Assembly: GCA_017447445.1 (NCBI GenBank)
Contig: JAFSNK010000027.1
Coordinates: forward strand, 1-64,000
Reading direction: 5' to 3'
Length of the DNA: 64,000 nt
From: Clostridia bacterium
Lineage (GTDB): Bacteria > Bacillota > Clostridia > Oscillospirales > CAG-382
Shown here: positions 1 to 64,000 of the stretch, piece by piece
Position numbering within the stretch: position 1 is the first letter of the stretch
Layout of the letters: each line of letters opens with the position of its first letter
Notes under the pieces: generated by a model
What the model was told of the DNA's origin: nothing
Databases searched by the model: none
Seen by the model: only the letters and a program-made list of their open reading frames with translations
Position numbers and translations under genes: made by a program

Positions 1-34
1 AGTTTTTTCCGCGGGGGACCCACGGAAAAAACGG
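1..34. repeat. Partial copy of a dispersed hairpin repeat
   Basis: An imperfect inverted repeat (TTTTTTCCGCGGG, spacer, CCCACGGAAAAAA) sits at the left edge. A near-identical hairpin occurs at about 57594-57626 inside a larger hairpin-rich block, so this is probably the end of a second copy cut by the window edge. No coding sequence covers it. Confidence 0.5.
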
Positions 35-58
35 ATTTTGATTTATATATTATCGGAA

Positions 59-82
59 GAAAACGCCCCTCGGGGCGTTTTC
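59..82. terminator. GAAAACGCC-family hairpin
   Basis: Perfect inverted repeat GAAAACGCCCC-tc-GGGGCGTTTTC. Its A-rich and T-rich flanks would let it act as a terminator on either strand. The same design recurs at 136-159, 17202-17226 and 27077-27096. Between this hairpin and the next lies a CTTCACT-type direct repeat tract (about 93-128) with no visible gene. Confidence 0.5.
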
Positions 83-135
83 TACCAAAACTCTTCACTC
101 TTCACTTTTCACTTTTCACTCTTCACTCAACGCAA

Positions 136-159
136 GAAAACGCCCTTGCGGGCGTTTTC
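136..159 (-). terminator. Terminator of the amidohydrolase gene
   Basis: Inverted repeat GAAAACGCCC-ttgc-GGGCGTTTTC lies 15 nt beyond the stop of the minus-strand amidohydrolase. On the minus strand the stem ends in GTTTTCTTG, consistent with an intrinsic terminator. Confidence 0.6.
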
Positions 160-174
160 GATTATAATCAGTCG

Positions 175-996
175 TTAGTCTTTTATCGAAAATACTTTTT
201 TCGCCGTTTCGCAGTAAACAAGCGATTTTTCGCGGTCGGTAAGGGCGCATTGCTCCAGCCCTGCGAAGGCGTGGGAGGTGAACCACAGCGGATAATCGCT
301 GCCGAACATCACGCGCTCCACTCCGTGCCGTTCGATCATTGCGTAAAGCCCCGCCGCGTCCATTCCGAGCAGCGCCTCGCTGGTATCGACGTACACCGGC
401 GTGCCGATTATGTATTTTTCCGCCTCGTCCCAAACGCTGTAGCCGCCCATATGCGCGGCGATCACGGTAAGCTCCGGCACAAGCTCCGCGACGCGGACCA
501 GGCGGCGCGGGTGCGAAAGGTCGCTTTTTTTATCGCCCACGTGGAAAAGGACGGGCAGCCCGAGCCGCGCGCAGACGCGGTAGATCTCCACTGCGCGCAC
601 GTCGTCGATGGCGAAGCCCTGAAAATCACAGTGCAGCTTTATCCCTTTCGCGCCGTTCGCTTTTGCGCGGGCGAGCTCCGCTTCCGCCGCCTCCGTTCCC
701 ATATCCGGATGGAAGGACGCCAGCGGGATAAAGCGCGCGTCCGAAGCCGCCAGCGACGCCAAATAATCGTTGCCGACGGCGACGTTCCCGGCGTGCAGCG
801 CAGCCGACGATACGACGAAACGCACTCTGTTCGGCAGCCCGGCGGCTCCGCGAAGCAGACATTCCGCGGTGCCGTCCCCCTGCCTGCCGAGCCCGTAGTA
901 GTTCGCGGTGTTGTCCGCCGCCTTCACGGCAAGATGCGCCGGGAAAACGTGGGTGTGAACGTCGGTTATTTCACCTTTATAGCTGAATTCTTTCAT
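175..996 (-). CDS. Amidohydrolase family protein (Amidohydro_2 type TIM barrel)
   Basis: This 273-residue protein fits the metal-dependent amidohydrolase superfamily, PF04909-like branch (decarboxylases and hydrolases of small carboxylic substrates). The N-terminal metal motif DVHTH (residues 12-16), an HCDF segment near 122, LFHVGD near 152, AAHMGG near 181 and FGSDYP near 234 match the order of metal ligands and catalytic Asp in this family. The substrate cannot be told. The start ATG at 996 has only a weak upstream GGT, and a terminator hairpin separates it from the CD1247-like gene upstream, so it may have its own promoter or rely on read-through. The length is typical for the family. Confidence 0.8.
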   Translation of the reverse strand: MKEFSYKGEITDVHTHVFPAHLAVKAADNTANYYGLGRQGDGTAECLLRGAAGLPNRVRFVVSSAALHAGNVAVGNDYLASLAASDARFIPLASFHPDMGTEAAEAELARAKANGAKGIKLHCDFQGFAIDDVRAVEIYRVCARLGLPVLFHVGDKKSDLSHPRRLVRVAELVPELTVIAAHMGGYSVWDEAEKYIIGTPVYVDTSEALLGMDAAGLYAMIERHGVERVMFGSDYPLWFTSHAFAGLEQCALTDREKSLVYCETAKKVFSIKD

Positions 997-1004
997 AGAT
1001 CATA

Positions 1005-1039
1005 CCAAAAGCAAGCGGCAGGTGTTTTGCACCTGCCGC
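1005..1039 (-). terminator. Intrinsic terminator after the CD1247-like gene
   Basis: Ten-base-pair stem GCGGCAGGTG/CACCTGCCGC (1015-1024 with 1030-1039), followed on the minus strand by TTGCTTTTGG. It separates the efp/CD1247 unit from the amidohydrolase. Confidence 0.6.
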
Positions 1040-1054
1040 GATCGTCAAATACGG

Positions 1055-1567
1055 TTATTCGGGCTTTTCTTCTTCGTCCCCGGGCTCTTCCTCGGTTTCG
1101 ACAAGCTGAAGCAGTTTGCCGCAGGAGGGGCATTCGAGTTCGTCGATCTTGTCCACGTCTTCTTCGTCGATATAAACCGGTTCGCCGCAGGCGGGGCATT
1201 CAAGCTCCAGGCATTCGCACGCCTTGCAGTCCTCGTCGTCGCATTCGCAGCAGTTGTCGTCGCATTCCGAGCAGGCGTCGTAATCCTCGCAGTCGTCGCA
1301 ATCGCATTCGTCGTGGAAATGATGCGGCGGGAAGTGCGGATGCGGGTGGGAATAAACTTCCTCCTCCAGCTCGCCCAGATCCTCGTCGATCTCTTCGACG
1401 TAGTCGTTAAGGTTGGCGTTTTCGTCCTCTAAATCGAGCACCGAAAGCGAAAGGTCCTCCAGCAGGTCCGCCATCGCGGCGATTATCTTGCCTTCGCCGG
1501 ACTCGGTGTCGATCTTCATTCCTTCGATAAGGCCTTTGATATAAGCGGCTTTTTCAGATACGTTCAT
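1055..1567 (-). CDS. CD1247-like Cys/His-rich acidic protein
   Basis: A 170-residue, very acidic protein. Residues 1-60 (MNVSEKAAYIKGLIEG...) match my memory of the CD1247 N-terminal domain of Clostridia and look helical. Residues 72-86 carry a His-rich run, residues 88-116 are packed with Cys, Asp and Glu, and residues about 122-150 form a CPxCG...CPSCG zinc ribbon. The tail is a Glu-rich stretch. The function is unknown; metal binding is an inference from composition. A good AAGGAG lies 7-8 nt before the ATG. The gene follows efp by 11 nt, so the two are probably cotranscribed. Confidence 0.75.
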   Translation of the reverse strand: MNVSEKAAYIKGLIEGMKIDTESGEGKIIAAMADLLEDLSLSVLDLEDENANLNDYVEEIDEDLGELEEEVYSHPHPHFPPHHFHDECDCDDCEDYDACSECDDNCCECDDEDCKACECLELECPACGEPVYIDEEDVDKIDELECPSCGKLLQLVETEEEPGDEEEKPE

Positions 1568-1578
1568 TTTTGTTCTCC

Positions 1579-2136
1579 TTATACTCTTTCAAGATATTCG
1601 CAGGTGCGGGTGTCAATCTTTATAACGTCGCCCTCGTTGATGAATATCGGAACTTTAACTTCAGCGCCGGTCTCGACGGTGGCGGGCTTGGTAACGTTGG
1701 TGGCGGTGTTGCCTTTAACGCCGGGTTCGGTGGCGGTAACTTCCAGTTCCACGAATATCGGCGGTTCTACCGAGAACACGTTGCCCTTATAGGACATAAG
1801 GCGGCAAACCATGCCTTCTTTAACGAATTTGAAGCTGTCCGGCAGCTTGTCGGCGTTCAGCGGGACCTGATCGTAGGTCTCCTGGTCCATAAAGTAGTAA
1901 AGATCGCCGTCGTTATAGCTGTATTCCATATCCTTGCGCTCGATGACGGCCTGCGGGAAGCGCGCGGTGGGGTTGAACGAAGTCTCGATAACGGCGCCGG
2001 TGATTATGTTGCGCATCTTGGTCCTGACAAACGCCGCGCCCTTGCCGGGTTTAACGTGCTGGAACTCGATGACCTGCATTACCTGCCCGTCCATTTCGAA
2101 AGTGAGTCCGTTTCTGAAATCGCCTGCGGATACCAT
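1579..2136 (-). CDS. efp: Elongation factor P
   Basis: The 185-residue protein has the three-domain EF-P layout. EF-P binds between the P and E sites and relieves ribosome stalling at polyproline. The domain I loop reads [10 protein letters not shown] with a Lys at the tip, the type modified in Bacillus, rather than the Arg type. The chosen start is the ATG at 2136 ([10 protein letters not shown]), because GGAGG lies 6-7 nt upstream; a TTG 15 nt further up would place that site inside the coding region. First gene of a transcript from the promoter at 2182-2210, followed by the CD1247-like gene. Confidence 0.95.
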
Positions 2137-2181
2137 AAATAAATCCTCCAAAATTGAAAAAATACAAAATATTACCTATAT

Positions 2182-2210
2182 ATTGTATAATACCGCGCGT
2201 GATTTGTCAA
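2182..2210 (-). promoter_or_regulatory. Promoter of efp
   Basis: Minus-strand TTGACA (2205-2210), 17-nt spacer, TACAAT (2182-2187), about 45 nt upstream of the efp start. Confidence 0.7.
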
Positions 2211-2283
2211 GTGCTTTTTTCAAATCATAAACAGAATATGCCCGCCGCGGAAATACCGCCGGGGGAAGCGCCCGGGCATACGC

Positions 2284-2311
2284 AAAAACCGGAAGGGGCG
2301 TCCCCTTCCGG
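2284..2311. terminator. Bidirectional terminator hairpin
   Basis: Perfect stem CCGGAAGGGG-cgt-CCCCTTCCGG (2289-2311). On the minus strand it is followed by TTTTTG, on the plus strand by CTTGGCTTTTTTATT. It ends transcription coming from the M24 peptidase and its LRR remnant. Confidence 0.75.
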
Positions 2312-2330
2312 CTTGGCTTTTTTATTCGTT

Positions 2331-2594
2331 TCAGGGGTTGTAGTTGTAAACAATCGCTGCGTTTGTAAGAGGGGCGTTGCCGTCTTCGACGCTTATCGCG
2401 TTCCACTGTTCCTCGGTGCCGGTATAGTAAACTGTGGTAAGTCTTATGCAACCGTCAAAAGAATCCATTTCTATGGACTTCACACCAGCGGGAATAATCA
2501 CGTTGGTAAGGCTTGTACAACCGCGGAACGCTTCGCTGTCTATAACTCTCAAACTGTTATATGAAAGGTGTGTTTTTGTTATATAAGCGTAAGA
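2331..2594 (-). pseudogene. Remnant of a BspA-type leucine-rich-repeat (LRR_5) gene
   Basis: The reading frame directly after the M24 peptidase stop (TGA at 2595-2597) stays open and encodes about 87 residues with the LRR_5 signature: LRVIDSEAFRGCTSLTNVII, then SFDGCIRLTTVYYTGTEEQW, then the usual C-terminal ending of such proteins. No start codon with a ribosome binding site is visible; a TTG at 2552 lacks one. I read it as the C-terminal stub of a secreted LRR protein whose 5' part is lost. It is in frame with the upstream gene, so read-through of one stop codon would append it. Confidence 0.7.
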
Positions 2595-3662
2595 TCACAG
2601 CTCTATCAACTCTCTCGGGCTGTGCGTCAGATCCTCGCAGCCGTCGGCGGTAACAAGTACCATATTCTCGATGCGAACGCCGAACCTGCCGGGGAGGTAG
2701 ATGCCGGGTTCGACGGTAACAATATTGCCCTCGACGAGTATATCCTCGCTGCGGGGGGAGACGGCGGGGCGTTCGTGTATCTCCAGCCCGAGCGAATGCC
2801 CCAGCGAATGCCCGAAGTATTCGCCGTAGCCCGCGTCTTTTATTATATCTCGCGCGACGGAATCGGCGTCCACGGCGCGGACGCCGGCTTTAATGAACTT
2901 CATCGCCTCCGCCTGCGCGGTGCGGACGGTGTTGTATACGCGCTTCATCTCGTCGTCGGCTTTGCCGAGCACCACGGTGCGAGTCATATCCGAACAATAG
3001 CTTTTGTACGCCGCGCCGAAATCGAGCGTGAAGAACGAATTCTGCGTAAGCTTCACGTCGCCGGGGACGCCGTGCGGCATCGAGGATTTTTTGCCGGAGA
3101 CGGCTATGGTGTCGAACGCCAGCCCGGAAGCGCCCTTGCAGCGCATATAGTATTCCATCTCGGCGGCGACCTCCAGCTCCGTGCGGTCCCCGTTTATAAA
3201 GCCGAGTATATGTTCGAAGGTCGCGTCGGTGATCGCCTGCGCGCGCTTGATGTTTTCTGTTTCCGCGGGCGTTTTCACGCGGCGGTATTTAAGGCAGATA
3301 TCCGGTTCGAAGCCGAATTCCACGCCCTCGCATTTGCTTTTAAGCGTTTCGAGCTGCTTCACGGTGACGAGCCCCGGGTCGAGGCAGACTTTTTTCGCGC
3401 CGAGGTTTTTGAAACAGTCGGATATATACTCGAAAAGCGGTTTATCGAACCTGTACGGTTTTACGTCGGCGGAAAGGCCGCTCGTCTCGGCGATCTCGAT
3501 ATACCGCGAATCGGTGATAAGCGCAGTTTCGCGCGCGGAAACGATCACCGCGCCGTCGGTGATGTGCATATCCGCAAGGTAGTGCTGCGAAGTCTCGTCC
3601 AGATAAAGCGCGCAGTCGTACCCGAGCGAGGATATCTCCTCATAGATCTTTCTTCCGTTCAT
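2595..3662 (-). CDS. Xaa-Pro peptidase, M24B family
   Basis: A 355-residue creatinase-fold aminopeptidase. Residues about 1-130 form the creatinase N-terminal domain and about 135-350 the M24 catalytic domain. Visible dimetal motifs are FDTIAVSGKKSSMPHG (His), TLDFGAAYKSYCSDMTRT (two Asp), GHSLGHSLGLEIHE (His) and TVEPGIYLPGRFGVRIEN (two Glu). Members remove N-terminal residues before proline. AAAGGAG precedes the ATG. It begins 13 nt after the upstream fusion gene, so the two are likely cotranscribed. The length is typical of the short YpdF/YqhT-like members. Confidence 0.9.
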   Translation of the reverse strand: MNGRKIYEEISSLGYDCALYLDETSQHYLADMHITDGAVIVSARETALITDSRYIEIAETSGLSADVKPYRFDKPLFEYISDCFKNLGAKKVCLDPGLVTVKQLETLKSKCEGVEFGFEPDICLKYRRVKTPAETENIKRAQAITDATFEHILGFINGDRTELEVAAEMEYYMRCKGASGLAFDTIAVSGKKSSMPHGVPGDVKLTQNSFFTLDFGAAYKSYCSDMTRTVVLGKADDEMKRVYNTVRTAQAEAMKFIKAGVRAVDADSVARDIIKDAGYGEYFGHSLGHSLGLEIHERPAVSPRSEDILVEGNIVTVEPGIYLPGRFGVRIENMVLVTADGCEDLTHSPRELIEL

Positions 3663-3675
3663 AAATATCTCCTTT

Positions 3676-6213
3676 TCACGCGGTAACGATGCCCGCCGCT
3701 TTTTGCAGCTTCAACTGCTCAACAGCCGTTTCGCGCATTTTGTATTTAAGTATTTTTCCGGCGGCGTTCATCGGGAATTCGCTTACGAACGCGACGTAGC
3801 GCGGGGTTTTGTGCTTCGCCATATGCGTTTTCACGTATTCCTTTATTTCGTCCTCGGTGAGCGTTTCGCCGTCCTTGGGTATCACGCAAGCCATTATCTC
3901 CTCGCCGTACTGCTCGTCCGGCACGCCGATCACCTGCACGTCCTTTACTTTGGGATGCGTATAAATGAAATCCTCTATCTCCTTGGGGTAGATATTCTCG
4001 CCCCCGCGGATTATCATATCCTTTATGCGCCCGGTGATCTTGAAATACCCCTCCGGAGTGCGACGCGCGAGGTCGCCGGTGTGCAGCCAGCCGTCTTCGT
4101 CGATGGCGATCGCCGTCGCCTGCGGCATTTTGTAATAGCCCTTCATTATATTATATCCGCGCGCGACGAACTCGCCGTCGGCGCCGTCGGGCAGCTCTTT
4201 CCCGGTGTCCGGGTCGACAATGCGGCATTCCACACCGTACATCGCGCCGCCGACGGTGTTCACACGAGCGTCGATGCCGTCGGTCGTTTTGCTCATCGTG
4301 CACCCGGGCGACGCCTCCGTCTGCCCGTAGGTTATGCAGATCTCGCTCATATGCATTTTTTCAATAACGTCGCGCATCACCTTTATGGGGCAGGGCGAGC
4401 CCGCCATTATCCCGGTGCGCATATGCGAAAAGTCGGTTGCCGCGAAGTTTTCGTTCTCCAGCATCGCGATAAACATCGTCGGCACGCCGTGGAAGCAGGT
4501 GATTTTCTCGCGGTCGATGCAGGCGAGCGCGCGCTTGGGCGAAAAATACGTCAGCGGCGACATCGTTACTCCGTGGGTAACGGAAGCCGTCATCGCCAGC
4601 ACCATACCGAAGCAATGGAACATCGGCACCTGTATCATCATACGGTCGGCGCTCGAAAGATCCATGCAGTCGCCTATGTTCTTGCCGTTGTTTATCACGT
4701 TGTAATGCGTAAGCATAACGCCTTTCGGGAACCCGGTGGTGCCGGAGGTATACTGCATATTGCATACGTCGTGCTTGTTTATAAGCGCCGCGCGGCGGTA
4801 GACCTCCTCTATGGGAGTTCCCTCCGCGTAGGTCTGCGCGGTCTCCCAGTCCAGGCAGCCCTCGCGCGTGCTCTGTACCGTTATAATGTTGCGCAGGAAC
4901 GGCAGGCGGCGGGAATAAAGCGGCTTGCCGGGGGTATGCCCCTCCAGCTCCGGGCAGAGCTCGCGCATGATCGCGTTGTAGTCGCTGTCCTTGTATCCGT
5001 CGCACATAACCAGCGTGTGCGTGTCCGACTGGCGAAGCAGATATTCCACTTCGTATATCTTATAGGCGGTGTTCACCGTAACGAGCACCGCGCCGATCTT
5101 CGTGGTCGCCCAGAAGGTTATATACCACTGCGGCAGGTTCGTCGCCCATATCGCGACGTGGTCGCCGCGCTTCACGCCCAGAGTTATAAGCGCGCGGGCG
5201 AACCTGTCCACGTCGTCGCGGAACTGCGGATAGGTGCGCGTGTAATCCAGTTCGGTGAACCGGAAGGCATACTGCTCCGGAAACGCCTCGCACACCCTGT
5301 CGAGCACCTGCGGGAACGTGAGGTCGATAAGCATATTCTTCTGCCAGATGTATTTGCCCTGCCCGCGCAGGTCGTCGATAAGCATATCCCCGCCGGACCT
5401 GCGCCCGGTGAAGCGGCTCATGTAATCGACGTAATGCGGGAAAACAATGCCCGCGTCCTGCAGATAGGGCGCCCAGCGTTTCACCCATTCAAGCGTAACG
5501 TAACCTTCGTAATTAATCGAGCCGAGCGCGTTTATCATCTCCGGTATCGGCATATCGCCCTCGCCCATAAGGCGGTATTCTATCCCGCCCTCTTTGTTCA
5601 TAACGCTGTCCTTGCAGTGGACGTAGGCGATATACATTCCCAGGTTCTGCACGGTGGTTTCCGGCAATTCGTGCGCGAAGCGGTAGGGGTGGTGAAGATC
5701 CCACAGCGCCGCCGCGCTGTCGCTGCGGACCGAATCCAGAACTGCTTTCAGCCGCGCGGTGTCGCTGTAAACGCCGTTCGTCTCCACCAGCAGCGTAACG
5801 CCCGCCTCCTCGGCAAAGGGGATCAGCGCGTTGAGCTGGCGCAGCACCTCCGAATCGTCCACTTCGCCGTTCGGCTCCGGGCTGTCGTCGCCCAGCACTC
5901 GCACGAACTTCGTCCCCAGCGCTTTCGCCGCGGCGAGGTATTCTTTTATTATCGCCGCGTTCTCCTCCGCCTTCGCCGCGTCGCTTATGCAGCAGCCGGA
6001 TGAAAGGCAGGATATCTCCAGCCCCAGGGAATCCAGCTTTTTCACCGTCGCCGGAAGGTTCTGCGGCGCGAACGGCATATTGTGCATACCGTCGAATATA
6101 TCGTCGCCCAGACCGCGTACCTCTATGCCGTCGAACCCGAGGTCCGACGCCATTGCGTAAATATCCGAAAAACTGTATTCCGGGCAGGCGAGTGTCGAAA
6201 ACGAAAGCTTCAT
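3676..6213 (-). CDS. Fusion: sugar-phosphate isomerase/epimerase barrel + acyl-CoA synthetase
   Basis: An 845-residue protein with two complete enzyme halves. Residues 1 to about 275 resemble the AP_endonuc_2 (IolE/IolI, xylose-isomerase-like) TIM barrel: LGFDGIEVRG, LLVETNGVYSD, ALWDLHHPY, YVHCKDS, YEGYVTLEW. Residues about 290-845 form a full adenylate-forming enzyme: YTSGTTGFPKG near 485, YGQTEASPG near 629, GWLHTGDLA near 706, GRIKDMIIRGGENIYP near 727 and the catalytic Lys region GKILKYKM near 820. No frameshift or second start separates the halves. The pairing with a divergent Gfo/Idh/MocA dehydrogenase suggests sugar or cyclitol catabolism linked to acyl-CoA formation, but the substrate is unknown. 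Transcribed from 6285-6313. Confidence 0.85.
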   Translation of the reverse strand: MKLSFSTLACPEYSFSDIYAMASDLGFDGIEVRGLGDDIFDGMHNMPFAPQNLPATVKKLDSLGLEISCLSSGCCISDAAKAEENAAIIKEYLAAAKALGTKFVRVLGDDSPEPNGEVDDSEVLRQLNALIPFAEEAGVTLLVETNGVYSDTARLKAVLDSVRSDSAAALWDLHHPYRFAHELPETTVQNLGMYIAYVHCKDSVMNKEGGIEYRLMGEGDMPIPEMINALGSINYEGYVTLEWVKRWAPYLQDAGIVFPHYVDYMSRFTGRRSGGDMLIDDLRGQGKYIWQKNMLIDLTFPQVLDRVCEAFPEQYAFRFTELDYTRTYPQFRDDVDRFARALITLGVKRGDHVAIWATNLPQWYITFWATTKIGAVLVTVNTAYKIYEVEYLLRQSDTHTLVMCDGYKDSDYNAIMRELCPELEGHTPGKPLYSRRLPFLRNIITVQSTREGCLDWETAQTYAEGTPIEEVYRRAALINKHDVCNMQYTSGTTGFPKGVMLTHYNVINNGKNIGDCMDLSSADRMMIQVPMFHCFGMVLAMTASVTHGVTMSPLTYFSPKRALACIDREKITCFHGVPTMFIAMLENENFAATDFSHMRTGIMAGSPCPIKVMRDVIEKMHMSEICITYGQTEASPGCTMSKTTDGIDARVNTVGGAMYGVECRIVDPDTGKELPDGADGEFVARGYNIMKGYYKMPQATAIAIDEDGWLHTGDLARRTPEGYFKITGRIKDMIIRGGENIYPKEIEDFIYTHPKVKDVQVIGVPDEQYGEEIMACVIPKDGETLTEDEIKEYVKTHMAKHKTPRYVAFVSEFPMNAAGKILKYKMRETAVEQLKLQKAAGIVTA

Positions 6214-6284
6214 TCCGGTGGTCTCCTTTCGTGAAAAAACGTTGAAAACAAGGCGATTTCCGCATAAAACCGAAATTTTATTAA

Positions 6285-6313
6285 AGTATATATTCTTTTT
6301 CCGTCTATGTCAA
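6285..6313 (-). promoter_or_regulatory. Promoter of the isomerase-acyl-CoA synthetase gene
   Basis: Minus-strand TTGACA (6308-6313), 17-nt spacer, TATACT (6285-6290). Near-consensus sigma-A promoter. Confidence 0.75.
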
Positions 6314-6353
6314 GCGTTTGCAAAGCATTTTTTCGCGTTTGTGAATAAAACAG

Positions 6354-6382
6354 TTGAAAAACACAAAATATTGTGCTAAAAT
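6354..6382 (+). promoter_or_regulatory. Promoter of the Gfo/Idh/MocA gene
   Basis: TTGAAA (6354-6359), 17-nt spacer, TAAAAT (6377-6382), about 40 nt upstream of the start codon and back to back with the promoter at 6285-6313. Confidence 0.75.
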
Positions 6383-6395
6383 ATGGTTGACCATA
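6382..6395 (+). promoter_or_regulatory. Candidate operator TATGGT-TG-ACCATA
   Basis: A perfect 6-bp inverted repeat with a 2-nt centre starts at the last base of the -10 box and covers the expected transcription start. Its placement suits a repressor, and TGGT..ACCA resembles GntR-family half sites. The regulator is not in the window. Confidence 0.5.
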
Positions 6396-6419
6396 AAAAA
6401 ACAACAGGTGGAGGTTATT

Positions 6420-7484
6420 ATGTCCAAGATCAAAGTGGCGATCATCGGCTGCGGTACCATCGCCAACAACGCTCACATTCCCGCGTATATGAACAATCCC
6501 GACGCAGAAATAAAGTATTTCTGCGACATCATCCCCGAAAAGGCGGAAGCCGCCGTTAAAAAATACGGCTGCGGCACCGCGGTGGTCGATTATCACGACA
6601 TACTCGGCGATCCGGAGATCGAAGCGGTTTCGGTCTGCACCCCCAACAAAATGCACTCTACCATTAGCATCGACTTCCTTAAAGCCGGCAAGAACGTGCT
6701 TTGCGAAAAGCCCGCCGCGCGCACCCTTTCCGAAGCGCTGGAAATGCAGAAAGCCAAGCACGAGACCGGAAAAGTGCTCAACATCGGCGTCGTCAACCGC
6801 TTCAACGCGGGCGTGAACAAGCTCCGCGAGATGATCCAGTCCGGCGAATTCGGCGAGATATATCACATCTACGTTTCCTTCCGCGCGCACCGCTCCATCC
6901 CGGGGCTCGGCGGCGCGTTTACCGATAAATCCATCGCCGGCGGCGGCGTGCTTATCGACTGGGGCGTCCACTACCTCGATATAGTCATGTACTGCATGGA
7001 CGATCCGAAGCCGCTCACCGTTTCCGCAAAGGCGTTTTCCAAGCTCGGCGTGGATATGAAGAACTACGTTTATGAAGGTATGTGGTCCGAAGAGACGAAG
7101 GACCTTAACGGCGTTTACGACGTCGACGATTTCGTTACCGGCTTCGTCCGCACCGCGGGCCCGACTATCTCGCTCAACGGCGCGTGGGCGCAGAATATCG
7201 GCGTTTCGGAAACCTATATCGACTTCCTCGGCACCAAGGCGGGCGCAAGACTGCAGTACGGCTCCGATTTCACGGTCTACACCACCGCCTGCGGCGGGCT
7301 CGTAAGTCTTAAACCCAAATTCACCCCGAACGCTCACTTCCAGAACGAGATCGATTCCTTCGTCCGCTGCATACAGACCGGCGAAAAGCTCCCCTCCCAC
7401 ATCGACAAGGCGATAATCACCGCCACGATGATGCAGGCGATGTACGATTCCTCGGAGCAGAACAGGGAAATAGTGCTCGGCTGA
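6420..7484 (+). CDS. Gfo/Idh/MocA family NAD(P)-dependent oxidoreductase
   Basis: A 354-residue protein. The N-terminal Rossmann fold shows VAIIGCGTIANNAHIPAY (residues 5-22), and the EKPAARTLSEA motif near 97-107 carries the conserved Lys of the family (EKP). The C-terminal half has the usual mixed sheet domain, with GGGVLIDWGVHYLDIVMYC supplying the H-x-x-D region. These enzymes oxidise or reduce sugars, cyclitols and sugar acids; the substrate is not evident. GGTGGAGG lies 5 nt before the ATG at 6420; an earlier in-frame start would place the promoter within the gene, so I reject it. It diverges from the isomerase-acyl-CoA synthetase fusion, its likely pathway partner. Confidence 0.9.
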   Translation: MSKIKVAIIGCGTIANNAHIPAYMNNPDAEIKYFCDIIPEKAEAAVKKYGCGTAVVDYHDILGDPEIEAVSVCTPNKMHSTISIDFLKAGKNVLCEKPAARTLSEALEMQKAKHETGKVLNIGVVNRFNAGVNKLREMIQSGEFGEIYHIYVSFRAHRSIPGLGGAFTDKSIAGGGVLIDWGVHYLDIVMYCMDDPKPLTVSAKAFSKLGVDMKNYVYEGMWSEETKDLNGVYDVDDFVTGFVRTAGPTISLNGAWAQNIGVSETYIDFLGTKAGARLQYGSDFTVYTTACGGLVSLKPKFTPNAHFQNEIDSFVRCIQTGEKLPSHIDKAIITATMMQAMYDSSEQNREIVLG

Positions 7485-7502
7485 TATCAATATTATATTT
7501 TC

Positions 7503-7530
7503 GCAAGTCCGGTATAAAAACCGGGCTTGC
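7503..7530 (+). terminator. Terminator-like hairpin after the dehydrogenase
   Basis: GCAAG(t)CCGGT - ataaaa - ACCGG(g)CTTGC, followed by GCTCGTTTTC. The stem is strong but the U tract is short. Confidence 0.45.
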
Positions 7531-7649
7531 GCTCGTTTTCGGCGGCTCTGCCGAACCGGGAACCGTTTTCCGCAAACGCGGGCTTCGTTTTTTTTGTATT
7601 TTTTTCAGTAAAAACCCAACCTTTTCGTTTCGCTGTGCATCTTTATCTA

Positions 7650-7661
7650 TGAAGCGCTTCA
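7650..7661 (+). promoter_or_regulatory. 12-bp palindrome upstream of the large sigma-like gene
   Basis: TGAAGCGCTTCA lies 24 nt before the start codon. The 7531-7649 stretch holds T-rich sequence and an AACC element that could be an ECF-type -35, but no convincing promoter. The role is unknown. Confidence 0.25.
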
Positions 7662-7685
7662 ACAAAAGGCAAAAGGAGGTTCGAA

Positions 7686-10289
7686 ATGGGATACTGCCGC
7701 GTCGAATACAAGGCGATGGACGACCAAACGCTTGTCGAGCTTACTCTGCTCGGCAACAGCGACGCATATTCCGAGCTTGTTGAACGGCATCAGAAAGCCG
7801 TGCTCAACACCGCGCTCGCCGTAACACGAAACCATTATACCGCCGAGGACGCCGCGCAGGACGCATTCGTGACGGCGTGGACAAAGCTCGACACACTTAA
7901 AGACAGATCGAGCTTCAAGGCGTGGGTATGCGCGATCGCGCGTAACCGTGCGCGGCGGCTCGCCGAACGCTACCGCGAATACGTTCCGCTTGAAGAAGTC
8001 GAAAACCTCATCGGAGAGCCGGACGGCGCTGTCGAAGACGGCTTTGAGCTGGAGCTTCTGCGCGACGCCGTGAACAGGCTTTCAGATAAGATCCGGCGCG
8101 TCGTTACGCTGTTCTATTTCGAAGGACTTTCGCTTGCGGAGATCGCCGACCGCGAATCTGTTTCAGTCGCGGCGGTGAAAAGCCGTCTGCACGACGGCAG
8201 GATGAAATTAAGAAAGGATATGGGTTATATGGCAAACGAATACGAAACGCTTCCGGAGGCGGTCGAAAGGCGGCTTACGGAGATCAAAAAATGGCAGTTC
8301 AAAACCGAAAAAAGGGGCTTTTCCGCAGATTACGATTCACTGCTGGCGGATATCAGGGCACTGCCGGAATCGCAGGTCAAATACCACGCGATGGCGGACC
8401 TGATGCTGCACGGCTTCTGGTGGCTGGAGGACGAAAGACAGAACGAGCAGCTGCTTAAGGAGCTGGAGGACGCCGCATACAAGGGCGACAACAAAGACGT
8501 CATACGGTTTCTTATCGAAAGGGAGCAGTATAAGCTGCCGTTCGAAGACCGCGCGGAATTCATACTCAAAACACAGATACCGAAATTCGAATCGCTGGGA
8601 ATGAAAGAAGCCGTGGGAGAGGAATGGGGAGAGCTGTCGTTTATTTATCAACAAACCGAAAGATACTCCGAAGCGCACGCGGCTCTGGAAAAAGCGATCG
8701 AGCTCCTCCCGCCCGAAAACAAATGGCGCGCCTCGGCGCAGTCCGCGCTGAAAATGCACGATAAGCTCGGCGGTTTTATAAACCACGCCGACAGATACTG
8801 GTACGCCGCACAGGGGATAACGATTTTCAGAGACGGCGGAAGACTGCTTCGCTCCGTACTAAGCTACGGCGGCGGGAAGCTTACCCACGACGGGATCCGC
8901 AGTGTTTTCACGCCCGGGGTGGTCGATTCGATCCTTCTCTGCGGTGATCTGAAGCCGGGCGAGACCTACCACGGCAGCCACCCGGGCGATACGATCACTC
9001 TGACGGGCAGCGACGCGACGGTTACCGCCTGCGGCAGGACCTACGACCGCTGCTATGAATACAGAATAAAGAGCGTGCGCTATAACCGCCTGTACAACAT
9101 ATGGTTCAAGCGCGGTATCGGACCGGTGGCGTTCGAAGAAAGATCGATTTACGGCAAACCGGGCAAGGTCGGATTCGACACGCGCCTCGAGCTTGAAGCT
9201 CACACGATCCAAGGCGGCGGAAACGAATTTATGCCGCTTGCCGCGGGAAACAAATGGCGTTACGCCCAAATAACGGAAGCCCCGCTTTACGGCGTGGAGC
9301 ATATATGCGAATACGAGGTAACGCACTGCACCGATACCGGGGCGACAGTCGCCGTTACGCTTGCCTCGATCCAGCACGAATACGGCGCGGCCCTCCGCGA
9401 TGTGATGACGGAGTTCTGCGACAGGCTCTGCTCCGGACGCGTCTCGCTGCTGCGGGAGCTTATGGGCGCGACGGCGGAGGAGGCGAACGCGGAAATAGAT
9501 TCTTTTATTGGCAGAATCGATTCCGCCGCCGTGACGGATTACGAGCGCGAAGCGGCAAAACAGCTTACCGCGTTCATCGGCGAGCTTCGCGAATGCGATG
9601 AAGCGCTTGCGCCGGAAAGCGCCGACCGTATCGGCTGGGCGCGGTTCGGACTTATGCGCGTTTATGAATCCGAAGGCAGCGCGGGCGCGGTGGACGAATA
9701 CAGTGTGCGGCGCTGGAAGCCGAAGGACTGGACTTATTCCGCCTGGCTTGCGGATATATTCGGCATACTCCAGGACCGGATGGGCGTTCTCTGGAGCCGC
9801 GGCTGGACCGGGGACGTGCGTTTCGACAAGGAATTTCCGAACAACTGGATGAACGGGATCGATCTGCGCGTTACCGGCGCGTTCCACTATGCCGGCGCCG
9901 TTACCGTTAAAGCAGGCACCTTCGACAACTGTATGGTGCTTTCTACTCAGGTGCTGGGCGGCATACGCAATGCCGGCTACCGTCTGCACGACGCCGACTA
10001 TTATTTCGCGGATGGCGTGGGGATAATCAAAGTCATCACTCACTGCGGCGGTTTCCTCGGCGACGTGGTATACGAGCTCGCCTCATATTCTGGCTCCGGC
10101 AAGGGCTTCCTGCCTGTCGACGCGGGACTTAAACTGCGCTACGAGTGCGTAAACAGCCACGTCGGCTACGAAAGCGCGATGACCTATACCTTCATCGACG
10201 ACGACAACGGCAGCCGTATGATTATCTATTCCGGCGTCGGCAGACACAACAAGGCGGTCGCCGAACGTGAAGAACGCGGAAATAAATAA
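7686..10289 (+). CDS. Very long ECF-type sigma factor with TPR-like and unknown C-terminal region
   Basis: An 867-residue protein. Residues about 18-85 match sigma-70 region 2 (AYSELVERHQKAVLNTAL, YTAEDAAQDAFVTAWTKL) and about 112-165 match region 4 with its helix-turn-helix (RRVVTLFYFEGLSLAEIADR, VAAVKSRLHDG). Residues about 180-365 are helical and TPR-like (SEAHAALEKAIELLPPENKW). About 500 further residues follow that I do not recognise. They contain two related segments, FMPLAAGNKWRY near 515 and FLPVDAGLKLRY near 808. No transmembrane helix is visible, so the protein should be cytoplasmic. AAAAGGAGG lies 6 nt before the ATG. ECF sigmas are usually about 160-200 aa; here the extension could be a built-in sensor. 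No anti-sigma gene is adjacent. Confidence 0.8.
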   Translation: MGYCRVEYKAMDDQTLVELTLLGNSDAYSELVERHQKAVLNTALAVTRNHYTAEDAAQDAFVTAWTKLDTLKDRSSFKAWVCAIARNRARRLAERYREYVPLEEVENLIGEPDGAVEDGFELELLRDAVNRLSDKIRRVVTLFYFEGLSLAEIADRESVSVAAVKSRLHDGRMKLRKDMGYMANEYETLPEAVERRLTEIKKWQFKTEKRGFSADYDSLLADIRALPESQVKYHAMADLMLHGFWWLEDERQNEQLLKELEDAAYKGDNKDVIRFLIEREQYKLPFEDRAEFILKTQIPKFESLGMKEAVGEEWGELSFIYQQTERYSEAHAALEKAIELLPPENKWRASAQSALKMHDKLGGFINHADRYWYAAQGITIFRDGGRLLRSVLSYGGGKLTHDGIRSVFTPGVVDSILLCGDLKPGETYHGSHPGDTITLTGSDATVTACGRTYDRCYEYRIKSVRYNRLYNIWFKRGIGPVAFEERSIYGKPGKVGFDTRLELEAHTIQGGGNEFMPLAAGNKWRYAQITEAPLYGVEHICEYEVTHCTDTGATVAVTLASIQHEYGAALRDVMTEFCDRLCSGRVSLLRELMGATAEEANAEIDSFIGRIDSAAVTDYEREAAKQLTAFIGELRECDEALAPESADRIGWARFGLMRVYESEGSAGAVDEYSVRRWKPKDWTYSAWLADIFGILQDRMGVLWSRGWTGDVRFDKEFPNNWMNGIDLRVTGAFHYAGAVTVKAGTFDNCMVLSTQVLGGIRNAGYRLHDADYYFADGVGIIKVITHCGGFLGDVVYELASYSGSGKGFLPVDAGLKLRYECVNSHVGYESAMTYTFIDDDNGSRMIIYSGVGRHNKAVAEREERGNK

Positions 10290-10362
10290 CCGCTTTGGCC
10301 GCAAGCAATAACAAAAAACGAATAACTTCGTAAGAAAACGCCCCGAAGGGCAAATTTCGTTG

Positions 10363-10392
10363 AAAAAGCACTTGCTTTCGCAAGTGCTTTTT
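10363..10392 (-). terminator. Strong intrinsic terminator ending the tRNA-Ser/repeat transcript
   Basis: AAAAAGCACTTGC - tttc - GCAAGTGCTTTTT. On the minus strand it closes the region downstream of the tRNA and three repeats. Symmetrical A/T tails let it also stop plus-strand transcription from the large sigma gene. Confidence 0.8.
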
Positions 10393-10406
10393 CTGACGGA
10401 GAAGGT

Positions 10407-10489
10407 GGGATTCCTTGCCTGCGGGCAAGCCGCGGCATGGCTCTGACGTGCCCCCGGCACGTCATTCACTTCCATGCCGTTCGAATCCC
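10407..10489 (-). repeat. Structured repeat core, unit 3 (terminator-proximal)
   Basis: Base-for-base identical to the core of unit 1 at 10688-10770. Folding on the minus strand: closing stem GGGATTC/GAATCCC, a long arm CGGCATGG/CCATGCCG capped by GACGTGCC/GGCACGTC, and a short hairpin CTTGCC-cgca-GGCAAG. Confidence 0.75.
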
Positions 10490-10547
10490 TTCAAATCAAC
10501 AAACAAGCACCCCGTAAAGGGGGTGCTTGTTTGTTGGCGGAGAAGGT

Positions 10548-10630
10548 GGGATTCGCCCGCCTGCGGGCGGAGCGGTGGCGCGCTCTGACAGTCCCCCGGA
10601 CTGTCATTCACCACGCGCCCTTCGAATCCC
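10548..10630 (-). repeat. Structured repeat core, unit 2 (diverged sequence, same fold)
   Basis: All three internal stems differ in sequence from units 1 and 3 yet still pair: GGCGCG/CGCGCC, GACAGTCC/GGACTGTC and CCGCC/GGCGG. The closing stem, the GTGAAT and AGAG internal-loop bases, the 3-nt cap and the CGCA loop are unchanged. This pattern of paired changes points to selection on RNA (or single-stranded DNA) structure. Confidence 0.75.
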
Positions 10631-10687
10631 CTCAAATCAACAAGCAAGCACCCCGTGAAGGGGTGCTTGTTTGTTGGCGGAGAAGGT

Positions 10688-10770
10688 GGGATTCCTTGCC
10701 TGCGGGCAAGCCGCGGCATGGCTCTGACGTGCCCCCGGCACGTCATTCACTTCCATGCCGTTCGAATCCC
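10688..10770 (-). repeat. Structured repeat core, unit 1 (tRNA-proximal)
   Basis: Lies 140 bp from the matching position of the tRNA T arm. Same predicted fold as unit 3: closing stem 10688-10694 with 10764-10770, hairpin 10695-10710, long arm 10714-10760 with a nested stem 10726-10744. Confidence 0.75.
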
Positions 10771-10814
10771 CTCAAATCAACAAATAAGCACCCCGTGAAG
10801 GGGTGCTTGTTTGT

Positions 10815-10906
10815 TGGCGGAGAAGGTGGGATTCGAACCCACGAGGCGCTATTAACGCCTACACGATTTCCAGTCGTGCGCCCTCGACCAGCTAAGCGAC
10901 TTCTCC
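10815..10906 (-). tRNA. tRNA-Ser (anticodon GGA)
   Basis: The 92-nt minus-strand gene starts GGAGAAGTCGC, has the acceptor pair GGAGAAG/CTTCTCC, anticodon loop CTGGAAA (anticodon GGA, reads UCC/UCU), a long variable arm of the class II type (AGGCGTTAATAGCGCCT), T loop TTCGAATC and an encoded 3' CCA. The 20 bases at its 3' end are duplicated in the repeats immediately downstream. Confidence 0.95.
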
Positions 10907-10964
10907 GTTTCGCCCGTGCCCGAGTAATGCCGCGCCCGCGGCTGCTGCCCGGCGCGTACTATGG

Positions 10965-10993
10965 ATTATAGCATAATCGGTTTTTGTTGTCAA
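10965..10993 (-). promoter_or_regulatory. Promoter of the tRNA-Ser/repeat transcript
   Basis: Minus-strand TTGACA (10988-10993), 17-nt spacer, TATAAT (10965-10970): a consensus sigma-A promoter about 60 nt before the tRNA 5' end, as expected for a highly expressed stable RNA. Confidence 0.85.
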
Positions 10994-11012
10994 TACAAAA
11001 TTTCGTTTTTTC

Positions 11013-11681
11013 TTAAATCACTTTCGCAAGAACCAGCAAAAGCAGCACCAGCGCGGCGAGCGCGGCAAGCGCGACCGCGGTGGAAACGAAACCGAAGCCG
11101 CCGCCCGTTCCTTCGCGCTCCCGCACGAGCCCCGCCCGGCGCAGCGCGTTCACCGCGGGTTTATAAATAAGATAAGCCGTCGCGGCGTTTATCCCGCCTT
11201 TTACAAGGTTGAACGGCAGGAACACCGTCGCGAGCATACCTGCCACCGCCTCCCGCGTGATATTCTGCCCGATCGACTGAAAATAAAGCGGGGTGACGAG
11301 ATAGTTCCACAGCACCATGACCGCCGCCATACACAGCACCCCGGCTCCGAGCCCGATAAGCGCCCCCGCGCGCGTGCGCTTCTTTTTGTAAATAAACGCC
11401 GCGGGCAGCGCGAACGCGCAGGTGGAAACCACGTTCATTATAAATCCGTAAACGCCGGTGGCGCTTATTGTGACCATCTCTATCGCCGAGACGAGCGCCG
11501 CGATCAGCAGACTCGTCGCCGGGCCGAAAATAAAGCCCGCTATCGCGATGACCGCGTCCTTCGGCTCGTAGCTCAGAAAGCCCGCCACCGGGGGGACGAA
11601 CTTGAACGCGACCACCAGCACGAACGATATCGCCGCGAGCATCGCGGTGACCGCCATATATTTTATCGATTCCTTTTTCAT
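11013..11681 (-). CDS. ribU: RibU-like ECF transporter S component (riboflavin)
   Basis: A 222-residue integral membrane protein with about six hydrophobic segments (for example residues 7-30, 40-60, 62-85 and 190-220). It has the S-component pattern KYMAVTAMLAAISFVLV at the N-terminus and GFIMNVVSTCAFALPAAFIY in the middle. S components bind a vitamin and dock to a shared EcfAAT module, which is not in this window. Riboflavin specificity is inferred mainly from the FMN riboswitch directly upstream. The ATG at 11681 has GGAGGTG 5 nt before it; the longer open frame runs into the riboswitch and is rejected. The tail after residue 175 is Arg/Gly-rich before the last helix. Confidence 0.85.
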   Translation of the reverse strand: MKKESIKYMAVTAMLAAISFVLVVAFKFVPPVAGFLSYEPKDAVIAIAGFIFGPATSLLIAALVSAIEMVTISATGVYGFIMNVVSTCAFALPAAFIYKKKRTRAGALIGLGAGVLCMAAVMVLWNYLVTPLYFQSIGQNITREAVAGMLATVFLPFNLVKGGINAATAYLIYKPAVNALRRAGLVREREGTGGGFGFVSTAVALAALAALVLLLLVLAKVI

Positions 11682-11692
11682 CGCACACCTCC

Positions 11693-11727
11693 GAAAAACA
11701 AAAGCCCCGAAGCAAAACGCCCCGGGG
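11693..11727 (-). terminator. Riboswitch-controlled terminator
   Basis: Minus-strand stem CCCCG...CGGGG followed by CTTTTGTTTTT, between the FMN aptamer and the ribU ribosome binding site. It fits transcription attenuation when FMN is bound. Confidence 0.6.
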
Positions 11728-11751
11728 AGAACAAAACGGCGCTGATAAGCG

Positions 11752-11862
11752 CGGTCCCTCCCATCCCGACTGTACGGTCGGTACCGGAATCGCACCGGTT
11801 CGACGCAAACGCGCTCGCGGACTGTAACCGCCGGTGGGGAATCGCACCCCGCCCCGAAACCG
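11752..11862 (-). promoter_or_regulatory. FMN riboswitch (RFN element)
   Basis: The minus strand carries the RFN hallmarks in order: GGGGCGGGGTGCGATTCCCC, ACCGGCGGTTACAGTCCGCG, AACCGGTGCGATTCCGGTAC and CGACCGTACAGTCGGGATGG, closed by the P1 pairing CGGTTTC/GGGACCG. FMN binding would lower expression of the downstream S component. Confidence 0.95.
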
Positions 11863-11867
11863 TTTGA

Positions 11868-11896
11868 ATTATATCACCGCGGCTCGCGTTTGTCAA
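11868..11896 (-). promoter_or_regulatory. Promoter of the FMN riboswitch/ribU transcript
   Basis: Minus-strand TTGACA (11891-11896), 17-nt spacer, TATAAT (11868-11873), placing the transcript start at the base of the aptamer. Confidence 0.8.
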
Positions 11897-11924
11897 TATT
11901 TTTATCAAATGAATAAAATACCTA

Positions 11925-11953
11925 TTGCATTTTTTCGGAATGTGTTATATAAT
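11925..11953 (+). promoter_or_regulatory. Promoter of the 12008 surface-protein gene
   Basis: TTGCAT (11925-11930), 17-nt spacer, TATAAT (11948-11953), 54 nt before the start codon. Confidence 0.7.
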
Positions 11954-12007
11954 GTAAACAGAAAATAGGGTGTTATGCCCGTAATTATCAAAAGGAGCAA
12001 ACAGAAA

Positions 12008-13561
12008 ATGAAAAAGATTTTCGCACTTCTGCTCGTTGCGGCAATGCTTGTCGCGGCTTTCGCCGTAACCTCCAGCGCCGACAAAGTCAACGAGCACATC
12101 GACGTTGAATTTATGCGCACCGCCCCGAATATCGACGGCGTGGTGAACCCCGGCGAGTATCCGAACGCCATTGTTGAATACAGACCGGAATACAAGGATG
12201 AATTCGACGGCGTCATTCACGACCACGACAAATACGACGACTGGGGCTTCGATTTCTACGCCGGTTGGGATGAAGAATACCTCTATCTCGCGTGGATCGC
12301 CTATACCGACGTTCACGCCGGACTCCCGGTTGAAGTAAAGAACGCCAAAGGCTCCGGCTGGATGTGGGAATTCTCCTGCACTCAGTTCATACTTACCCCG
12401 GGCGCTCCCGAAAAGGGCGTTACCCATTACCAGACCGAAGGCGCGTACGTAGGCGACTACATGGAATGCGGCCTTACCCTTATGGATAACGGCGAGACCG
12501 AAAAGGTCATCTGGGCTACCTTCAAGGGCGGCGAATCCATCACCGCAAACGACTGGGACGGCCTTGTTACCCGTGACGACGCCAAGAAAGAAACTCACTA
12601 CGAAGTTCGTATCCCCTGGCAGAAGAGCGGCGTTCCGGTAGTCGGCAACGGCCACCAGTTCGGCATCACCTTCGCTGTCGCCGCACAGGAACAGTATGCC
12701 AACGATATCGAAGGCTTCCCCGCAACCGGAACCGTTAAACCCGGCATGCTTGAATGGCAGGACGGCATACTCGGCGGCAAGAACGCCGACGCTGCGGGCG
12801 TTATCACCCTTGTCGGCGCTCCCGACGAAGTCGAGATCTCGGTCGCTCCGGTACTTCCGGAAGGCACCGTTCCCGCAAACTGCACCGATGAATCCGTTAA
12901 GCTCACCATCGATTCCGTCAACACCGGCATCCAGGAAGACAAATCGACCGTTATAATGGATCCGTCCAGACACGCTGATTACAACACCAGGTACACCGCT
13001 CTGCTTCTCCTTGCTCCCGTTGAGGGCGAAGAGAACACCTATTACATCGCCGAATCGATCACCGGGACCACCGGCGAAGAGCTTGTGTTCGAGACCGAGC
13101 TTACCGACGGTATGATCGCCGCCGCGTTCCACGGCGACGGCACCGAAAGCGAAGCCGCACAGCGCAAAGCCGCTGCCGCGGGGCTTGAAGTCGGCACCAA
13201 ACTGCACCTGTTCGGCGTTGCCGAAGGCAGACTCGCTTATTCCAACGCGATGCTCTACACCGTCGCGGGAGAAGAGAAAGTGAACGTCGGCGGAGAAGAA
13301 TCCAGCGAAGCACCCGAGTCCTCCGAAGAACCCGTTTCCTCCGAGGAACCCGTTGAATCCTCCGAAGAAGCCGTCGAATCCAAAGAAGACTCCAAGGAAG
13401 AATCCAAACCCGCCGAATCTGCCGCTGAATCCGCCGCCGAATCCAAACCCGAAGAAAAGAAGGGCGGCCTCGGCACCGGCGCCATAATCGGCATCGTTGT
13501 CGCCGCTGTAGCCGTACTCGGCGCGGGCGCCGCGTTCATCATCAAAAAGAAAAAAGCGTAA
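12008..13561 (+). CDS. Secreted surface protein with CBM9/DOMON-like domain and KKKK membrane anchor
   Basis: A 517-residue protein. Residues 1-24 are a signal peptide (MKKIFALLLVAAMLVAAFAV...SSA). Residues about 28-255 resemble a CBM9/DOMON-type fold (IDGVVNPGEYPNA, WDEEYLYLAWIAYTD), typical of carbohydrate-binding domains. A second region of about 150 residues is unrecognised. A Ser/Glu/Pro/Lys-rich spacer (about 425-480) follows, then KKGGLGTGAIIGIVV, a hydrophobic helix and KKKKA. This C-terminal module closely matches that of the protein at 57880-59301. No LPxTG is present. The start chosen is the ATG with an upstream AAAAGGAG; an earlier ATG at 11975 would precede the signal peptide. 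A role in glycan binding is an inference. Confidence 0.8.
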   Translation: MKKIFALLLVAAMLVAAFAVTSSADKVNEHIDVEFMRTAPNIDGVVNPGEYPNAIVEYRPEYKDEFDGVIHDHDKYDDWGFDFYAGWDEEYLYLAWIAYTDVHAGLPVEVKNAKGSGWMWEFSCTQFILTPGAPEKGVTHYQTEGAYVGDYMECGLTLMDNGETEKVIWATFKGGESITANDWDGLVTRDDAKKETHYEVRIPWQKSGVPVVGNGHQFGITFAVAAQEQYANDIEGFPATGTVKPGMLEWQDGILGGKNADAAGVITLVGAPDEVEISVAPVLPEGTVPANCTDESVKLTIDSVNTGIQEDKSTVIMDPSRHADYNTRYTALLLLAPVEGEENTYYIAESITGTTGEELVFETELTDGMIAAAFHGDGTESEAAQRKAAAAGLEVGTKLHLFGVAEGRLAYSNAMLYTVAGEEKVNVGGEESSEAPESSEEPVSSEEPVESSEEAVESKEDSKEESKPAESAAESAAESKPEEKKGGLGTGAIIGIVVAAVAVLGAGAAFIIKKKKA

Positions 13562-13603
13562 CGCATAAAGCGTAACGCCTGATTCGCAAAGCGTAAACAA
13601 AAA

Positions 13604-13635
13604 GCAAAAAAGCGTCCGTAAGGGCGCTTTTTTGC
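13604..13635 (+). terminator. Intrinsic terminator
   Basis: GCAAAAAAGCG(t)CC - gtaa - GG(g)CGCTTTTTTGC, 43 nt after the surface-protein stop. Confidence 0.8.
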
Positions 13636-13644
13636 GTAAAAATA

Positions 13645-13673
13645 TTGCAATCCGGTAATAAATGTATTATAAT
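13645..13673 (+). promoter_or_regulatory. Promoter of ddh
   Basis: TTGCAA (13645-13650), 17-nt spacer, TATAAT (13668-13673), 30 nt before the start codon. Confidence 0.75.
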
Positions 13674-13703
13674 TCCATTATGATTTATAAAAGGAGTGCT
13701 GTT

Positions 13704-14681
13704 ATGAACATAGCGATATACGGCTACGGCAACCTCGGCAGAGGAGTGGAGTCCGCGGCAGGGCAGAATCCCGACGCGCGCCTTTACGGCGTGTTCACCC
13801 GGCGCGATCCGAAAACGGTAAAAACCGCAACGGGCGCCCCGGTGTTTTCCGCGGCGGATATAAAAAGCCATAAATCGGATATCGACGTTCTTGTGATCTG
13901 CGGCGGCAGCGCAACGGACCTGCCGCAAATGACGCCCGCGCTGGCAAAGGATTTCTGCGTGGTCGACAGCTTCGATACCCACGCCGATATCCCGCGCCAC
14001 TTCGCGGCGGTGGACGAAGCCGCGAAAGCCGGCGGAAACCTGGCGCTTATCTCCGCGGGGTGGGACCCGGGCCTCTTTTCGCTGAACCGCCTGTATGCGA
14101 ACGCCATCCTGCCGGACGGGCGCGATTACACCTTCTGGGGCAAGGGCGTGAGCCAGGGGCATTCCGACGCGATACGCCGCATCCCCGGCGTGCTTGACGC
14201 AAGGCAGTATACCGTTCCGGTGCCGGAGGCGCTCGCCGCCGTGCGTTCCGGCGCGATGCCGGAGCTTTCGACGCGGCAGAAGCACCGCAGGGAATGCTTC
14301 GTCGTCGCCGCGCCGGGAGCCGACAAAGCGGAGATCGAACGGGCGATAAAGACGATGCCGAACTATTTTTCGGATTACGATACGACAGTCACCTTTATTT
14401 CCGCCGAGGAAATGAAGCGCGACCATTCCGCGCTCCCGCACGGAGGGTTCGTTATCCGCACCGGGAAGACCGGGGCGGGCGGGGAGCACACGCATACCGT
14501 GGAATACAGCCTGAAACTCGATTCCAACCCCGAATTCACCGCGAGCGCGCTTATCGCGTTCGCCCGCGCCGTGCTTAAAATGCGCGAACGCGGCAGAACG
14601 GGCTGCATTACGGTTTTCGATATCGCCCCCGGCGATATGTCGCCGCTTTCCCCGGAGGAACAGCGCGCCCATATGCTTTAA
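13704..14681 (+). CDS. ddh: meso-Diaminopimelate D-dehydrogenase
   Basis: The 325-residue enzyme makes meso-2,6-diaminopimelate from tetrahydrodipicolinate with NADPH and ammonia, a one-step branch to lysine and peptidoglycan cross-link precursor. The N-terminal Rossmann motif is IAIYGYGNLGRGVE. VICGGSATDLPQMTP, DSFDTHADIP and ISAGWDPGLFSLNR are strongly characteristic of Ddh, as is FWGKGVSQGHSDAIRRI. The start is the ATG at 13704, with AAAGGAG upstream; the longer open frame overlaps the -10 box. The length matches known Ddh (about 320-330). It implies DAP-type peptidoglycan. Confidence 0.95.
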   Translation: MNIAIYGYGNLGRGVESAAGQNPDARLYGVFTRRDPKTVKTATGAPVFSAADIKSHKSDIDVLVICGGSATDLPQMTPALAKDFCVVDSFDTHADIPRHFAAVDEAAKAGGNLALISAGWDPGLFSLNRLYANAILPDGRDYTFWGKGVSQGHSDAIRRIPGVLDARQYTVPVPEALAAVRSGAMPELSTRQKHRRECFVVAAPGADKAEIERAIKTMPNYFSDYDTTVTFISAEEMKRDHSALPHGGFVIRTGKTGAGGEHTHTVEYSLKLDSNPEFTASALIAFARAVLKMRERGRTGCITVFDIAPGDMSPLSPEEQRAHML

Positions 14682-14755
14682 CGGCGCATACTGCTGCGAT
14701 TCGGGGTCGCCCGGCCCTGCGCCGGAACAACAAGATACAGATCGGAGATCGTTTT

Positions 14756-15388
14756 ATGAAAAAGCTTTTTGTTATTATGCTTGCCGCCGCGCTGCTGCTT
14801 TGCGCCTGCGGCAAAACCGCCGGAAACACCTCCGGCGCCGATCCCGTTTCCTCCGCCGCCTCCCAAACCGAAAGCGCCGCGGAAACGAAGGTCTCGGTCT
14901 TCGAGCCGATAAAAGGAAAGATCGCCGAACCCGAACTGCGCAGACTGTTCGACGGCAATCTCGACTGTATGCTTAATATTTTCGAGCTGTCGGAGCTCCC
15001 TCACGAGAAGACTCCGGTCAGCGGCACGCTTTATTACGTTACCGAACGCTTCACGGCTTATTCTGAACTGGAGGCGTACGTCAACGCGATCTATTGCGCC
15101 GACGCGGCGAAAGAGATGCTCGGCTACGAGGTGAACGGCCACGTCCGGTACGTCGATCACGAAGGGAAGCTTTGCTTCGACAGCTACTGCGCCACTGGAA
15201 AGGGCTATTACGTCGACTGGGAGGATTACAAGCTGACGGTGGAGCTGCTTGACGACAGCGACTGCTATTTCACCGTTTCCGCCTTCGTCGAATACCCCGC
15301 CGACGAACCGAAAAAAGAACCATACGCCGTCCTGGCGCACGCGCTGTGCGAAAACGGCGTATGGAAGCTCGAAACCATGTATTATTGA
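14756..15388 (+). CDS. Putative lipoprotein of unknown function
   Basis: A 210-residue protein with a short type II signal peptide and lipobox (LLLCACGK, lipidated Cys likely residue 16 or 18). A Ser/Ala/Thr/Glu-rich spacer to about residue 45 and a mixed alpha/beta domain follow. I recognise no family. The lipid anchor would be added by Lgt, encoded at 50246-51454. It lies 74 nt after ddh on the same strand with no promoter or terminator I can see between, so it may be cotranscribed. Its stop is 2 nt from the convergent acyltransferase stop. Confidence 0.75.
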   Translation: MKKLFVIMLAAALLLCACGKTAGNTSGADPVSSAASQTESAAETKVSVFEPIKGKIAEPELRRLFDGNLDCMLNIFELSELPHEKTPVSGTLYYVTERFTAYSELEAYVNAIYCADAAKEMLGYEVNGHVRYVDHEGKLCFDSYCATGKGYYVDWEDYKLTVELLDDSDCYFTVSAFVEYPADEPKKEPYAVLAHALCENGVWKLETMYY

Positions 15389-15390
15389 TA

Positions 15391-16221
15391 TCAATAGTAA
15401 TCTATCCGCTCGTTTCCGTTGTAGACGGGCGGATATATATTTTCTCCGGGCGCGAACCCGGCAAGCCGGCAGACCTCCGCGTGGAGCCGGCGGGTAAGGT
15501 CCTCCTTTCGCTCCTCGCGTTTAAGCGAATCATCCGCGTACAGCGGTTCGCCGATATGCAGCGTCAGCAGCGCGATCTGGCGGAATATCCTGCGGCGTAT
15601 CCACCCGGGCTTGCGGTAGGTGAACGCCAGCGGCAGCACCGGGCGCCCGCAGGCGACGGCGTAATAAGCCGGTCCGTCCTTGAAAGGCCTTATCGGGCGG
15701 TAGTATTCCCACATACTGCCCTCGCCGTAGATATGCAGCCAGCCGCCGTTTTCTATCTCGTCCTGAATGGCGCGGTTCATCGCGCATACGGCGTGCATAT
15801 CGCCGTTGTCGGGGATCGGGATACAGCGCACGGCGCGCATCATTTTTCCGTTCTCGCCGCGGATGTACGGCGCCCAGGAAACGACGTAGGGCTTGTAGGG
15901 GCGCACCCCGCGCATTATCGCGATGAAATCCCAGAAATGCACGTGGTTACTGCAGGTGATAACGCCTTTTTCAAGCTCCGCGCGGTGCTTTTTAAGGTTT
16001 TCGCGCCCCTCCAGTTTAAGCCCCATACGCACGCGCGCCACGGGAAACACCAGAACGTTCAGCAAAAAGCGGGTAAGCGCCTGCTTCACGCGCATCCCGC
16101 GCGATTTGTCGATATAGGGGTAATCCGCGCCGAATACCGCGCCGTTGTTCTTTTTGATCGTTATGTAGTGCGAAGCGGTGTCCTTCGGGAACGGGAACTT
16201 TTTCGTTTTCGGATCGAACAT
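15391..16221 (-). CDS. PlsC-type 1-acyl-glycerol-3-phosphate acyltransferase-like protein
   Basis: A 276-residue protein of the LPLAT/PlsC superfamily. It has the catalytic HX4D motif (NHVHFWDF, residues about 114-121), a GEGSMWEYYRPIRPFKDG block equivalent to the EGTRS-type substrate motif, and a LPLAFTYRKPG segment equivalent to motif IV. These enzymes acylate glycerophosphate intermediates at the membrane. It is longer and more basic than canonical PlsC, so a different acceptor is possible. The ATG at 16221 has GGAG 8-9 nt upstream; the extra residues of the longer frame would overlap the promoter region. Convergent with the lipoprotein gene. Confidence 0.8.
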   Translation of the reverse strand: MFDPKTKKFPFPKDTASHYITIKKNNGAVFGADYPYIDKSRGMRVKQALTRFLLNVLVFPVARVRMGLKLEGRENLKKHRAELEKGVITCSNHVHFWDFIAIMRGVRPYKPYVVSWAPYIRGENGKMMRAVRCIPIPDNGDMHAVCAMNRAIQDEIENGGWLHIYGEGSMWEYYRPIRPFKDGPAYYAVACGRPVLPLAFTYRKPGWIRRRIFRQIALLTLHIGEPLYADDSLKREERKEDLTRRLHAEVCRLAGFAPGENIYPPVYNGNERIDYY

Positions 16222-16258
16222 TGGCTTTTCTCCGTTTCTTCGGTCGTATACTGTTATT

Positions 16259-16287
16259 ATTCTATACCATTTTCCGACAAAAATCAA
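16259..16287 (-). promoter_or_regulatory. Promoter of the PlsC-type gene
   Basis: Minus-strand TTGATT (16282-16287), 17-nt spacer, TAGAAT (16259-16264). Confidence 0.55.
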
Positions 16288-16318
16288 CCGTTTTATGTTT
16301 TTTACGGGGGTAAAAGAA

Positions 16319-17089
16319 ATGAAAGAATTTTTCGGGTTCGGCGGGTATCAGCGCACACCGGAGGGCTATATGTCCTGGCAGCACCTTGTTTTCGTGACCT
16401 CGCTTATGGCGGTAATGGCGCTGCTCGCGGTGTTTTTCGGGCGGAGGAACCGCGATAAAAGCGAGAAGACCAAAAACCGCGTGCTCATAGTCGCCGCCAT
16501 ACTTATCGATTCCTTCGAGCTGTTCAAGATCGTGCTTTGCTGTTTCCGCGCGGGCGACCCTTTGAACTGGCTTATGAACCTGCCGCTGTTCCTGTGCAGC
16601 ATACAGCTTATAACCATTCCGCTTGCGGCGTTCTCGCACGGGCGCGCAAAGGAGGCGGCGCTGGATTTCGTTTTCATATTCGGTCTGCTCGGCGCGCTGG
16701 CGGGCACCTACGGCGCGGGGCAGAACTACGCCTGCTACCCGGTGCTCTCGTTCGACAACGTCGTTTCCGGCGTAACGCATTCCATTTCCGGGTTCTGCGC
16801 GCTCTATATCCCCATAGCCCGGATGGCGAGCATGAAGAAGAAAAATATGCCGATAACCTTTGCTATCCTTTCGTTCTTCTGCGCCGCGGCTTATATCGCG
16901 GATATACTCATCCCGTATAATTATATGTTCATGATCCGCGGCGACGGCACTCCCTACGATATTCTTTATAACCTCGTCGGCGGAAGCCCGGTGCTTTACC
17001 CCGTCGGCGTGGTCGCGCTGTTCCTGATATATATAGCGCTGTTCTATTGGGTGTATTACCTTGTCGCACGCAGAAAGAAAAAGGTGTGA
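16319..17089 (+). CDS. YwaF/TIGR02206-type integral membrane protein
   Basis: A 256-residue protein with about seven hydrophobic helices. The arrangement (WQHLVFVTSLMAVMALLAV near the N-terminus, LPLFLCSIQLITIPL, VTHSISGFCALYIP, and a last helix followed by ARRKKKV) recalls the YwaF (TIGR02206) family of Firmicutes membrane proteins, whose function is unknown. The ATG at 16319 is preceded by GGGGG; the longer frame reads back through the divergent promoter and is rejected. No neighbour points to a role. Confidence 0.65.
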   Translation: MKEFFGFGGYQRTPEGYMSWQHLVFVTSLMAVMALLAVFFGRRNRDKSEKTKNRVLIVAAILIDSFELFKIVLCCFRAGDPLNWLMNLPLFLCSIQLITIPLAAFSHGRAKEAALDFVFIFGLLGALAGTYGAGQNYACYPVLSFDNVVSGVTHSISGFCALYIPIARMASMKKKNMPITFAILSFFCAAAYIADILIPYNYMFMIRGDGTPYDILYNLVGGSPVLYPVGVVALFLIYIALFYWVYYLVARRKKKV

Positions 17090-17155
17090 GAACGCGAAGC
17101 GGCGCTTTACGCACAAGCGGCATAAAACCGACAGGGAAAGGGTCATACGGATCGC

Positions 17156-17183
17156 GGAGCCGTGAAAACGGCTCCGTTTTTTT
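17156..17183 (+). terminator. Intrinsic terminator, copy 1 of a duplicated element
   Basis: GGAGCCGT-gaaa-ACGGCTCC followed by GTTTTTTTGCG. About 43 nt here are repeated almost exactly at 62061-62104 (one T difference). Confidence 0.8.
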
Positions 17184-17201
17184 GCGTTTTGCGGGGATAA
17201 A

Positions 17202-17226
17202 GAAAACGCCCGAAAAGGGCGTTTTC
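17202..17226. terminator. GAAAACGCC-family terminator between convergent genes
   Basis: GAAAACGCCC-gaaaa-GGGCGTTTTC. On the minus strand it follows the DUF4855 gene and ends in GTTTTCTTT. Confidence 0.7.
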
Positions 17227-17253
17227 GCGCTGCTCCGGGATCTCCGGCGCGGT

Positions 17254-19272
17254 TTACTTTTTCTTTTTGCCGAATACGCTCGCTATGGCGACTGCCGCCG
17301 CCGCCGCGGCGGCGAGCGCGGCGCCGAGCTTTATCCCCTCGTAAGCGGCTGCCCGCTTTTTCTTGCGCGCGGTCCCGCCCGTATTGCGCGGGGCGCGGCG
17401 TATATGGGGCGCGATCTTGCGCACTGGCGCGGCTTCCGCCGTTTCTTCCGGCGCTTCCGGCGTTTCGTCCGGCGTTTCTTCCGGCGTTGGCGTTTCGTCC
17501 GGTGTTTCCGCCGTTGCTTCCGGCGTTTGCGTTTCCTCCGGCGCTTCCGGCGTTGCTTCCGGCGCTTGCGTTTCCTCCGGTGTTTGCGTTTCGGCTTCCG
17601 GCGTTTCTTCCGGCGCTTCCGGGAGTTCCTCCGGTGATTCTTCCGTTGGTTCTTCCGGCGCTTTTTCAAAGCTCAGCGTGCCTTTTATGAATTCGTGCAG
17701 CATATCGTATATCCCGCGCAGATCCTCGTTTTTCGACCTTGCGCAGGCGGCGAAAACGCCGGGGCCCGCCGCCTGGTAATAGGTGTGCACCGTCCCGGTC
17801 ATCATGCCGTTTTTAACAAAAGCTTTAAGGTATTCGACAAACAGCCCGCGGTATTTTTCCGCGCGCTCCCGGTCGCTTTCGTCCGCGGCGGCGTGGTGTA
17901 TCTCCAGTTCCGCGCCGAACCCGAACTTTTTGCAGAACGCGGTAAAATCGCAAAGCGCCCCCGCCGGATCGCGCTGAAGCGTTTCGTTGAACGAAAGGTT
18001 GGGCTGCATAGTCACGCAGTCAAACCCCGTTTTTTGCGCTTTTTCGACGCCTCCGGCGCAAAAATAGGGGATCATAAGGCACATATAGCCGCGGTCGCGC
18101 ACCGCTTTTACGCAGGCGGCGGCAAAATCCGGCTCGCTGTCGCGCAGGGCGCGGGATAAATGCTCGTTCGTCCAGAACCAGCCGCCTATTTTTATATTGC
18201 GAAGCCCGCTTGCCGCGAAACGGCGGGTGACGCTGTCGATATACGCGCCGTAGGCGCGCACGCAGTCGCCGTCGTCAAGCAGCTTTTCCTCTATCCCGTC
18301 GCCGTTTATATCGCCGAACGGCTCGAAAGATACCTTCGGCGTCGGTGCGTTGAGATATACCGTAAAACGGTAGTCCTCCGGCAGGGAAAGGGCTTTTTTC
18401 GTTTCCGCCACGGCTTCGTCCAGCGCGTGCAGGCAGACGCCGTCTTCAAACAGCACGTCGGTTATGTATTCCCAATCGGAAAGCTTGCCCGGCCCGCCGT
18501 GCGGGGAAAGGCAGCCGCCGGAGGGGCAGCGCCCCTGCAGGATGGTGAACAGCATCGAATCGAACATCGTGTCCAGTATCTCGCCGCCGCGCCCCAGATA
18601 GGCGACGTAGGGAAGCAGGTCCTCCCTTCGCGGCTTGGCGACGCGCTCGTTTTCCGGCCAGTAGCCGAAGTACATCAGCGGCATATCGTAAACCCCGCCC
18701 AGCGAATCGCGCGGGGCGTAGGCGTTCGCGTCACGTATGCCCGCGTAGGGTTCGAGTATATCGCAGGGGGACGCGCCTTCCGCGCTTTCCGCCGCGAAAA
18801 GGCGGATCTCGTCGCAAAAAGAATTGACCTCCGCTTCGAACTCCACCGCCGCGAACCGCGCGCGCAGCGGTACTTCGAAACGCGCTTCATACGGGGCGCG
18901 CGTTACTTTCGGGAACGAGGCGGGGTAGGGGGCGTTCACCCTTGCGGCGAGGAAGTAGTTTTCGCCGTCTTCCGAAAGCAGCAGGCGGGTTTCCTCCGGG
19001 CAGTATATACCCGCTTCGCGCCCCTGGATAAAGCCCGCGTCGAACCCCGTTACTGCGTATTCGCCGCCGAGGTCGAAGGCCACTCGCCTGCCGACTCCGC
19101 GGTAAAAATGCGCCCATTCGCCGCCGTACCAGTCCGCCGGATCGCCGGTTTTGCCGTCCGTAAGCATTTCCTTGCCGCCCTTTTCGTTCGCGGCGAAGCT
19201 GTGCTCTGTCGGCGCGAAGGCGGTTATCACGGGGGTTTTGCCAAGCAGGATATTGTTCTTCTTTTCCATCAT
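17254..19272 (-). CDS. DUF4855 protein with discoidin-like N-domain, PE-repeat linker and KKKK tail
   Basis: A 672-residue protein. Residues about 10-165 look like an F5/8-type (discoidin) beta-sandwich (LTDGKTGDPADWYGGEW, TRLLLSEDGENYFLAAR). Residues about 185-540 match DUF4855 (CPSGGCLSPHGGPGKLSDWE, MIPYFCAGGVEKAQ, TVHTYYQAAGPGVF). About 100 residues of degenerate Pro-Glu-Thr-Ala repeats follow, then a hydrophobic Ala-rich helix and KKKK at the C-terminus. No signal peptide is visible at the N-terminus (MMEKKNNILLGKTPV), which is odd for this architecture. The start is the ATG at 19272 with GGAAAGGGG upstream; it shares an ATGA overlap with psd, so the two are translationally coupled. The role is unknown. 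Confidence 0.75.
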   Translation of the reverse strand: MMEKKNNILLGKTPVITAFAPTEHSFAANEKGGKEMLTDGKTGDPADWYGGEWAHFYRGVGRRVAFDLGGEYAVTGFDAGFIQGREAGIYCPEETRLLLSEDGENYFLAARVNAPYPASFPKVTRAPYEARFEVPLRARFAAVEFEAEVNSFCDEIRLFAAESAEGASPCDILEPYAGIRDANAYAPRDSLGGVYDMPLMYFGYWPENERVAKPRREDLLPYVAYLGRGGEILDTMFDSMLFTILQGRCPSGGCLSPHGGPGKLSDWEYITDVLFEDGVCLHALDEAVAETKKALSLPEDYRFTVYLNAPTPKVSFEPFGDINGDGIEEKLLDDGDCVRAYGAYIDSVTRRFAASGLRNIKIGGWFWTNEHLSRALRDSEPDFAAACVKAVRDRGYMCLMIPYFCAGGVEKAQKTGFDCVTMQPNLSFNETLQRDPAGALCDFTAFCKKFGFGAELEIHHAAADESDRERAEKYRGLFVEYLKAFVKNGMMTGTVHTYYQAAGPGVFAACARSKNEDLRGIYDMLHEFIKGTLSFEKAPEEPTEESPEELPEAPEETPEAETQTPEETQAPEATPEAPEETQTPEATAETPDETPTPEETPDETPEAPEETAEAAPVRKIAPHIRRAPRNTGGTARKKKRAAAYEGIKLGAALAAAAAAAVAIASVFGKKKK

Positions 19273-20129
19273 CCGCGCCCCTTTCCGGTCTTTTCGCCGT
19301 ATTTCACCGCGGTCTCCGTCCCGTTTGCGCTGTTGGCGGCGATATCGCCGTCCGGCTCCGCCGCGCCGGGCGCATAGCAAACCGCTATCGTCGAACCGCC
19401 GAACGAGAAATATCCTTTTTCATCCCCCCGCACGAACGCTTCCGGGTGGGCGTTGTTAATTTTGCCCACCATCATCGCGCCCACCTCCACAAAAGCGACT
19501 TTGCCGAAGTTTTCGGTCTCCAGCAAGGTGTATTCGCGGCAGTTTTTGCCGAAAACGTCGTGCTTTTCCAGCGCGATGGGGTTTACCGTGTGCAGTATCC
19601 CGGGGATAAAGCGGTGCTCCAGCTCCCGCCCGCTGTCGGGGTAGCAGTAGCGGTGGTAATTATCGACCGTAAGGCGGTAAACAAACATCTTTCCGCCGTA
19701 AAACGGGCGCGCGGCCTCCTCGCTTCCCAGCAGCGCCGCGGCGGTATAGCGGCAGCCCTTTATTTCGTATTTTCCTTCCGCGGTAATATCGCACACGGTC
19801 AGCTTGGAATCCGCCGGCGCGATCACCGCGTCCGGCTCGCCGTTTATCGTCCGCGCGCCGGGGCGGAGCTTTCTTATAAAGAAATCGTTGAAAGAACGGT
19901 ATTCCGCCGGTTCGTATTCCGACATATCTATCCCGTTTTGCTCTATCGTCTTTTTTATGCGCCGCTTCGAAAGCCGGGAGCGCATATAAATCCCGCCGAT
20001 ATCTGAAACGAAACGGCGGCACAGCAGTTTGAGCAAAACCCTGCCGAACGCGTTGTTATAAAGGAACGCAAGGAATTTTTCCTGCCCTCCGTCCGAAACT
20101 GTTTCGTTTCCGGCTCTGTCGAGTATCAT
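19269..20129 (-). CDS. psd: Phosphatidylserine decarboxylase
   Basis: A 286-residue membrane-associated pyruvoyl enzyme converting phosphatidylserine to phosphatidylethanolamine. Diagnostic parts are YRSFNDFFIRKLRPGAR, VIAPADSKLTV, the RLTVDNYHRYCYPDSG catalytic His region, and FSFGGSTIAV near the C-terminus, where self-cleavage before Ser forms the pyruvoyl group and the small alpha subunit. GGGAGGG precedes the ATG at 20129. The tail after the cleavage site is longer than usual and polar. First gene of a transcript from 20163-20191 that also carries the DUF4855 gene. Confidence 0.92.
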   Translation of the reverse strand: MILDRAGNETVSDGGQEKFLAFLYNNAFGRVLLKLLCRRFVSDIGGIYMRSRLSKRRIKKTIEQNGIDMSEYEPAEYRSFNDFFIRKLRPGARTINGEPDAVIAPADSKLTVCDITAEGKYEIKGCRYTAAALLGSEEAARPFYGGKMFVYRLTVDNYHRYCYPDSGRELEHRFIPGILHTVNPIALEKHDVFGKNCREYTLLETENFGKVAFVEVGAMMVGKINNAHPEAFVRGDEKGYFSFGGSTIAVCYAPGAAEPDGDIAANSANGTETAVKYGEKTGKGRG

Positions 20130-20162
20130 ACCAGCCCTCCCGTGCGGTGTTGTCACGTTAGG

Positions 20163-20191
20163 ATTATACATCCGGCGGGGAGATTTGTCAA
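20163..20191 (-). promoter_or_regulatory. Promoter of psd-DUF4855
   Basis: Minus-strand TTGACA (20186-20191), 17-nt spacer, TATAAT (20163-20168): consensus. Confidence 0.8.
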
Positions 20192-20285
20192 CAAATTACG
20201 CGCGCGGCTCAAAAAACGTTTTTTACAGCGCCGATATGCCTTGTATTCTGTAAAATAATATGTTACAATATATACGCGGGCGGGC

Positions 20286-20318
20286 AAAAAGAAAACAGAT
20301 AGCTTTTCGGGCTATCTG
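20286..20318 (-). terminator. Terminator of the 87-residue gene
   Basis: Minus-strand CAGATAGC - ccgaaaa - GCTATCTG followed by TTTTCTTTTTG. Confidence 0.8.
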
Positions 20319-20336
20319 CTGTTCTCCGCCTACGCC

Positions 20337-20600
20337 TTAACGGACTTCTTTCAGGACCTTGTCGCCGTAAAGGTTGAACCTGAACAGCAGACTGAAATCG
20401 TCCGTGTTTTCGCAATAGATCTTCGCGTCGGTGATCTTACCGCCCTCGACTATCTTCGCAAGTCCGAGTATCTGGCAAAAACGGCTTTTGAGGTTGAGCT
20501 TGTCGCCCTCGTCGGTAATGAGCCAAACGTTGCCCTTGCACTGCTCCACAGCTTCGATGAACGAGTCAAGACGTACGTTGTGCAGTTCGGTAACTGACAT
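20337..20600 (-). CDS. Small conserved-looking protein of unknown function (87 aa)
   Basis: A cytoplasmic protein of 87 residues (MSVTELHNVRLDSFIEAVEQ ... DKVLKEVR). It has two short helical stretches and several beta-like segments, no Cys cluster, no membrane segment and no motif I know. It is a real gene by context: an AAAGGAGG-type site 8 nt before the ATG, a consensus promoter at 20636-20664 and its own terminator. Monocistronic. I cannot assign a function. Confidence 0.75.
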   Translation of the reverse strand: MSVTELHNVRLDSFIEAVEQCKGNVWLITDEGDKLNLKSRFCQILGLAKIVEGGKITDAKIYCENTDDFSLLFRFNLYGDKVLKEVR

Positions 20601-20635
20601 TTTTGTGTTCCTCCTTTCTTTCGGATTTCGCCAAG

Positions 20636-20664
20636 ATTATAACCATTCCGCGCGGTAAAGTCAA
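20636..20664 (-). promoter_or_regulatory. Promoter of the 87-residue gene
   Basis: Minus-strand TTGACT (20659-20664), 17-nt spacer, TATAAT (20636-20641). Confidence 0.75.
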
Positions 20665-20747
20665 TATGCGTTTAGACAATATAAACAAATACAAAGATTA
20701 TTATTTGTGCAAAAGATACAAATTTCAAGCAAAAGGAGGGCTTTCGG

Positions 20748-21560
20748 GTGCCGTTTGATTTTTATTTGTGCGAAGAACCGGTGCCCCGATACCGCAGCAG
20801 GCTGTTCGATTCATACGGCGTGCGCCACGCGTTTTTCACCCGCAGAGGCGGGGTAAGCTCCGGCGTGTTCGAAAGCCTTAATTTCGCCGTGGGGATCGGC
20901 TTCGAGAAGGACGATATCAAAAACGTCATCGCGAATTACGCCGTCGCCGCGTCGGTGTTCGGGCTTAAAGAGACGGACGTCTGCCGCACCTATCAGACTC
21001 ACACGAGCGTCGTCGAGAGGGCGACCGAGGCCGACAGGGGGCGCGGGATAACGCTTCCGCCGTACGACCACGGCGTCGACGGGCTGTATACCACGCAGAA
21101 AGACCTTCTGCTTTCGGTCCGCACCGCCGACTGCGTCCCGGTGCTTATCTGCGACAAGGCGAAAACGGTGTGCGCCGCGGTGCACGCCGGCTGGCGCGGC
21201 ACGGTGGGCGGGATAACGCTTAACGCGATAGAACGCCTGAACTCGCTCGGCGCGGAAACGCGGGATATACTCGTCGCCATAGGCCCCTGCATCGGGCAGT
21301 GCTGTTACGAGGTCGGGGGCGAGCTTTTGCCGGAGTTCACGGCGCTGCACCCCGGGCTCGCGGAGTTCTTCGAGCCGCGCGGCGAAAAGTATATGCTCGA
21401 CCTCACCGGGGCGAACCGCTTTATCCTGGAGCGCGCCGGAGTCCCGCCCGAGCAGATCTCCTGCGCGGGGTTCTGCACCAAATGCCGCCCGCGGGATTTC
21501 TTCTCGCACCGAGTAAGCGGCAGCGACCGCGGCACCATGAGCGCTTTTATTTGTCTGTAA
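20748..21560 (+). CDS. pgeF: Multicopper-polyphenol-oxidase/laccase-domain protein (PgeF/YfiH, LACC1 family)
   Basis: A 270-residue protein. Zn ligands characteristic of the family are all present: His85 (YQTHTS), Cys129 (TADCVPV) and His146 (VHAGWRG), with IGPCIGQCCYEVG downstream. Members were named laccases but act as purine nucleoside phosphorylases/adenosine deaminases, and the E. coli member edits misincorporated L-Ser in peptidoglycan precursors. The start is a GTG at 20748 with AAAAGGAGGG 7 nt upstream; no ATG fits. Probably the first gene of a unit continuing into the YhaO-like nuclease 43 nt downstream. Confidence 0.9.
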   Translation: MPFDFYLCEEPVPRYRSRLFDSYGVRHAFFTRRGGVSSGVFESLNFAVGIGFEKDDIKNVIANYAVAASVFGLKETDVCRTYQTHTSVVERATEADRGRGITLPPYDHGVDGLYTTQKDLLLSVRTADCVPVLICDKAKTVCAAVHAGWRGTVGGITLNAIERLNSLGAETRDILVAIGPCIGQCCYEVGGELLPEFTALHPGLAEFFEPRGEKYMLDLTGANRFILERAGVPPEQISCAGFCTKCRPRDFFSHRVSGSDRGTMSAFICL

Positions 21561-21603
21561 ACCGGAATACCGCCGTTAAAAATATAGATCGGAGGCGTTG
21601 ATT

Positions 21604-22740
21604 TTGATTAAAATTTTTCATTGCGCGGATATACACCTCGATTCGCCGTTTTCGCTCTGCTCCCCGCGCGAGGCGGAGGGCAGGCGCACCGAGCTGCGCG
21701 CCGCGTTTACCTCCGCGGTGATGTACGCGCGCGAGGCGGGCGCCGACCTGTTTATCATCAGCGGCGACCTGTTCGACAGCGAGTACGTCACGCGCGACAC
21801 GCAGGAGCTTTTGCTGCGCGAGTTCCGCAAATCGCCGGAAATGCGCTTTTTCATCGCGCCCGGGAACCACGATCCGTTCACCCCGGGTTCGTTTTACGCC
21901 GTTTCGGATTTCCCGGAAAACGTGCACGTGTTCGGTCCCGCGCGCGAATGCGTGCATATCGACGACCTCGGCGCCGACGTGTACGGCTTCGCCTACAATT
22001 CGCCGGAGTTGCTTAAAAGCCCGGTCGCCGGGTGGGGCGCGCTCGATCCGCAGCGTGTGAACATTCTCGTCTGCCACGGCGATACTTCCGGCGCGAATTC
22101 TTCGATAGGCCCCGTTACGAAAGCGGATATCGCCGCCAGCGGGTTCGATTATATCGCGCTCGGGCACATCCACAAGGGCACCGGAGTTCAGTGCGAGAAC
22201 GGGGTGTTCTACGCATATCCGGGCTGCCTGGAGGGGCGCGGGTTCGACGAACAGGGCGTGAAGGGCGCGCTTTACGGCACTCTGGAAAAGGACAAGGCGG
22301 AGCTTAAAACCGTGCGCTTCTCCCGCAGGAGGTTCGAATCGGTGATAGTCGATATCGGCGGCGTGACCGAAAAGACCGTCGCGCTGGAAAAGATCCGTCG
22401 CGAGATAAAACCGTTCACCGACGACACCGCGCTTCGGATAGCGCTTATCGGCGAGCAGAGCGAATCGTTCGTCATCCTGCCGGAGGAGATAGGCAGGGGG
22501 CGCGAATTCCCTTATTATATGGAAATAATCGACAAAACGCACGCGGCGCCGGATATGGGCGAGCTGGAAAAGAGCAATACCGTTAAAGGCGTGTTCTACC
22601 GCATCGTCGGCGCCAAGCTCGCCGAAACCGAAAAGGACAGCGAGGAATACCGCGTGCTGTCGCTTGCGATGAAATACGGGCTCGCGGCGCTGGAGGGCAG
22701 AAGCGTCGCGGATTACGCACGGGCGGAGGATATAAAATGA
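21604..22740 (+). CDS. YhaO/SbcD-like DNA repair metallophosphoesterase
   Basis: A 378-residue calcineurin-like phosphoesterase. Metal-binding motifs occur in order: CADIHLDSPF (DxH), ISGDLFDSE (GDxxD), APGNHDPF (GNHD), VCHGDT and LGHIHKG (GHxH). It pairs with the SMC-like ATPase gene that overlaps it by 4 nt (ATGA), the arrangement of Bacillus yhaO-yhaN and of sbcD-sbcC, so a DNA end-processing nuclease is likely. The start is a TTG at 21604, 8 nt after GGAGG; a TTG at 21598 would be only 2 nt from that site. The length suits YhaO better than canonical SbcD. Confidence 0.85.
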   Translation: MIKIFHCADIHLDSPFSLCSPREAEGRRTELRAAFTSAVMYAREAGADLFIISGDLFDSEYVTRDTQELLLREFRKSPEMRFFIAPGNHDPFTPGSFYAVSDFPENVHVFGPARECVHIDDLGADVYGFAYNSPELLKSPVAGWGALDPQRVNILVCHGDTSGANSSIGPVTKADIAASGFDYIALGHIHKGTGVQCENGVFYAYPGCLEGRGFDEQGVKGALYGTLEKDKAELKTVRFSRRRFESVIVDIGGVTEKTVALEKIRREIKPFTDDTALRIALIGEQSESFVILPEEIGRGREFPYYMEIIDKTHAAPDMGELEKSNTVKGVFYRIVGAKLAETEKDSEEYRVLSLAMKYGLAALEGRSVADYARAEDIK

Positions 22741-24932
22741 ACGTTTCGATAGAAAAAGCCGAAATAATCGCTTTCGGCAAACTCAAAAACGCCGCCGTCG
22801 ATTTCAAACGCGGCATAAATCTGCTTTCCGCGCCCAACGAAAGCGGGAAGACCACGCTCGCGGCGTTCATAAAATTCGTTTTCTACGGCTACGCGGGCGG
22901 CAGGAACCAGGCGCTTGCCGAAAACGAGCGCAAGCTCTACACCCCCTGGGACGGCGATTTTTCCGCCGGCTCCGTCACGCTGGAGGCGGACGGCGCGCGG
23001 TACACCGTCGAAAGGCGCTGCCTGCCCTCCGGCAAGGAGACGGTGACCGTTACGGACCGCGCCACCGGGAAGCCCGCGTTCGCGGGGGAAGTCCCCGGCG
23101 AAGCGTTTTTCGGCGTAAGCGAGGACGTGTTCGCGCGGACTCTCTTCTTCCGGCAGCTCACCCTGCCGCAGAGCAAGGACGAGCTGCTTGCCGACCGGCT
23201 TTCCAACATCGCCATAAGCGCCGACGAGCAGATAAACACCGGGAAGGCGATATCCCGCCTGAACGACGCGAAGAACGAGCTTAAAAACCGGCTCGGCAAC
23301 GGGATCATCCCGCAGCTCCGCCGCAGGAGCGAGGAGCTTTCGTTAAGCATTACCGAATCGCTGCGTCTGCGCGGGGAGGCGGAAAAGGTGCGCGCCCGTA
23401 TCGAGGAGCGCGCTCCGACGCTCGAAACCGACAAAAAGAAGCTTGCGGCGCTTAACTGCGAGCGAACGAATATCGAAAAATACGAGGCGCTCGCGAAGTT
23501 AAACAATATCGAAAGATTAAAGCGCGAGGAGGCGGACGCCGCGGCGGAATACGAGCGCTCCGCTTCCGCGCTGAAAAGTCTGGACGGCATAAATTCCGCC
23601 CTGCGCGAGCTTTCGGCGATAAACAGCGAATACGTCGCGGAAAAGACGCGCGCCGCGTCCGCGGCGGAAGCGCTGAACGAGGCGGAGGCGGCGCGGCACG
23701 GGCTGGAGGAGCAGATGCCGTTCGGCATAGCCGAGGCGAAGGAGGCGGGCAGGGAGCTGGAAAAGCACACCCGCCGGGTATATTTTTTCGCGGCGGCGGC
23801 GGCGCTGTTCGCTGTCGCGGGGGTGGTCGTGCTCATCGCGGCGAACAAGCTTATCGGCGTGCTGCTGCTCGGAGTCGCGGCTGCGGCTTTGGGCGTGGCG
23901 GGGGCGTTTATCGCCAAGCGCGCGGGAGTGGTCCACCGTCTTAACTTCGATTCCGCCGCCGAGTTCAAGCGCGAACTAGCCCTGCTCCCGCAGAAGGAGG
24001 CGGAGCTCGACGCGCTGGAGGAAAAGCTGAAAACCCTGCGCGAGGGTTACGACAAATGCTTTTCGCGGTGCGGGAGGCTTAAAAGCCGGCTCGACGAGGG
24101 GATAGGCAAGTATATGGATTCCGACGGCGGCGATTATTCCGAACTGCTCGACACCATGCTTTCGCTATCCACCGACTGCGGTCAGAAACGCGCCGTTTAC
24201 AATATCAAAAAGGAAGAATACGAACGCTCGCTGGAGGGGATAGATCCCGACGCGCTCGCCGAGGAGGCGCGCGGCGCCGAAAAACCCGCGCGTGAAAAGC
24301 AGGAAGTGGATAACGAACTCAGATTCTATTCCAAGCAGTACGAACAGCTCGGCGAACTGCAGAAGCAGGACGAGCTGGCGGCGGCTTCGCTCGAATCGCG
24401 CTCCGGCGACCCGGCGGTGCTGGTGGGCAAAAAGGCGCTGTGCGACGCGCGCGCCGCGGAGTTGGAGCTTAAATACCGCGCCTACGAGGCGGCGATAAAC
24501 GCGATAAACGAATCCGGCGACTATATGAAAAGTATGGTCGCGCCGCGCATAAGCGCCCGCGCCGACGAATATTTCGCCGTCGCGACGGACGGCAGATACG
24601 GCGGGTTCGAGGTGGACACGAAGCTGTCGATGAGCTTCGGCGCCGATTTCCGCAGAAGTTGCGAATATCTTTCCGCCGGCACGCGTGACAGCGCCTATCT
24701 TTCGCTGCGGCTGGCGCTGGCGGATATGCTGTTCGGCGGCAGCGGGGTGCCGATGATACTTGACGACGCTTTCGTCCGGATGGACGACGGGCGCATCCGT
24801 ATGATGGCGCGCGCGTTGGCGGAAGCCGCCGAAAAGCACCAGATAATAATACTTTCGCACGGGGACCGCGAAAAGGACGCCCTGCGCGATATCGGCGCGG
24901 AGTTCGCCGAACCCGTAATAAGAATGGTCTGA
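22737..24932 (+). CDS. YhaN-like SMC/Rad50-type ATPase with internal membrane segments
   Basis: A 731-residue ABC-type ATPase. Walker A is APNESGKTT (residues 32-40). A long coiled coil (about 165-345) is interrupted by two adjacent hydrophobic helices (about 348-388: VYFFAAAAALFAVAGVVVLI and IGVLLLGVAAAALGVAGAF). A second coil follows, then the signature YLSAGTRDSAYLSLRLALAD and Walker B VPMILDDAFVRMDD near 670-690, with a D-loop and IIILSHGDRE switch His. A membrane hairpin in place of a zinc hook is a feature of YhaN rather than SbcC, and would tether the complex to the membrane. Shorter than Bacillus YhaN (over 900 aa). Confidence 0.85.
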   Translation: MNVSIEKAEIIAFGKLKNAAVDFKRGINLLSAPNESGKTTLAAFIKFVFYGYAGGRNQALAENERKLYTPWDGDFSAGSVTLEADGARYTVERRCLPSGKETVTVTDRATGKPAFAGEVPGEAFFGVSEDVFARTLFFRQLTLPQSKDELLADRLSNIAISADEQINTGKAISRLNDAKNELKNRLGNGIIPQLRRRSEELSLSITESLRLRGEAEKVRARIEERAPTLETDKKKLAALNCERTNIEKYEALAKLNNIERLKREEADAAAEYERSASALKSLDGINSALRELSAINSEYVAEKTRAASAAEALNEAEAARHGLEEQMPFGIAEAKEAGRELEKHTRRVYFFAAAAALFAVAGVVVLIAANKLIGVLLLGVAAAALGVAGAFIAKRAGVVHRLNFDSAAEFKRELALLPQKEAELDALEEKLKTLREGYDKCFSRCGRLKSRLDEGIGKYMDSDGGDYSELLDTMLSLSTDCGQKRAVYNIKKEEYERSLEGIDPDALAEEARGAEKPAREKQEVDNELRFYSKQYEQLGELQKQDELAAASLESRSGDPAVLVGKKALCDARAAELELKYRAYEAAINAINESGDYMKSMVAPRISARADEYFAVATDGRYGGFEVDTKLSMSFGADFRRSCEYLSAGTRDSAYLSLRLALADMLFGGSGVPMILDDAFVRMDDGRIRMMARALAEAAEKHQIIILSHGDREKDALRDIGAEFAEPVIRMV

Positions 24933-24939
24933 TTTTGAA

Positions 24940-27009
24940 ATGAACAAGCCGGAACTCACACCCGAAACCTCCATAAGATTCATCCGCGGCGTCGGCGAGG
25001 CGCGCTACGAGGCGTTCCTGCGGCTCGGGATCGAAACGGCGGGCGACCTGCTCGCCTGTTTTCCGCGCGGCTACGAGGAAAGGGGAAGGACCGTTACCAT
25101 ATCGGAGGCGCCGGAGGGCGAGCTCTGCTCGGTGGTCGTAACCGTTTCCGAAACCACGAAACCGGTGCGCATCCGCGGCGGAAAAACTCTTTTCCGTTCG
25201 CTGGTGACCGACGATACCGGGAGTATGGAGCTTTCGTTCTTCAACACTCCGTTTATGGCGAAAACGCTTATCCCCGGCAGAAGATTCCGCGTTTTCGGCA
25301 GGATAAGGCACACGCTTTACGGCAAGGAAATGGTTTCGCCGAAGCTGGAGCCGTTTGCAGAAGGCGGGGAGCTGCCCTATTTCGTCCCGGTCTACCGCGT
25401 TTCGCCGCCGCTTACCCAGAAGACCTTTGCTTCCGCGGTGAAAAACGCGCTTCCGCTTTGCGATAAGATGCAAAACGTTTTGCCCGAAAGTATGATAAAA
25501 GCCCGCGGGCTCATGAGCCGCGGCGACGCGGTCCGCGTACTGCATTCGCCGCGCGGCGCGGAGGAGCTCGCCCGGGCGAAACGCACGATGGCGTTCGAGA
25601 CGGTAACGGTGTTCCGGCTCGCGCTGGCGCGGCTGCGCAGCGATTCCTCGGGCGAGCGCGCGGTCCCGTTGGGATTAAAGGGCAGCGGCGCGAAGCTGTT
25701 TTTCGATTCGCTGCCGTTCACGCTGACCGGGGCTCAGCAGCGCGCGGTAAAGGAGATATTTTCCGATCTCGCGCGGGAGCGTCCCATGGCGCGGCTTTTG
25801 CAGGGCGACGTCGGCAGCGGAAAGACCGCGGTAGCCGCTGCGGCGATATATCTGTGTGTGAAAAACGGGTATCAGGCGTGTATGATGGCGCCTACCGAGA
25901 TACTCGCGCAGCAGCATAAAAAAACGCTGGACAAGCTGCTTTCGCCGTTCGGCATAAAAACCGTTCTGCTCGTTTCGGGGCTCCCGGCGGCGGAAAAACG
26001 CGCCGCCCGCGCCGCGCTCGCAAGCGGCGAAGCAGACGTTGCGGTCGGCACGCACGCGCTTATCACCGGCGATACCGCGTTCCATAACTGCGCGCTCGTC
26101 GTTACCGACGAACAGCACCGCTTCGGCGTGGCTCAGCGCGCCGCGCTGCTGGGCAAAAGCGAACGCGACGGCAGGCGCGCCCATATGCTCGTTATGTCCG
26201 CCACGCCCATCCCGCGGTCGCTTTCGCTTATCATCTACGGCGACCTGGACGTTTCGCTGCTGGACGAGCTCCCGCCCGGGCGGCAGAAGATCGAAACGCG
26301 CGTGGTGCGCGGCGAGGATATGGAAAAGGTGTTCGCGTTCATCCGCAGGGAGACCGGGTCCGGCGGCAGGGCGTATATCGTCTGCCCGCTGGTGGAGGAA
26401 AGCGAAAATTCCGAAAAGCGCGCCGCGGAAAGCTATTTCGGATACCTCACGCAGGGACCGTTGAAAGGGATCCCCGCCGGGTTGATCCACGGCAGACTGA
26501 AGCAGGCGGAAAAGGAAGCGGCGATGGCGGCGTTTTCCTCGGGGGAGACGAAGGTGCTTGTTTCCACCACGGTCATAGAAGTCGGGGTAGACGTCCCGGA
26601 AGCCACGGTCATGCTTGTCGAGAACGCCGAATCGTTCGGGCTTTCACAGCTCCACCAGCTTCGCGGAAGGATCGGCAGGGGTACCCGCCGTTCGGTCTGC
26701 ATACTCGTGAACGGCGGCGGCGGGAACGAAGCGGCGGACCGCCTGCGCATAATGCGCGACACCTCGGACGGCTTCAAGGTCGCGGAGGCGGACCTGCAGC
26801 GCCGCGGCCCCGGCGATTTCTTCGGCGAACGGCAAAGCGGCGAATTCTCGCTCGCGTTTTCGGCGATAAGCGATATGTCTGTCCTGCGCGAGACGGACGG
26901 GATAGTGAAAGAGCTCCGCGCGCGCGAGGGCGAAAAGGAATACGCTCCGCTGTTCGCGGCGGCTTCCCGATTCCTTCAGAAAACCGGCGGCAGCAAGACC
27001 GTGAACTGA
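24940..27009 (+). CDS. recG: ATP-dependent DNA helicase RecG
   Basis: A 689-residue helicase that remodels stalled forks and branched DNA. The N-terminal wedge/OB domain spans about 1-200. Superfamily 2 motifs follow: LTGAQQRAVKEIFSD, LLQGDVGSGKTAVAA (Walker A), MAPTEILAQQH, the RecG-specific VVTDEQHRFGV (DEQH), MSATPIPRSL, VSTTVIEVGVDVPEATVM and QLHQLRGRIGRG. The TRG-like C-terminal segment GDFFGERQSGEFSL is present. The ATG at 24940 lies 8 nt after the ATPase stop with no good Shine-Dalgarno, so expression probably depends on translational coupling. Confidence 0.95.
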   Translation: MNKPELTPETSIRFIRGVGEARYEAFLRLGIETAGDLLACFPRGYEERGRTVTISEAPEGELCSVVVTVSETTKPVRIRGGKTLFRSLVTDDTGSMELSFFNTPFMAKTLIPGRRFRVFGRIRHTLYGKEMVSPKLEPFAEGGELPYFVPVYRVSPPLTQKTFASAVKNALPLCDKMQNVLPESMIKARGLMSRGDAVRVLHSPRGAEELARAKRTMAFETVTVFRLALARLRSDSSGERAVPLGLKGSGAKLFFDSLPFTLTGAQQRAVKEIFSDLARERPMARLLQGDVGSGKTAVAAAAIYLCVKNGYQACMMAPTEILAQQHKKTLDKLLSPFGIKTVLLVSGLPAAEKRAARAALASGEADVAVGTHALITGDTAFHNCALVVTDEQHRFGVAQRAALLGKSERDGRRAHMLVMSATPIPRSLSLIIYGDLDVSLLDELPPGRQKIETRVVRGEDMEKVFAFIRRETGSGGRAYIVCPLVEESENSEKRAAESYFGYLTQGPLKGIPAGLIHGRLKQAEKEAAMAAFSSGETKVLVSTTVIEVGVDVPEATVMLVENAESFGLSQLHQLRGRIGRGTRRSVCILVNGGGGNEAADRLRIMRDTSDGFKVAEADLQRRGPGDFFGERQSGEFSLAFSAISDMSVLRETDGIVKELRAREGEKEYAPLFAAASRFLQKTGGSKTVN

Positions 27010-27076
27010 ATAAAAAACGCTTCCGCTTTGAAAAAACGAATTTGATTATTCATTATAAACTTATAAGCCGCAGGAA

Positions 27077-27096
27077 GAAAACGCCAAGGCGTTTTC
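27077..27096 (+). terminator. Short GAAAACGCC-family hairpin after recG
   Basis: GAAAACGCC-aa-GGCGTTTTC in the 118-nt gap between recG and dus. The gap also holds repeated ATTCATTAT words. There is no long U tract, so termination is uncertain. Confidence 0.4.
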
Positions 27097-27127
27097 GGAC
27101 TCAATCATTCATTTTTGATCATTCATT

Positions 27128-28060
27128 ATGTACCACAACGTCTTTCTCGCCCCTATGGCGGGCATTACCGACCACGCGTTCCGCGCTATCTGCATGGAAT
27201 ACGGCGCGGATCACTGCGTGACCGAGCTGATAAGCGCCAAAGCGGTGGTCTACGGCGACAAAAAGACCGAATCGCTCGCACGGTTATACCCCGACGAGCG
27301 CCCCGCGGCGATCCAGATCTTCGGCAGCGAGCCGGAGATAATGGCGCGCGCCGCGTACCGGCTTTTGCGCTTCTCGCCGGAATTCATAGACATTAATATG
27401 GGCTGTCCGATGCCGAAGCTGGTTCAGAACGGCGAGGGCTGCGCTCTTATGCGCTCGCCCGCCCTGTGCGAAAGGATCGTAAAAGCCGTTTCCTCCGCCG
27501 TGAACGTCCCCGTCACCTGCAAGATAAGGCGGGAATGCGACGAGGGCGCGGACAACGCTCCGGAGGTGGCGCGCGCCTGCGAATCCGGCGGCGCGGGCAT
27601 GATCTTCGTCCACGGGCGCACACGCGCCCAGCTTTATTCCGGGCGCGCCGACCGCGGCTGCATACGCCGGGTAAAGGAAGCAGTCGGAATACCCGTTATA
27701 GCCAACGGCGACGTAAGATGCGGCGCCGACTGCGCGGATATCCTGCGCGAGACCGGGGCGGACGGAGTTATGGTCGGCAGGGGCGCCTACGGCAGCCCCT
27801 GGGTGTTTGCGGAGATAAAGGCATTTTCGGAGGGCAGGGATTACGTTCCGCCGACGAACGCCGAAAAGCGCGGACTGCTTCTGCGCCAGCTCGAAACCGT
27901 GATCGCCGACAAGGGCGAACGCGGCGTCGCGGAGTTCCGCCACCATCTGCTGCAATACTGCAAAGGGTTCCCCGGCTCCGCCGCGCTGCGGGCGGATATC
28001 GCCTCGGTAAAGGACCGCGCGTCCGCGAGGGAAGCGATTTTTCGCGTTTTCGGAGAATAA
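27128..28060 (+). CDS. dusB: tRNA-dihydrouridine synthase
   Basis: A 310-residue flavoenzyme that reduces uridine in the tRNA D-loop. Typical parts: LAPMAGITDHAFRAIC (FMN site), DINMGCPMPKLVQNGEGCAL with the catalytic Cys, VTCKIRRECDEG, GAGMIFVHGRTRAQLYSGRA, IPVIANGDV and GVMVGRGAYGSPWVF. The family is certain; the DusB subtype is the usual one in Firmicutes. The ATG follows ATTCATT with no recognisable Shine-Dalgarno, unusual in this window. No promoter is clear. Confidence 0.92.
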   Translation: MYHNVFLAPMAGITDHAFRAICMEYGADHCVTELISAKAVVYGDKKTESLARLYPDERPAAIQIFGSEPEIMARAAYRLLRFSPEFIDINMGCPMPKLVQNGEGCALMRSPALCERIVKAVSSAVNVPVTCKIRRECDEGADNAPEVARACESGGAGMIFVHGRTRAQLYSGRADRGCIRRVKEAVGIPVIANGDVRCGADCADILRETGADGVMVGRGAYGSPWVFAEIKAFSEGRDYVPPTNAEKRGLLLRQLETVIADKGERGVAEFRHHLLQYCKGFPGSAALRADIASVKDRASAREAIFRVFGE

Positions 28061-28064
28061 ACGC

Positions 28065-28092
28065 TTGAAAAAACAAAAATATATGATATAAT
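28065..28092 (+). promoter_or_regulatory. Promoter of the 28119 dockerin gene
   Basis: TTGAAA (28065-28070), 16-nt spacer, TATAAT (28087-28092), starting just past the dus stop. Confidence 0.65.
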
Positions 28093-28118
28093 GTTCATAT
28101 AAAAAACAAGGAGAAGCG

Positions 28119-29150
28119 ATGATGAAAAAACTGATTGCGTTCCTGCTTTGCGTTATAATGCTCGTTCCTTTCTGCGCCGTCGCCGAGGACGGCACGGAGA
28201 CGATGATCTTCGACAACGAGGGCAACCCCATAATCACCCTGCCCGGCGGCCAAACGACGGCGATACTCTGGGGCGAGCTGGAGCTCGTGCTCAACGCCAA
28301 ATCCAGGCCTCCGTTCCCCGTTTCCAACGGCGTCTACGACGTTTACGGAGTCCCCTGCACGACGGCGACGGGATATCTCGGCACCGACGATAAATATCAC
28401 CTTTACATAACGCTCGAAGACGCGCTTACGGGCGCCGAAGCGGCGGGGCTGCTCGCCGAAGCCGAACAGGTCGAATCGGTAAAGCCGCGCCTCCCCGATT
28501 ACAGCGATTATCTGGAGCACCGCCCGCTTAAACGCGGCGACGTGAATATGAACGGCAAGCGCGACGCCGCCGACTACGCGATGTGCAAACGCGCCTATCT
28601 GGGCAACTACGAAATAACCGATAAAAGCCAGTTCTACTGCGCCGACGTTAACGGCAACGGAAATATCGACACCAAGGACTACGCCATGATAAAGCGCAGC
28701 TACCTCGGCAACTACCTTATAAAGTTCGCTTCGGTGTTCGAGGACGACTGCGAACCGATGCGCTGCTATCTCAAGGACAGGTTCACCCGTGTGAACGGCC
28801 TTGCGAGCGACGTCAATTCGGACGGAAAGATCGATTACACGGATATCAAAGCGAAGCGCGAGGATATTTTCGTGGGGATAATCGTCTACGGCTACGGCAA
28901 GGACAGCGACGTGTTCCTTACCGAGGTGTTCGACATGAAGGATAAAAGCAACGAGGAGAACCGGCTTATCGTTTACAGATACGGCGAAAGGACGTTCGCG
29001 CTCAATTCTCTCGCAAAGGTCACGGACGGCGAGCGGTTCTATACCGTGAGGGAAGCTTACGACGCCGGGATACTCACCTCGCTCGATCTGGAGGATATGT
29101 GCGCGAATTTCGAGATATCCGGAGTCGCGGTGGAAGAAACGCTTAAATAA
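28119..29150 (+). CDS. Secreted protein with type I dockerin domain
   Basis: A 343-residue secreted protein. Signal peptide at residues 1-22 (MMKKLIAFLLCVIMLVPFCAVA). Residues about 25-135 are unrecognised. A dockerin lies at about 147-208, with two calcium loops (GDVNMNGKRDAADYAMCKRA and DVNGNGNIDTKDYAMIKRSY). A third partial loop, SDVNSDGKIDYTDIKAKRED, occurs near 236, then a C-terminal domain of unknown type. Dockerins bind cohesins on scaffold proteins, as in cellulosomes; no cohesin is in the window. Two ATG codons (28119, 28122) share the AAGGAG at 28108-28113. The second dockerin protein at 61417 has the same DYAMxKR signature. Confidence 0.85.
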   Translation: MMKKLIAFLLCVIMLVPFCAVAEDGTETMIFDNEGNPIITLPGGQTTAILWGELELVLNAKSRPPFPVSNGVYDVYGVPCTTATGYLGTDDKYHLYITLEDALTGAEAAGLLAEAEQVESVKPRLPDYSDYLEHRPLKRGDVNMNGKRDAADYAMCKRAYLGNYEITDKSQFYCADVNGNGNIDTKDYAMIKRSYLGNYLIKFASVFEDDCEPMRCYLKDRFTRVNGLASDVNSDGKIDYTDIKAKREDIFVGIIVYGYGKDSDVFLTEVFDMKDKSNEENRLIVYRYGERTFALNSLAKVTDGERFYTVREAYDAGILTSLDLEDMCANFEISGVAVEETLK

Positions 29151-29165
29151 ACGCATAAACAAGTT

Positions 29166-29198
29166 GCCGCGGGGAACTAAAAATCCCCGCGGTTTTTC
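29166..29198 (+). terminator. Intrinsic terminator
   Basis: CCGCGGGGA - actaaaaa - TCCCCGCGG followed by TTTTTCTTT. Confidence 0.85.
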
Positions 29199-29227
29199 TT
29201 TACATCCGCGGCGGTTTGTGGTATAAT
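29199..29227 (+). promoter_or_regulatory. Promoter of tex
   Basis: TTTACA (29199-29204), 17-nt spacer, TATAAT (29222-29227), 28 nt before the start codon. Confidence 0.75.
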
Positions 29228-29255
29228 AAAAAAAGCATACGCACGGAGGAACTAT

Positions 29256-31400
29256 ATGGACGTAATCGCAAAACTTGCAGAAGAACTGAAAATACGCGCA
29301 TCTCAGGCGGAAGCCGCGGTAAAGCTTATCGACGAGGGCAACACCATCCCGTTCATCGCCCGCTACCGCAAGGAGGCGACCGGCTCGCTGAACGACGAGA
29401 TACTGCGCGAGCTGGGCGAAAAGCTGGAATCCTACCGCGCGCTGGACGCTCGCCGCGCGGACGTTCGCCGGCTTATCGACGAGCAGGGAAAGCTTACCCT
29501 GGAGCTTGAGGAGGCGATAGAAAAGGCGCAGACGCTTGCCGAGCTGGAGGATATATACCGCCCCTACCGCCCGAAGCGCCGCACGCGCGCCTCGATCGCC
29601 GCGGAGGCGGGGCTGGGCCCGCTCGCAGAGCTTATGCTGGAGCAGCGCCGCGACGTGGATATAGAAGCCGAGGCGGAGAGATTCTTAAACCCCGAAAAGA
29701 AGATAGAGACCGCCGCCGACGCGCTGAACGGCGCGAAGGACATTATAGCGGAGCAGGTCTCCGACAACGCGGAATTCCGCAAGTGGATAAGGGAATACAC
29801 CGCGAAGAACGGCAAGCTCGTTTCCAGGGCGAAGACGGAGGAGGACAGCGTCTACCGGCTTTACTACGACTATTCGGAGCCGCTTGCGAAGATCCCCTCT
29901 CACCGCGTGCTGGCTATAAACCGCGGCGAAAACGAGGGCGTGCTTTCCGTTAAGGTGGATGTCGACGGCGATTATATCTGCACCTGGTTAAAGGGGCAGA
30001 CGCTTTCGGCAAAGGATTCCGGTTCCTCTAAATACGTCGCCGAGGCGACGGAGGACGGATACGAACGCCTCATCGCCCCCTCGGTGCAGACCGAGATGCG
30101 CAATATGCTTACCGATTCCGCGCAGGAGCAGGCGATAAAGGTGTTCGGCGAGAACCTTAAAAACCTGCTTATGCTGCCTCCGGTGCGCGGAAAGCGCGTT
30201 ATGGGCTTCGACCCGGCGTACCGCACGGGATGCAAGATCGCCGTCGTGGACGAGATAGGCAACGTGCTTGACACCGCCGTGGTATATCCCACTCCGCCGC
30301 AGAACAAAACGGAGGAAGCCAAGGAGAAATTAAAACGCCTTATCGAAAAGCACAGGGTGGATATAATCTCCATCGGCAACGGCACCGCGTCCAAGGAAAG
30401 CGAGATATTCGTCGCCGGGATGCTTAAAGAGCTCGACCGCCCGGTAAGCTATATAATGACCAACGAGGCGGGCGCTTCGGTCTATTCCGCCTCCAAGCTC
30501 GCGGCGGAGGAGTTCCCGCAGTTCGACGTTTCGCTGCGAAGCGCCGTCTCAATCGCACGCAGACTTCAGGACCCGTTGGCGGAGCTGGTGAAGATCGACC
30601 CGAAAGCCATCGGCGTGGGGCAGTATCAGCACGACTGCGACGCGAAAGCGCTCGACTGCTCGCTTGCCGGAGTGGTGGAATCCTGCGTTTCCGGCGTCGG
30701 CGCCGACCTGAACACCGCTTCCGCTTCGCTGCTCGCGCATATCGCCGGGATAAATTCCAAGATCGCAAAAAGCATTTGCGAATACCGCGCCTCGGCAAAA
30801 AGGTTCCGCACCCGCGCGGAGCTGTTAAAGGTAAAAGGTATCGGCGAAAAGGCGTATAAACAGTGCGTCGGCTTCCTGCGGGTGCCCGAAAGCGCCGAGG
30901 TGCTGGACAACACCTCCGTCCACCCGGAAAGCTACGGCGCGGCGTACGCCCTGCTCGAAAAGCTCGGATATACCGCGGAGGACGTGCGCGCAAGGAAAAT
31001 AAAGGACGTGCGCGCCCGCGCGGACGGGAAAAACGCGCAGAAGCTCGCTTCCGAGATCGGGATCGGCGTGCCTACGCTGAACGATATCGTTTCGGAGCTT
31101 GAAAAGCCCGGGCGCGACCCGCGCGACGAGCTGCCGCCCCAGATACTTCGCACCGACGCGATGGATATTTCCTGTCTCAAACAGGGGATGGAGTTTATGG
31201 GCACCGTGCGCAACGTGGCGGATTTCGGCGCGTTCGTGGATATCGGCGTGCATCAGGACGGACTGGTGCATATAAGCAAGCTCGCAAAGCGTTTCGTAAA
31301 GCGCGCTTCGGACGTCGTGAAAGTCGGCGACATTATAAAAGTGAGAGTTATTGACGTCGACGTTGCAAAAAAACGCATTTCTTTGGAAAAAATCGATTAA
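29256..31400 (+). CDS. tex: Tex family RNA-binding transcription accessory protein
   Basis: A 714-residue protein with the full Tex layout: helical N-terminus (NTIPFIARYRKEATGSL), YqgF-like nuclease-fold domain from about 315 (GFDPAYRTGCKIAVVDEIG), helix-hairpin-helix region (VGADLNTASASLL, LLKVKGIGEKAYKQCVGFLR) and a C-terminal S1 domain from about 640 (GMEFMGTVRNVADFGAFVDI). Tex binds nucleic acid and influences transcription and stress tolerance; its precise role is unsettled. A ribosome binding site (ACGGAGG) precedes the ATG. Own promoter, monocistronic as far as visible. Confidence 0.95.
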   Translation: MDVIAKLAEELKIRASQAEAAVKLIDEGNTIPFIARYRKEATGSLNDEILRELGEKLESYRALDARRADVRRLIDEQGKLTLELEEAIEKAQTLAELEDIYRPYRPKRRTRASIAAEAGLGPLAELMLEQRRDVDIEAEAERFLNPEKKIETAADALNGAKDIIAEQVSDNAEFRKWIREYTAKNGKLVSRAKTEEDSVYRLYYDYSEPLAKIPSHRVLAINRGENEGVLSVKVDVDGDYICTWLKGQTLSAKDSGSSKYVAEATEDGYERLIAPSVQTEMRNMLTDSAQEQAIKVFGENLKNLLMLPPVRGKRVMGFDPAYRTGCKIAVVDEIGNVLDTAVVYPTPPQNKTEEAKEKLKRLIEKHRVDIISIGNGTASKESEIFVAGMLKELDRPVSYIMTNEAGASVYSASKLAAEEFPQFDVSLRSAVSIARRLQDPLAELVKIDPKAIGVGQYQHDCDAKALDCSLAGVVESCVSGVGADLNTASASLLAHIAGINSKIAKSICEYRASAKRFRTRAELLKVKGIGEKAYKQCVGFLRVPESAEVLDNTSVHPESYGAAYALLEKLGYTAEDVRARKIKDVRARADGKNAQKLASEIGIGVPTLNDIVSELEKPGRDPRDELPPQILRTDAMDISCLKQGMEFMGTVRNVADFGAFVDIGVHQDGLVHISKLAKRFVKRASDVVKVGDIIKVRVIDVDVAKKRISLEKID

Positions 31401-31438
31401 AAACCGCGTAAAAATCGAATAAATATGCAATTTTTCTA

Positions 31439-31467
31439 TTGCAATCCTGCAAATCGCGTAGTATAAT
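31439..31467 (+). promoter_or_regulatory. Promoter of gdhA
   Basis: TTGCAA (31439-31444), 17-nt spacer, TATAAT (31462-31467), 29 nt before the start codon. Confidence 0.75.
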
Positions 31468-31469
31468 AA

Positions 31470-32840
<1,371 letters not shown>

Positions 32841-33017
32841 TACCCCAAAAGTGCAGGCGCTTTCCGGGAAGCGACGGAAAAAGCAGATTGATCAAGGCAT
32901 AACAAAAGGAGGCGTGAGGGCGGCTCTTCGTAAGGAAGCGCCGCCTTCCGGCATTTCAGGCGTGTTCGGGTTGTTGTCTCTATGGCTTCTTCTCGCCCAC
33001 AAAAGGCAAAACTCTTA

Positions 33018-33028
33018 CTGACAGTAGG
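33018..33028 (+). promoter_or_regulatory. Small palindrome TACTG-a-CAGTA upstream of the XRE gene
   Basis: An 11-bp perfect palindrome 92 nt before the regulator start, of a size used by XRE-family operators. No convincing promoter overlaps it, so the role is a guess. Confidence 0.3.
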
Positions 33029-33119
33029 AAAAATAAAATCCAATTGATATGATCGGTCTGTTCACTTTTCAGTTTTCATGCAGTATAATCATCCACAGAA
33101 ACACAAAGGAGGCGGGCAC

Positions 33120-34217
33120 ATGAAGATGATGCTGGCAGAAAACATCCGCGCCTTCCGCAAAGAGCGGTCGCTGACCCAGGAGCAGCTTGCCGAGGCCCTG
33201 GGGGTAACGGCGGGCGCAGTATATAAGTGGGAGGCGAAGCTGTCGCTCCCGGAGCTGGTGCTGATCATCCAGATGGCGGATTTTTTCGATGTCTCCGTGG
33301 ACGTACTGCTCGGCTATGAGGTCAAGGACAACCGCCTGGAAGCGACGGTCAAGCGCCTGCGGGAATACCGCCGCAGCAAGGATTGGGACGGGCTTGCGGA
33401 GGCGGAGAAGGCGCTCAAGAAGTATCCGCACTCCTTTCAGATCGTCAACGCCAGCGCCGCGCTGTACCGCGCGTTTGGTGTTGACAGCGGGGACAAGGCC
33501 CTGTTTCGCCGCGCGCTGGAGCTTCTGGAGCAGTCCCGTCTGCTGCTGAGCCAAAACACAGATCCGCAGATCAGCGAGCAGACGATCTACGGAAGAATTG
33601 CAGAAACCTATCTGGGGCTGGGCGAAACGGACAAGGCCATCGAGCTTTGGAAAGCCCATAACGCCGGCGGGCTGTACAACCCGGAGATCGGTGATACTCT
33701 GGCCCAAAACAATCACGTTGAGGAAGCGGTACCGTTTCTGTCGGAGGCCCTGACGAAGATCCTGTCCGATTTGGTCCGCACGATCGTCGGCTATATCAAC
33801 GTATACCTGGAACGTGGTGATCATGCTTCCGCACAGGCGATCCTGAGCTGGGGGATCGAGCTCCTGCAGGGGCTGCGGGAGGCGGACAAGCCGAACTACT
33901 TCGACAGAGTCTGCGCTGCTTTGTTCGCCGTCCTTGCCGGATCGCAGTTCCTGTCCGGGCAGCGTGATGAGGCGCGCGACACCCTGATCAGAGCCAAAGA
34001 GCTCGCCGCATTCTTTGACGCCTCTCCCAGCTATGACGAAAGCGACGTCCGCTTTATCACCCGCATTGAAGGCGCCAGCGCCCACGATGATCTGGGGCCG
34101 ACTGCAATTGCTGGCGTCGAACTTGCGGTAAGCCAATTTGAAAATGAAGAGTTTACCGCTCTTTGGGACCGCATCAAGAAAGAAGAGGAGAATCATGGTG
34201 GACAAGAAAGAACTTAA
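33120..34217 (+). CDS. XRE-family transcriptional regulator with TPR-like C-terminus
   Basis: A 365-residue regulator. Residues 4-62 form a Cro/cI helix-turn-helix (ENIRAFRKERSLTQEQLAEA, LGVTAGAVYKWEAKLSLPEL, FFDVSVDVLLGYEV). Residues about 80-300 are helical repeats of TPR type (AETYLGLGETDKAIELWKAH). AAAGGAGG lies 7-8 nt before the ATG at 33120. It overlaps the downstream ABC exporter gene by 23 nt, so it probably regulates that exporter. Codon choice (CTG, ATC, GCC favoured; few ATA) differs from neighbouring genes, which suggests the two-gene unit was acquired together. Confidence 0.85.
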   Translation: MKMMLAENIRAFRKERSLTQEQLAEALGVTAGAVYKWEAKLSLPELVLIIQMADFFDVSVDVLLGYEVKDNRLEATVKRLREYRRSKDWDGLAEAEKALKKYPHSFQIVNASAALYRAFGVDSGDKALFRRALELLEQSRLLLSQNTDPQISEQTIYGRIAETYLGLGETDKAIELWKAHNAGGLYNPEIGDTLAQNNHVEEAVPFLSEALTKILSDLVRTIVGYINVYLERGDHASAQAILSWGIELLQGLREADKPNYFDRVCAALFAVLAGSQFLSGQRDEARDTLIRAKELAAFFDASPSYDESDVRFITRIEGASAHDDLGPTAIAGVELAVSQFENEEFTALWDRIKKEEENHGGQERT

Positions 34218-35925
34218 AGCGCTGCGGCGTCCGTTTGTCAAAGAGCTGTTCCGAAAAAACAAGTTCAACCTCGTGATGACCGTGCTCGCGGCCTTCCTCG
34301 CAGCCGTGTCGGAGCTCGTGATCTCGTGGACGCTCAAGGGGATTTCCGATCTGATTTCCGGCGACGGAGCCATCAGCTTCCGCACCCTGCTTCTCGTCGC
34401 GGGCGGCGGCTTTGCGCTGATGCTGCTGGCCTGGGTGCTGGATAAAGCCTTTTTGTCCGAATTCCGGGCAAAAGCGATGCGGCAGTACCGGAAATACGCC
34501 TTCGACCGGCTGCTGGAAAAGGGCATTCAGGCCTTCTCCGGCGAAAACAGCGCGCGCTATCTCTCCGCGCTGTCCAACGACGCGAACACCATCGAGCAGG
34601 ACTACCTCCGTATGCTGCAAAACACGATCCAGGTCGGCATCACCTTTGTCGGCGCATTGGGGCTGATGCTTTGGTACAGCCCGCTGCTGACGCTGATCGC
34701 CATCGGCTTCTCGCTGCTGCCGATCATTGTATCGGTCGTGCTCGGCAACAAAGCCGCCGTCGCGGAAAAGAACGTGTCCGACAAAAAGGAACGCTATACC
34801 GGCATGCTCAAGGACGTGCTCTCGGGCTTTGCGGTAGTCAAGAGCTTCAAGGCGGAGGAAAGCATATCCGGCATCCATGACGAGAGCAACAACGGCGTTG
34901 CCGACGCGGCCAAAACGCGCGAGAAGGTGAGGCTCCACGTCTCCTATGCCTCCGGCATTGCGGGCGGCCTTCTGCAGTTCGGTGTGTTCTTTGTCGCAGC
35001 GGCGCTGGCGCTCTCCGGAAAAGGCGGCATCACCGCCGGCACCGCCATCGTCTTCGTGCAGCTTCTGAACTACGTGCTCGCGCCGATCCAGGTCTTCCCG
35101 GCATATTACGCGGGCAAAAAATCCGCCTTCGGTCTCATCGACAAGCTCGCGGAGGCGCTCAATACGAACATCCCCGACGAGGGTGACCCCATCGAGCCGC
35201 AGCTCACAGAAGGCATCGAGATCCGCGATCTGAGCTTCGCCTACGAGGAAGGCAAGACCGTTCTGTCCGACGTCGATATGGACATGAAGGCGGGCGGCTG
35301 CTACGCGCTGGTGGGCGGCTCCGGCAGCGGCAAGTCCACGATCCTGAACCTGCTCATGGCATCCTACCGCGGCTATCAGGGGCAGATCCTCTACGACGGC
35401 AAGGAGCTCAAAAATGTATCCACAGGCTCCCTGTACGACCTTGTGTCCATTATCCAGCAGAACGTGTTCGTGTTCAACAGCACGATCCGCGACAACATCA
35501 CCATGTTCTCCCAATTCCCGCAGGAAGAGATCGACCGCGCGGTGCGGATGTCCGGGCTTTCCAAGCTCATCGACGAAAAGGGCGCGGACTATCTCTGCGG
35601 CGAGAACGGCTCCGGCCTCTCCGGCGGCGAGCGCCAGCGGATATCCATCGCCAGGGCCCTGCTGCGCAAGACCCCCGTGCTCTTCGTGGACGAGGCCACG
35701 GCCTCCCTGGACGCCGAGACCTCCTTCGAGGTGCTGGACGCCATTCTGAATCTGGACGGCTACACCCGCGTCATCGTAACCCACGATCTGGACGAGAATA
35801 TCCTCCGCCGCTGCACCGGCCTCTTTGCCCTGAAAAACGGCGTTGTATCCGAGCAGGGCAGCTTTGACGAGCTGATGGAGCAGAAGGGCTACTTTTACTC
35901 GCTGTTCACCGTTTCCCAGCAATAA
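34195..35925 (+). CDS. ABC exporter, fused permease-ATPase half transporter
   Basis: A 576-residue protein with six transmembrane helices in residues about 20-310 and an ATPase domain in about 340-576. Walker A is VGGSGSGKST, Q-loop IIQQNVFVF, signature GSGLSGGERQRISIARALL, Walker B VLFVDEATASLD and switch VTHDLDE. This is the MdlB/MsbA-like ABC-B class, which works as a dimer and exports lipids, drugs or peptides. Only one half transporter is present, so a homodimer is likely. AGAGGAG precedes the ATG at 34195, inside the XRE gene. Substrate unknown; no precursor peptide is adjacent. Confidence 0.9.
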   Translation: MVDKKELKALRRPFVKELFRKNKFNLVMTVLAAFLAAVSELVISWTLKGISDLISGDGAISFRTLLLVAGGGFALMLLAWVLDKAFLSEFRAKAMRQYRKYAFDRLLEKGIQAFSGENSARYLSALSNDANTIEQDYLRMLQNTIQVGITFVGALGLMLWYSPLLTLIAIGFSLLPIIVSVVLGNKAAVAEKNVSDKKERYTGMLKDVLSGFAVVKSFKAEESISGIHDESNNGVADAAKTREKVRLHVSYASGIAGGLLQFGVFFVAAALALSGKGGITAGTAIVFVQLLNYVLAPIQVFPAYYAGKKSAFGLIDKLAEALNTNIPDEGDPIEPQLTEGIEIRDLSFAYEEGKTVLSDVDMDMKAGGCYALVGGSGSGKSTILNLLMASYRGYQGQILYDGKELKNVSTGSLYDLVSIIQQNVFVFNSTIRDNITMFSQFPQEEIDRAVRMSGLSKLIDEKGADYLCGENGSGLSGGERQRISIARALLRKTPVLFVDEATASLDAETSFEVLDAILNLDGYTRVIVTHDLDENILRRCTGLFALKNGVVSEQGSFDELMEQKGYFYSLFTVSQQ

Positions 35926-36005
35926 ACATGTTTTTTTGTGAAACAGCCGCTGTCCGCTATCATACCGAGCATCGGCTTTTGCCCCGCAAAATCCATCGAC
36001 GACAG

Positions 36006-36044
36006 AAAAAACGGTCGTGACCATCGTAGTCACGACCGTTTTTT
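36006..36044. terminator. Strong bidirectional terminator
   Basis: Sixteen-base-pair perfect stem AAAAAACGGTCGTGAC - catcgta - GTCACGACCGTTTTTT between the convergent ABC exporter and aquaporin genes. A second hairpin (TTGAGGC...GCCTCAA, about 36052-36076) follows. Confidence 0.9.
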
Positions 36045-36143
36045 CTATCTTTTGAGGCGGTTTTTGCCTGCCTCAAAGCGCCTTCCTTGCGGAGAGCGCC
36101 CCGAAAACGCCTCCTTTTTATTGCTTTGCCGTGCGAAAACCGT

Positions 36144-36821
36144 TTATTTCTCTTCTTTCTTCCCTGCGAGGAAGCCGTAGCAGAGCGCCGCGAGCACGCC
36201 GCCGATAAGCGGTGCTGCCAGGAACACCCATACGTTCGACAAAGCGGCGCCGCCGACAAACAGCGCCGGTCCGAAGGAACGGGCGGGGTTGACGGAAGTG
36301 CCGGTGAAGTGGATGCCGAAAATGTGCACAAGGGTAAGAGTCAAGCCGATGACGATACCGGCGACGTGGGAATTCTCGGTCTTCGAGGTAACGCCGAGTA
36401 TCGCAAGAACGAACACGAAGGTGAGTATGATCTCAACGATCAGCGAAACAAGGATATCGTCGTTGTAAAGCCCGTTCTGACCGAGCGAGGCGTTCTGCCC
36501 GCTGATGGCGTAAAGAATGCCTGCACCGGCTATCGCGCCGAGGAACTGGGCGATCACGTAGCCGCAGAAATCGGTAAGCGACATTCTTTTGCTGACGAGC
36601 ATCGCGATGGAAACGGCGGGGTTGATGTGACAGCCCGAAATATTGCCGATGGAATAAGCCATCGCGACGATCACCAGACCGAAAGCGAGCGCGGTCATAA
36701 AATAGCTTGCGTTGGGGTTCGAACCGTCGCATCCGACCACGACGGCGGTGCCGCAGGCGAACAACACCAGCACCAGGGTGCCGATGAATTCCGCGAGGTA
36801 CTTTTTAATGGATTGCATCAT
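36144..36821 (-). CDS. Aquaporin (MIP family channel)
   Basis: A 225-residue channel with six transmembrane helices and the two pore half-helices: HINPAVS (residues about 65-71) and SVNPARS (about 180-186), both with intact NPA boxes. The residue after the second NPA is Arg, and the His in FGIHFTGTSVNPAR fits the water-selective (AqpZ-like) constriction rather than the Asp of glycerol facilitators. The start ATG at 36821 has GGAGG 8 nt upstream; the next ATG (36818) is possible. Transcribed alone from 36868-36896. Confidence 0.9.
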   Translation of the reverse strand: MMQSIKKYLAEFIGTLVLVLFACGTAVVVGCDGSNPNASYFMTALAFGLVIVAMAYSIGNISGCHINPAVSIAMLVSKRMSLTDFCGYVIAQFLGAIAGAGILYAISGQNASLGQNGLYNDDILVSLIVEIILTFVFVLAILGVTSKTENSHVAGIVIGLTLTLVHIFGIHFTGTSVNPARSFGPALFVGGAALSNVWVFLAAPLIGGVLAALCYGFLAGKKEEK

Positions 36822-36867
36822 AATATTTTCCTCCGATGAATATTTGGGGATATTTCCCTTTGAATCC

Positions 36868-36896
36868 ATTATAGCACCGCGAGCCCGCGTTTTCAA
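36868..36896 (-). promoter_or_regulatory. Promoter of the aquaporin gene
   Basis: Minus-strand TTGAAA (36891-36896), 17-nt spacer, TATAAT (36868-36873). Confidence 0.75.
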
Positions 36897-36926
36897 GTGA
36901 AATTTGCGCAAAACGCTTTGTTTTTA

Positions 36927-36955
36927 TTGCATTTGTGCCGCGATTATGATAGAAT
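36927..36955 (+). promoter_or_regulatory. Promoter of the methionine sulfoxide reductase gene
   Basis: TTGCAT (36927-36932), 17-nt spacer, TAGAAT (36950-36955). The transcript would begin only a few bases before the AGAAGG at 36965-36970. Confidence 0.65.
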
Positions 36956-36976
36956 GAGCGCGAAAGAAGGTGCGTA

Positions 36977-37438
36977 ATTACGGAAGAGTATGGATTCGAC
37001 GCCGCCGCCGTGTGCGAACAGATAGAAGCGCTGACGCGCGGCGTGCCGCATCTTATCGCCAACCTCGCGAACGTTTCGGCGCTGCTGTACGGCGCGATCC
37101 CGGACGTGAGCTGGGTAGGTTTCTATCTCCGCGAGGGCGAAAAGCTCGTGCTCGGGCCGTTTCAGGGCAAGCCCGCCTGCATAGAGATCGCTTCCGGCAG
37201 GGGAGTCTGCGGCGCTGCCGCCGCCACGGGCGAGATACAGACCGTCCCGGACGTGCGCGCCTTCCCGGGGCATATCGCCTGCGACGCGGGCTCGGCTTCC
37301 GAAGCCGTCGCGCCGATATTCGGCAAGGAAGGCGTTTGCGCCGTGCTGGATATCGACAGCTACACGCCCGGGCGCTTTTGCGATTCGGACAAAGAATGGC
37401 TCGCGCGGGTAGCCGCGGCGATCTCCGGCGTTTTTTAA
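36977..37438 (+). CDS. msrC: Free methionine-(R)-sulfoxide reductase (GAF domain), probable ATT start
   Basis: A GAF-domain enzyme of about 153 residues that reduces free Met-R-sulfoxide. It matches the YebR/YtsP family closely: IANLANVSALLYGAIPDVSW, LVLGPFQGKPACIEI, GRGVCGAAAATGEI, AFPGHIACDAGSASEAV. The three conserved Cys (in KPAC, RGVC and HIAC) are all present. The first ATG/GTG/TTG in frame is a GTG at 37010 without a ribosome binding site, and it would cut off the helix before EQIEAL. AGAAGG at 36965-36970 is 6 nt from an in-frame ATT at 36977, which I take as the start. If wrong, the gene starts at 37010. Confidence 0.85.
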   Translation: MTEEYGFDAAAVCEQIEALTRGVPHLIANLANVSALLYGAIPDVSWVGFYLREGEKLVLGPFQGKPACIEIASGRGVCGAAAATGEIQTVPDVRAFPGHIACDAGSASEAVAPIFGKEGVCAVLDIDSYTPGRFCDSDKEWLARVAAAISGVF

Positions 37439-37513
37439 GCGCGGACGGGGCGCGGCGGACCGTTGACGGAACGGGAAAAACGCGCTTCTCTTCCGCAAAT
37501 CCGGGATTTTAAG

Positions 37514-37551
37514 GCGGAACGGTCTTTTTTGCCCGTTCCGCGCGCTTTTTT
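37514..37551 (+). terminator. Intrinsic terminator
   Basis: GCGGAACGG - tcttttttgc - CCGTTCCGC followed by GCGCTTTTTTG. Confidence 0.8.
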
Positions 37552-37565
37552 GCCCGAAAAAGCGG

Positions 37566-37594
37566 TTGACATACGGCTCCGGATATGTTAAAAT
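37566..37594 (+). promoter_or_regulatory. Promoter of the zinc-ribbon membrane protein gene
   Basis: TTGACA (37566-37571), 17-nt spacer, TAAAAT (37589-37594). Confidence 0.8.
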
Positions 37595-37627
37595 ATCATC
37601 AAACTAATAATAATGAGAGGTGCAATT

Positions 37628-38554
37628 ATGTTCTGTCCGATGTGCGGAAACAAAATCGAAGACGGATCGCTGTTCTGCCCGCAGTGCGGCGCGAAAATCG
37701 GGCAACAGGCCCAGCAGGCGCAGCAGACCGTGAACGAAGCGGTAAACAACGCCGAACAGACCGTCGACAACGCCGCCGATCAGGCGGCCCGGTACAACCC
37801 CGTACCCCAGCAGGAACAGTTTAGTCAAACGCCGCCCCAGCAGCCCCAGCAGCCGCAGTACGGCTACGCTCCTCAACAGCCGCAGCAGTCGCAGCAGCCG
37901 CAGTACGGCTACGCTCCGCAGCAGCCGCAGCAGCCGCAGTACGGCTACGCTCCGCAGCCGCAGTATTACGGCGCGCCCAAAAAATCCAAACTTCCCGTTA
38001 TTCTCGCTCTCGTCGGCGTCGCGCTGGTCGCGGTGGCCGTCGTGCTCATCGTCGTCCTTGCGGGCGGCGGAGGCGGCAGCGGCAGCGCCGTGAAATGCGC
38101 GGAAAATTACATCAAAGCCGACAACACGCGCGATCCTTCCGCTATGCTCGACGCCATGCCGGATTACCTTATCTACACGGCGGGCAGGTCCTACGGGCTT
38201 GACGAGGACTGCACGCGCGGCGACGTTCTGAAGGCGTATAACGATCAGCTCGACGCGATAAAGGAAGCGTCTCCCGAAATGTACGAAAAGTATATGGAAT
38301 ACACCAAGAGATCGGTTAGCTTTGTAAGCTCCGAGACCACCGAGGAACTCAAGTCCGGCGAACCCGATTTCGACAGTATGCGTACGCGTTACATCAACTC
38401 GCTTCCCGCCTTCGCAGTGAACAAGTGCGACCCGGAGAAAATAACCGAGTTCGCCACCGTTAAGGTCACCTATACGATCGACGGCGGCAGCGAACAGACC
38501 GAAACCATCGACTGCGTGAAATACAACGGCAGTTGGTACGTTGCCGATGCTTAA
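37628..38554 (+). CDS. Zinc-ribbon membrane protein with PQ-rich linker
   Basis: A 308-residue protein. Residues 1-25 form a zinc ribbon (MFCPMCGNKI, SLFCPQCGAKI). A Gln-rich helical stretch and Pro-Gln-Tyr repeats (three copies of QPQYGYAPQ, about 70-115) follow. A single transmembrane helix lies at about 122-145, and a C-terminal extracytoplasmic domain of about 150 residues resembles small Firmicutes domains of the DUF4878/NTF2-like type. Topology should be N-in, C-out. The start ATG at 37628 has GAGAGGTG upstream; the ATG at 37613 overlaps that site. Function unknown. Confidence 0.8.
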   Translation: MFCPMCGNKIEDGSLFCPQCGAKIGQQAQQAQQTVNEAVNNAEQTVDNAADQAARYNPVPQQEQFSQTPPQQPQQPQYGYAPQQPQQSQQPQYGYAPQQPQQPQYGYAPQPQYYGAPKKSKLPVILALVGVALVAVAVVLIVVLAGGGGGSGSAVKCAENYIKADNTRDPSAMLDAMPDYLIYTAGRSYGLDEDCTRGDVLKAYNDQLDAIKEASPEMYEKYMEYTKRSVSFVSSETTEELKSGEPDFDSMRTRYINSLPAFAVNKCDPEKITEFATVKVTYTIDGGSEQTETIDCVKYNGSWYVADA

Positions 38555-38577
38555 CGTATCTTTCGGCGTAATATAGC

Positions 38578-38613
38578 AAAAGCCCACGGGACGCAAGTTC
38601 CGCGGGCTTTTCT
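38578..38613 (+). terminator. Intrinsic terminator
   Basis: AAAAGCCCACGG...CCGCGGGCTTTT followed by CTTTTTCG. Confidence 0.75.
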
Positions 38614-38670
38614 TTTTCGCGCCCGGTCCGCGCGGTTTTAATTTATTAATTTAATTTTTATAGTATATTA

Positions 38671-38699
38671 TTGATTTTTAAGTACGAATATGTTATAGT
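38671..38699 (+). promoter_or_regulatory. Promoter at the head of the tmk-to-sortase gene run
   Basis: TTGATT (38671-38676), 17-nt spacer, TATAGT (38694-38699), 46 nt before the TTG start of tmk. No obvious terminator occurs between here and about 53.1 kb. Confidence 0.65.
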
Positions 38700-38744
38700 A
38701 GTGTGTTAAGATATACGCACGTTCCGTTAAAGGAGGTATCCGGT

Positions 38745-39425
38745 TTGAAAAAGTGCCTTATAGCTGTAGACGGGCTGGACGCGTCCGGGAAAAAGACGCA
38801 GACCGATCTGCTTGCGCAGGCGTTTGCGGAAAAGGGGATACCCTGCCGCTGTATTTCGTTCCCGACGTATGACAGGGATTATTCCGCGCTGGTGAATATG
38901 TATCTCGACGGCAGGTTCGGCGAGGACCCGCAGGCGGTCAATCCCTACGCCGCCTCCACGTTCTACGGCGCGGACAGATACTGCTCCTATATGCTCGACT
39001 GGAAGAAGGATTACGAAGCCGGAACGGTGATACTCGCGAACAGATATACCTCCGCGAACGCCGTGCATCAGCTTTCGAAGCTCCCGCCCGAGCGGTACGG
39101 GGAGTTCCTTGACTGGCTCACGGACAACGAATACAACCGGCTTGCGATCCCGCGGCCGGACGCGGTGGTCTATCTCTGCCTGCCGCCGGAGCAGTCGATG
39201 CGGCTTCTGGAAAAGCGCTGCTCGGAGACCGGGGCGAAGAAGGACATTCACGAAAAGAGCCGGGAACACCTGGAAAACAGCTACCGTGCCGCGCTTTATT
39301 CCGCCGAACGGCTCGGCTGGATGAAGATCGACTGCGACAGGGACGGGGAGATACGCTCCGTCGAAGATATACACAACGAGATGATCGAACGGCTTCGCGC
39401 CGTACTGCCCGGTCTTGGGCTTTAA
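38745..39425 (+). CDS. tmk: Thymidylate kinase-like nucleotide kinase
   Basis: A 226-residue P-loop kinase. The P-loop is IAVDGLDASGKKTQTD (residues 5-20), SFPTYDR supplies the DR-type nucleotide region, YGADRYCSYMLDWKKDYEAG and ILANRYTSANAVHQ match the thymidylate kinase core, and PDAVVYLCLPPEQSM precedes a lid. It phosphorylates dTMP to dTDP in the family; the sequence is an atypical variant, so a related substrate is possible. Translation starts at a TTG (38745), 8 nt after AGGAGG. First gene of the long run, 16 nt before the DJ-1 gene. Confidence 0.85.
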   Translation: MKKCLIAVDGLDASGKKTQTDLLAQAFAEKGIPCRCISFPTYDRDYSALVNMYLDGRFGEDPQAVNPYAASTFYGADRYCSYMLDWKKDYEAGTVILANRYTSANAVHQLSKLPPERYGEFLDWLTDNEYNRLAIPRPDAVVYLCLPPEQSMRLLEKRCSETGAKKDIHEKSREHLENSYRAALYSAERLGWMKIDCDRDGEIRSVEDIHNEMIERLRAVLPGLGL

Positions 39426-39441
39426 GAAAGGACCGTTAAAA

Positions 39442-39996
39442 ATGACTAACGTATGCATACTTCTGGCGCGCGGGTTCGAGGAGTGCGAAGCGCTCATACC
39501 CGCCGACCTGCTTAAACGCGCGGGCGCGAACGTGGTGCTCGTCGCCACCGAGGGCGGGCTCGCCGTCACCGGGTCCCACGGGATAACCGTCACCGCCGAC
39601 ATCACCATCGACGAGCTTAAAAAAGAGGATATGCACTGCCTGGTGCTTCCGGGCGGTATGCCCGGTACCCGGCTTCTGGGAGAAAACACCCGCGTGCTTT
39701 CGCTTATCGAATACGCGGTCGGGCGCGGGCTTTACGTCGGCGCCATCTGCGCGGCTCCGTCCATACTCGGAAAAATGCGCCTGCTCGACGGCAGGAACGC
39801 CGCGGTGTACCCCTCGTTCGCCGATGCGCTTAAATACGCGAACATAACCGGGAAAAAGGTGGAGCACGACGATATCTTTATCACCGCCGAGGGAATGGGC
39901 GCGGCTTTCGGGTTCGGGTTCCGGCTGGTGGAAACGCTGTTCGGCGCTCAGGCGGCGGCGGATATAAAAGAATCGGTAAGATACGAGGGAGAATAG
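39442..39996 (+). CDS. DJ-1/PfpI family protein
   Basis: A 184-residue protein of the DJ-1 superfamily. It has the nucleophile elbow VGAICAAPSIL with the reactive Cys (about residue 103), the Glu in LLARGFEECEALIPADLL near the N-terminus, LPGGMPGTRLL, and a GMGAAFGFGFRLVETLFG helix near the end. Members act in oxidative or carbonyl stress (YajL-like) or as glyoxalases or amidases. The DJ-1 subgroup is suggested by the pattern, not proven. AAAGGA precedes the ATG at 39442. Confidence 0.88.
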   Translation: MTNVCILLARGFEECEALIPADLLKRAGANVVLVATEGGLAVTGSHGITVTADITIDELKKEDMHCLVLPGGMPGTRLLGENTRVLSLIEYAVGRGLYVGAICAAPSILGKMRLLDGRNAAVYPSFADALKYANITGKKVEHDDIFITAEGMGAAFGFGFRLVETLFGAQAAADIKESVRYEGE

Positions 39997-40039
39997 TTCC
40001 TTTGCGCTGGATCGAACAGAAAGGAGGCGCGTCGAACAA

Positions 40040-40954
40040 ATGAAAAAAAGGTTTTCTGAAATAATGCAGAGCCCGGCGTTCACCACGCCGCTGCTTGTGA
40101 TATTCGTTATCGTCGCAATGCATTTTTCCCGTTACGCGCTTGCCAATTTAAGCGAAAAAACCAACGTGGTGCTCGCGATAGGCGTTATACAGCTCGCGGT
40201 GCTCGCGCTGCCGTGTATGATCTATTATCTGGTCAAAGGGCGCAAGCTATCTTCGCCGGTGATGTTCTTTTCGGGCAGGGGAGTCAACGCGCTGTTCGTG
40301 CTGTTCGCCGCACTGTTCTTCGTCAGCGGGATGCTGCTTATCAAATACCTCTATTTCATCAACGGCGGCACCGTCGCTTCGCTGGTGAACTATTACGGCG
40401 GCGCGGGCACGCTGGAAAACACCGGGCACGCCGAAATAATAATCTCGTTGATAATCATTCCCGCCGTGTGCGAGGAGCTGTTCTTCCGCGGGATAGTCTA
40501 CAGCGAGTACCGCCGCTACGGTTCGGCAAACGCGATAATCGTTTCGGCGCTCTGCTTCGCCGCGCTTCATTTTTCGGTCCAAAACTTCTTCGTTTATCTG
40601 TTCGCGGGGCTGCTTCTGGGGTTCGTTACGGCGATAACGCGCTCCTGCCTGCCGTCCATAGCGCTGCATCTTTTAAGCAATACGTTAAGCATCTACGCCA
40701 GCGACGCGTTCCTTAGGGTAACGGTCGTTAAAAACGGCGCGTACTTCATCGGATTCGTTCTTATAATACTTACGGCGGTCACGTTCGCGCTCATGCTCTC
40801 CCGCGTGGAAAGCATTTGCTACAAATACGCCAACGACCCGCCTGTCGAGGCGATACCGCCCAAAAGCTCCGAAAACGTGTGGAGAGTTTTCCTTTCGCCC
40901 ACGTTCCTGCTGCTTGCGGGCGTGTTCGTCGCAGTAAATATCTGGTTGAAATAA
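40040..40954 (+). CDS. CPBP family intramembrane metalloprotease
   Basis: A 304-residue membrane protein with about eight hydrophobic helices. The Abi/CAAX protease motifs are present: CEELFFRGIVYSEYRR (about residues 147-162), LCFAALHFSVQNF (His) and LHLLSNTLSIY (His/Asn). Such proteins cleave or process membrane substrates, and in some bacteria confer bacteriocin self-immunity. The substrate here is unknown. AAAGGAGG lies upstream, slightly far from the ATG. It sits 16 nt before mltG in an envelope-oriented gene run. Confidence 0.85.
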   Translation: MKKRFSEIMQSPAFTTPLLVIFVIVAMHFSRYALANLSEKTNVVLAIGVIQLAVLALPCMIYYLVKGRKLSSPVMFFSGRGVNALFVLFAALFFVSGMLLIKYLYFINGGTVASLVNYYGGAGTLENTGHAEIIISLIIIPAVCEELFFRGIVYSEYRRYGSANAIIVSALCFAALHFSVQNFFVYLFAGLLLGFVTAITRSCLPSIALHLLSNTLSIYASDAFLRVTVVKNGAYFIGFVLIILTAVTFALMLSRVESICYKYANDPPVEAIPPKSSENVWRVFLSPTFLLLAGVFVAVNIWLK

Positions 40955-40970
40955 GGAGGTCGGGACCATA

Positions 40971-42680
40971 ATGTCAGACGATCGCAGCACCCCGGAAAGC
41001 CGCGCGGACGAGCTTTTCAAGATACTCGACGAATTCCGCGACGACGCCGCGGGAGCAAACCCCGGCGAAGGCGAAGCGGAAGCCCCCGCGGAAGCGGAAG
41101 GCGCGCCCGTCCCCCCCGCCGTGGAGGAAGAAAAGAGCTTTACGGGACGTTCCGACGAAATATTGGAAATAATCTCCGGCAGAAAGTCGCCGGACGAAGC
41201 AGACGACGCTTTTGCGAAAGCGCCGGACGAAGCCGCGGAGGAAGCCGCAGAGGAAACGGCGGAAGCCCCGGCGGATAACGGCGGCGGCGCGGAAGAGCTT
41301 GCCGAAATGCCCGCCGCGCTGTTCGGGCACCTTACCGACGAGGGCAGCGAAGCTCCCCAGGGCGAGGAGCCGGAGCAGAAGGACCCGCATTTTACCGATT
41401 CATTCACCCCCGTGGAGCTTCCCGAGGAGGCGGAACCGGAGGGACGGTTCGGCGCGGAGGACCCGGAGGAGGACGGGGACGGCGAGGAAGAAGCCCGTCC
41501 CAAAGGCGGGTTCGGCAGGGCGCTGCAGCGCCTGAGTCTTATCCCCAAGGCGGTGATATACATCGTCGTCGTCGCGCTTATCTCGGCGTATCTTTCCTAC
41601 TACGCCATATCCATAGGCAACGACGTGTTCGCCCTGGTATGCGAGGACGCGGTGGTGGAGATAAAGATCCCCGAAAACGCCACCGACGCCGACGTCGCCG
41701 AGATCCTTAAAGAAAACGGCATTATCGAATACGCCTGGGTATATAAGCTTTATATGCGCTACCGCGGAGGCGGAGACGAAGAAGGAAAATATATCCCCGG
41801 CACCCACCGGCTCAACCGGAACTACAACTATTCGCAGATAATCACCGCGCTTACTGTCGCGCATACCAAACGCGACGTGGTGCGTATCGCCATCCCGGAG
41901 GGCTTCACAGTCGATCAGATAATCGACCTGCTCGTTAAAAACGGGCTCGGCACGCGCGAAAACTACGTGGAAGCCGTGAACAACTACCCTTATAAGCATG
42001 AATTCGTGCAGCAGCTTACGGAAATGGGGTATCCCGAAACGCGCAAATACCGGCTGGAGGGGTATCTGTTCCCGGACACCTACGAATTTTACACCAGCAC
42101 CTCCGAGGTGTACGTTATAAACGCGTTTCTCAATAACTTCAACGAAAAATTCTGGAAGGACTACAACAAGATCGACGGCGACGGCGGCTCCTACCGCAAG
42201 ATGATGGAGGACGAATACGGTATGAGCTTCGACGATATCATTACGCTGGCGTCGATGATTCAGGCGGAGGGCAAAACGGCGGAGGATTTCGAGGCGATAT
42301 CCTACGTCTTCCACAACCGCTTGAAGCACAGCGGCACCTTCCCGCGGCTGGAAAGCGACGCGACCATACAGTACGTGCTCGAAAAGCGCGAGCAGGACGC
42401 CGCGAATATAGATATCTCGCTCGACACTCCGTATAACACCTATCTTTACGACGGGCTGCCTCCCGGAGCGATCTGCAACCCCGGTATAGAAACGATAATG
42501 TCGGCTATGTTCCCGTCGGCGCCGCTTAACGCCTACGGTTACGAGATCGACGCCTACTTCTTCGTCGCGAACAACGCGGGCAAGGTCTATTACGCCACGA
42601 GCGCCGCGGGACACGCCAACAACAAAGCGCAGGCGGCGCGGGACAACGAGGCGATCGAAGCCGGGAACTACGAGGGCTGA
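40971..42680 (+). CDS. mltG: Endolytic murein transglycosylase MltG with long acidic N-terminal tail
   Basis: A 569-residue protein. Residues 1 to about 185 are an unusually long, Glu/Ala/Pro-rich cytoplasmic tail. One transmembrane helix lies at about 192-212. A LysM-like region follows (VVEIKIPENATDADVAEILK), and the catalytic YceG domain spans about 300-555 (RLEGYLFPDTYEFY, LASMIQAEGKTAEDFEAISYVFHNRL with the catalytic Glu, LESDATIQYVL, NPGIETIMSAMFPS). MltG cuts nascent glycan strands and sets their length. AAGGAGG precedes the ATG. Most MltG proteins have a short N-terminus. Confidence 0.93.
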   Translation: MSDDRSTPESRADELFKILDEFRDDAAGANPGEGEAEAPAEAEGAPVPPAVEEEKSFTGRSDEILEIISGRKSPDEADDAFAKAPDEAAEEAAEETAEAPADNGGGAEELAEMPAALFGHLTDEGSEAPQGEEPEQKDPHFTDSFTPVELPEEAEPEGRFGAEDPEEDGDGEEEARPKGGFGRALQRLSLIPKAVIYIVVVALISAYLSYYAISIGNDVFALVCEDAVVEIKIPENATDADVAEILKENGIIEYAWVYKLYMRYRGGGDEEGKYIPGTHRLNRNYNYSQIITALTVAHTKRDVVRIAIPEGFTVDQIIDLLVKNGLGTRENYVEAVNNYPYKHEFVQQLTEMGYPETRKYRLEGYLFPDTYEFYTSTSEVYVINAFLNNFNEKFWKDYNKIDGDGGSYRKMMEDEYGMSFDDIITLASMIQAEGKTAEDFEAISYVFHNRLKHSGTFPRLESDATIQYVLEKREQDAANIDISLDTPYNTYLYDGLPPGAICNPGIETIMSAMFPSAPLNAYGYEIDAYFFVANNAGKVYYATSAAGHANNKAQAARDNEAIEAGNYEG

Positions 42681-42683
42681 TCT

Positions 42684-43892
42684 ATGCCGCACGGAAAAAG
42701 GCCGGAGCTTCTCGCGCCGGCGGGGAACTTTGAAAAACTGACCTACGCGGTGCGCTACGGCGCCGACGCCGTCTACTGCGCGCTGGACAGGTTCGGTATG
42801 CGCGCGAGCGCGGGCAATTTTACGCCGGAGGAGTTCGCAAAAGGGGTGGAATACGCGCACGCGCACGGCGCGAAGGTCCACTGCGCGATGAACGTCAACC
42901 CGCGCGACGCGGAATTCGAACTGCTCCCCGAATATATAAAATACGTTTCGGACGCCGGCGCGGACGCGTTCATCGCAAGCGACCCGGGCGTTATAGACTG
43001 CATCTTCCGTTACGCCGCCGACCCGTGCGTGCATCTTTCCACGCAGGTCAGCACCGTGAATTCCGCTTCGGCGCGGTTCTGGCTGCGGCAGGGGATAAAG
43101 CGCATCGTGCTCGCACGGGAACTTTCGCTTGAAGAGATAAAGCGTATACGCGAAAACGTGCCGGAGATCGAGCTGGAATGCTTCGTTCACGGCGCGATGT
43201 GCGTTTCGTATTCCGGCAGATGCCTGCTTTCGAACTACTTTACCGGGCGGGACGCCAACGGCGGCCGCTGCGCTCAGCCCTGCAGGTGGAAATATCACCT
43301 TGTCGAGGACAAGAACGGCTATACCGCCGAGGCGGAGCAGGACGGGGACGGCGCCTACGTCTTTTCCTCCCGCGATCTGCGTATGATCGATCACGTCCCC
43401 GAGCTCGTCGGGGCGGGCGTGGATTCTTTTAAGATAGAGGGGCGTATGAAAAGCGCCTATTACACCGCGGCGATGAGCAACGCCTACCGCATCGCGATAG
43501 ACGCCTGCATGCGCGGAGAGCCGTTCGACGAACGCTGTATCGCGGAGACCGAAAGCGTGAGCCACCGCGAATACGGGACGGGGTATTATTTCTCGTCCCC
43601 CGGGAGCGACGCGAATACCGTTAAAGCCAACGAATACGTTGCGGACCGCCCGTTCCTGTGCAGCGTTTTATCGTACGACGAAAGCGCGGGGCTCGCAAAA
43701 TGCCTGCAGCGCAACAAGATGCGCGTCGGCGAAAAGGCGAACGTTTTGTCCCCCGGCGGGTTCGGGCGCGATTTCGTTATAGGCGAAATGTTCGACCGCG
43801 ATATGAACCCGATCGAGTCCACGCCGCACGCGGGGATGGAATTTTATCTGCGGATCGACGGCTTGAAGCCGATGGATATAATCAGGGGTTGA
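42684..43892 (+). CDS. U32 family protein (tRNA/rRNA hydroxylation type)
   Basis: A 402-residue protein of the peptidase U32 family. The TIM-barrel start is RPELLAPAGNFEKLTYAVRY. The signature stretch from about 166 contains ECFVHGAMCVSYSGRCLLSN and GGRCAQPCRW, with the Cys cluster expected to bind an Fe-S cluster, and DSFKIEGRMKSAYYTA follows. Despite the name, characterised members (TrhP, RlhA) act in prephenate-dependent tRNA or rRNA hydroxylation. TrhP-like is the best guess. It begins 4 nt after mltG, with only GAGGG upstream. Confidence 0.88.
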   Translation: MPHGKRPELLAPAGNFEKLTYAVRYGADAVYCALDRFGMRASAGNFTPEEFAKGVEYAHAHGAKVHCAMNVNPRDAEFELLPEYIKYVSDAGADAFIASDPGVIDCIFRYAADPCVHLSTQVSTVNSASARFWLRQGIKRIVLARELSLEEIKRIRENVPEIELECFVHGAMCVSYSGRCLLSNYFTGRDANGGRCAQPCRWKYHLVEDKNGYTAEAEQDGDGAYVFSSRDLRMIDHVPELVGAGVDSFKIEGRMKSAYYTAAMSNAYRIAIDACMRGEPFDERCIAETESVSHREYGTGYYFSSPGSDANTVKANEYVADRPFLCSVLSYDESAGLAKCLQRNKMRVGEKANVLSPGGFGRDFVIGEMFDRDMNPIESTPHAGMEFYLRIDGLKPMDIIRG

Positions 43893-43894
43893 AA

Positions 43895-44560
43895 ATGGCG
43901 AAAACGCTTTCGGAGCTTGCCGAAAGGGCAAAAATAACGGTGATATCCGGTCCGTTCGGCGCCGGAAAGACCAATATCGCGGTGAATACGGCGCTTGCGC
44001 TCGCCGCGAAGGGCGAAATCTGCCGGGTCGCCGATCTGGATACGGTGAACCCGTATTTCCGCAGCGCGGACAACGAAAAAATGCTTGCCGCGCACGGCGT
44101 GGAAACGCTTGTCCCGGAGTTTGCGAACACGAACGTGGATATACCGGCGCTCCCGCGAGATTACAACAAGATATTCACCGGGGCGGGGTATTCGATCTGC
44201 GACGTGGGCGGCGACGCCGACGGCGCGGCGGTACTCGGCGTCTCGCGCGAGGATTACCTGAACGCGGGCTGCGCGATGTATTTCGTGTATAACCGCTTCC
44301 GCCCGCTTACGGCGGACCCGGCGGACGCGCTGGAGATGCTGCGGCATATCGAACGCGTTTCGGGGCTTCGCTTCCGCGGGATAATAAACAACAGCAACCT
44401 CGGCGCGGAAACGACTTCCGAAGTCGTGCGCGAGGGCGTTCCTTTCGCGGAAAAGCTCGCCGCGCTGGCGGGGCTCCCGCTGGAGATAACGGTTTCGCCG
44501 GAGTGGGCGTATTTGCCCGGCACCGCGGCGATAAAGGATATTACGAAAAAATTATTCTGA
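43895..44560 (+). CDS. ParA/MinD-like P-loop ATPase next to the 2-oxoacid oxidoreductase genes
   Basis: A 221-residue SIMIBI-class nucleotide-binding protein. The P-loop is ISGPFGAGKTNIAVNTALAL (residues 16-35). VADLDTVNPYFRSADN corresponds to the switch/Asp motif, and YSICDVGGDADGAAVLG to the Walker B/DxGG motif. It lacks CxxC metal motifs. It starts 3 nt after the U32 gene and is followed 18 nt later by the ferredoxin subunit of the Kor complex, so a role in cofactor handling or complex assembly is an inference from position. It is not a chromosome-partition ParA by context. Confidence 0.8.
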   Translation: MAKTLSELAERAKITVISGPFGAGKTNIAVNTALALAAKGEICRVADLDTVNPYFRSADNEKMLAAHGVETLVPEFANTNVDIPALPRDYNKIFTGAGYSICDVGGDADGAAVLGVSREDYLNAGCAMYFVYNRFRPLTADPADALEMLRHIERVSGLRFRGIINNSNLGAETTSEVVREGVPFAEKLAALAGLPLEITVSPEWAYLPGTAAIKDITKKLF

Positions 44561-44577
44561 AATACAAGGTGGTAAAA

Positions 44578-44796
44578 ATGAACAGAGTTACATTCAAAAC
44601 CGAGCTGTGCAAGGGCTGCGGGCTGTGCGTCGGCGCCTGCCCGAAGCATCTTATCGCGCTCGACAAAACGAAGCTCAACGCCAAAGGGTACCATCCCGCC
44701 GGTATCACCGGGCAGGAAAACTGCATCGCCTGCGCGATGTGCGCGACGATGTGCCCCGACGTGGTGATTACTGTTGAAAGGGGAGTTGAAGAATAA
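44578..44796 (+). CDS. korD: 2-oxoacid:ferredoxin oxidoreductase, delta (2x[4Fe-4S]) subunit
   Basis: A 72-residue ferredoxin-like subunit. Two CxxCxxCxxxCP motifs are present: CKGCGLCVGACPKH near the N-terminus and CIACAMCATMCPD near the C-terminus. It relays electrons from the thiamine-diphosphate site to ferredoxin. AAGGTGG precedes the ATG at 44578; the longer open frame overlaps the upstream gene. Its stop and the next start share one base (TAATG). Confidence 0.92.
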   Translation: MNRVTFKTELCKGCGLCVGACPKHLIALDKTKLNAKGYHPAGITGQENCIACAMCATMCPDVVITVERGVEE

Positions 44797-45857
44797 TGGC
44801 AAAAATGCTTATGAAGGGCAACGAGGCGATAGCGGAAGCCGCGATACGCGCCGGCTGCCGGCTTTTCTTCGGATACCCGATCACCCCGCAGACCGAGCTT
44901 TCGGAATATATGGCTAAAAATATGCCCAAATGCGGCGGGCTGAGTCTGCAGGCGGAAAGCGAGATCGCCGCGATAAATATGGTTTTAGGCGCGGCAAGCA
45001 CCGGGGCGCGCGTCATAACCAGCTCGTCCTCGCCCGGGATCTCGCTTAAAAGCGAGGGTATCTCCTACATAATCGGCTCCGACCTGCCCTGCGTTATAGT
45101 GAACGTTCAGCGCGGCGGCCCCGGTCTGGGCGGCATACAGCCGGCGCAGAGCGACTACAATCAGGCGACGAAGGCATTGGGCCACGGCGACGGACACATA
45201 ATCGTCCTCGCGCCGGATTCGGTGCAGGAGATGGCGGCGCTCACCGCCGAGGCGTTCGACCTCGCCGATATCTACCGTATGCCCTGCATGATATTCGCCG
45301 ACGGCGCTCTGGGGCAGATGATGGAGCCGGTCGATTTCGAAGCCGTCCCCGTGCGCGAGCTGCCCGCCAAGGACTGGGCTTGCACCGGTACGGGCGGAAA
45401 ACGCGTTCACAACATAATAAATTCGCTTTATATGGAGCCGGAGGCGCTTGAAAAAACCGTCGTCGAACGCTTCGAACGCTATAAAAAGCTCGCCGAGAAC
45501 GAGACGAAGTACGAGGAGTTCATGCTGGACGACGCGGAATACGCCGTAGTCGCCTACGGCATTACCGCCCGCATCGCCAAGACCGCGGTCATAAACGCGC
45601 GCAGGAAGGGGATAAAAGCGGGGCTGTTCCGCCCGATCACGCTTTATCCGTTCCCGGAAAAGCCGCTTAACAGACTCGCGGACGGTGTGAAAAAGTTCCT
45701 TTCCGTCGAAATGAATATGGGACAGATGCTTAACGACGTGAAGGTCGCCGTCGAATGCAAAAAGCCGGTGATCCACTTCGGCAGGACCGGCGGCGTTATT
45801 CCCACGCCGGAAGAAGTGCTTGAACAACTGGAAAAACTCGCGGGAGGTGCAGAATAA
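44796..45857 (+). CDS. korA: 2-oxoacid:ferredoxin oxidoreductase, alpha subunit (VorB/KorA type)
   Basis: A 353-residue subunit with the pyruvate-flavodoxin-oxidoreductase N-terminal domain: GNEAIAEAAIRAGCRLFFGY, PITPQTELSEY, QAESEIAAINMVLGAASTG, TSSSSPGISLKSEGISYIIG. The complex oxidatively decarboxylates a 2-oxoacid to its acyl-CoA, reducing ferredoxin. Such four-gene sets serve 2-oxoglutarate or branched 2-oxoacids (3-methyl-2-oxobutanoate); the sequence alone does not decide. It overlaps korB by one base (TAATG). Confidence 0.92.
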   Translation: MAKMLMKGNEAIAEAAIRAGCRLFFGYPITPQTELSEYMAKNMPKCGGLSLQAESEIAAINMVLGAASTGARVITSSSSPGISLKSEGISYIIGSDLPCVIVNVQRGGPGLGGIQPAQSDYNQATKALGHGDGHIIVLAPDSVQEMAALTAEAFDLADIYRMPCMIFADGALGQMMEPVDFEAVPVRELPAKDWACTGTGGKRVHNIINSLYMEPEALEKTVVERFERYKKLAENETKYEEFMLDDAEYAVVAYGITARIAKTAVINARRKGIKAGLFRPITLYPFPEKPLNRLADGVKKFLSVEMNMGQMLNDVKVAVECKKPVIHFGRTGGVIPTPEEVLEQLEKLAGGAE

Positions 45858-46609
45858 TGACAGTCTTCCAAAAACCGCACGCGCTTACGGATATGCCTTT
45901 CCACTATTGCCCGGGCTGTACCCACGGCATAATACACCGCCTTGTCGCCGAGGTCATCGACGAGCTCGGCGTGGAGGACAAAACGGTGGGCATCGCCCCC
46001 GTCGGCTGCTCCGTATTCGCCTATAATTACTTCAACTGCGATATGATCGAAGCGCCCCACGGACGCGCCCCCGCCGTTGCGACGGGCGTGAAGCGCGCGC
46101 ACCCGGAATTAACGGTGTTCACCTATCAGGGCGACGGCGACCTTGCCGCCATCGGCACCGCCGAAACGGTGCACGTCGGCGCGAGAGGCGAGAATATCAC
46201 GATAATTTTCGTCAACAACGCCATTTACGGTATGACGGGCGGCCAGATGGCCCCCACCACGCTTCTGGGGCAGGTAACCACCACCTCGCCCTACGGCCGT
46301 ATCCGCGAGATACAGGGCAACCCGATACGCGTCTGCGAAATGGTAAGCACGCTGGACGGCGTGGCGTACGCCGAACGCGTTTCCGTCGACTGTGTGAAAA
46401 ACGTGCTCAACGCCAAAAAAGCCATTAAGAAGGGCTTTACGATGCAGCAGGAGAAGAGAGGGCTTTCGATAATCGAGGTGCTTTCCACCTGCCCGACGAA
46501 CTGGGGGCTTTCGCCCGAAAAGGCCATTGAATGGCTGCGCGAGAATATGATAAAGCATTACCCGTTGGGGGTGTATAAAGACGTTACTGCAGAGGAGGCA
46601 AACAAATGA
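45857..46609 (+). CDS. korB: 2-oxoacid:ferredoxin oxidoreductase, beta (ThDP-binding) subunit
   Basis: A 250-residue thiamine-diphosphate subunit. The Cys-containing N-terminus (FHYCPGCTHGIIHR) and the ThDP/Mg motif YQGDGDLAAIGTAETVH ... IIFVNNAIYGMTGGQMAPTT are diagnostic for KorB/VorA-type proteins. It forms the active site with the alpha subunit. It ends in an ATGA overlap with the gamma gene, so all four subunits are translationally linked. Confidence 0.93.
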   Translation: MTVFQKPHALTDMPFHYCPGCTHGIIHRLVAEVIDELGVEDKTVGIAPVGCSVFAYNYFNCDMIEAPHGRAPAVATGVKRAHPELTVFTYQGDGDLAAIGTAETVHVGARGENITIIFVNNAIYGMTGGQMAPTTLLGQVTTTSPYGRIREIQGNPIRVCEMVSTLDGVAYAERVSVDCVKNVLNAKKAIKKGFTMQQEKRGLSIIEVLSTCPTNWGLSPEKAIEWLRENMIKHYPLGVYKDVTAEEANK

Positions 46610-47139
46610 GCGCTATCCTTCTTGCCGGATTCGGCGGCCAGGGCATACTTTTCGCGGGGAAGCAGCTTGTGCTCGCCGGGATGAAAAAGGATAAACAGGT
46701 GAGCTGGCTGCCGTCCTACGGGCCGGAAATGCGCGGCGGCACCTGCAACTGCTCCGTGAATATCGACGACGAACCGATCGGCTCGCCGCTCGTTACCGCG
46801 CCGGATATACTTATAGCGATGAACAAACCCTCGCTGCTGAAATTCGCAGGGCGCGTCGTTCCCGGCGGCACCGTCGTCTACGATACCTCGCTTATCGATA
46901 TCGCCGTCGGCAGGGACGACGTGAACGCGTACGGCATCCCCGCGACGGGGCTTGCAAACGACGCGGGCATCGCCAAACTGGCGAACGTCATACTGCTCGG
47001 ATACCTTATTAAAAAGACCGGACTTTACGAAAAGGATTTCTTCCTTGAGCATATCCGCGGTTCGGCGCCCAAATCCAAACCGGAACTCGGCGAGCTGAAC
47101 GCGAAAGCGCTGCTTATCGGCTATGGCTACGAGGGCTGA
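46606..47139 (+). CDS. korC: 2-oxoacid:ferredoxin oxidoreductase, gamma subunit
   Basis: A 177-residue subunit with the catalytic-domain signature of gamma chains: [20 protein letters not shown] at residues 5-24, [18 protein letters not shown] near 44-61, and [17 protein letters not shown]. It probably contributes to CoA binding. Overlaps korB by 4 nt and ispD by 17 nt. Confidence 0.92.
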
Positions 47140-47845
47140 AAACGTCTTTGCCGTGATAGTCGCCGCAGGCGGCGGCACGCGAATGGGCGGCGTTTCGAAG
47201 CCGCTTATAAAGCTGGGCAAAAAAACGCTTTTCGAATACGTGCTGGACGCGTTCTGCCGTTCGGTCTGCGAAAAGATGACCGTGGTGTGCAACCCCGCGA
47301 ACGAGCAGGCGCTTAAAGAGCTCGCCGCCGCGTACGGAACAAAGGAGATCGATTTCACCTACGGCGGCGAAACGCGAAGCGATTCGGTCTTCAACGGCGT
47401 TAAAAACTGCGGCAGGTGCGGTTTCGTGGCGGTCCACGACTGCGCGCGCCCCTTCGTTACCCCGGAGATCATCGAAAACGTTATCGAAGGCGCCCGCAAA
47501 ACCGGCGTTTCCACCGCCTGTACCCCGGTGACCGATACGGTGAAGTACGTCGACGCGGAGCACGGCGTTATCTACACGCCTCAGCGGAAGAACCTGCTCG
47601 CGATACAGACGCCGCAGTGCTTCCGTAAAGAGCTTTACCTCCCGGCGTATCTGCTGGCGAAAAGCGCCGGGCGCGAATATACCGACGAGACGTCCATGCT
47701 CGAGGCGGCGGGACACGGAGTTGAATACGTGATCTGCGACGCTTCGAATATAAAACTCACCACCAGGGCGGACGTTATGACCGCCCGCGCCATACGACTT
47801 ATAAGGGAGCACGACAACAATGATAAGAATGGGACAGGGATATGA
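47123..47845 (+). CDS. ispD: 2-C-methyl-D-erythritol 4-phosphate cytidylyltransferase
   Basis: A 240-residue nucleotidyltransferase of the MEP isoprenoid pathway (MEP + CTP to CDP-ME). Motifs: [20 protein letters not shown] at residues 11-30, [27 protein letters not shown] and [20 protein letters not shown] near the C-terminus. The start ATG lies inside korC (17-nt overlap) with no strong ribosome binding site, so coupling to korC translation is likely. ispF follows with a 26-nt overlap. Confidence 0.94.
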
Positions 47846-48293
47846 TGTCCACCGCCTTGTCGAAGGCAGAAAGCTGATACTCGGCGGCGTGGAGATCGAA
47901 TACGAAAAAGGGCTTTTGGGCCATTCCGACGCGGACGTGCTTATCCACGCGATCTGCGACGCGCTTCTCGGCGCGGCGGCGCTGGGCGATATAGGGCGTA
48001 AGTTCCCGGATACCGACCCGAAGTACGAGGGGATCTCTTCTTTGAATCTGCTTGCCGAGGTCGGCAGGATGCTTAAAACGATGGAATGCAGCATAAACAA
48101 CATCGACGCGACTGTCATCGCGCAGGAACCGAAGCTTATGCCGTATATCAACGAGATGCGCCATAACATCGCACGGGTGCTGGACGTTTCGCCCGGGGCG
48201 GTAAGCGTTAAGGCGACCACGGAAGAGGGGCTGGGGTTTTCCGGCAGAAAGGAAGGCATCGCCGCCATGGCGGTGGCTGTTATAGATGAGTAA
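47820..48293 (+). CDS. ispF: 2-C-methyl-D-erythritol 2,4-cyclodiphosphate synthase
   Basis: A 157-residue MEP-pathway enzyme. [13 protein letters not shown] with the Asp/His metal ligands, [36 protein letters not shown] and [20 protein letters not shown] are all typical. GGGAG precedes the ATG. It overlaps ispD by 26 nt and nagA by 8 nt. The pair supplies precursors for undecaprenyl phosphate, needed by the wall genes around it. Confidence 0.96.
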
Positions 48294-49434
48294 GCAAAGC
48301 ATAGGCGGAAATCTTATAACCCCAAACGGAATAATAAAAGGCGCGGCGGAATACGAAAACGGGATAATAACCGCGATAAAGCCGGACGAAAGCGTTAAAA
48401 GCGAACGCTTCGTCGCGCCCGGGTTCATAGATATCCACGTCCACGGCGGCGGCGGGCACGATTTTATGGACGGCACCGAGGAAGCGTTCTTAGGCGCTGC
48501 AAAGCTGCACGTCTCCCACGGGACGGCGACTCTGCTGCCCACCACGCTCACCTGCTCCGACGCGGAGCTGTTCAACGCTTTCGACGTGATGCGCCGCGTG
48601 CGGAAGGACAAGACCTACGGCGGCGTGTTCTACGGAATGCACCTCGAAGGCCCCTATTTTTCGCCCGAGCAGGCGGGCGCGCAGGACACGCGCTATCTGC
48701 GCAAGCCGGAAAAAGCGCATTACGGCGAGATACTCAGACGCGGCGAAGGGATAATCGCCCGATGGTCGTCCGCGCCGGAGCTGGAAGGCGCGCTCGAGCT
48801 GGGCGACAGATTGAAAGAGCTTGGGATCTGCGCCGCGATCGGGCATACCGACGCGTATTACGAGGACGTGCTGGAGGCGTGCAAGCACGGATATACCCAC
48901 GTCACCCACCTTTACAGCGGTATGAGCGCGCTCCGCCGCATAAAGGGCTACCGCCGCCCCGGCGTGCTCGAAGCGGCGTATATGATCGACAAGCTCACGG
49001 TAGAAGTCATCTGCGACGGGCGGCATCTGCCGCTTTCGATGCTCGGCTACGTTTTCCGCGCAAAGGGGCCGGATAAATGCGCGCTTATCACCGATTCGAT
49101 GCGCGGCGCCGGGATGACGGAGGGAAAGACCATACTCGGCTCTTTGAAAAACGGGCAGGAATGCTATATCGAGGACGGAGTTTCCAAAATGCCGGGCGGA
49201 AACGCTTTCGCCGGAAGTATCGCCACCGCCGACAGGCTGGTACGCAACGCAATAGCCGCCGGCGCGTGTCCGGAGGACGCGGTGCGGATGATCACAAAGA
49301 CCCCGGCGGATATAATCGGCATGCGCGACAGAGGAACGCTGGAGGTCGGCAAGCGCGCCGATTTCACCGTGTTCGAAGGCGACGTAGAGATAACCGCGGT
49401 AATCAGCGGCGGACAAACGATATACGAAAGGTGA
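48286..49434 (+). CDS. nagA: N-acetylglucosamine-6-phosphate deacetylase
   Basis: A 382-residue amidohydrolase. [20 protein letters not shown] (metal HxH), [18 protein letters not shown] (Glu metal ligand), [31 protein letters not shown] and [12 protein letters not shown] (catalytic Asp) match NagA. It releases acetate from GlcNAc-6-P. The ATG at 48286 overlaps the end of ispF by 8 nt. Together with nagB it recycles or catabolises amino sugar. Confidence 0.94.
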
Positions 49435-49439
49435 AAAAA

Positions 49440-50204
49440 ATGATAATCAAACAGGGAAAAGTCGATAAATTAAGATACGTCGCGCTGGATACCCGCGCCG
49501 AAATGGGCGCGCTCGCCGCGAAAGACATATCGGAAGAGATAAGCCGGCAGCTTGCCGCAAAAAGCGAAATAAACATGATCTTCGCAGCCGCGCCGAGCCA
49601 GAACGACGTGCTCGCTTCGCTCGTCGCCGGAAAAGATATAGAATGGGAGCGCATAAACGCCTTCCATATGGACGAATACATAGGGCTCCCCGCGGACGCG
49701 CCGCAGGGGTTCGGCAATTTCCTTAAAAACGCGATATTCGATAAGGTCCCCTTCAAAAGCGTGAATCTTATCGACAGCACGGCTTCCGATCCGGAAGCGG
49801 AATGCGAACGCTACGCCGCGCTGCTCGCCGCGCACAAATGCGATATAATCGTTATGGGCATAGGCGAAAACGGGCATATCGCCTTCAATGATCCGCACGT
49901 CGCGGATTTCCGCGATAAAAAAGCCGTTAAGGTGGTCTCGCTGGACGATATCTGCCGCCGGCAGCAGGTAAACGACGGCTGTTTTGAAAGGATCGAAGAG
50001 GTGCCGCGTTACGCGCTCACACTCACCATACCCACGCTCGTCGCGCCGGAGGCGGCGTTCTGCATAGTTCCGGCAAAAACAAAGGCGTGGGCGGTGGACC
50101 GCACGCTGAACGGCGAAATAGGCGAGGAATGCCCCGCCACGGCGCTGCGCCTGCACGGCAACGCTCGGCTTTATCTCGACGCGGACAGCAGTTCGCTGCT
50201 GTAA
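49440..50204 (+). CDS. nagB: Glucosamine-6-phosphate deaminase/isomerase
   Basis: A 254-residue enzyme converting GlcN-6-P to fructose-6-P and ammonia. INAFHMDEYIGLPADAPQGF and IVMGIGENGHIAFNDPHVAD are NagB/6-phosphogluconolactonase-fold hallmarks, the second carrying the catalytic Asp/His region. It has a slightly divergent N-terminus compared with E. coli NagB, so a related sugar phosphate is possible. AAAGGTGA precedes the ATG at 49440, 5 nt after nagA. Confidence 0.9.
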   Translation: MIIKQGKVDKLRYVALDTRAEMGALAAKDISEEISRQLAAKSEINMIFAAAPSQNDVLASLVAGKDIEWERINAFHMDEYIGLPADAPQGFGNFLKNAIFDKVPFKSVNLIDSTASDPEAECERYAALLAAHKCDIIVMGIGENGHIAFNDPHVADFRDKKAVKVVSLDDICRRQQVNDGCFERIEEVPRYALTLTIPTLVAPEAAFCIVPAKTKAWAVDRTLNGEIGEECPATALRLHGNARLYLDADSSSLL

Positions 50205-50245
50205 AGCGGATTCGGGACGATACGCACATATAACGGAGGTTCAAA

Positions 50246-51454
50246 ATGAAAAAAATCGGTTTTCCCGGCTTGGGATGGGAGTTCGATATCAGCTCCACCG
50301 CCTTCACCGTGTTCGGAATAAACATCCAGTGGTATGGAATAATTATTTCGGTCGGTATAATCCTGGCGTTCCTGCTGTTCCACCGTCTTGCGACGAAAAA
50401 GGAACAGATCTCCGTCGACACGGTATACAACATCACTCTGCTCGCCGTGCCGATAGCGATAATCGGCGCGCGGTTCGTCTACGTCGCCACCCGGTGGGAC
50501 GTTTATAAGGGCACCGGGTTCTGGAACATAATAAACATCCGCGGCGGCGGGCTCGCCATTTACGGCGCGGTCATTTTCGGGCTGCTCACCGTGCTCGTAT
50601 ACAACAAGATCAAAAAGACGAGCTCGCTCGCGATGCTCGACGCGCTCGCTCCCGCCGTTATGCTGGGGCAGATAATCGGGCGCTGGGGCAACTTTATGAA
50701 CGGCGAAGCATACGGCTGGACCGAGAATATCGAAAAATTCCCTTGGCGTATGTGGCTCGAAAAGGTCGTGGTCGACGGCGAGGATGTGACCGCGAAATTC
50801 GGGCACTGCGTCCATCCTACCTTCCTTTACGAATCGCTGTGGAACCTTATAGGGCTCGTTATCATCCTCGCGGTGCTCTACCGAAAAAAGAAGTTCAACG
50901 GTCAGATATTCTGCGCGTATATGGGCTGGTACGGCTTCGGCAGATTCTTCATCGAAATGATCCGCGCCGACAGTCTCTACATCGGCGGGCTTAAATTCTC
51001 GGTGCTCGTCGGCGCGCTGTGCTTCATCGCGTCTATAATCTGCGCGCTTGTGTTCGCGCACCGCGGCAAGGTCGAAAAGGAGGAGCTGGAGGAATATCAG
51101 TCCGGCTTCGCCGCCGCGCGCATCGCTTCCGAAAAAGAAGGCGACGCGCTCGACCAGAGCATTTACGACGTGACCGACCCGGTCGACGACACCGATCCGA
51201 ACGAATCCGCCATCGACGCGCCCGCGTGGGACGAGGACGTCGAGGACGGCGGCGAAGACGGCGCTTTCGGCGACGTCGCGGAGGAAGCTTTCGAAGGCGC
51301 CGGCGAAGAGGCGGCTATGTCCACCGAGGAGGCGGGCGATCAGGGCGATTTCGTCGCCGGGAGCGAGGTACTGAATTCCTCGCGCGAGAGCGAGGAGATG
51401 ACGGGCGGTATGGAACCGAGATCCGGGACCGAAAACGGGAGCTGCGAACAATGA
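50246..51454 (+). CDS. lgt: Prolipoprotein diacylglyceryl transferase with acidic C-terminal extension
   Basis: A 402-residue protein. Residues 1 to about 280 are the Lgt membrane core with seven hydrophobic segments, the signature GQIIGRWGNFMNGEAYG, and HPTFLYESLWNL and YGFGRFFIEMIRAD. Lgt transfers diacylglycerol to the lipobox Cys. Residues about 285-402 are a strongly acidic Asp/Glu/Ala-rich tail, predicted cytoplasmic and absent from typical Lgt (about 260-290 aa). GGAGG lies upstream. It overlaps folD by an ATGA. Targets in this window include the lipoprotein at 14756 and the sortase at 52302. Confidence 0.93.
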   Translation: MKKIGFPGLGWEFDISSTAFTVFGINIQWYGIIISVGIILAFLLFHRLATKKEQISVDTVYNITLLAVPIAIIGARFVYVATRWDVYKGTGFWNIINIRGGGLAIYGAVIFGLLTVLVYNKIKKTSSLAMLDALAPAVMLGQIIGRWGNFMNGEAYGWTENIEKFPWRMWLEKVVVDGEDVTAKFGHCVHPTFLYESLWNLIGLVIILAVLYRKKKFNGQIFCAYMGWYGFGRFFIEMIRADSLYIGGLKFSVLVGALCFIASIICALVFAHRGKVEKEELEEYQSGFAAARIASEKEGDALDQSIYDVTDPVDDTDPNESAIDAPAWDEDVEDGGEDGAFGDVAEEAFEGAGEEAAMSTEEAGDQGDFVAGSEVLNSSRESEEMTGGMEPRSGTENGSCEQ

Positions 51455-52305
51455 CTGTTATCGACGGAAAAGCGGTCTCCGCAAAAGTAAAAGCGGAAGT
51501 CGCCGAGGAAATAAAAAAACTCTGCCGCGAACCGGAAAGAGCTCCGGGGCTCGCGGTGGTGCTGGTGGGCGAGGACCCGGCTTCCCAGGTCTACGTCCGC
51601 AATAAAAAACGCGCCTGCGAGGCGTGCGGTATAAACTCATTCGAATATCTGCTTTCCGCCGGGGAAAGCGAGGAACGGCTTCTGGAGCTTATCGATTCGC
51701 TCAACCGCGACGAAAGCGTGGACGGCATACTCGTTCAGATGCCGTTGCCGAAGCATATTTCGCCCGCCCGCGTTACCGAGTCGATAGACCCGTACAAGGA
51801 CGTGGACGGCTTCCATTCGCAGAACGTCGGTCTGCTCACACAGGGGACTCCGCGCTTCGCGCCCTGCACCCCGCTGGGCGTTATGCGCCTGCTCGCCGAA
51901 TACGGCGTGGAGGTAAAGGGCAAAAACTGCCTTGTCGTCGGCAGAAGCAACATCGTCGGCAAGCCGATGTCCGCGCTGCTCCTGGCGGCGGACGGCACCG
52001 TTACCACCGCGCATTCGCGCACGGCGGACCTCGCGTTCCATACCAGGAACGCGGATATAATCGTCGCCGCCTGCGGCAGACCGGGTATGATAACCGGGGA
52101 TATGGTAAAAGAGGGCGCTGTGCTTATCGACGTGGGCATAACCCGCGTGGACGGCGCGTTGAAAGGAGACCTCGATTTCGATTCCTGCGCGAGGAAGGCG
52201 TCGTTCATCACCCCGGTCCCGGGCGGAGTCGGACCTATGACCATCGCCATGCTTATGCGGAACACACTTCGGTCCTACAAGCTCCGGAAGGGGATCGAAG
52301 TATGA
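51451..52305 (+). CDS. folD: Bifunctional methylenetetrahydrofolate dehydrogenase/cyclohydrolase
   Basis: A 284-residue FolD. VVLVGEDPASQVYVRNKKRA with the catalytic Lys/Tyr region, DGILVQMPLPKHI, YKDVDGFHSQNVG, FAPCTPLGVMRLL, VVGRSNIVGKPMSALLL (NADP site) and TPVPGGVGPMTIAML are all present. It interconverts 5,10-methylene-, methenyl- and 10-formyl-tetrahydrofolate. It starts within the lgt stop (ATGA) and ends within the sortase start (ATGA), so all three are coupled. Confidence 0.96.
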   Translation: MTVIDGKAVSAKVKAEVAEEIKKLCREPERAPGLAVVLVGEDPASQVYVRNKKRACEACGINSFEYLLSAGESEERLLELIDSLNRDESVDGILVQMPLPKHISPARVTESIDPYKDVDGFHSQNVGLLTQGTPRFAPCTPLGVMRLLAEYGVEVKGKNCLVVGRSNIVGKPMSALLLAADGTVTTAHSRTADLAFHTRNADIIVAACGRPGMITGDMVKEGAVLIDVGITRVDGALKGDLDFDSCARKASFITPVPGGVGPMTIAMLMRNTLRSYKLRKGIEV

Positions 52306-53105
52306 CGAAGCTCGCGCTCGCGCTGGCGCTGCTGCTTGTGTTTTCCGCGTGCTGTTTCGCTTCCTGCTCCGGCGGGGAGGAAAGCGGCGCCGGATCCGCC
52401 GTCTCCGAGCCGGAAGAAAGCTCCGGGCCGGAGGAAACGAGCGAAGAATATTCCGAACCGGAGGAAAGCCCGGAGGAAAGCTCCGGGCCGGAAGAAAGCT
52501 TTGAACCGGAGGAAACGAGCGAGGAATATTCCGAACCGGAGGAGGAGTCCGAACCGGAAAGCGGCGGAGGCGGAAGCTACGGGCTTTACGACCCGAACGC
52601 CGTGAAGTATATCGATTCCGTCGAAGATCCTTCGAAGGTCGGTTCCATACCGATGTCCTATCTGCGGTTCCCGAACGTCGGCGAATACTACGGGCGGCTC
52701 TCCTGCGGGAGGATCGGCCTGAACGTCGCGGTGTTTTTCGGAGACGACAACTGGATACTTAACAACGGGGCGGGGCAGTCGCGCTATTCCTTTCCGCCGG
52801 GCTTCGGCAGGACGATACTTTTAAGCGGGCACAACATATCGTTCTTCAATCCGCTGCAGTACGCCGAACCGGGCGACGTGTTCGTTTTCGACGTGAACTA
52901 CGAAACGTATGAATACCGCGTGATCTCCGCCGGAGTGGAAAACGCCGAATCGCTCGATCCGAAGTTCAAAAATATGCTGCTCGCGGAAAAGGAAACTCTG
53001 GTGATGTACACCTGCTATCCCTTCAACGCCTGGCACACCGTGCCGGACAGATTCGTGGTTTACTGCGAACGAATAAAAGGGCTCGACGTGAAGTGGCGCG
53101 GCTGA
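52302..53105 (+). CDS. Sortase (class D-like) with lipoprotein-type N-terminus
   Basis: A 267-residue protein. Its N-terminus is a type II signal sequence with a lipobox (CFASCSGG, Cys near residue 22). About 70 residues of Glu/Pro/Ser repeats (PEESSGPEE, PEETSEEYSEPEE) follow, then a sortase domain from about 100. Catalytic parts: TILLSGHNISFF (His), TLVMYTCYPF (Cys, TxxC form) and DRFVVYCERI (Arg). Sortases are normally held by an N-terminal helix; a lipid anchor plus a flexible stalk is unusual. The start ATG shares an ATGA with folD. Last gene of the run begun at tmk. Confidence 0.85.
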   Translation: MTKLALALALLLVFSACCFASCSGGEESGAGSAVSEPEESSGPEETSEEYSEPEESPEESSGPEESFEPEETSEEYSEPEEESEPESGGGGSYGLYDPNAVKYIDSVEDPSKVGSIPMSYLRFPNVGEYYGRLSCGRIGLNVAVFFGDDNWILNNGAGQSRYSFPPGFGRTILLSGHNISFFNPLQYAEPGDVFVFDVNYETYEYRVISAGVENAESLDPKFKNMLLAEKETLVMYTCYPFNAWHTVPDRFVVYCERIKGLDVKWRG

Positions 53106-53110
53106 CGCGC

Positions 53111-53128
53111 GTCAACAATATCGTTGAC
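53111..53128 (+). promoter_or_regulatory. Inverted repeat GTCAAC-aatatc-GTTGAC overlapping a -35 box
   Basis: Perfect 6-bp arms. The right arm covers the TTGAC of the promoter at 53124-53152, a placement typical of a repressor site. It could also be a weak hairpin ending the sortase transcript. Confidence 0.4.
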
Positions 53129-53152
53129 AAACGGCTAAAGGTGTATTATAAT
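53124..53152 (+). promoter_or_regulatory. Promoter upstream of the frameshifted gene and the SPFH triad
   Basis: TTGACA (53124-53129), 17-nt spacer, TATAAT (53147-53152): consensus. Confidence 0.8.
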
Positions 53153-53194
53153 ACTCTTGTATAAATATATTTATTTGACGGGACGTATTCAGAT

Positions 53195-53562
53195 ATGAGC
53201 TTCGATACGTTTTTCGACAAATACATAGTCGGCGGGTATCTGTTCCTGCGGCGGTTCTTCGTGTTCCGTTTATACTTTACGTTATCCGCACCTGGTATAT
53301 GGGCATCCCCGCGGCGGTGCTTTATGTGCTGCACCGCGTGCTCGGCTGGCCGCTGTGGCCGGTGTGGGCAGCTTTGGGGATATGGATGGCGGTGCTGTTG
53401 GTTCGCCTGCTGTTCGTGCGGATAATGTTCCGTGCCGCGGCGGAGGACGGCGCTTCACCCGCCCCGAATACCGAAAACAGGAACCCGTATTCCGCGAAGG
53501 GAAGCTCAAGCGCGGCTGTCGAAAGCGGCGAAAAGCGCAAAAACGATATATTGCCGGAATGA
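53195..53562 (+). pseudogene. Frameshifted small membrane protein gene
   Basis: The first frame gives MSFDTFFDKYIVGGYLFLRR and FFVFR, then turns to nonsense. The second frame, open from the same place, gives FILYVIRTWYMGIPAAVLYV, LHRVLGWPLWPVW and a further helix, ending in a Ser/Asn/Lys-rich tail. Joining them at the T run near 53268 (CGTTTA; one T missing) restores one protein of about 122 residues with two or three membrane helices. It may be a true mutation, a phase-variable homopolymer or an assembly error. It lies between a consensus promoter and the SPFH gene. Confidence 0.65.
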
Positions 53563-53621
53563 ACGGCTTATATAATCAAAAATAAAAAATATATTTTCCT
53601 AAAAAAGAAAGGGGTACAGTT

Positions 53622-54959
53622 ATGGGACTTATCCAAGCAGGTCTGGGCGCGGTAGGCGGTGTGCTTGCCGATCAGTGGAAGGAGTTTTTCTATTGCGAAG
53701 CAATGCCGAAGAACATCCTTGTTACAAAAGGTCAGAAGAGGATCGGCGGCCGTTCCTCCAACACCAAAGGGAGCGATAACATAATCTCCAAGGGCTCCGT
53801 GATCGCCGTTGCGGACGGTCAGTGCATGATAATCGTCGAGCAGGGCAAGATCGTGGAGGTCTGCGCCGAACCCGGCGAATTCATCTATGATTCCTCTACC
53901 GAACCCAGTATTTTCGCGGGGTCGCTCGGTCAGAGCATCAAAGACACCTTCAAACTCATAGGCAGGCGTTTCACCTTCGGCGGCGACACCGGCAAGGATC
54001 AGCGCGTTTACTACTTCAATCTGCGCGAGATAGGCGACAACAAATACGGCACCGCCAATCCCATCCCGTTCCGCGTGGTGATCGACGAAGCACTCGGATT
54101 CAAGCTTTCGGTCGACCTCCGCTGCAACGGCGTGTTCTCCTACAAGATCACAAACCCGCTGCTGTTCTACACCAACGTCTGCGGCAACGTTACCGAGGAT
54201 TACGACAGGGCGGAGATCGACGGTATGCTTAAAGGCGAACTGCTGAACGCGCTTCAGCCCGCGCTCGCACAGATCGCCGCGAAGAAGATCTATTATTCCG
54301 AGATCCCCGCGCACACCAACGAAATACGCGATAACCTCAACGAGGTACTTTCCTCCGAATGGCGCGAAAAGAGGGGCATCGAGGTCTTCTCCTTCGCGGT
54401 CAATTCGCTTTCGATCCCCGAGGATCAGCGCAAGAAGCTGACCGAATGGGAAGAAAACGCCATGACCACCAATCCCAACGTCGCCGGCGCAAGGATAGTC
54501 GGCGCTCAGTCGGACGCTATGCGCGGCGCGGCGAACAACCCGAACGGCGCCATGGGCGGATTCATCGGTATGGGTATGGCTATGAACGCGGGCGGCAACG
54601 CTCAGAACTTCTATGCGATGGGCGCGCAGCAGCAGGCACAGCAGCAGGCGCAGCAGCCCGCTCCTCAGGCGGCTCCCGCCGTCGGCGGATGGGTTTGCCC
54701 GCAGTGCGGCGCAAACGCGTCCGGCAACTTCTGCACCGAATGCGGCGCGAAGAAGCCCGCTCCCGCCGAAGGATGGAAATGCCCCGCCTGCGGCGCGATG
54801 AACAAGGGCAAGTTCTGCTCGGAATGCGGCGCGAAGAAGCCCGCCGGCGAACCGCTTTACCGCTGCGATAAATGCGGATGGGAACCCAAGGATCCCAAGA
54901 ATCCTCCTAAGTTCTGCCCCGAATGCGGCGATATTTTCGACGATAAGGACAAACAGTGA
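53622..54959 (+). CDS. SPFH-domain protein with C-terminal zinc ribbons (YdjI-like)
   Basis: A 445-residue protein. Residues about 20-290 form a stomatin/flotillin-like (SPFH) domain of the YdjI or 'virion core' type (MGLIQAGLGAVGGVLADQWK, PGEFIYDSSTEPSIF, YYFNLREIGDNKYGT, GIEVFSFAVNSLSI). A Gly/Gln/Ala linker follows, then three zinc ribbons between about 352 and 440 (WVCPQCG..FCTECG, WKCPACG..FCSECG, YRCDKCG..FCPECG). In Bacillus, ydjI lies in the pspA-ydjGHI envelope stress operon; here the two downstream genes are its other partners, but no pspA is present. GAAAGGGG precedes the ATG. Confidence 0.88.
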   Translation: MGLIQAGLGAVGGVLADQWKEFFYCEAMPKNILVTKGQKRIGGRSSNTKGSDNIISKGSVIAVADGQCMIIVEQGKIVEVCAEPGEFIYDSSTEPSIFAGSLGQSIKDTFKLIGRRFTFGGDTGKDQRVYYFNLREIGDNKYGTANPIPFRVVIDEALGFKLSVDLRCNGVFSYKITNPLLFYTNVCGNVTEDYDRAEIDGMLKGELLNALQPALAQIAAKKIYYSEIPAHTNEIRDNLNEVLSSEWREKRGIEVFSFAVNSLSIPEDQRKKLTEWEENAMTTNPNVAGARIVGAQSDAMRGAANNPNGAMGGFIGMGMAMNAGGNAQNFYAMGAQQQAQQQAQQPAPQAAPAVGGWVCPQCGANASGNFCTECGAKKPAPAEGWKCPACGAMNKGKFCSECGAKKPAGEPLYRCDKCGWEPKDPKNPPKFCPECGDIFDDKDKQ

Positions 54960-54981
54960 TCATCCGGCCTTCGGGCCGTCC

Positions 54982-55024
54982 GGGAGAAGCCCCGCTCCGC
55001 CGGGGCGGGCTTCTCCCGCATTTT
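54982..55024 (+). terminator. Long GC-rich hairpin between the SPFH and YdjG-like genes
   Basis: GGGAGAAGCCC...GGGCTTCTCCC followed by GCATTTTTG. It could be a partial terminator lowering downstream expression, since no new promoter is apparent before the YdjG-like gene. Confidence 0.6.
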
Positions 55025-55043
55025 TGTAAATGGAGTTGGCAAA

Positions 55044-56132
55044 ATGGCTGCATTGAAAGAGTATAAATGTCCGTGCTGCGGCGGCGGTATCGTTTTCGAC
55101 AGCGGTCTCCAGAAGATGAAGTGCCCCTATTGCGACACCGAGTTCGAAATGGAAACGCTCGCCGCCTACGACGCCGACCTTAACGCCGACGGCAAGGACG
55201 ATCTTAACTGGTCCGACAAGCCGAACAACGAATGGATCCCCGGCGAGACCGAAGGGATGCGCATTTACGTTTGCGAATCCTGCGGCGGCGAAGTTATCGG
55301 CGACGAAACGCTTGCCGCCACCGCCTGCCCCTACTGCGGCAACCCCGTGGTCATGAAAGGGCAGTTCTACGGCGATCTTAAGCCCGATTACGTCATCCCC
55401 TTCCAGCTTAACAAGGAGGACGCGAAGAAGGCGCTTTCCTCGCATCTTACGGGCAAGCGGCTGCTGCCCAAGGTGTTCAAGGACCAGAACCACATCGACG
55501 AGGTGAAGGGGCTTTATGTCCCGTTCTGGTTGTTCGACGCGGAGGCGGACGCGAATATACGTTATAAGGCGACGAAGATACGCTCCTGGAGCGACAGAAG
55601 ATACAACTACACCGAAACGAGCTATTTTTCGGTTATACGCGCGGGCACGCTGGGGTTCGAAAACGTCCCGGCGGACGGCGCTTCCAAAATGCCGGACGAT
55701 CTTACCGAATCGCTGGAGCCCTATGATTTCAGCAAGGCGGTGGATTTCCAGACCGCGTACCTGGCGGGCTATTTCGCCGATAAATACGACGTTGACGCCG
55801 ACGCCTGCATCGAGCGCGCCAACGCGCGCATCAAAAAAAGCACCGAATCGGCTTTCGCCTCCACGGTAAGCGGCTATTCCTCCGTTATGCCGGAAGGCGG
55901 CAGCGTCCGCTGCGAGCACGGCAAGGCGAAATACGCGCTGCTTCCCGTGTGGCTGCTCAACACCACTTGGAGCGGCCAGAAATACGTTTTCGCCATGAAC
56001 GGGCAGACCGGCAAGTTCGTTGGCAACCTCCCGCTGGACAAGGGCGCCTACCGCCGCTGGCTCTTCGGGCTCACCGCCGGCATCGCCGCGGCGATAATGG
56101 GCGTGCTCTTCCTTATCTGGAAGCTGTTTTAA
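55044..56132 (+). CDS. YdjG-like zinc-ribbon membrane protein
   Basis: A 362-residue protein. Two zinc-ribbon pairs are at the N-terminus (YKCPCCGGGIVF..MKCPYCDTEF and YVCESCGGEVIG..ACPYCGNPVV, within residues 7-105). A middle domain of about 200 residues contains KPDYVIPFQLNKEDAKKAL and GLYVPFWLFDAEA, and a C-terminal transmembrane helix at about 340-360 (FGLTAGIAAAIMGVLFLIWK). The composition and position match YdjG of the Bacillus ydj operon, a membrane partner that recruits stress proteins. A GGAG-type site precedes the ATG. Confidence 0.8.
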   Translation: MAALKEYKCPCCGGGIVFDSGLQKMKCPYCDTEFEMETLAAYDADLNADGKDDLNWSDKPNNEWIPGETEGMRIYVCESCGGEVIGDETLAATACPYCGNPVVMKGQFYGDLKPDYVIPFQLNKEDAKKALSSHLTGKRLLPKVFKDQNHIDEVKGLYVPFWLFDAEADANIRYKATKIRSWSDRRYNYTETSYFSVIRAGTLGFENVPADGASKMPDDLTESLEPYDFSKAVDFQTAYLAGYFADKYDVDADACIERANARIKKSTESAFASTVSGYSSVMPEGGSVRCEHGKAKYALLPVWLLNTTWSGQKYVFAMNGQTGKFVGNLPLDKGAYRRWLFGLTAGIAAAIMGVLFLIWKLF

Positions 56133-56144
56133 GGGGGTGCGGAT

Positions 56145-57437
56145 ATGTTTATAAAAAGATTTGCCGCATTCGCGCTGCTCGCGATCATGCTGTGCGCCGC
56201 GCTCGTTCTGCCCTCCGCCGCTTTGGTGGAAAACAGCCCGCGTTACGACGACGTGGAAAACGTCGGCTTCATTACCGCGGAGCAGGAGGAAGCGCTTAAC
56301 GCCAAGCTCGACGGCATAAGCGAAAAATACAGCTTCGACGTCGCCGTCGTCGCCGTCGACAATATTATGGATTTCAACGACAGCTTCGGCGAACCGTATA
56401 AAAACTACGGAACGTATCTTGCGGACTATTACGGAGAGCACGTTTATCCCAACGATTACGCCGACGCGGCGATCCTGCTTTACGAACGGGACGGAAAGTA
56501 CAAGTATATCCTCACCGTGGGCGACGGAAACAAGTGCGTCGACGCCGCCGCGCTGGAGGAAAAGATCGCTTCTTACTTGGAAAACGGCGATTATTACTCC
56601 GCGTTCTGTCTGTTCGCCGACGAATGCGAATCGATCGTCTCCGCCTACCGCGAAAACCCCCAAGAGCACACTCTGGGCGGCGCGGGAGCCCGCGGCACCA
56701 TTAAAGAGCTTCCGTACGGCGATAAAAAGGTGCGGTTCGTCGATCTGGGCGACACCGGAGTGCTTACCGCGCAGCAGCAGAGCGACCTTATGGCGCGCCT
56801 CGACGCGAAGAGCGAGGAGCTGCAGTTCGATATAGTCGTAGTCACCATAGATAATATAAGAGAATACACCGACACCAACGGGCAGCCCTACACGAGCTAC
56901 GCCGAATTTGCCGACGATTTCTACGATTACTACGGAAACAGCATGTACGGCTACGGCAAAAAGTATTCCGGCGCGCTCATAATGTACGAAAAGGAAAAGA
57001 ACTACCGCTATATTTCCACCTGCGGAGAGGGCGAGACCGCCATTGATTTCGAAACGGCGAAGGACGACGTTATCGGCTATTTCAACCGCGACGATTTCAA
57101 CGGCGCGTTCAACGCGTTCATCGACACCTGCGAAAAGCAGGTGCTCGCCGCGCGTTCCTTCCACCTGCCCAAAAAGCTTATCATTTCGCTTGTGATCGCG
57201 CTTATAATCGCGCTGATAGTCGTGAGCAGTATGAAAAAGAAGCTCACCAGCGTTAAGTTTGCCGACAGCGCGAACGATTACGTCCGTCCCGGCAGTCTTA
57301 ACCTTACCGAAAGCCGCGACACCTTCCTTTATTCCTCGGTCACCCGCACCGTGCGCGAGACGGAATCCCGCAGCGGCGGCGGAGGCGGTTCGCACACTTC
57401 TTCGTCCGGCCGTTCGCACGGAGGGGGAGGGTTCTAA
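56145..57437 (+). CDS. Secreted/membrane protein with two TPM domains (YdjH/YgcG-like)
   Basis: A 430-residue protein. Signal peptide at residues 1-26. Two TPM (Psb32/YgcG) domains lie at about 35-165 (DDVENVGFITAEQEEALNAK) and about 195-335 (VRFVDLGDTGVLTAQQQSDL), clearly related to each other. A transmembrane helix at about 345-365 is followed by a cytoplasmic tail rich in Ser/Gly/His and ending SHGGGGF, a typical YgcG ending. Most relatives have one TPM domain. It starts 12 nt after the YdjG-like gene (GGGGGTGCGG before the ATG), completing the SPFH/YdjG/TPM module. Confidence 0.88.
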   Translation: MFIKRFAAFALLAIMLCAALVLPSAALVENSPRYDDVENVGFITAEQEEALNAKLDGISEKYSFDVAVVAVDNIMDFNDSFGEPYKNYGTYLADYYGEHVYPNDYADAAILLYERDGKYKYILTVGDGNKCVDAAALEEKIASYLENGDYYSAFCLFADECESIVSAYRENPQEHTLGGAGARGTIKELPYGDKKVRFVDLGDTGVLTAQQQSDLMARLDAKSEELQFDIVVVTIDNIREYTDTNGQPYTSYAEFADDFYDYYGNSMYGYGKKYSGALIMYEKEKNYRYISTCGEGETAIDFETAKDDVIGYFNRDDFNGAFNAFIDTCEKQVLAARSFHLPKKLIISLVIALIIALIVVSSMKKKLTSVKFADSANDYVRPGSLNLTESRDTFLYSSVTRTVRETESRSGGGGGSHTSSSGRSHGGGGF

Positions 57438-57879
57438 GCACTTCGCTTGCGAGTGAAAACTTTGTTTTCACCCGATTGCGCGCATTTTTACCCCCGCAAA
57501 ACACAGTTTTGCGGGGACCCCGGTTATCGCCGTCGAAAACGCTTTGCGTTTCCTCCTCCCCTCGATGCGCGGCTCGCATAGCTCGTCTTAGGGTGTTTTT
57601 TCCGCGGGGGACCCGCGAAAAAAACGGAAATCGAATTATAATCGCCTGCGGCGATGAAAAAAATACGCGTTCACTCGCAAAATTCAATACAAAACCGGCT
57701 GCCGGATCAAAACGGCGGTCGTTTTTGTTTTCGAACCGTAATCGGAATATCATCGACTTGTAAAAATCCACAAAAAGCAAAGTCGGTTTTTGTTCGCTTT
57801 TGCGATTGCCTTTTCGGCGGTATAATGATATCATAAATTAGATATAAAGGAGCAATTCCTATAAAACGGAGGTCATACC
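57438..57879. repeat. Hairpin-rich intergenic block without genes
   Basis: Several perfect inverted repeats stand in a row: GTGAAAAC-ttt-GTTTTCAC (about 57452-57470), CCCCGCAAAAC-aca-GTTTTGCGGGG (about 57493-57517) and TTTTTTCCGCGGG-gga-CCCGCG followed by A-rich sequence (about 57594-57626). The last recurs at the left window edge. The rest (57650-57800) shows no coding signal. A TATAAT at about 57821 with only a weak -35 probably serves the surface-protein gene at 57880. Confidence 0.6.
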
Positions 57880-59301
57880 ATGAAAAAGATCATCGCATTC
57901 GCGCTTGTCGCGGCGCTCTGCTGCTCCGCGCTGGCTCTTTTCGCTTCGGCGGACACGGATTTCGACACCGGCTCCGCCGTCTACACGGTAAAGAAAGCTT
58001 CTACCGTGGAATTCCGCAACAACGGCGAGAATCCCTCGACGGATAAAAACGCCCCCGCGCACAGCGCCACGGCGTATTGCCGTCCCGGCAACAGCGGAAC
58101 TCTGGACGTGCTTGTCGACGGCAATTCCCTTGCCGACAACACCCAGCATTCCACCAAAGGCGTCGTGCTTATCTGCGACGACTACACCAAACCTCAGTAT
58201 GAACTGATAAACGGCAACGCTCACGAAAAAATCGAGGACGCCGCCACCTACACGTTCACCATCGGCTACGACAGCAAGGTTTCCTTCGACGCGCTCTTCC
58301 TGGGGCTGTTCCACCAGATCGGCGCCTGCGTTTCCACCCCCGGCGGAAACGAAGTTTTCGTTGAATATTCCGAAAGCGGCGCCACCTGGAGCGCTCTCGG
58401 CGCCGACGGTATGTTCTATTACAGAACTTCTCTTCAGGATTACACCGATTCCAACGAACCCGGCAAGGTCGACGAAATAATAATCCCTCTCGGACAGACT
58501 GTAAACGCCCAGTACGTCCGCCTTACGTTCAGCTTTATGGACTACGCCGAGCTCAATCCCGCCAGCGACGCTTACTGGTACTGGTACTGCGATGTGCTTG
58601 AATGGACCGGCTTCACCGAAATAGCAGTCGCCGATTTCCAGTCCGGCACACAGCCCGCCGTTATGACCAAAGCGGAAGCCCACGCGACAGACATCGTGCT
58701 TTCCGGCGAATGGATAACCGACGACGGCGAGAACGTTATCGTTCTTAAGTTCCTCGACGGCAACAAGGCGCAGATGATAATTTACGATTCCGAAGAATAC
58801 GCCGAGGACGCCTACAACGCGATCCCCGAAGCGGACGATACCGCTGATTACGTCGTGAACCTCAATACCGTGACCTTTAAGAAGCAGGACGGCGACACCG
58901 TCTGCACCGCGTTCTACGAGGGCGAATCGTTGATAATCAACGACGGCGCCGACCACGAATTCGTGCATTACACCGCGCCCGAACCCCCGGAATCCACCGA
59001 CGAACCCGTTTCCGGCGAGGACTCCGAGGACGTAACCCCCTCCGCGGTCGTATCGGAGCCCGAGGAGGAGAGCAAGCCCGCCGAGGAGAGCAAGCCCGAC
59101 GAAGATAAAAACACCGCCGACGAAAGCAAGCCCGCCGACGAAAGCAAGCCCGCGGACGAAAGCAAGCCCGCCGAGGAGAGCAAGCCCGAGGAGAAGAAGG
59201 GCGGGCTCGGCACCGGAGCGATAATCGGCATTATCGCGGGAGTTGTAGTCGTTTGCGGCGCCGCCGCCGGAATAATAATTTCCAAAAAGAAAAAGAAATA
59301 A
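57880..59301 (+). CDS. Secreted surface protein with KKKK membrane anchor
   Basis: A 473-residue protein. Signal peptide at residues 1-24 (MKKIIAFALVAALCCSALAL...SA). Residues about 30-240 resemble a discoidin-like beta-sandwich (VEYSESGATWSALG, QYVRLTFSFMDYAEL). A second domain of about 120 residues (VLSGEWITDDGENVIVLKFL) may be lipocalin-like. A repeat stalk of ESKPA(D/E) units (about 390-440) follows, then EEKKGGLGTGAIIGIIAG, a hydrophobic helix and KKKKK. The C-terminal module is nearly the same as in the protein at 12008-13561, though the extracellular domains differ. ACGGAGG precedes the ATG. Function unknown. Confidence 0.8.
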   Translation: MKKIIAFALVAALCCSALALFASADTDFDTGSAVYTVKKASTVEFRNNGENPSTDKNAPAHSATAYCRPGNSGTLDVLVDGNSLADNTQHSTKGVVLICDDYTKPQYELINGNAHEKIEDAATYTFTIGYDSKVSFDALFLGLFHQIGACVSTPGGNEVFVEYSESGATWSALGADGMFYYRTSLQDYTDSNEPGKVDEIIIPLGQTVNAQYVRLTFSFMDYAELNPASDAYWYWYCDVLEWTGFTEIAVADFQSGTQPAVMTKAEAHATDIVLSGEWITDDGENVIVLKFLDGNKAQMIIYDSEEYAEDAYNAIPEADDTADYVVNLNTVTFKKQDGDTVCTAFYEGESLIINDGADHEFVHYTAPEPPESTDEPVSGEDSEDVTPSAVVSEPEEESKPAEESKPDEDKNTADESKPADESKPADESKPAEESKPEEKKGGLGTGAIIGIIAGVVVVCGAAAGIIISKKKKK

Positions 59302-59319
59302 AACGGAATAATTGACAAT

Positions 59320-59354
59320 AAGCCCCGAAACATTGCTTTCGGGGCTTGTTTTTT
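59320..59354 (+). terminator. Intrinsic terminator
   Basis: AAGCCCCGAAA - cattgc - TTTCGGGGCTT followed by GTTTTTTG. Confidence 0.85.
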
Positions 59355-59374
59355 GTCCTTTCCGGTGTTACAAT
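59346..59374 (+). promoter_or_regulatory. Promoter of the M18 aminopeptidase gene
   Basis: TTGTTT (59346-59351), 17-nt spacer, TACAAT (59369-59374). The -35 lies within the U tract of the preceding terminator. Confidence 0.5.
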
Positions 59375-59408
59375 AATAAAAACGAATAACCGATACGGAG
59401 GATAAAAA

Positions 59409-60776
59409 ATGTACGCGACAAACATCTGGAAGGAGATCGCGCCCGGAAAGCGGGAAGCGATATTCGATTATAACGAGGGCTACAAGGCGTTTTTGTCGGT
59501 CGGCAAGACCGAAAGGCGCTGCGTCGCCGAAAGCATAAAGCTCGCCGAGGCGAAGGGCTTCCGCCTCGTTTCGGAGTTCACGCGGCTGAAAGCCGGCGAC
59601 AAGGTCTATTTCGTCAACCGCGGCAAGAATATCGCGCTTTACGTAATGGGGACAAAGCCGGTCTGCGAAGGGCTGCGCATACTCGGGGCGCATATCGATT
59701 CGCCGCGGCTGGATATAAAGCAGAATCCGCTGTATGAATCGAACGGCTTCGCCCTGCTCGACACTCACTACTACGGCGGCGTGAAGAAATACCAGTACGT
59801 CACCATCCCGCTCGCGCTGCACGGCGTGGTGTGCAAAAAGGACGGCTCCGCCGTGGATATAAATATCGGCGAGGACGAAAACGACCCGGTAGTCGGTATC
59901 TCCGACCTGCTCATCCACCTTTCCGCCGACCAGCTCCAGAAGACCGCCGCCAAGGTGATCGAGGGCGAAAAACTGGACGTTACAGTCGGATCGATCCCGC
60001 TGGATAAAGAGGAAAAGGACGCCGTAAAGGCAAACGTCTTAAAGCTGCTTGCCGACAAATACGGCATCGCGGAGGAGGATTTCCTTTCCGCGGAGATCGA
60101 AGTCGTCCCGGCGGGGAAGGCGCGCGATTACGGTCTGGACAGAAGTATGGTCGCCGGATACGGGCACGACGACAGGGTATGCGCCTATACCTCGCTCACC
60201 GCGCTGCTCGATTCGCCCGCGGGTGAATACACCGCCTGCTGCATTCTGGTGGACAAAGAGGAGATCGGTTCCGTCGGCGCGACGGGCGCGCAGAGCGCGT
60301 TTTTCGAAAACACCGTGGCGGAGCTGCTGCGGCTTTCCGGCGACAACGATTATATCTCGCTCCGCCGCGCGATGCAGAACTCCTGCATGCTTTCCAGCGA
60401 CGTTTCCGCCGGGTTCGACCCGCTGTTCCCGGAGGTAAACGACGCGAACAATTCCGCCTACCTCAACAAGGGCATAGTTTTTAACAAATACACCGGCGCA
60501 AGGGGCAAATCCGGCTCCAACGACGCGAACCCGGAATACATCGCCCGCGTCCGCGCGGCAATGGACGAAAACGGCGTTCACTTCCAGACGGCGGAGCTCG
60601 GCAAGGTCGACCAGGGCGGCGGCGGAACCATCGCCTATATACTCGGCAACCTCAACATGAACGTGCTCGACGCCGGCATAGCCGTGCTGAATATGCACGC
60701 GCCGATGGAGATCGTCGCCAAAGCCGACGTTTACGAGGGCTACCTGGCATATAAGGCGTTTCTGGCAATGAAATGA
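59409..60776 (+). CDS. M18 family aminopeptidase (aspartyl aminopeptidase type)
   Basis: A 455-residue dodecamer-type metallo-aminopeptidase. Zinc ligands and catalytic residues appear in order: LGAHIDSPRLDIKQNP (His, Asp), VAGYGHDDRVCAYTS (Asp), CILVDKEEIGSVGATGAQSA (Glu-Glu), LSSDVSAGFDPLF (Asp) and VLNMHAPMEIVAKADVYEGY (His near the C-terminus). Members prefer acidic N-terminal residues. ACGGAGG precedes the ATG. The length matches the family. Monocistronic. Confidence 0.93.
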   Translation: MYATNIWKEIAPGKREAIFDYNEGYKAFLSVGKTERRCVAESIKLAEAKGFRLVSEFTRLKAGDKVYFVNRGKNIALYVMGTKPVCEGLRILGAHIDSPRLDIKQNPLYESNGFALLDTHYYGGVKKYQYVTIPLALHGVVCKKDGSAVDINIGEDENDPVVGISDLLIHLSADQLQKTAAKVIEGEKLDVTVGSIPLDKEEKDAVKANVLKLLADKYGIAEEDFLSAEIEVVPAGKARDYGLDRSMVAGYGHDDRVCAYTSLTALLDSPAGEYTACCILVDKEEIGSVGATGAQSAFFENTVAELLRLSGDNDYISLRRAMQNSCMLSSDVSAGFDPLFPEVNDANNSAYLNKGIVFNKYTGARGKSGSNDANPEYIARVRAAMDENGVHFQTAELGKVDQGGGGTIAYILGNLNMNVLDAGIAVLNMHAPMEIVAKADVYEGYLAYKAFLAMK

Positions 60777-60788
60777 CCAAGTTTTTTG

Positions 60789-60820
60789 AAAAAAGCACGC
60801 TTTGCGCGTGCTTTTTTCGA
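60789..60820 (+). terminator. Intrinsic terminator
   Basis: AAAAAAGCACGC - tttgc - GCGTGCTTTTTT, 13 nt after the aminopeptidase stop. Confidence 0.85.
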
Positions 60821-60921
60821 TTTTTTATAAAAAATTTCCGTTTTTTTCAAAAAACCGTTCCGATTTCACCGGGTTTTTGCGATTATATATGTGAAAGCTT
60901 TCGACAAAAAGAGGTAACCCC

Positions 60922-61188
60922 ATGAGCGCCATCCTCCGCGCCGCGCCGCCGGACGAAGCGGAGCTGATCGCGCTGTTCCGCGCGCGCGACGAAAGCACCA
61001 TCGAGCGCTGCACAAAAGAATACGGCGCCTACCTGCGCACGGTTGCTTTTAACATTCTGGGCAATGAAGACGATTGCGAGGAATGTATAAACGACGTTAT
61101 GCTTGCGCTGTGGGAGCGCCCCCCGCAAAACGAGGATTCCTCCCTGCGCGCATACGCGGCAAGCATACTGCTCACCCGTTTGCGCTGA
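60922..61188 (+). pseudogene. Truncated ECF sigma factor gene
   Basis: 88 residues with sigma-70 region 2 (FRARDESTIERCTKEYGAYL, RTVAFNILGNEDDCEECIND, VMLALWERPP) end abruptly after SLRAYAASILLTRLR. Region 4, which follows in intact relatives of about 170-190 aa, is missing. Past the stop, another frame (61186-61231) reads LTEDEMTHFFEMFEN, which looks like the natural end of a different protein. A deletion that joined two genes explains both. GAGGTAAC precedes the ATG. Confidence 0.65.
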
Positions 61189-61231
61189 CGGAAGACGAAA
61201 TGACGCATTTCTTTGAAATGTTCGAAAATTA

Positions 61232-61416
61232 ACGTGGTGGGGGTGCAATAACAATGAAGGCCAAAAAGTATTTATTCTGTTTCTGATAAACCAATTGCAA
61301 GCTCCGGGAAACCGGATGGCTTTTTGCAAAAATCTCGTGAGTATTCCGCGCACTGATGCGTGTAAGGGATGAAAACGCTTGCAAGAGGTAAAAAATATAT
61401 GATTATGGAGGTAATT
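61232..61416 (+). other. Leader region of the second dockerin gene
   Basis: No gene seen. A tiny frame at 61254-61286 (MKAKKYLFCF) looks like the start of a lost signal peptide. A hairpin with a GAAA tetraloop (TCCGG-gaaa-CCGGA inside TTGCAA...TTGCAA) lies at about 61298-61329. I see no clear promoter; the leader could be structured. Confidence 0.3.
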
Positions 61417-62031
61417 ATGAAAACCGTATTCAAACAAACTCTTTTATTTCTGCTCGCGCTCGCTCTGCTGCTTATCCCGACGGCGGCGCTTGCAAAAACC
61501 GAAATGACGGACAAGGAACTTGAAACGTATTTAAACAGACTGTTGGCGAACAAAGACGCTATCCCCGGAGAAATAATAGTGTATTTCGATACCGGGACAG
61601 ACGCGGAAACGATGTACGGCGTATTATACGCGACCTGCGCGAGGTTTTATCCCGACAAGACAAAAGAAGAAATTGAAAGTATTATAACTTTTGAAGCGGA
61701 ATACACGTCCCAGTTGTTATCGGTTCAGCCGGAAGACGAACTCGAAATACTGATCTATTTAAACAAACTTGAAGAGACAGCCGAAGCGGTGCCGAACGTT
61801 ACAGTATATCCGGATAAAGAATATATCCCCGGCGACGTGAACGGCAACGGCGGGATAGACTCGCAAGATTACGCCATGGCGAAGCGCGCGTTCTTAAAGA
61901 CCTACACGCTTACCGATGAACAGTTCGCCCGCGCAGACATCAACGGAAACGGCAAACTCGATTCAAGTGAATACGCCATGATAAAGCGTCACTTCCTCGG
62001 AACCTATGTTATCCCTGCGAAAGCGGAATAA
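61417..62031 (+). CDS. Small secreted dockerin protein
   Basis: A 204-residue secreted protein. Signal peptide at residues 1-26 (MKTVFKQTLLFLLALALLLI). A helical domain of about 100 residues follows that I do not recognise. A type I dockerin lies at about 141-200 (GDVNGNGGIDSQDYAMAKRA and DINGNGKLDSSEYAMIKRHF). Both calcium loops keep their Asp/Asn ligands. The pair of DYAM/EYAM-KR motifs matches that of the dockerin at 28119, so the two probably recognise the same cohesin class. TGGAGG lies 5-6 nt before the ATG at 61417; earlier in-frame ATG codons lack such a site. Confidence 0.85.
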   Translation: MKTVFKQTLLFLLALALLLIPTAALAKTEMTDKELETYLNRLLANKDAIPGEIIVYFDTGTDAETMYGVLYATCARFYPDKTKEEIESIITFEAEYTSQLLSVQPEDELEILIYLNKLEETAEAVPNVTVYPDKEYIPGDVNGNGGIDSQDYAMAKRAFLKTYTLTDEQFARADINGNGKLDSSEYAMIKRHFLGTYVIPAKAE

Positions 62032-62062
62032 ACAAACAAGTGATTCTCCTCCACCCCACCGC

Positions 62063-62090
62063 GGAGCCGTGAAAACGGCTCCGTTTTTTT
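62063..62090 (+). terminator. Intrinsic terminator, copy 2 of a duplicated element
   Basis: GGAGCCGT-gaaa-ACGGCTCC followed by GTTTTTTTTGCG. The flanking sequence matches the copy at 17156. Confidence 0.8.
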
Positions 62091-62123
62091 TGCGTTTTGC
62101 GGGCGCGCTTTTTGCGTTTGCAC

Positions 62124-62152
62124 TTGCAAAAATCGCCCGGATGTGATATAAT
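62124..62152 (+). promoter_or_regulatory. Promoter of the ABC-2 exporter genes
   Basis: TTGCAA (62124-62129), 17-nt spacer, TATAAT (62147-62152), 29 nt before the start codon. Confidence 0.75.
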
Positions 62153-62181
62153 ATCCAAAACGAAAACAAAGGGGAGAAAAA

Positions 62182-63102
62182 ATGCAAGCCAAAGAGGTAA
62201 TTAAAATCGAAGGCCTCAACAAGAGCTTCGGCGATATACACGCGGTGCGCGATCTTTCGCTTTCCGTGCGCGAGGGCAAGTTTTTTGCCTTTCTGGGCGT
62301 GAACGGGGCGGGGAAGAGCACCACCATCGCCATGATCTGCGGGCGCTTGAAAAAGGATTCCGGCAGCGTTACCGTGTTCGGGCGCGATACGAGCGTTTAC
62401 CCGGACGAGGTAAAGCGCGGGCTCGGCGTGGTGTTCCAGCATTCGGTGCTGGACAGGGCGCTTACCGTGCGGGACAACCTGCGGGTGCGCGCCGCGCTTT
62501 ACGGCATTTACGGCGAGGAGCTGCAAAAACGCATCGAGGAGCTCGATTCGCTGTTCGGCATAAAAGAGCTGCTGGAAAGGCCGGTCGGCAAGCTTTCCGG
62601 CGGGCAGCGCAGGCGGGTGGACATCGCACGCGCGCTTGTGCATTCGCCGGGGATACTTATTCTGGACGAACCCACCACCGGGCTCGATCCGCAGACGCGC
62701 CGCACGGTGTGGAACGCCATTAACGATCTGCGCGCCCGCGGCGGGCTCACCGTGTTCCTCACCACGCATTACATGGAGGAGGCGGCGGACGCCGATTACG
62801 TCGTTATAATCGATTCCGGCTCCGTCTGCGCGCGCGGCACCCCGCACGACCTTAAAAACGAGTTCGCGGGGGACAGCATAACCGTTTACGGCGCGGATAT
62901 CGCGCGGGTGCGGGAGTTCTGCCCCGGGTGCGAAACCGTCCCGGATGGCGTGCGGATACCGATAAAGAACACAGCGGAGGCGAAAGAGCTTATTCTTGCG
63001 CATCCGGATATGTTTGAAGATTTCGAAATTACGAAGGGCAAAATGGACGACGTGTTCCTTGCCGCCACCGGCAAGCGCCTTTCGGAGGAGGCGGCGAAAT
63101 GA
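62182..63102 (+). CDS. ABC-2 exporter ATP-binding protein (DrrA-like)
   Basis: A 306-residue ATPase. Walker A is LGVNGAGKSTTI (residues about 39-50), Q-loop VVFQHSVLD, signature KLSGGQRRRVDIARAL, Walker B ILILDEPTTGLDPQTRR and switch TTHYMEEAADADYV. A C-terminal extension of about 80 residues (ITKGKMDDVFLAATGKRLSEE) is typical of DrrA-type proteins. It energises the permease encoded immediately downstream with an ATGA overlap. Substrate unknown (drug, lipid or polysaccharide). GGGGAG precedes the ATG. Confidence 0.9.
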   Translation: MQAKEVIKIEGLNKSFGDIHAVRDLSLSVREGKFFAFLGVNGAGKSTTIAMICGRLKKDSGSVTVFGRDTSVYPDEVKRGLGVVFQHSVLDRALTVRDNLRVRAALYGIYGEELQKRIEELDSLFGIKELLERPVGKLSGGQRRRVDIARALVHSPGILILDEPTTGLDPQTRRTVWNAINDLRARGGLTVFLTTHYMEEAADADYVVIIDSGSVCARGTPHDLKNEFAGDSITVYGADIARVREFCPGCETVPDGVRIPIKNTAEAKELILAHPDMFEDFEITKGKMDDVFLAATGKRLSEEAAK

Positions 63103-64000
63103 GCAAGACTTTACCTGTGCTTATAACGCGGGACATAAAAATGTTCTTCCGCGAAAAGGGGCTGTTCTTCACCGCCCTAATCACTCCTATGATACTGCTG
63201 GTGCTTTACGCCACCTTCCTTTCCAACGTCTACCGCGATTCGTTCGTCGCCGGGCTGCCGGAAACGGTGCAGGTGTCGAACAAAGTCGTGGAAGGCGTGG
63301 TCGCCGGGCAGCTTATTTCCTCGCTGCTGGCGGTCTCCTGCGTAACTGTGGCGTTCTGCTCCAATATGTTGAGCGTGCAGGACAAGGCGGACAGGCAGAT
63401 CGACGATTTCGCCGTTTCTCCGGTAAAGGGCTCCGAATTGGCGCTCGCCTACTACATAGCGGCGCTCGCTTCCACGCTCATCGTAACGCTCATCGCGCTG
63501 TGCGCCGGGCTGGCGTTCATCGGAATAAAAGGGTGGTATCTTTCGGCTTCGGACGTGCTGCTCTCCTTCCTCGACGTGGTGCTGGTCTCGATGTTCGGCA
63601 CGGCGCTTTCCACCGCCATAAACTTCTTTTTAAGCTCGCGCGGGCAGATATCCGCGGTGGGCTCCATCGTCAGCTCCTGCTACGGCTTCATCTGCGGCGC
63701 GTATATGCCCATTTCTTCGTTCGGCGCGGGGCTGCAGAAGGTCATTTCCTTCCTGCCCGGCACCTACGCCACCGGACTTATGCGCAACCACCTTATGCGC
63801 GGAGCGATCGACGAGTTTTGTCGGGGCTTTCCGGAGGAATCCGCGCAGAAGTTTCTCGACGCGGTGGACTGCAACCTTTATTTCTTCGGCAGCCGCGTAA
63901 GCGTCGGCGGGATGTATTTGATCGTCGGCTGCAGCGTCGCTCTGCTCGTCGCGCTGTGTATGGCGCTTTATAAGGTAAAAGGCAAAGCCGCCGTGAAATA
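63099..64000 (+). CDS. ABC-2 type permease (DrrB-like), cut at the window end
   Basis: At least 300 residues: MSKTLPVLITRDIKMFFREK, then a first membrane helix (LFFTALITPMILLVLYATFL), an extracytoplasmic loop and five more hydrophobic segments ending in VGGMYLIVGCSVALLVALCM and YKVKGKAAVK. This is the six-helix ABC-2 permease pattern. The last two bases of the window (TA) look like the start of the stop codon, so almost the whole gene is present. The start overlaps the ATPase gene stop by 4 nt. Confidence 0.88.
   Translation, partial: MSKTLPVLITRDIKMFFREKGLFFTALITPMILLVLYATFLSNVYRDSFVAGLPETVQVSNKVVEGVVAGQLISSLLAVSCVTVAFCSNMLSVQDKADRQIDDFAVSPVKGSELALAYYIAALASTLIVTLIALCAGLAFIGIKGWYLSASDVLLSFLDVVLVSMFGTALSTAINFFLSSRGQISAVGSIVSSCYGFICGAYMPISSFGAGLQKVISFLPGTYATGLMRNHLMRGAIDEFCRGFPEESAQKFLDAVDCNLYFFGSRVSVGGMYLIVGCSVALLVALCMALYKVKGKAAVK

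Follow-up and report, generated by a model that had tools for sequence, protein, structure and literature searches.

A candidate mobile palindrome framed by copies of the adjacent tRNA end in Clostridia

The window, a stretch of 64,000 nt from contig JAFSNK010000027.1 of a Clostridia bacterium, carries on its minus strand an intact tRNA-Ser(GGA) gene with an encoded CCA end (10815..10906; ARAGORN; Rfam RF00005, 54.8 bits), the target of the array described here. The consensus sigma-70 promoter noted upstream in a preliminary description of this DNA was confirmed at 10993-10965 on the minus strand, with a perfect TTGACA-17-TATAAT arrangement (12/12 positions; one found versus 0.3 expected) and a TG preceding the -10 element. 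Three tandem units follow the gene, each composed, in the direction of the tRNA, of a terminator-like hairpin, a 10-nt antisense of the tRNA T-loop and T-stem (S'), a core (66, 65 and 66 nt, respectively) and a copy of the tRNA 3' end (S).

All features of the array lie on the minus strand. Unit 1 opens with a terminator-like hairpin and linker (10773..10814; called by a terminator scan at 10808-10786, 9 pairs), to which the hairpins heading units 2 and 3 are homologous. It continues with S' GGGATTCGAA (10761..10770), antisense to tRNA nt 54-63 and matched to the respective tRNA at 71 loci, and a core of subtype alpha (10695..10760; 89.6 bits with our covariance model R1, and recognisable by its fold), which comprises a P1/P2 arm with an AAGTGAA/GAG internal loop and a P3 arm with a CGCA loop. 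The unit ends with S GAATCCCACCTTCTCCGCCA (10675..10694), an exact match to the tRNA end. Unit 2 consists of a hairpin and linker (10631..10674; scan call at 10669-10645, 10 pairs), the same S' GGGATTCGAA (10621..10630), a core of subtype beta with other stems and the same constant loops (10556..10620; R1, 98.9 bits), and S CGAATCCCACCTTCTCCGCCA (10535..10555), which matches the tRNA from nt 56. In unit 3, the hairpin and linker (10490..10534; inverted repeat I8, 17 nt, 100% complementary) precede S' GGGATTCGAA (10480..10489), an alpha core identical to that of unit 1 (10414..10479; R1, 90.2 bits) and S GAATCCCACCTTCTCCGTCA (10394..10413), so that the array has an A-B-A order with beta in the middle. 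A final hairpin, GAAAAAGCACTTGC..GCAAGTGCTTTTTC (10362..10393; inverted repeat I11), resembles one that stands directly 3' of tRNA-Ser genes without units (L025, L033).

This anatomy agrees with the earlier account of three tandem units behind tRNA-Ser, for which we measured start-to-start spacings of 141 and 140, and with its 83-bp segment GGGATTCGAA...GAATCCC, which has exactly this length in all units and is the same in units 1 and 3. The copy of the tRNA end reported for every unit is exact in units 1 and 2, whereas in unit 3 it differs by one mismatch (CCGTCA instead of CCGCCA). That account did not include the S' before each core. It had envisaged a single RNA carrying the tRNA and all units; a transcript spanning all of these is doubtful, since the linker hairpins are terminator-like and the terminator scan detected two of the three. 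Open reading frames through the units read antisense tRNA. Elsewhere in the window, an FMN riboswitch (RF00050, 103.8 bits; 11749-11865, minus strand) lies before a membrane-protein ORF (11013-11795) that may be a riboflavin transporter, to judge from its position and appearance. At gathering score, Rfam yields only the tRNA and this riboswitch in the window, and the units are without an above-threshold match.

Each unit folds as a three-way junction in which S' and S pair to form the closing stem P0 around the P1/P2 arm, which carries a constant asymmetric purine internal loop (AGTGAAT/AGAG), and the P3 arm with its CGCA loop. Fold z-scores are -3.6, -2.9 and -4.0 for units 1 to 3. Unit 2 had been described as differing in three stems that still pair; the stem pairs are as claimed, and it adopts the same junction. 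Among 122 distinct sequences, 93.5% of cells pair, changes on both sides occur in 24 of the 26 pairs, and the covariation score is 0.516 compared with 0.051-0.090 for slid partners, in an alignment that was fitted to the covariance model and therefore leans towards it. A MAFFT alignment of the 16 founder sequences gave 0.387 versus at most 0.091. The loops stay constant while the stems covary, and P0 itself pairs in 96% of cells, with double changes in six pairs. The constant purine loop and the long-term covariation suggest selection on structure, which is not required of a purely selfish relic.

The core is not confined to this array. A DNA search within the same genome (G000) placed it behind tRNA-Leu(GAG) and tRNA-Gln(CTG), in both cases between an S' and an S that correspond to the tRNA concerned. 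In total the genome holds seven copies, namely the three of the array, one each behind Leu, Gln and Trp, and one (L069) with a tRNA-type S' and S and no tRNA in the 865 nt of upstream contig. Of the genomes searched with model R1, which was built from 16 copies, 13/24 in the genus, 24/63 in the family and 75/295 in the order had matches, as did 8 of about 390 others sampled from the class; these numbers come from searches that differed in sampling and filters. The covariance-model search proposed earlier thus returned homologues whose stems are kept, not broken, by compensatory change. The targets of the core comprise about 25 tRNA isoacceptors and one tmRNA (L158), and the named records among the matches listed are uncultured Clostridia, many of them Oscillospiraceae, mostly from herbivore gut or rumen. 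Near tRNA genes, 84 copies lie in sense orientation with the tRNA upstream, six in antisense with the tRNA upstream and one in antisense with the tRNA downstream. The earlier proposal that tRNA ends were targeted as a structured element spread is supported by the many copies, the compensatory changes, the preference for the tRNA 3' side and the single orientation.

Of 196 distinct pattern matches, 78 lie within 700 nt of a tRNA, whereas for 94 the available 700 nt contain none. By a crude motif rule, 80 of the 118 tRNA-less matches were classed as REP-like intergenic palindromes; several of the others carry a tRNA- or tmRNA-type S. At two loci without a tRNA nearby, phage genes (L173) or, judged by eye, a recombinase-like ORF (L285) intervene before a tRNA-type S. 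Fifteen IMG/VR contigs carry the core; in the only one read, L173, tail- and endolysin-like genes (by eye) precede the units. Searches of a phage and a plasmid collection gave no match, and a phage or plasmid origin was rejected. Integrase-, recombinase- and phage-like ORFs (by eye) occupy such tRNA ends in L337 (G009), L285 and L173, and in the latter two, full-size mobile elements precede the element at the place where the tRNA is expected. Separately, in L089, L090 and L345 the core lies in antisense at a partial copy of tRNA-Leu (D-arm region), either inside it or next to it, and in tandem in L090.

The relation of the frame to the target was scored on 71 first units behind 24 isoacceptors. 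S' matches the antisense of nt 54-63 of the preceding tRNA at 0.89-0.99 and drops to 0.52 at nt 64; at the informative positions 57, 59 and 63 the match is 0.93, 0.97 and 0.89, compared with 0.55, 0.52 and 0.59 when other tRNAs are used. S matches nt 57-76 of the preceding tRNA at 0.80-0.96 (control with other tRNAs about 0.40-0.80), and all 71 loci combine an intact tDNA with a displaced 3' fragment S running from nt 56/57 to 76. Individual genomes carry identical or near-identical cores behind more than one tRNA. G232 has one and the same 66-nt core behind tRNA-Arg(ACG) and behind tRNA-Met, and S' agrees with 20 contiguous nt of the former tRNA and with 16 of the latter; identical or near-identical cores with S' and S matched to each tRNA were also found behind Met and Pro (G027), behind Lys, Arg and Gln on one contig (G142), and behind Ser-GGA (L017) and Ser-GCT (L159) in G028. 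Where the T-stem reads CTCTC (G002, G006), S' (GAGATTC) and S (GAATCTC) differ accordingly. It is implausible that S' adjusted by point mutation while the core stayed identical. As S' and S are re-matched around one core from tRNA to tRNA, the core appears to move, its frame being copied from the target and the tRNA staying intact. At orthologous tRNA-Ser sites within the genus, some are empty, some hold another core type and one, by eye, is occupied by a tyrosine-integrase gene.

The copied segment may extend further. In 18 of 50 units, several of them in arrays, the hairpin after S is homologous to, and in the same orientation as, the hairpin after the tRNA, so the terminator can be part of what is directly duplicated. 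From sequence comparison we infer a net change, central to our reading, that would be S-H / S'-core / S-H, that is, duplication, inversion, duplication.

Based on these observations, we propose the following hypothetical sequence of events, in which (i) a structured palindromic core of about 65 nt would move at the DNA level to the 3' end of a tRNA or tmRNA gene; (ii) S', S and the duplicated terminator would derive from the target, on insertion or shortly after it, through local duplication-inversion-duplication, the step creating S' being one that we infer; (iii) either fold-back synthesis on the tRNA end or T-loop recombination would do the copying; and (iv) arrays would subsequently grow and be shuffled by recombination between direct repeats. 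The left edge of S fits the T-loop crossovers of tRNA-borne islands (PMC4383910). The core being geneless, the enzyme would have to be supplied from elsewhere, unless a host recombination or replication function does the work. Insertion would be nearly harmless because tRNA and terminator are kept, which would explain survival at essential genes, and the model requires no host benefit. Together with the patchy distribution and the fixed orientation, the observations above incline us, with modest confidence, towards a mobile palindrome that is non-autonomous, acts on the T-loop side of the tRNA gene and becomes fixed through fold-back copying or recombination in the T-loop. The more specific proposition, in which a conserved hairpin core, once next to a tRNA, induces one inverted and one direct copy of the tRNA end, so that the closing stem comes from the target and the tRNA is spared, would amount to a novel chemistry of insertion; we offer it tentatively, and we expect it to be wrong somewhat sooner than right.

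The best-surviving alternative, although unlikely, is that the units are functional RNA within a read-through transcript of the tRNA, in which S' pairs with the tRNA T-arm or with S and the unit might thereby control how the tRNA folds, is processed at its 3' end or decays. The strong covariation with constant purine loops would suit such a role, as would the exact complementarity of S' to the T-loop and the perfect tRNA promoter, and no terminator separates tRNA and unit at a few loci of one family (L161-L163); in family f13, some loci lack a terminator and lie inside tRNA operons. However, a terminator-like hairpin with a T-tract precedes the unit at 48 of 71 loci by a strict test, a rule that misses imperfect stems, and at most of the others by eye. 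G-U pairs make up 1.2-1.5% of the standard pairs in core stems P1-P3, compared with 4-9% in the tRNA stems of the same loci, which is an indirect argument, and the same core is found in intergenic REP-like palindromes without any tRNA. The usual terminator, the rarity of G-U pairs and the REP-like palindromes thus point to a palindrome that is mobile as DNA rather than to RNA excised from the transcript of the tRNA, and they likewise speak against the earlier idea that tRNA-processing enzymes release the units from a precursor of about 540 nt. The patchy occurrence even at a single orthologous tRNA and the filling of the same frame by unlike cores also count against read-through RNA.

A second alternative is that the units behave as integron-like cassettes: a unit of tRNA 3' half, terminator, S' and core would be cut out in circular form and enter the T-loop by the action of a tyrosine recombinase that reads the folded S'-core-S as IntI reads attC, thereby restoring the tRNA and building arrays. 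Such insertion would yield the observed array anatomy; the start of S falls in the T-loop, where integrases have a known subsite (PMC4383910); attC sites are hairpins that are recognised by their structure and vary at the tip (PMC2727003); and the core is asymmetric and singly oriented. A cassette would, however, bring its own S and S', so that identical cores with arms fitted to each new tRNA are not expected, and carriers such as G015 have a single tyrosine recombinase, of Xer-like size (assigned to Xer by length only). We therefore regard this explanation as quite improbable.

The search for a mover gave no resident candidate for the mobile palindrome. The inserted part, about 85-140 bp, contains no plausible gene, and in particular no integrase gene. 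The general tyrosine integrase domain PF00589 is present in 23 of the 24 genus genomes, carriers and non-carriers alike, which removes a dedicated tyrosine integrase from consideration, and a reverse transcriptase was rejected because RVT_1 is missing from G000 and most genus carriers. Movement of the units as REP elements by a RAYT (Y1 tyrosine transposase) was considered in view of their palindromic and intergenic character, the GTAG or GGAG just before the P2 hairpin in many copies, and the REP-like repeats that also contain the core. No Y1 transposase (PF01797) was found in G000, which is 99.9% complete and holds seven copies, or in eight other carriers of the genus (G005, G006, G007, G013, G015, G016, G019 and G020); a resident RAYT is accordingly rejected as the mover. 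Subtype beta has GTGT/GTTG in place of GTAG. We judge the REP/RAYT explanation to be very improbable. Passive tandem duplication of a tRNA end with structure arising by chance, as in E. coli tyrT, would explain the direct repetition of tRNA end and terminator and the near-identical units in arrays, but is refuted as a full account by the core shared behind about 25 isoacceptors in many genera, fits neither the covarying stems nor the A-B-A arrays with unlike middle units in the window and L118, and, with hardly any probability left to it, can explain array growth only.

The frame is not tied to one core. A core of type C occupies the same S'...S frame at six loci (L026, L027, L037, L330, L335, L336); it lacks the AGTGAAT loop and has a long third arm with conserved GGAAGA- and GTATGGA-like internal loops. 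A larger core of type D, GTGTGCGTTTGTGAGCGCTTCC..GGAAGATGAAGCGAACAATAAGCGCTGGGCAGCGG, for which no Rfam match was obtained, has tRNA-end copies as its frame in L353, L354, L114 and L116, the last two with inverted second units. Since these unlike cores and that of L378 use the same frame, the S'...S frame may be a more general phenomenon than the core. Other repeats accompany the element: a palindromic repeat, GGGGTCCCCGAAAAT..TTTTTGGGG, is nested in element stems or loops in L009, L048, L059, L071, L073 and L155, and arrays of short palindromes (GTGAAATACGCC.., ATGATGT-GCGCTTCGCGC) stand behind a hairpin 3' of tRNAs in L014, L016, L020, L025 and L033. Gut-1 RNA (RF01706), a structured candidate non-coding RNA from gut bacteria (PMC2864571), matches directly behind a copy of S in L093 (1313-1429) and L113 (714-830) and near the element in L267 (4657-4727, minus strand). 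The window units do not match the Gut-1 model, and Gut-1 RNA may itself be one of these repeats.

What distinguishes the present case is a geneless sequence of about 65 nt at the ends of most tRNA types across an order of gut bacteria, with flanks apparently made from the target tRNA. If this is correct, DNA would be inserted safely at essential genes by a route not recognised before, which would point to a novel enzyme or replication process; assembly breaks and spurious ORFs beside tRNAs in gut genomes would be explained as well. Transfer RNA genes are favoured landing sites of mobile DNA, and the occupants of such sites known to us carry an integrase.

In E. coli, the tyrT locus with rtT RNA contains tandem repeats behind a tRNA gene, each with a copy of the tRNA 3' end, and in this respect resembles the array described here. 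To our knowledge, the tyrT repeats occupy a single locus, share no core among tRNAs and include no T-arm antisense; in contrast, the core of the present units appears to move among tRNAs and a T-arm antisense is present. The Rfam rtT model has no match in the window. REP/BIME repeats of RAYT (PMC2817692) are, like our units, short, imperfect intergenic palindromes that are multi-copy and mosaic, and they have GTAG before the hairpin; our units differ in that they are specific for tRNA 3' ends, have arms copied from the target, form a three-way junction and occur in carriers without a Y1 transposase. Genomic islands of the Islander type restore the tRNA, have a displaced 3' fragment marking their far end and use a T-loop crossover subsite (PMC4383910). 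The units share with such islands the whole tRNA, the displaced 3' fragment, the T-loop edge and the possibility of arrays, and differ from them in their length of 140 bp, the missing integrase, the extra inverted copy S' and the identical core at many tRNAs. Integron attC sites likewise have inverted arms closing a structured, variable and asymmetric tip, and form arrays next to a fixed site (PMC2727003), but the arms of our units are tRNA-derived and target-matched, and no gene cassette is present. A description of tRNA-associated repeats with such inverted-arm copying of the target is not known to us and was not found in the open-access literature searched, which is weak evidence for their novelty. 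The element behaves like a hybrid between REP-type palindromes and tRNA-site elements, without corresponding to the full definition of either.
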